Part shown: one piece after another, positions 1-16,715 of the stretch
How the letters are laid out: each line of letters opens with the position of its first letter
How positions within the stretch are numbered: position 1 is the first letter of the stretch
Assembly (NCBI GenBank): GCA_015222855.1
Contig: JADFWA010000113.1
Location: forward strand, 1 to 16,715
Length of the DNA: 16,715 nt
Source: Pseudomonadota bacterium
GTDB lineage: Bacteria > Desulfobacterota > Syntrophia > Syntrophales > JADFWA01
Direction of reading: 5' to 3'
Made by a program: the position numbers and the translations under genes
The notes under the pieces: generated by a model
What the model saw: the letters and a program-made list of their open reading frames with translations, nothing else
Database searches by the model: none
Told to the model about the DNA's origin: nothing

Positions 1-1589
1 AGACGCTTCTTAACCATCAAACAGGCACCAGTCACGGCCGCATAATTATACACGACGAGCAAACGCCCGAAATAACCGGCACTGTCGGCCGGTATGCCTT
101 TATGACCGTGGTTGGCCGGGCCCACAATTCCGAGTATGAGCCCGGCATGCTGGATCTTGTCATCTGGAAAAAGAAGGAAAGCACCCACAGCACCGATACT
201 TGGCCGCTCGGCCTGTCCTGCCATCTCTTCCAGCCAGGCAGGTGTAATGATCTCGGTATCGTCATTCAGCAGGACGATCAGGTCACCCTCGGCATGACGA
301 GCCCCCTCGTTATTCAGACAGGAAAAATTAAAGGGAATATCCAGATGCAGGATACGGAGTTGATCTGATTCCTGTTTCTGCCAACGAGCGAACAAATCCC
401 GCGTTTCCGATTGCACGCTGCCATTATCTATCAGAATAACCTCGAAATTACGATAGGTTGTTTTTGAAAAAAGCGATTGCAGGCAGCGATCGAGACATAC
501 CGCGTTATCCCGCGTCGGAATCAGGATTGTAATTTTAGGATTGTCCCGCACAGGATAATGAACGAGATACTGACCGGGATAACCCTCAACGTGCTCCACA
601 AAGCCCCCCTCACCGCGCCTCTTCAGGGCTTCACGGATGGCATTGAGCCCCGAGACATATGCATAACTTTTCGAGTCATGGGTCAGGGCCGTGGAACCCT
701 TTATGGTCCGCCAATGGTACAGGACCTTGGGGATATGATGGATTTTCGTAGTATGCTCCGTAAAACGCAGCACGAGGTCGTAATCCTGGCTTCCTTCGAA
801 TCCAACACGGAACCCGCCGACCTTTCTGATCAGTCCTGTCCGATAGACACCAAGATGACAGGTATACATGTGGGAAAGGAACGTGTCCGGCGACCAGTCC
901 GGTTTGAAAAAGGGCGAATGCCTCCTGCCCTGCGTATCGATCTTGTCCTCATCGCTGTAGATCATGTCCGCATCGGGATAACGATTCAGGAGAACCGCGT
1001 TTTCATATAGGGCGTCTACGGACAGTTCATCATCATGGTCCAGGAGGGCAATGTATTCTCCTGTAGCCAGGGAAAGAGCTGAATTGGAGCAGGCAGATAT
1101 ATGACCGTTTTCTTTCCGGAAGACGACCCGGATGCGCGGATCCCTGGAGGCATATTCCTCCAAGACATGTCGCACATGGGGTTTTGTTGAGGCATCATCG
1201 GCTATGCAAAGCTCCCAGTGGGAATAAAGCTGGTCCAAAACCGAATCCAAGCATTTTCTCAGCCAGATCTCATCGGTGTTATACACTGGTAGCAGAATGG
1301 AAATGAGCGGCCGGCAATGGAGCCTTTCAATCTCTTTGCTGATACGGTCACGATCCCCAGCAGTTAAACGATGTCGTCTCTTCCAGAGTTCATAGAGTTC
1401 ACTGTCCGCCAGGTGAAAGCGCTCTTCGAAGGAGTGCCATAGACCAAGAAATCCTTCCTGACGGATGATGCGCATGGCCTTCAGGCCGCGGCGGGGCATC
1501 GCCGAAAGGAAAGAGAACAGGCGCCGCAGGGGGGTGAGGAGGATGCGGATCAGCGTTCGGAACTTTCTAAGAATCACGGAGAGTGTCAT
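1..1589 (-). CDS. Twin-domain family 2 glycosyltransferase, C-terminus beyond window
   Basis: Reading the minus strand from the ATG at 1587-1589 gives 529 codons without a stop, running off the left edge. Residues ~95-300 form a first GT-A domain: a PVYN nucleotide-binding start (101-104), a DDAS motif (131-134) and the metal-binding DHDDE (184-188). A second GT-A domain begins near residue 352 with IPTRDN (357-362) and carries IDNGS and NDDTE (442-446), so two transferase domains sit in tandem. The first ~90 residues are basic and partly hydrophobic, probably membrane-associated. The family moves sugars from nucleotide donors onto growing glycans at the cytoplasmic face. The start lies 66 bases after the AlgJ-like gene, behind a weak GAGA-type ribosome site, consistent with the same operon. 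Sugar specificity cannot be read from sequence, and a further domain may lie outside the window. Confidence 0.93.
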   Translation of the reverse strand, partial: MTLSVILRKFRTLIRILLTPLRRLFSFLSAMPRRGLKAMRIIRQEGFLGLWHSFEERFHLADSELYELWKRRHRLTAGDRDRISKEIERLHCRPLISILLPVYNTDEIWLRKCLDSVLDQLYSHWELCIADDASTKPHVRHVLEEYASRDPRIRVVFRKENGHISACSNSALSLATGEYIALLDHDDELSVDALYENAVLLNRYPDADMIYSDEDKIDTQGRRHSPFFKPDWSPDTFLSHMYTCHLGVYRTGLIRKVGGFRVGFEGSQDYDLVLRFTEHTTKIHHIPKVLYHWRTIKGSTALTHDSKSYAYVSGLNAIREALKRRGEGGFVEHVEGYPGQYLVHYPVRDNPKITILIPTRDNAVCLDRCLQSLFSKTTYRNFEVILIDNGSVQSETRDLFARWQKQESDQLRILHLDIPFNFSCLNNEGARHAEGDLIVLLNDDTEIITPAWLEEMAGQAERPSIGAVGAFLLFPDDKIQHAGLILGIVGPANHGHKGIPADSAGYFGRLLVVYNYAAVTGACLMVKKR

Positions 1590-1655
1590 TTTTTATTCTC
1601 TTTTGGTCAAGGTTTGCGGGTCATTACTCACAGCAGAAAGGAGGCTGTGCTCCCG

Positions 1656-2732
1656 TCATGGCAACAGAGGAACCTTTTTCCAGCCGTCACTCTGCGTGAA
1701 CTCTCGGGAGGCAAAGCACCAGATGACGAGCTTCTTCGTCTTCCAGTAATGGGGATCCCGCTGGGCTCTCCGCAGCAGATTTACGCGGGCCGACGTGGCG
1801 CCGGAACCGCGCACGGCGGCCAGATCCACCGGAAAGCCCAGTTCCATGGCCAACTGATCGGGCAGGCCTGCATCGCGGGTCTGCATGTCCTCTCCAGCAT
1901 GGAAGACGAGATTGTGGCTGTCACCGACGAGAAGGACCGGGCTTTTCCGATCGGGGACGATCGATTTCAGGGCCCCCACGCTTCCTGTACCCACCTGGCG
2001 GACCGACAAAATCTCCTGGTGAAGGTTCTTGTCCTCCAGGGCCTTCCAGAGATCCCCTTCAATGGGCAAGAACTTCCAGGCCGTCAGGTAGGCCGACCTG
2101 GGGATCGTCTTCAGCCAGGGCCGGCCTTGAATTTCCTCATGAATCTTCCGGGCGGCCAGAACACAGCCATTCCCCGACCAATGGGTGTCCTGTTTGCAGA
2201 ATAGGACACCCTCCCGATGAAAACGATTGGACAGAAAGAAGAATGTCAGGTCGAGAACCTGAATGCCCTCTTTCCGCAGAAGCTGATAAAAAGCCTGCGA
2301 CTCCGTATCGATGCGCACAGGTGGATTTTCATGGGAAATCAAGAGCTTATCAGACAGAAAATCGGGATACACGACGCTTTTGGGAGGAATGGGCACCAGG
2401 AGCAGCTCGACACCCATCTTTTTCAGCTGATGGTAAAAATCGACGATGGCGGGAAGTGGATCGGCAAATTCGAGTTTGGTCGCCTTGCTGACCTTCGCGG
2501 CCGCTTTTCCCCAGAAGCGCCCCGCCGATACGAAACGCAGTTCCGGACCGAAGAAGAGCCATCCCTCCTTGCCTGGAACAGTTATGGTTCGCCGCTGCTC
2601 CGCCGATTGAGCCAGGGAGGCATACTGATCGATCACCTTTCGGACTATATCCGCCTCTGCGGCGAAAGATGTCATGGCAATCCCCCAGAAGCCGATACCG
2701 ATTAGGATTGTATAAAAACATTTTCTTTTCAT
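1656..2732 (-). CDS. AlgX/AlgJ-like SGNH protein, putative periplasmic polysaccharide O-acetyltransferase
   Basis: A 358-residue protein with an N-terminal signal peptide (basic MKRK, hydrophobic core, probable cleavage after SFAA near residue 25). It carries the two motifs typical of AlgJ/AlgX/DHHW proteins: DTHW (182-185), supplying the catalytic Asp and His, and GDSH (270-273) with the nucleophilic Ser. In alginate and related systems such proteins take acetyl groups delivered through AlgI and place them on polysaccharide hydroxyls in the periplasm. An in-frame GTG at 2744 would add four residues, but AGAGG directly abuts it; the ATG at 2732 has better spacing and starts at the basic signal sequence. 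It follows the larger AlgX-like gene by 34 bases. The two proteins share motifs but differ greatly in length, so they look like specialised paralogues rather than a recent duplication. The glycan acceptor is unknown. Confidence 0.9.
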   Translation of the reverse strand: MKRKCFYTILIGIGFWGIAMTSFAAEADIVRKVIDQYASLAQSAEQRRTITVPGKEGWLFFGPELRFVSAGRFWGKAAAKVSKATKLEFADPLPAIVDFYHQLKKMGVELLLVPIPPKSVVYPDFLSDKLLISHENPPVRIDTESQAFYQLLRKEGIQVLDLTFFFLSNRFHREGVLFCKQDTHWSGNGCVLAARKIHEEIQGRPWLKTIPRSAYLTAWKFLPIEGDLWKALEDKNLHQEILSVRQVGTGSVGALKSIVPDRKSPVLLVGDSHNLVFHAGEDMQTRDAGLPDQLAMELGFPVDLAAVRGSGATSARVNLLRRAQRDPHYWKTKKLVIWCFASREFTQSDGWKKVPLLP

Positions 2733-2766
2733 CCTTTTTTGCACCTCTTCCCAAAGAATCCGTATT

Positions 2767-4488
2767 TCACTTTTTCACGGCCTCGCCCCAGCAGGGCTCC
2801 GCAAGCTGGAGGGCGGCATCATCCAGTTCGGTGCGGTTGATCCCTTCATACCGATCCGCCACATCGAACCAGGCCATCAGACGGAGTGTCACCGTCTCAC
2901 CTGGCCGGTACCGCGCCGCCGCCGTCCAGACATTGTCCGTCATGCTTCTCATATAAACCACCGCATCGGTCTCGGCAAGAGGGCGGCTATCTGTTTCCAT
3001 GTCCGTCAGGTGGATCGCCATGACATGATCCTTATAGGCCACCGAACCCGGCCTCGGCACAGCAGAAACCGCCTCGATTTTTCCACGGACAACCTTTTCT
3101 CTTCCTGACGGAATCGCCAGATACTTCAACGGTGGAGGAACGCCCAATTTCAGGTCGATTCGTTTCCAGTTCCCCACGGCCAGTTCCCGGATGGCGAACT
3201 GATAGATCACCAGACGTTTTCCTGCCAGACGATCCCGCCCCCGGGCCAGTTCGCCAGCCAGGATCTTCCGCACAGCAAAGGCGCCATTATCGTTGCGCGA
3301 GATGCGATCCAGCGGCCGCTGTAGGGCAAAGCTGAGCTGTTCGATGAAGCCGGCCCCTTCACCCCATCCCATGGCCCCAAGAGAATAGATGTTGCTGAAA
3401 CTGTCGCCGAGCACGAGCACATCCGCCGTCTTCTGCGATTGCCAAGGTTCTCCCCCGGCCCCAAAAACTTTTCGGATTGTCACATTCTCCAGCGGAAAGA
3501 CACGCTGCTTCTCAGGCAAATTCAGCATGACGGCCAGATCGCCGAGATTGGTCACCACGGATCTTTCCGCACGGTAGTTGGATGGAGACAACCCGGGGAG
3601 GGAAATATGCTTCCGAATAAAATCTGTTAGCTTTTCCGCCGCTAATTCCACAGCCTCGGGACGCCAGTGGGTATCGACCGCGAGATACTGTTCCTGACCG
3701 CCCAGTGTTTTCGCCCTCATTAGTATTGGTGCCACATCGAAAACGAGAACGCCATCGCGTTTCATTTCCTCCTTGAAACGTTCATAGGAAGGGTTCTGCA
3801 GTTCCGTCTGCCGTTGACCATAGCGATGGGTCAGCTTCTCCGGATGAATCATGGCCTTGATAGGCGTCGGCATAATGATCAGTGCAATCCCCCGCTGTGA
3901 AAGCTGCTCACGCAAATGCAGGATCGCTGCCCGCGGATCTGGCTCTGTTGGTGTAGCCCATTCATTGCCCCCCACTGCGCGCTTCTGCAACTGAACGGGA
4001 TGGAGAAAAGGCAGTCCTGACAGATAATCGACGCCGGGTCGGTAAAAGAGCCAAGGCTGCTCGCCGCAGTAAGCCTTTTCGTTACCCGCGCCGAGCCAAG
4101 CCGTCAGGACATACTGAATCTTGGGACGAGTCCATTTCCCGATGACAGAATGATCATCCAAGGCCTCTTCAAACCCTTTCATCCCTTTCAAAAGAAAGCG
4201 GTTAACCACAAAAACGCGCGCAAGGATGCCGGATGATCCTGAATCCCCGGACGCCTTTAACGCCGCAGGAAAGAGGGAAAAAACATCATAGAGCTGCGGC
4301 AGAATGGAACGCCTTTCCCTTGCCGCATAATCCCTGAACTCCGAGATGTGCTGAAATAGGGGAATAGAAAGAATGACGAGCAAAAACAAAATTATCAGAC
4401 ACCAAGAAATGGCCGGGCGTACCCGGGTGTGCCCCACTTCTCTTCTCGCTATTTCCTCCCGCTGCTTCTGAAGTTCCCAAGCGCTCAT
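2767..4488 (-). CDS. AlgX-like SGNH O-acetyltransferase with extra C-terminal domain
   Basis: A 573-residue protein with one membrane segment near residues 27-47 after a basic cytoplasmic start, so the bulk should face the periplasm. The SGNH acetyltransferase-like domain spans roughly 130-450: a buried strand IALIIMPTP (201-209), the catalytic pair in DTHW (272-275) and the serine motif GDSFS (361-365). Residues ~466-573 form an additional domain that resembles the last ~105 residues of the propeller-like protein encoded at 5961. The family completes AlgI-dependent acetylation of exopolysaccharides. The ATG lies 10 bases after the stop of the MBOAT gene, strongly implying co-transcription and a joint function. 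AlgX proper carries a carbohydrate-binding module at its C-terminus; whether this domain plays that part is only a guess. Confidence 0.92.
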   Translation of the reverse strand: MSAWELQKQREEIARREVGHTRVRPAISWCLIILFLLVILSIPLFQHISEFRDYAARERRSILPQLYDVFSLFPAALKASGDSGSSGILARVFVVNRFLLKGMKGFEEALDDHSVIGKWTRPKIQYVLTAWLGAGNEKAYCGEQPWLFYRPGVDYLSGLPFLHPVQLQKRAVGGNEWATPTEPDPRAAILHLREQLSQRGIALIIMPTPIKAMIHPEKLTHRYGQRQTELQNPSYERFKEEMKRDGVLVFDVAPILMRAKTLGGQEQYLAVDTHWRPEAVELAAEKLTDFIRKHISLPGLSPSNYRAERSVVTNLGDLAVMLNLPEKQRVFPLENVTIRKVFGAGGEPWQSQKTADVLVLGDSFSNIYSLGAMGWGEGAGFIEQLSFALQRPLDRISRNDNGAFAVRKILAGELARGRDRLAGKRLVIYQFAIRELAVGNWKRIDLKLGVPPPLKYLAIPSGREKVVRGKIEAVSAVPRPGSVAYKDHVMAIHLTDMETDSRPLAETDAVVYMRSMTDNVWTAAARYRPGETVTLRLMAWFDVADRYEGINRTELDDAALQLAEPCWGEAVKK

Positions 4489-4498
4489 AAGTTTCCGA

Positions 4499-5956
4499 TC
4501 AAAAAATAAAGTAAATGAATGGGTTGTAAGACTGCGTCATCAGAACCACAATGGAAATCAGCAGTGCCAGAGCAATCGGCACCACCTTCCATTGGGGAAT
4601 CGTCCGCGTCCAGTCCCAAGTCTGCGGGCACCCCCAGACAATCAATGCCGCCAGACTGAAAGTCCCCCAATAATAGGGCTGATAAAGAATACCGCCCAAT
4701 AGGCCGGCGCCGTCCTGAACGGTTGTCAGACCGAATAGACTTCCAAGGTAGGCCAACGCCGACGGCAGATCAGCCGCCCTGAAAAATACCCAGGCCATGA
4801 GTACAATGAAGAAGGTCATGGCCACCCGGCAAGGTCTGGGCATCCGGCGGTAAAAGGCGTTTTTACCATGCACGCGCTCCAGAACCAACATGCCACCGTG
4901 GATCCCCCCCCAGATGACAAACGTCCAGGAGGCCCCGTGCCAAAGCCCTCCCAGAAGCATCACGACGGCCAGATTGAAGTAGGTGCGCCATACACCTTTC
5001 CGGTTGCCCCCGAGTGGGACATAGAGATAATCCCGCAGCCAGGTAGAAAGCGATATGTGCCATCGGCGCCAGAATTCTGTGATGGACTGCGAGAGATAGG
5101 GGGAATCGAAGTTTTTCGGAAAAACAAAACCAAGCATCAGCCCCAGACCGATGGCCATATCGGAATAGGCGCTGAAATCGAAGTATATCTGAAAGGCATA
5201 GGCGGTGAGGCCGTACCAGGCGTCCAAGACGCCGCGGGACCCAGCATCGAAAACCACATCGGCGATCTTCCCGCAAGGGTTGGCCAGCAAAACCTTTTTC
5301 GCCAGGCCGAGACTGACGAAAGCTACGCCCCGGGAGAATTTCTCGACCGTGTGGGTCCGGTTGGTCATCTGGTCGGCAATCTCCCGGAATCGGATAATGG
5401 GGCCGGCCACGAGCTGGGTAAAAAGGGAAATGTAGCAGGCAAAATCGATGAAATTGCGCAGCGATTTTGCCTGACCACGGTAAACATCGATGGTATAGCT
5501 CAGTAATTGGAAAGTGTAGAAACTGATGCCCAAGGGCAGGGTAACGCGGAGCACCGTCTCTAATTTCAGTCCGGACAGTCCCAATCCGTGAATCAGGAAA
5601 TCGTAATTGTCCACGGCAAAATTGAAGTACTTAAAAAATCCCAGCATGGAGAGACTTGTCACGACGGAAACGGAAAGCCAGACTTTTTTCCGATGCAGGC
5701 TGACGCCATCCAACTCCGGATTTCCTGAAAGCGCGGATCCCGCTATCAGCCGTTCACCGGCGATTTTCAGACCGCACACATAACTGATCAGCGTCGAGGT
5801 CAGCAACATGACAACAAACAGGGGATTCGCCCAGCCGTAAAAACCGTAGCTCAGAAGCGTCAGGGCCAAGTGCCGGCCCCGGCGGGGCAGTCCATAGTAA
5901 ACGGCAAGTGTCAGGGGCAGAAAATAGAATAAGAAAATCTGAGAACTGAATACCAT
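4499..5956 (-). CDS. AlgI-type MBOAT family O-acyltransferase
   Basis: A 485-residue polytopic membrane protein of the MBOAT family, close to the usual AlgI length. Diagnostic features are FWRRWHISLS (295-304), the following RDYLYVPLGGNR stretch (308-319), and the two conserved histidines in GLWHGASW (337-344) and in WGGIHGG near residue 353. AlgI-like proteins pass an acyl group, normally acetyl, across the inner membrane to periplasmic AlgX/AlgJ partners. The two downstream genes here encode such partners. An open frame continues to 6001, but MVFSSQIFLF is the typical family start, and the ATG at 5956 lies 4 bases after the stop of the preceding gene, indicating translational coupling. No alginate backbone gene (alg8, alg44, algE) is visible, so the modified glycan is probably not alginate. 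Confidence 0.96.
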   Translation of the reverse strand: MVFSSQIFLFYFLPLTLAVYYGLPRRGRHLALTLLSYGFYGWANPLFVVMLLTSTLISYVCGLKIAGERLIAGSALSGNPELDGVSLHRKKVWLSVSVVTSLSMLGFFKYFNFAVDNYDFLIHGLGLSGLKLETVLRVTLPLGISFYTFQLLSYTIDVYRGQAKSLRNFIDFACYISLFTQLVAGPIIRFREIADQMTNRTHTVEKFSRGVAFVSLGLAKKVLLANPCGKIADVVFDAGSRGVLDAWYGLTAYAFQIYFDFSAYSDMAIGLGLMLGFVFPKNFDSPYLSQSITEFWRRWHISLSTWLRDYLYVPLGGNRKGVWRTYFNLAVVMLLGGLWHGASWTFVIWGGIHGGMLVLERVHGKNAFYRRMPRPCRVAMTFFIVLMAWVFFRAADLPSALAYLGSLFGLTTVQDGAGLLGGILYQPYYWGTFSLAALIVWGCPQTWDWTRTIPQWKVVPIALALLISIVVLMTQSYNPFIYFIF

Positions 5957-5960
5957 AAGA

Positions 5961-7478
5961 TCAGTTTCGCAACTCGTAGTAGAGCCGCAGTTTGAATTCA
6001 TCGCTATCCATGATCAGCCGCTCTCCTTCCAACTCGGGATGGTCGTCGTAACGCTCCAAGACCATCCGGTAGATTTTGCCCTTTTCCCGCTTTGCGTCCC
6101 TGTGAACTCGCCCGTCCTCAATCACCCAATGGGCGGCCATGATTTTCTTCCGGCGATAAGAACCGGAGACCACCCGGACGACTTCATAACCATTGACCAG
6201 AAGCGCGCACTTATAGGGGGCAATGTCCTGAGGAGTGGGAACGCCAGAAAGATCCGTCAAACGGGCTTCGACCACCACGCGTTTTATGGTTTTTCGCGGG
6301 GCAATAGCCTTTCCCGGATCGGCAAATGCCGGTACTGTTTTCGCCTTTTTCGAACTGGAGACTTTTACCGGATTCTGTTTCGCGCCTTCCGCGGATGCCA
6401 CCCAGACATCGGGGAAAAAGTCTGCCTGGTCGTTTGTGGTTACCCGCCACCAGGACTCGATCTTCGTGAGACCGGCATTGAACCGGCCGACATAAATCTC
6501 CACTGCAGGACCGCCCCCGGCAATGCGGTTCGCTCCCAAACCCACCTTATATGGCCCCGTCATCGTCATAATCCGGTGATGGTTGCTCCACCGGGGATGG
6601 TACACTTCATGGCCGTCTATCCCCGGGGCGCCGTTGATCCTGACCTGCCATTTTCTTTCATTTTCCTGATTCACGAGGGTCAGATTCCGGTGTGCGCCGT
6701 CGAAGATCCAGAAAAAATATTTGCCCTGTACAGAGGTAATCGACGTCCAGCAACCTTTGGCATAGAGCTTCATCGACCGGTTCGGCAGTTGGGCAACACC
6801 ACCGTCGGGCCAGGGGAAAAGCCCTCCCGCCATACGACCGTCTTCAGACAACTGAAAACTGTTCACGCTCACACGCGTCCTGTTCCAAATCAACTCCCCT
6901 GCACCGGGACTGTCCAACAGTGTCCGATATACCACCGGACAATACTCCGCCCCTTTCTCCCCCTCCTCCGGTCCATAATACATCCACTCTCGTCCATCCT
7001 GAGGGTCCCGCCACAACACCAACCCAACACCACCAAACAACTCCCTCAATCCCGAGCCGTCCCAATTCACCACATAAATCTTCTTAAGCGAACGATCCGT
7101 AAAGACCACACGGTTCCCGGGCGGTGTGATCAAGGGCTTCGCGTAATTTCTCGGCGTCCCACAAATCACCCGCTCTCCCTGCCCGTCGCCCGTATCCAAA
7201 CCCATCAAGCGTAAACTTGTGCCTTGTGCAAACACATCACGACCATCGCCCATATCCTGAACCCACACAATCCGCATGCGGGCGTTGCCCGCAACGGACC
7301 GTTCAGAGGCTGCGGCATTTTTGCTTACAGACGCGGGGTTAGCCCAAACCTGAGTCGACAGGCTCAACAGCATGACAACTGCAATGTGAAAAAAAAATGG
7401 GTTTATCGAGATTCCATCGAGGAATCTTCTGATAAATCGGGCTGTGGCCCTATCCCGATTTTTGATATTTAAGATCAT
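5961..7478 (-). CDS. Secreted propeller-like protein with C-terminal domain shared with the AlgX-like protein
   Basis: A 505-residue protein from the ATG at 7478. Residues 1-46 look like a long signal peptide: basic start, hydrophobic run from ~27 to 42, cleavage motif VWA before NP. The mature part holds repeated short beta-strand units with TolB/PD40-like flavour (RIVWVQ, NRVVFTD, KKIYVVNWDGSG, HPRWSNHH), suggesting a six- or seven-bladed propeller, although blades cannot be counted reliably by eye. The last ~105 residues are a separate domain with SGVPTP, PYK, HWVI.DG and YDDHPELEGE, matching in pattern the C-terminus of the AlgX-like protein. Its stop lies 4 bases before the MBOAT start. 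I infer a periplasmic accessory role in glycan acetylation or binding; no enzymatic motif is seen. An upstream extension to 7688 would translate a palindromic repeat and is rejected. The ribosome site (GGAG, ~13 bases upstream) is distant, so the start is moderately certain. Confidence 0.82.
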   Translation of the reverse strand: MILNIKNRDRATARFIRRFLDGISINPFFFHIAVVMLLSLSTQVWANPASVSKNAAASERSVAGNARMRIVWVQDMGDGRDVFAQGTSLRLMGLDTGDGQGERVICGTPRNYAKPLITPPGNRVVFTDRSLKKIYVVNWDGSGLRELFGGVGLVLWRDPQDGREWMYYGPEEGEKGAEYCPVVYRTLLDSPGAGELIWNRTRVSVNSFQLSEDGRMAGGLFPWPDGGVAQLPNRSMKLYAKGCWTSITSVQGKYFFWIFDGAHRNLTLVNQENERKWQVRINGAPGIDGHEVYHPRWSNHHRIMTMTGPYKVGLGANRIAGGGPAVEIYVGRFNAGLTKIESWWRVTTNDQADFFPDVWVASAEGAKQNPVKVSSSKKAKTVPAFADPGKAIAPRKTIKRVVVEARLTDLSGVPTPQDIAPYKCALLVNGYEVVRVVSGSYRRKKIMAAHWVIEDGRVHRDAKREKGKIYRMVLERYDDHPELEGERLIMDSDEFKLRLYYELRN

Positions 7479-7539
7479 GTTTAATCCATTGCTCCTATTT
7501 ATAAGCACGACATTATCGTAAAAAGCTCCGCTATGCCGA

Positions 7540-7569
7540 CCTGTCTGCGTGCGGGCACGCACAGGCAGG
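7540..7569. repeat. Short GC-rich palindrome
   Basis: The bases CTGCGTGC and GCACGCA face each other around a short GG centre, flanked by CCTGT and CAGG arms, giving an imperfect hairpin of about 30 bases. It lies in the spacer between the C-methyltransferase and the propeller gene, 35 bases from the second palindrome. It could act as a transcript-stabilising or terminating hairpin, but no clear T-run follows on the minus strand. Similar short GC hairpins are often dispersed intergenic repeats. Confidence 0.55.
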
Positions 7570-7604
7570 CACGTAGGCATTATAATTGAAAATAACTTGT
7601 TTAA

Positions 7605-7678
7605 GTCATTCCCGCGAAAGCGGGAATCCAGAGGGAAATGAGCAAAAAACTGGATTCCCGATTGGAGTCGGGAATGAC
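7605..7678. repeat. Palindromic dispersed repeat (MITE/REP-like)
   Basis: A 74-base element starting GTCATTCCCG and ending CGGGAATGAC. The left arm contains its own small hairpin (CCCGC-GAAA-GCGGG), then AATCCAG; the right arm starts CTGGATTCCCG. Terminal GTCATTCC/GGAATGAC and inner AATCCAG/CTGGATT are inverted relative to each other. A divergent copy lies at 13636-13704 inside the larger element. Repeats of this form are widespread in intergenic DNA of several proteobacterial lineages. It lies between the methyltransferase stop and the propeller gene and may separate two transcription units. Confidence 0.8.
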
Positions 7679-7728
7679 AAAATGGCAAAAAATCCGACTT
7701 TTTAAGGAGCCGTCAATTATCATAAAAA

Positions 7729-8955
7729 TTAAATTATGTGTACATGGGGAATGGGAACGATGAAGCGTCCGCCCCACTCCCTGATGTATCCCATCTGTTC
7801 GATTATTTCCTCTTTGATATTCCAGGGAAGGATCAAGACATAATCCGGTTTGTCCTCCCGGATCTGGTCAGGGTGCTTGATCGGAATGTGGCTTCCCGGC
7901 AGATAGCAGTTCTGTTTATGAGGACTCCTGTCGACGGTATAGTCCAGAAAATCCGTCCTGATCCCGCAGTAGTTCAGGAGTGTGTTCCCCTTGGCCGGCG
8001 CGCCGTATCCGACAATCTTTTTTCCCTCATTCTTGAGACCAATGAGATGTTGCAGAAGATTGCGTTTAACCGATTGGACCTTCTGGTGGAAAGTCAGATA
8101 GTGGTCAACATTCCCATACCCTGCGCTTATCTCTCTCGCCTTGAGTTCAACCACGCGGGGGGAAAGAGATTTGCTTTGATCCTCGTCATGCGCTGCATAA
8201 ATCCGCAGAGAGCCACCGTGGGTCGGCAGCTCCTCCACATCAAAGATTGTCAGTCCGTGCTCCCTGAATATCCGTTCAACCGCAAGAAACGAGAAATATG
8301 AGAAATGCTCATGATAAATCGTATCGAACTGGGTCTCCTCCATTAATCTGGCCAGATGGGGAAATTCTATGGTGATCAGCCCATCGGCCCTCAAGACTGT
8401 TTTCAATCCCCTGATAAAATCGTTCAGATTGGGATTGTGAGCCAGGACGTTGTTCCCGATAATCAGATCGGCCTGTTTACCATTTTGCCGCATCTTCTCG
8501 GCATAGGCTTGGTCAAAAAAGGCGATTTCCGTTGGGATGCCTTTTTCCTGCGCCGCATGGGCCGTATTGGCCGCTGGTTCGATGCCGAGAACGGGTATGT
8601 TGTACTTCTTGAAATACTGCAGGAGATAGCCGTCGTTGCTCGCAATCTCGACAACAAATTTCTTCTCATTCAGACCGAACCGTTTGACTACCATATCAAC
8701 ATAATGCTCGCAATGCCTGAGCCAGCTATCCGAATAGGAAGAAAAATAGGCATATCCGGTATGGAAAATGTCTTTTGCCTTTTCAAATTCCTCAAGTTGA
8801 ACCAGCAAGCAGTTTTCGCAAACATAAACATCCAGTGGATAGTAAGGCTCCATCTTGTGGAGATCATCCACGCTGAGATATGAATTTGATAGGGGAGACG
8901 CACCAAGAGACAAAAAAAGATGGCGAAGGGGTGTATTACAAAACCGGCATTGCAT
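7729..8955 (-). CDS. TylCIII/TcaB9-type sugar C-methyltransferase (SAM-dependent)
   Basis: A 408-residue protein with the three-part architecture of NDP-hexose C-methyltransferases. An N-terminal zinc-binding module has Cys3, Cys6, Cys46 and Cys49 (CRFC and CENC). A Rossmann SAM-binding domain carries VVEIASNDGYLL (101-112) and the NNVLAHNPN stretch (168-176). The YHEH motif (214-217) matches the catalytic tetrad region of TcaB9. A C-terminal second Rossmann-like domain has GYGAPAKGNT. The family methylates C3 of a 4-keto-6-deoxy sugar nucleotide. With rfbF and rfbG nearby, the likely substrate is CDP-4-keto-6-deoxyglucose or its epimer. A TTG at 8964 sits too close to GAGGAG; the ATG at 8955 is preferred. 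A decayed SDR gene lies directly upstream. Confidence 0.93.
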   Translation of the reverse strand: MQCRFCNTPLRHLFLSLGASPLSNSYLSVDDLHKMEPYYPLDVYVCENCLLVQLEEFEKAKDIFHTGYAYFSSYSDSWLRHCEHYVDMVVKRFGLNEKKFVVEIASNDGYLLQYFKKYNIPVLGIEPAANTAHAAQEKGIPTEIAFFDQAYAEKMRQNGKQADLIIGNNVLAHNPNLNDFIRGLKTVLRADGLITIEFPHLARLMEETQFDTIYHEHFSYFSFLAVERIFREHGLTIFDVEELPTHGGSLRIYAAHDEDQSKSLSPRVVELKAREISAGYGNVDHYLTFHQKVQSVKRNLLQHLIGLKNEGKKIVGYGAPAKGNTLLNYCGIRTDFLDYTVDRSPHKQNCYLPGSHIPIKHPDQIREDKPDYVLILPWNIKEEIIEQMGYIREWGGRFIVPIPHVHII

Positions 8956-9013
8956 GGTTTTCAAAACTCCTCTCGTAAAAAATTTGTTCAGCCTTATGTG
9001 TATAAGGTGACAC

Positions 9014-9411
9014 CTAAGCTCTGCAGACTATTGTCATCAAATGCCTGCTATTATATCGATATAATAGGAGATATGGTCCAACAAAAACAAAACAACGAGC
9101 TATCGTGGTTTCTTTATTCGCATAAACCGAACAGAGCAACTCAGCTATCTTTTTCCTTCCACCATACATTGATGCCTGATTTGCTATACTTGGAGCCCCC
9201 ACATAAGTTTCTAAAATATACCGAATTCAGGGGAGCTGTTTTCCGTAAACTGCATTGGAACTAGTTAATAAAAACTTTTGGAGCCCGCAGGAAACAGCAA
9301 CTCCAAAAACCAGTTCCACCGGTAATAAAATCTGTTACCACGCACCTCCTCCCACAAGCTATGCGTATGTTCTACTATATGTTCCAGATCATTTGTGAGT
9401 CTATTTTTCAT
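9014..9411 (-). pseudogene. Decayed NAD-dependent epimerase/dehydratase (WcaG-like SDR), candidate lost C4-ketoreductase
   Basis: No intact frame exists, but pieces of an extended SDR occur in the correct order in shifting minus-strand frames. From the ATG at 9411, NDLEHIVEHTHSLWEEVRG matches the usual lead-in of this SDR group. After a one-base shift near 9327 comes ITGGTG, the Rossmann nucleotide-binding loop. Next, in another frame and without the ~110 residues expected between them, comes CGLQKFLLTSSNAVYG (SDR serine region). After another shift near 9218, GAPSIANQASMYGGRKKIAE supplies the YxxxK-like region, followed by LLCSVYA and IARCFVFVGPYL. Homology then stops and the frame ends at 9014. 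It therefore has at least two frameshifts, an internal deletion and a missing C-terminus. Its place between rfbG and the C-methyltransferase suggests it once reduced the 4-keto sugar. I identified the family from motif memory, not a search. Confidence 0.82.
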
Positions 9412-9468
9412 GTTGGCATGAATTACGCCATTGACCGGTTATCTCCTCCAATATATTTGGATGCTTTA

Positions 9469-10542
9469 TCAAATCCTTATGTCGTTCATATATTGATCAA
9501 TTTGACTCTTACATATCTCGTATGAATTCTGATAGTTATATTTCTTATACCACTTAACTGTTTCTCCTACCGTTGTTTCAGCGTTCCAAACAGGCGACCA
9601 TTTTAAGTATGTCTTTGCTTTGGATATATCAAGATTCAACAGGTTCGCTTCGTGAGGTTCCTCTTGGTTAGATTTATCAATCCAGGAGCCGCTTCCCCAC
9701 TTTGCCACGATCATATCGGCTATCTCACCAACGGTTGTTATGGGATTCTGATTGGGGCCGAAATTCCAAGCACCACAAAATTTCTGCGGTTCTTCATACA
9801 TTTTAGATGCCAGTAATAAATATCCACTTAAAGGCTCCAATACATGCTGCCATGGACGTGTCGCATGGGGACGGCGTATTTCAATAGGCTTTTTACTTTC
9901 CAATGCCCTTACGCAATCTGGTATAATTCTATCTTTCTGCCAGTCGCCACCACCGATAACATTACCGGCTCTTACAGACGATAAGCTCTTTCCGTGTTTT
10001 TCAAAATCAATAGGATTAAAAAATGAATTCCTGTAGGCTGCAGTTATTAATTCAGAGCATCCTTTGCTTGAGCTGTATGGGTCATATCCCCCCATCGGAT
10101 CATTTTCACGATAGCCCCACACCCATTCTTTATTTTCGTAACACTTGTCACTGGTAACATTAATAACAACCCTGACTGAATCGGTTATATGACAACACTC
10201 CAGAACATTCACTGTACCGCCAATATTGGTGTCATATGTTTCCTTCGGGTTTACGTACGATTCCCTGACAATCGGCTGAGCCGCAAAATGAAACACAAAC
10301 TCAGGTCGATATTTTTTAAATGTTTCTCTTAGTTTCTGATAATCTCCAACATCCCCTATTATATGGATAATTTTATCTTTCAAACCACTGACTACGAAAT
10401 TGTCTCTTTCGGTATATGGTTCAAGGGCATACCCCACGATGTTGGCACCTAATTCTTTCAGCCAAATGCAAAGCCATGAACCCTTGAACCCGGTATGGCC
10501 GGTTATTAAAACTGTCCTGCCCTGAAACATGTTATCAAACAT
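9469..10542 (-). CDS. rfbG: CDP-glucose 4,6-dehydratase
   Basis: A 357-residue extended SDR of normal RfbG length. It converts CDP-glucose to CDP-4-keto-6-deoxyglucose using bound NAD. The nucleotide-binding loop GHTGFKGS is at residues 15-22. The catalytic region TSDKCYE, with Lys-Cys-Tyr rather than the TDEVYG of dTDP-glucose dehydratases, distinguishes the CDP-glucose enzyme; YDPYSSSK supplies the active-site Tyr and Lys. The HATRPWQHVLEPLSGY stretch is also characteristic of RfbG. The start is supported by AGAGG six bases upstream. The gene is more AT-rich than the rfbF-epimerase-peptidase block upstream. It lies 12 bases after the stop of a dead rfbF remnant, which looks like its original partner. 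Confidence 0.96.
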   Translation of the reverse strand: MFDNMFQGRTVLITGHTGFKGSWLCIWLKELGANIVGYALEPYTERDNFVVSGLKDKIIHIIGDVGDYQKLRETFKKYRPEFVFHFAAQPIVRESYVNPKETYDTNIGGTVNVLECCHITDSVRVVINVTSDKCYENKEWVWGYRENDPMGGYDPYSSSKGCSELITAAYRNSFFNPIDFEKHGKSLSSVRAGNVIGGGDWQKDRIIPDCVRALESKKPIEIRRPHATRPWQHVLEPLSGYLLLASKMYEEPQKFCGAWNFGPNQNPITTVGEIADMIVAKWGSGSWIDKSNQEEPHEANLLNLDISKAKTYLKWSPVWNAETTVGETVKWYKKYNYQNSYEICKSQIDQYMNDIRI

Positions 10543-10554
10543 AAAATACCTCTT

Positions 10555-10740
10555 TTATTCAAATTGCCAGGGAGCATAACCATTGTTCCAAGTGTCTTGA
10601 AGCAGCAAATAGTCGCGGTAGGTATCCATGCACTGTCAATAACCATGATGGTGATAGAGCATTAGCTCTCTGTCCCATGCAAGTTTTCCTAAAGGTTCTC
10701 CTTCCAGGATACAATCACTATCCACTGAAAGGTAATCAGG
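10555..10740 (-). pseudogene. C-terminal remnant of a second glucose-1-phosphate cytidylyltransferase
   Basis: Minus-strand translation from ~10740 to the TAA at 10555-10557 gives about 60 residues that align without gaps to the C-terminus of the intact RfbF encoded at 12678: PDYLSVDSDCILEGEPLGKL against FDYLNEADDCDLEYGPLEQI, then the shared MDT.RD and a final aromatic-rich end. At 10636-10638 the frame contains TGA exactly where intact RfbF has Trp in the GFW(S/Q)CMDT motif, a TGG-to-TGA change. Everything N-terminal of this is missing; the sequence runs straight into the 3' end of the peptidase gene. The remnant retains the close spacing to rfbG expected of an rfbF-rfbG pair. It is not a functional gene. 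Confidence 0.85.
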
Positions 10741-10753
10741 AGATTTCCTTTCA

Positions 10754-12088
10754 TCACCTCTCACCTGTCGATTCAACCTCTGTAAGTCGCAGAAGTTGGT
10801 GTTCCCGCAACGCCTTAGCGGCATTTCCGATCATAGTAAATTCATAGCCGGAACGGTCGGCAATGTCCAGCAATGAATGGCTGCCATCGGACAGGTTCAG
10901 CACCCACAGCATTGCCATCTGATCAAATCCTGTGTCCCGATCGCCGCCCATAAGGCGATAGAGCCCCCTTTTCCCGAGTTGGGGCTCGCATTTGGGATTC
11001 AGGTTCACATAGGTCCGGTTGTTTTCCAGCACCTGGAGAACGGCAAGGTATTTCTTAAAGGAATCAGCCAGTGATTCGGGACTCACGAAGTCAAGGTCAT
11101 CGGCAGAGGTGTGATACTGGGGATACTGTCCGTGCGGAGTTCTCATAAGACAACCGACAGGGAGGTCGAAGCCGGGCGAACCGTACTGTCTTTCATCATA
11201 GCCGTAGGGGAAAAAGTCTATTATCTCATAATCCTGCCCGGAATGCTTAAGGACATGGGCCACTGCCCTGTCTATCTCAGCATCTCCCTGCCTACTTTTT
11301 TTGTAGGTCGTCTTTCCCCGATCACCCACGCAGGCAACCACCAGACCATGCCGGATTCTGTAAACCCCAGACTCGTTGAGACAGAGCCAGGTAATGGAAC
11401 CGATCGTCCCGGGAATAAAAAGGAAACGGTAGGAATACCTTCGTGGTCGGGTACTGAGATGCTTGGCCAGGAAGGTAACTAGAGCCATACCGGAAAGATT
11501 GTCGTTACACAGCGATGGATGGCAGGCGTGACAGGAGATGAGCACCTCTCCCCCTTCGCTCCCCGGCAGATAATATTCACCGTAGGTGAGGTGTCCCGGC
11601 TCTAGAGAGCTGTCGATGCAGACCTCGTACAAATCATCCCTCATATTGAGCAGATCACGGTGACGCAGACAGAACCCCCAGGTTTCCTGGTAATAGGAAG
11701 TGCGATAGGGAATCCAGTCCGGATGTTCCGGAAGGGTGAAAAGGTGTTTTTTCAATTCCGGGAGCGACAACGTCGCCCTGACAGGGACGCTGTAACTAAC
11801 CACATGCAGATTCGACTCCCTGAAATCAATGACCCGTTCGCCCATGCTGTTTTTGACATATGCATCCCGGATGTTCCACTCTTTCGGAACGTTCCAGTCA
11901 AAGACCTTCGTTCCCGTCGGCACCTCGTGGATCTGCAGGGGAATATGGCCTGAAACCCTGGAGAGGGTCTCGCGGAAACCCGCCCCCGTTATGCTGCGAC
12001 ACAAAGGGTAAAGGTTCCGGGCAAACTCGTGCATCTGCCGACCGACAAGTTCCTGATCTATGACATGTGCCGCAAATTCCACGGACAA
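10754..12088 (-). CDS. DUF4910/DUF2172-type zinc aminopeptidase-like protein
   Basis: A 444-residue protein resembling the DUF4910 (aminopeptidase-like, M28-related) family seen in many polysaccharide loci. HACHPSLCNDNLSG (187-200) holds the His and Asp expected to bind zinc; FIPGTIGS (224-231), DERQY (298-302) and HTSADD (326-331) are further family motifs, the last supplying another likely ligand. Residues ~371-436 form a small helical/winged-helix-like tail. It has no signal peptide, so it is cytoplasmic. The true reaction in these loci is not established; action on an amide or acyl group of a sugar intermediate is conceivable but unproven. The start is a TTG at 12088, supported by GGGAGG eight bases upstream and placed 21 bases after the epimerase stop. 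The next ATG codon would remove conserved N-terminal residues. Confidence 0.88.
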   Translation of the reverse strand: MSVEFAAHVIDQELVGRQMHEFARNLYPLCRSITGAGFRETLSRVSGHIPLQIHEVPTGTKVFDWNVPKEWNIRDAYVKNSMGERVIDFRESNLHVVSYSVPVRATLSLPELKKHLFTLPEHPDWIPYRTSYYQETWGFCLRHRDLLNMRDDLYEVCIDSSLEPGHLTYGEYYLPGSEGGEVLISCHACHPSLCNDNLSGMALVTFLAKHLSTRPRRYSYRFLFIPGTIGSITWLCLNESGVYRIRHGLVVACVGDRGKTTYKKSRQGDAEIDRAVAHVLKHSGQDYEIIDFFPYGYDERQYGSPGFDLPVGCLMRTPHGQYPQYHTSADDLDFVSPESLADSFKKYLAVLQVLENNRTYVNLNPKCEPQLGKRGLYRLMGGDRDTGFDQMAMLWVLNLSDGSHSLLDIADRSGYEFTMIGNAAKALREHQLLRLTEVESTGER

Positions 12089-12109
12089 AGTATCAACCTC
12101 CCGAAGAAA

Positions 12110-12643
12110 TCAATCCCTGTAATCTGGCCAGTTCCGGTCCCGATCCGAAAGGATCGCCTGACCCTTGGCCGGCCATTGAATCCCGAAGACCGGATCATTC
12201 CAGCGGACGCCGCAGACGGATTCGGGATGGTAAAACTCGGACATCTGGTAGAAGATCTCGGTGTTGTCTGCCAAAGCTTGAAAGCCGTGGGCAAAACCTT
12301 TGGGGATGTAGAGCATCCGGCAATTATCCTCGGTCAGCTCCAGGGCGATCCATTGTTTAAAAGTCGGTGACTCTCGACGCAAATCTACAATCACATCATA
12401 CAGCCCGCCCCTGGTGCAGCGAACCAGTTTTTCCTCGGCATGGGGCGCCGCCTGATAATGCATCCCCCGCAAGGTCCCGGCATCCCGGTTGAAGGAGATA
12501 TTGCACTGCGCCACATCCGGATTCAATCCCATCTCGGTAAACTCATTGCAGCAGAAGGACCGGCCGAAAAAGCCCCTGTCGTCCTCCAGGCGCTGCACTT
12601 CGATAATGAAGGCCCCTGACAGTTTTGTTTCCCTGAAGATCAT
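12110..12643 (-). CDS. RmlC-like nucleotide-sugar 3,5-epimerase
   Basis: A 177-residue cupin protein of the dTDP-4-dehydrorhamnose 3,5-epimerase family, the usual length. It has the catalytic His in RGMHYQ, the PKGFAHGFQ segment, the Tyr region IFYQMSEFY and the C-terminal W.DP..GIQWP signature. RmlC enzymes invert C3 and/or C5 of a 4-keto-6-deoxy sugar nucleotide. Because rfbF and rfbG flank it and no rmlA, rmlB or rmlD is present, the natural substrate is probably CDP-linked rather than dTDP-linked; that is inference. The open frame extends to 12844 over the rfbF 3' end, but the ATG at 12643 matches the family start and has GGGCGG upstream. It follows the rfbF stop by 34 bases. Confidence 0.93.
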   Translation of the reverse strand: MIFRETKLSGAFIIEVQRLEDDRGFFGRSFCCNEFTEMGLNPDVAQCNISFNRDAGTLRGMHYQAAPHAEEKLVRCTRGGLYDVIVDLRRESPTFKQWIALELTEDNCRMLYIPKGFAHGFQALADNTEIFYQMSEFYHPESVCGVRWNDPVFGIQWPAKGQAILSDRDRNWPDYRD

Positions 12644-12677
12644 GACAACCGCCCTATGGCCCCGATCTTTATGCCAT

Positions 12678-13457
12678 TCATTCCCAGACTTTCCAGCCGG
12701 CTTTGCCCTCGTTCCAGAGTCTTTCCAGTTTCTGCAGGTCTCTGAGCGTATCCATACAGGACCAGAAGCCGGTATGTTTGTAAGCCATGAGTTGACCGTC
12801 CTCGACAATCTGTTCCAGCGGTCCGTATTCCAGATCGCAGTCATCGGCCTCGTTCAGATAGTCGAAAATCCGCCGGTTGAAGACATAATATCCACCATTG
12901 ATGAATCCTGGCATCTTGGGCTTTTCAAAAAATTCTACCACCTGGTCGTCATCAATCTTCAGCTCTCCAAAATAGGAGGCGGGACGCAAGACGCCGGTCA
13001 CCGTGACCATCTTTCCATGACGGGCGTGAAAATCGAGTAGAGCATTGATATTCACGTCGGACACGCCATCGCCGTAGGTTGCCATGAAAGTCTCGCCCTT
13101 GATAAATTTCTGAAGCTTTTTTAACCTCGCTCCTTTGAGAGATTTCTCACCGGTATCAGCTAAAGTGATCCGCCATCCCCCCTCTTCATGATTCTGATGG
13201 ATACAGACATTCTCCGGCTTTCCAAGTTCCATAGTAACATCATTGTTCATGAGCTCATAATGACAGAAATAATTCTTGATCATCTCTCCCCGATATCCCA
13301 GGGCCAATATAAAATCCTTATGACCGAAATGAACGTAATTTTTCATGATATGCCAAAGAATGGGCCGTTTACCGATATTCACCATCGGTTTAGGGCGGGA
13401 TACCGTTTCTTCCTGCAAACGGGTACCGGCGCCACCGCAAAAAATAACCACTTCCAT
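12678..13457 (-). CDS. rfbF: Glucose-1-phosphate cytidylyltransferase
   Basis: A 259-residue nucleotidyltransferase of normal RfbF length. It makes CDP-glucose from CTP and glucose-1-phosphate, the first step of CDP-6-deoxyhexose synthesis. The pyrophosphorylase signature GGAGTRL.EET..RPKPMV is at residues 8-26, followed by the TYGDGVSDV metal-binding region, the ASYFGEL stretch and the RfbF-specific C-terminal GFWSCMDTLRD. A strong AGGAGG site lies 11 bases before the ATG. It leads the rfbF-epimerase-peptidase block. Its dehydratase partner rfbG is separated from it by about 2.1 kb and by the remnant of another rfbF, an unusual arrangement for genes normally adjacent. Confidence 0.97.
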   Translation of the reverse strand: MEVVIFCGGAGTRLQEETVSRPKPMVNIGKRPILWHIMKNYVHFGHKDFILALGYRGEMIKNYFCHYELMNNDVTMELGKPENVCIHQNHEEGGWRITLADTGEKSLKGARLKKLQKFIKGETFMATYGDGVSDVNINALLDFHARHGKMVTVTGVLRPASYFGELKIDDDQVVEFFEKPKMPGFINGGYYVFNRRIFDYLNEADDCDLEYGPLEQIVEDGQLMAYKHTGFWSCMDTLRDLQKLERLWNEGKAGWKVWE

Positions 13458-13877
13458 GATTTTATAAGCCTCCTTTGAAGATTGCTGCGTGCTTCATATC
13501 ATGATCGCCCGGAAACAGAGATCTTTTCCCCAATCGACGCCAATCAGACAAGGCATTCAAAATCCTTGATGAAGGACTCTTATTTGAGGATATGTTTAAA
13601 AACAAAATGAGACCTTTGCATAACTCCCTTATTCATCATTCCAGTGAAAACCGGAATCCAGGAAGTCCTTGATAATACTGGATACCGGCCTTCGCCGGCA
13701 TGACATAATTGTTGGTTTTATTTAGTTGTGCAAAGGTCTCTAAGAGTCTCTGGATTTTTCTTTCCCGATATTTCATCAGTTCATAATGGTTGAGGCGTGT
13801 AAAGTGCTTTTCAAAGCCAACTGGCGGGACAAATCACGACCGGAGAAACCTTACGGCATCAAATCTGTTAATCAATA
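13458..13877. other. Gene-poor spacer between rfbF and the flippase-like gene
   Basis: These 420 bases hold no intact gene. The middle is occupied by the MITE-like element at 13609-13740. On the minus strand a frame with coding-like composition runs up to the element (through GFEKHFTRLNHYELMKYRER, about 13830-13745). Another begins just after it and ends with a TAA a few bases before the rfbF start (through DWRRLGKRSLFPGDHDMKH). I recognise neither. They could be the tail of a gene broken by the element, or chance open frames. No convincing promoter was found, although rfbF must be transcribed from here or from upstream. Confidence 0.5.
13609..13740. mobile_element. 132-bp MITE-like element with 17-bp terminal inverted repeats
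   Basis: The left end GAGACCTTTGCATAACT (13609-13625) is the inverse complement of the right end AGTTGTGCAAAGGTCTC (13724-13740) with one mismatch. The 132-base element has no coding capacity, fitting a miniature inverted-repeat element moved in trans by a transposase. Inside, at 13636-13704, is a palindromic repeat: CCGGAATCCAG facing CTGGATACCGG, plus a perfect small hairpin CCGGC-CTTC-GCCGG, related to the repeat at 7605-7678. I cannot see an unambiguous target-site duplication. The transposase family is not identifiable by eye. Confidence 0.75.
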
Positions 13878-14927
13878 TCAATTCATTTGTTGATAGTCAA
13901 GTAACTTCTGACGGTCAACCGTTCCTCCCATTAAAACAAACATACCTCCTATTAAAATAAATATCAGGTTAAAGGCAAGGAAAAGGGTTGATAAGATCAA
14001 CGAGCTTTCAGGCGCCACCTGGTAGTATTTACCGAGCAGATAAATAATACTTATGTCTCTAACGCCAAGCCCTGCAAAAGAAATCGGAAGCATTTGCACA
14101 AGATTGATTGCGCCAAGGAGCCATACCGAAACCTGGAACGGAAGATTGATCCCCACCATAATCATCAACAGGTAAGTAATTAATATCAGAAACAGGTGGC
14201 ACAGCATCGACATGCATACTGTCCATAATATCACGCCCAGATCAACATTGGTACAGGTGATCACGGAATCCCACAGCTTATTGCTCAGGTGGATCAGTTT
14301 GTTTCTCCAATTTCCAGCAGGTGTTATTTGTATGATCGCCCGGGAAAATTGTTTCATGATGGTCGCTGCCTTTGACGATACAAAGGGAATAAACATCAGC
14401 AAAAACAAAACAGCCAGGATGATAATATACACTCTCAGATTGATATCTATAAGCTTTTCTTCAAACACGAGTCCAATGGCGGTAAAAGCGATCAGAGTGA
14501 TAATGCTCATGAGTCGAAGGAATATAATAACAGACGCGGAAGCGGCCTTTTTCCCTGATTTGTCCGAAAGCATGTACCATGTTATCAGGCCGCCTGCCAG
14601 GTCGCCCGGCAGGACCAATCCGTAAAAAGATGATATCAACTGGACCTTGAAAACAAAATTTGTCCCCAACTTGCTGTTAAAAACCTGCTTGAAATAATAG
14701 TGGATCTGATAAGCGTTAAGATACCTGAAGATCAACGAGATTATCAGTAAATAAATGAACATCCAGGGTTGGACATATTTCAATGCGGATAGAAAATCAT
14801 TATACTGAATATACTTATAGAAGATATAATAAAAAATTGCGCCGGTTATAAGTAACTTCATGATGTTGAAAATCAACCGGTTCCGTTTTTTTCGATTGAC
14901 AATTATCTGGCCGTTATTCGTATGCAT
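13878..14927 (-). CDS. Flippase-like multi-span membrane protein (YbhN/AglD, LPG-synthase TM family)
   Basis: A 349-residue integral membrane protein with about eight hydrophobic spans, matching the UPF0104/LPG-synthase transmembrane family in length and layout. Family hallmarks are the LVLPGDLAGGLI stretch in the first third and, near residue 280, LPISFAGLGVRD, the P.S..GLG.R signature. Members occur widely in polysaccharide and lipid-glycan loci and are thought to handle lipid-linked substrates or modify lipids; the reaction is not known for most. There is no cytoplasmic synthase domain, so it is not an MprF-type enzyme. The gene is AT-rich like the glycosyltransferase upstream. Its ATG overlaps the end of a possible 47-codon ORF. 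Confidence 0.88.
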   Translation of the reverse strand: MHTNNGQIIVNRKKRNRLIFNIMKLLITGAIFYYIFYKYIQYNDFLSALKYVQPWMFIYLLIISLIFRYLNAYQIHYYFKQVFNSKLGTNFVFKVQLISSFYGLVLPGDLAGGLITWYMLSDKSGKKAASASVIIFLRLMSIITLIAFTAIGLVFEEKLIDINLRVYIIILAVLFLLMFIPFVSSKAATIMKQFSRAIIQITPAGNWRNKLIHLSNKLWDSVITCTNVDLGVILWTVCMSMLCHLFLILITYLLMIMVGINLPFQVSVWLLGAINLVQMLPISFAGLGVRDISIIYLLGKYYQVAPESSLILSTLFLAFNLIFILIGGMFVLMGGTVDRQKLLDYQQMN

Positions 14928-15057
14928 GATTGTTTAAAAGGGGTCCAAGCATTAAAAGAACCTGTCGCTTATCAAATGCAGCATCAATCTTCATGGGCTG
15001 GCGTGTCTTTTCTTTGCGTAAAGGTATGCGGCGGGGGGAATTTATAACCACTTCCAT
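14914..15057 (-). CDS. Possible small basic protein, 47 residues, unrecognised
   Basis: An ATG at 15057 with GGGG seven bases upstream opens 47 codons ending at the TAA 14914-14916, overlapping the first 14 bases of the flippase-like gene. The product is rich in Arg and Lys at the start (SPRRIPLRKEKTR) and hydrophobic later (VLLMLGPLL). It fills the gap between the glycosyltransferase stop and the flippase-like start, so it could be a translated leader that couples the two. I do not recognise it, and it may equally be a remnant or chance frame. Confidence 0.3.
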   Translation of the reverse strand: MEVVINSPRRIPLRKEKTRQPMKIDAAFDKRQVLLMLGPLLNNHAYE

Positions 15058-15087
15058 ATTCATCCCCTATTATCCTGGACTAAATAT

Positions 15088-16092
15088 TTAACCAATATAC
15101 TCAAAATCCCTTGCAAATGACTCCTGCCCAAAAACATACTTGAACACAAATCTTGTAAGAACCTGATTTTCAGCCATCATCATCAAGACGCGAAATCTTA
15201 TATCCCTTCTAAGCGAGTCATACACACTTATATCGTATTGTCTAAAATAATCGTGGAATTTTTTTTCCAATTCACGATTCTTAATAATAACAGCAGTTAC
15301 AAGATTTTTCGCAAAATACCTCTTCAGCATCAATTTTCGCCACTTCTCTGCAACCTCTTTGGAAAAAATTTCCTTTGTCAGAACATAACGGTATGGTGAT
15401 TCAATATATTCAATATTTGATATCAATTTATCAAAATCCTGTTTCATGGTTTCATTCTGACCATGTCGACGCCATACTCCGACAAATTCATTAATAAAAC
15501 CGATTTTGTGAGTCACAGTTAACCGTAATAAACTTTCCCAATCGGAACTGCGAATATCTTTTTCAAAAAAGCCTAATTTCATTGCCTCGTGACGATCATG
15601 GAGAACAGTTAGTGTAGGCAACGAATACCCTTTATAATAATTTAGAAAGAACCAGTTCCCATCCATGATTTGAGGTAGATTGCTGTTGACTTTATCTTCT
15701 ACGAAGAGATTTTCCTTCTCGTAAAATGCTTTTAGCCGTGAGAAGACCATCACCAATTGATGACGTTCCAAAAGATCGACCGCTTTGCTTATGTATCTAT
15801 TATCAATCAGATAATCGTCCCCATCCAGATGCAAGGCCAATTCTCCTGAAGAATACTCATAAAGTGCTTTTCTGGCATTGGCGATCATGCCAATATTTTG
15901 TTCGTTCCGAAAATATTTCAGACGCGAATCCTGAAGGTACTTATTCATTGTCAATTCAATCGGATCTGTCGAATGGTTATCGCTGACCACCACCTCCAGA
16001 TTCGGATAGTCTTGGGCCAACGCTGATTCTACAGCCTGGCCAATATAGTGGGCCTGGTTGTATACGGTAATCGCAATACTTACTTTTTTCAT
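15088..16092 (-). CDS. Family 2 glycosyltransferase
   Basis: A 334-residue protein with a GT-A domain at the N-terminus: IAITVYNQ (7-13), VVVSDNHSTD (34-43) and the metal-binding LDGDD (89-93), the standard order for GT2 enzymes that transfer a sugar from an NDP donor. The second half (W...LRL, GVWRRHGQNE near residue 210, then a basic helical tail) is typical of GT2 proteins in O-antigen and exopolysaccharide loci and has no membrane span. The start is supported by AGGAG about 10 bases upstream. The gene is AT-rich relative to sequence on its right. Acceptor and sugar cannot be predicted. Confidence 0.94.
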   Translation of the reverse strand: MKKVSIAITVYNQAHYIGQAVESALAQDYPNLEVVVSDNHSTDPIELTMNKYLQDSRLKYFRNEQNIGMIANARKALYEYSSGELALHLDGDDYLIDNRYISKAVDLLERHQLVMVFSRLKAFYEKENLFVEDKVNSNLPQIMDGNWFFLNYYKGYSLPTLTVLHDRHEAMKLGFFEKDIRSSDWESLLRLTVTHKIGFINEFVGVWRRHGQNETMKQDFDKLISNIEYIESPYRYVLTKEIFSKEVAEKWRKLMLKRYFAKNLVTAVIIKNRELEKKFHDYFRQYDISVYDSLRRDIRFRVLMMMAENQVLTRFVFKYVFGQESFARDFEYIG

Positions 16093-16134
16093 ACAAGGAT
16101 TCTCCTACTAAAAAACGACGCTGAGCAACTAGAT

Positions 16135-16150
16135 TCCTGTTTACACAGGA
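16135..16150. promoter_or_regulatory. Small perfect palindrome before the glycosyltransferase
   Basis: TCCTGT and ACAGGA form a perfect 6-bp inverted repeat around TTAC, about 45 bases upstream of the glycosyltransferase ATG. It could be an operator half-site pair or a leader hairpin. Six-base palindromes also arise by chance, so the functional claim is weak. Confidence 0.25.
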
Positions 16151-16187
16151 GTGATTATTTAAACTATTTACAGCAAAAATGAACTAC

Positions 16188-16205
16188 CCCGCCGCAAGCA
16201 GCGGG
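16188..16205 (-). terminator. Possible weak terminator hairpin after the methyltransferase
   Basis: On the minus strand CCCGC and GCGGG pair around an eight-base loop, followed about eight bases later by a short run of T. It lies about 190 bases past the methyltransferase stop and before the glycosyltransferase. The T-run is displaced, so termination would be weak if it occurs. Confidence 0.3.
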
Positions 16206-16393
16206 ACATCTTTAAGAGTATTGAACACTCAGGGGGCGAGGAATATAACCCTTTCTAAATTTAAAGCTATTTTCAAAGGTCTCGTCGCTAAAAACTGTCG
16301 CGGTGCCAAATAAGCCGCGAAATTCGAGTGGAAGTAGTCGAACCGCGCTTCGGCTAAAATTCGCCATCCCGAGTCCCAAGTATCCCGACCTCG

Positions 16394-16715
16394 TCAATCC
16401 GCGCTACGCGACACCAGAAAGACCTTCGACAGCGACCGATAGCTTTGCAGGGGTTGTGCGGATAACTGCGGATGTTCTTGAAGAAACTCTTCGAACGCGT
16501 CGTTCTGGCCACGATGTCCATCGCTTGTTGAACCCCAGTCATCGCAGATGACGATCGCGTGGTCTCGAATCAGCGGTTCGACATAGCGCAGGACATCGCG
16601 CGACGCTGAATAGGTGTCGCAATCAACCATGATCAAGCTTGCTTTATCCAACGCGAGGCGAATCTTAGTCTCTTCAGTGCACGTCTGACTGAACCAGCCC
16701 TCGACAAGCGTGACG
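16394..16715 (-). CDS. TylF/MycF-like SAM-dependent O-methyltransferase, N-terminus beyond window
   Basis: The last 106 residues of a minus-strand gene that enters from the right edge. VEGWFSQT, then LIMVDCDTYSASRD and later VICDDWGS reproduce the C-terminal half of macrocin-type O-methyltransferases, in which the aspartates of the D.D and DDW/DDY motifs bind the catalytic metal. The frame is open to the window end; an apparent start at 16651 is an internal TTG. Such enzymes methylate sugar hydroxyls in antibiotic and surface-glycan pathways, so it may modify the glycan made by this locus. The sequence is more GC-rich than the two genes to its left. Substrate unknown. Confidence 0.85.
   Translation of the reverse strand, partial: VTLVEGWFSQTCTEETKIRLALDKASLIMVDCDTYSASRDVLRYVEPLIRDHAIVICDDWGSTSDGHRGQNDAFEEFLQEHPQLSAQPLQSYRSLSKVFLVSRSAD

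Follow-up and report, generated by a model that had tools for sequence, protein, structure and literature searches.

The window, by which we mean the whole stretch of 16,715 nucleotides (contig C9; the draft genome to which it belongs has 1.9 Mb, 423 contigs and a completeness of 80.6%), holds the remnant of an SDR gene (SDR') between rfbG and a sugar C-methyltransferase gene (CMT). The remnant is probably a decayed passenger: a fragment with the layout rfbF'-rfbG-SDR', coming from another CDP-sugar operon, would have replaced the original rfbG. The cluster is transcribed from the minus strand in the order rfbF, rfbC, DUF4910 gene, rfbG, SDR remnant, CMT, gene 5961-7688, MBOAT acyltransferase and two AlgX-type genes. 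It was compared with G137, a draft genome (84% complete) from another family of the order, which has the loci L187 and L221 on one contig. The features are:

9062..9420, minus strand: SDR remnant (SDR'), split into three pieces that each have their own frame, in-frame TGA at 9227-9229, about 86 profile positions gone inside and 131 at the 3' end
9469..10542, minus strand: rfbG, CDP-glucose 4,6-dehydratase, intact (TIGR02622, 493 bits, cut-off 278), the sole intact gene of the putatively exchanged block
10564..10746, minus strand: rfbF', the 3' end of a second rfbF (profile positions 195-254 of 256), in-frame TGA at 10636-10638
8958..10749, minus strand: the putatively exchanged block rfbF'-rfbG-SDR', GC 0.40, outside the synteny with L187
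7729..8964, minus strand: sugar C-methyltransferase (CMT; Methyltransf_13/14), synteny with L187 picks up again at 8957
10754..12088, minus strand: DUF4910/DUF2172/HTH_47 gene (labelled M28), synteny with L187 stops at 10750
12110..12664, minus strand: rfbC-type sugar epimerase (dTDP_sugar_isom), start codon provisional
12678..13457, minus strand: rfbF, intact glucose-1-phosphate cytidylyltransferase (TIGR02623, 317.9 bits, cut-off 300)

The initial annotation had described a dead SDR gene in the gap that separates rfbG from the C-methyltransferase gene, and its presence was confirmed far above chance. Pfam Epimerase (PF01370) matched the minus strand at 9029-9307 with 27.9 bits (cut-off 20.9) and one TGA within, as expected for an extended SDR. 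A profile of the remnant's own SDR family (SDRr; 20 intact relatives, 354 positions) matched three pieces on the same strand, in order and each in a different frame: positions 5-35 at 9420-9328 (20.3 bits), positions 36-50 at 9329-9285 (7.5 bits) and positions 137-223 at 9313-9062 (81.4 bits). The best score in 60 shuffles (bases shuffled within 40-base blocks) was 1.8 bits. The search for SDR similarity that had been proposed for the fragments was thus significant, also for the best single relative, L159 (57% identity over 82 residues, E 1e-21). No full-length open gene is left, as 133 of the 354 positions are kept. Two of the proposed frame breaks, near 9327 and 9312, are indeed frame changes; near 9218 there is none, the lesion being the in-frame TGA. 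The gap within the gene is smaller than the roughly 110 residues first estimated, and the profile homology stops near 9062 instead of reaching 9014. A 3' tail at 8958-9060, suspected by eye, gave no match to the SDRr profile. The loss of 131 positions at the 3' end of SDR' and the second broken gene, rfbF', across rfbG from it, had both escaped the initial annotation.

In a draft as fragmented as this one (423 contigs), an intact SDR gene might in principle have been misassembled or misread. However, a single gene combines two shifts of frame, one TGA and the loss of about 86 positions inside and 131 at its 3' end, and the adjoining rfbF' is truncated and carries a TGA, yet the rfbG in between is open. 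We rejected error as the cause on the number and kind of these lesions and consider it most improbable.

The remnant had further been taken for the C4-ketoreductase of the window's own pathway. In that case, the reductase of the C-methyl-sugar pathway would have died in place, and the sugar would have to be completed elsewhere, have changed or be gone. This explanation agrees with the position of an SDR remnant between two pathway genes and with the failure to recognise an intact reductase in the window; it does not agree with the family of the remnant. Against the 81.4 bits for SDRr, the remnant scored −1.9 bits with the SDR family found after CMT in relatives (SDRn, a nine-row profile) and 0.5 bits with rfbG, and it lies upstream of CMT instead of downstream of the methyltransferase or rfbC gene, the position of SDRn. 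The loci compared were 120 rfbG regions, consisting of 80 named loci (the best 80 of more, picked by rfbG similarity) and 40 loci of the order, 18 of which had been fetched for holding SDRr; both samples are therefore non-random, and the SDRr family is known here from fetched loci alone. Using fixed score limits on these non-random loci, SDRr was found in 24 of the 120, with rfbH in 21 cases and with CMT in none. CMT was found in 12 (the window not counted): seven of them had SDRn, and SDRr and rfbH were both absent from all 12. In L035, rfbG, an rfbH-like gene, an NAD_binding_1-domain reductase (which we take to be E3), rfbF and SDRr are consecutive. Judging from such gene neighbours and from pathway chemistry, the intact SDRr relatives may act as C4-ketoreductases on a CDP-4-keto sugar, and so may the dead SDR once have done. 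SDRr was present at E <= 1e-60 in 18 of the 155 genomes of the order; at the same threshold, the genome of the window has no second, intact copy.

Relatives had been expected to show an SDR in the gap between rfbG and the methyltransferase gene. Neither L187, which is syntenic, nor L052, which is more distant, has one there, and the fetched stretch of L187 keeps rfbG, yet no SDRn was seen in it. Besides SDR', the block contains another truncated gene, rfbF', and an rfbG that looks foreign. A reductase that died in place is thus quite doubtful, and the family test and the syntenic comparison led us to prefer another main explanation.

The proposal that the reductase is elsewhere, that the sugar is different or that it is lost still stands: no intact C4-reductase gene was recognised in the window, and the last step must therefore be elsewhere, different or lost. 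A clear SDRn was lacking in both genomes (best scores of 80 bits in that of the window and 77 in G137, versus 274–426 for members left out in turn). This would suit a reductase that died in place, but the absence is weak because both genomes are drafts. An RmlD-type protein is encoded elsewhere in the genome, at a contig edge, beside pseudouridine synthase and phosphoglycerate kinase; nothing links it to the window's sugar pathway. Five CMT loci are without SDRn (L181, L193, L052, L106 and L187). L052 has an RmlD-type reductase after rfbC, the cluster of L106 is cut by the contig end, and neither a DegT-type aminotransferase nor an RmlD-type reductase was seen in the L187 stretch fetched. In the rfbF-rfbG-rfbC-CMT clusters of L181 and L193, a DegT-type aminotransferase follows CMT (L181:3635-4747 and L193:9662-10819) at the place of the SDR in others; their sugar may thus be a 4-amino variant.

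The second broken gene, rfbF', matched the rfbF profile with 58.6 bits. It was 45% identical to the intact rfbF of the window and up to 63% identical to the rfbF of L040, and a recent duplication of the window's own rfbF was rejected on these values. An rfbH end was sought upstream of rfbG, since L023 and L025 have rfbH there, but the stretch proved to be an rfbF end. The intact rfbF was also considered as a chimera; identity by quarters gave no clear sign of this.

Window positions 1650-12631 are colinear with that one contig of G137. The DNA identity was 81% to L221 at 1650-5625 and, to L187, 84% at 5125-5957, 75% at 5959-7270, 76% at 7743-8957 and 83% at 10750-12631. A first gap, 7271-7742, is mostly unmatched and has a repeat inside. 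The second gap, 8958-10749, is the block itself; L187 has here a different rfbG and a paralogue of gene 5961-7688. Around the block the proteins of the window and L187 are 78% (CMT), about 85% (M28) and 84% (rfbC) identical; the two rfbG proteins share 46%, and their DNA matches are scattered and up to about 100 bases long. The synteny stop at 10750 adjoins the start of L187's rfbG, and the homology to the rfbF end begins a few bases from the end of the M28 synteny. Gene order is thus kept while one gene, rfbG, is of differing ancestry, as in gene displacement in situ. The DUF4910/DUF2172/HTH_47 gene at 10754-12088 is embedded in the sugar operon. Its closest homologue among the 155 genomes of the order was found in G137 only (about 85–86%), three others reaching 43–45%. 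RpoB of the window's genome was 77% identical to that of G137; among the genomes from which named loci came (13, of which 11 gave a match), the closest RpoB was that of the L052 genome (69% over residues 133–1134).

Gene 5961-7688 is present as one copy in the window and as two paralogues in G137 (L187:973-2514 and L187:5343-6914), which flank the CMT region; Pfam gave no matches for the window copy or for L187:973-2514. Inside the listed start of this open reading frame lies an inverted REP-like repeat pair at 7605-7631 and 7650-7678 (GTCATTCCCG...CGGGAATCCAG), the pattern of which had 13 matches in the genome versus 0 for a reversed control. The true start of the frame is probably further in than listed. 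No RNA family reached its Rfam gathering score anywhere in the window.

The GC content was 0.40 in the block, 0.48 in CMT and 0.54 in M28 plus rfbC, and L187's rfbG (0.565) resembles its own neighbours (0.53–0.57). These values and the gene order in L187 and L052 favour the block as the newcomer; the composition of the whole cluster allows the reverse. With the roles swapped, parts of a C-methyltransferase cluster would have entered a resident rfbF-rfbG-SDR operon, rfbC and M28 at one flank of rfbG and CMT with what follows it at the other; the resident rfbF and SDR gene would have been cut in this way, while the resident rfbG was kept in use. In line with this, the cluster has a GC content of 0.48–0.55, above the 0.44–0.49 of eleven stretches elsewhere in the genome (three overlapping, one contig), positions 13458-16715 are as low (0.41) as the block, and MBOAT, M28 and rfbC are 84–88% identical between the window's genome and G137, more than RpoB. 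Given the higher GC content and proteins more alike than RpoB, the 11-kb cluster (1650-12631) may itself have been acquired, or exchanged between families. Swapped roles would, however, require two junctions between incoming and resident DNA, one at each side of rfbG, so placed that the L187 order M28-rfbG-CMT is preserved, and no chimera is visible in the intact rfbF. We regard this course as unlikely, though worth bearing in mind; the block is the likelier newcomer, although which DNA was resident is less certain than the exchange itself.

The affinity of rfbG points away from the order. Among the best 80 named loci, its best matches were L023 and L025 (72%) and L024 (70%), all with rfbH. 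At E <= 1e-90, rfbG was found in 37 of the 155 genomes of the order, the window's own included, and the best of the other 36 was 57% identical; among 395 genomes of the phylum, the own genome alone had a match at E <= 1e-150. An rfbG tree was made with 117 rows (four loci were left out, rfbG being too short). The window fell in a set of 29 (SH-aLRT 97) that contains 0 of the 38 rows of its order, with L023, L025 and L024 as the nearest rows (support of the joining fork, 81); the rfbG of L187 is on a long branch and its placement is unsure. The rfbG genes of methyltransferase clusters did not form one group. The CMT label changed 11 times on the tree, a number equally low in 37 of 500 label shuffles; it is thus scarcely clustered, so that cluster type and rfbG ancestry are loosely tied. 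Cluster-type labels changed 34 times; rfbG seems to have switched from one type of cluster to another on more than one occasion. Tentatively, rfbG could be a module that distant bacteria trade among operons for 3,6-dideoxyhexoses and for C-methyl-hexoses, and where both neighbours are broken, as here, the scars could serve to count and orient such trades.

For the passenger explanation, we propose that incoming DNA, which began within an rfbF, spanned a whole rfbG and ended inside an SDR gene, displaced, presumably in a single event, the rfbG that had formerly separated the DUF4910 gene from CMT. The product of rfbG is a 4-keto-6-deoxy intermediate common to both kinds of operon, so that the rfbG of one can serve in the other. 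The new rfbG would take over the step with which both pathways begin, CDP-glucose to CDP-4-keto-6-deoxyglucose, and be retained, and the rfbF end and the SDR part would decay as passengers, because an intact rfbF already lies upstream, the SDR belongs to another chemistry and the window has no rfbH. The association of SDRr with rfbH and of SDRn with the methyltransferase, and the break in colinearity with L187/L221 just at 8958-10749, argue for this, as do the composition of the block, the likeness of its rfbG to those of rfbH-type clusters and the truncated rfbF' at the edge of the M28 synteny. On the other hand, a donor with rfbF, rfbG and SDRr in immediate order was not found among the loci compared: in L023 two genes separate rfbG from the SDR, and the SDRs closest to the remnant (L159 and L160) are outside the clusters with the closest rfbG. 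The fork to L023–L025 has a support of 81 only, and the long branch of L187's rfbG also counts against it, as do the scatter of the rfbG genes of methyltransferase clusters over the tree and the loose tie between cluster type and rfbG ancestry.

Among known clusters, those of the type rfbF-rfbG-rfbC-CMT-SDR (L103, L104, L105, L178, L188 and L029), the product of which is presumably a C-methylated 6-deoxyhexose, share the core gene families of the window. Their SDR is of the other family and follows the methyltransferase gene, where the window has none. In clusters with rfbF, rfbG and rfbH, of the 3,6-dideoxyhexose type (L023, L035 and L159), lie the intact SDR genes most closely related to the remnant, and in L023 also one of the closest rfbG genes; in contrast to these, the window is without rfbH and its SDR is dead. 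A dead gene between pathway genes need not mean a lost pathway step; here it more likely marks a gene exchange, the limits of which are closely marked by two broken neighbours. The structure of the sugar, or its loss, should not be read off gene order alone.

Overall, the locus is a clear new case of something already known, the displacement of a gene within an operon. Displacement in situ leading to mosaic operons is described in PMC1779527 (citing Omelchenko et al. 2003), and PMC8987622 served as general background. As in those mosaic operons, one operon gene has a different ancestry and the gene order is kept; unlike in them, the displaced gene is still flanked at either end by a truncated passenger, which makes the limits of the exchanged piece visible. 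In Salmonella O-antigen clusters, according to PMC3715488, 3,6-dideoxyhexose genes have been exchanged and wzy remnants are left. That paper describes well-marked junctions between blocks of different origin, as in the window, and gene remnants shortened by serial deletions are a further likeness. The Salmonella exchanges took place within one species, whereas the clusters compared here come from separate families, and what is left beside the exchanged rfbG is part of an SDR gene.
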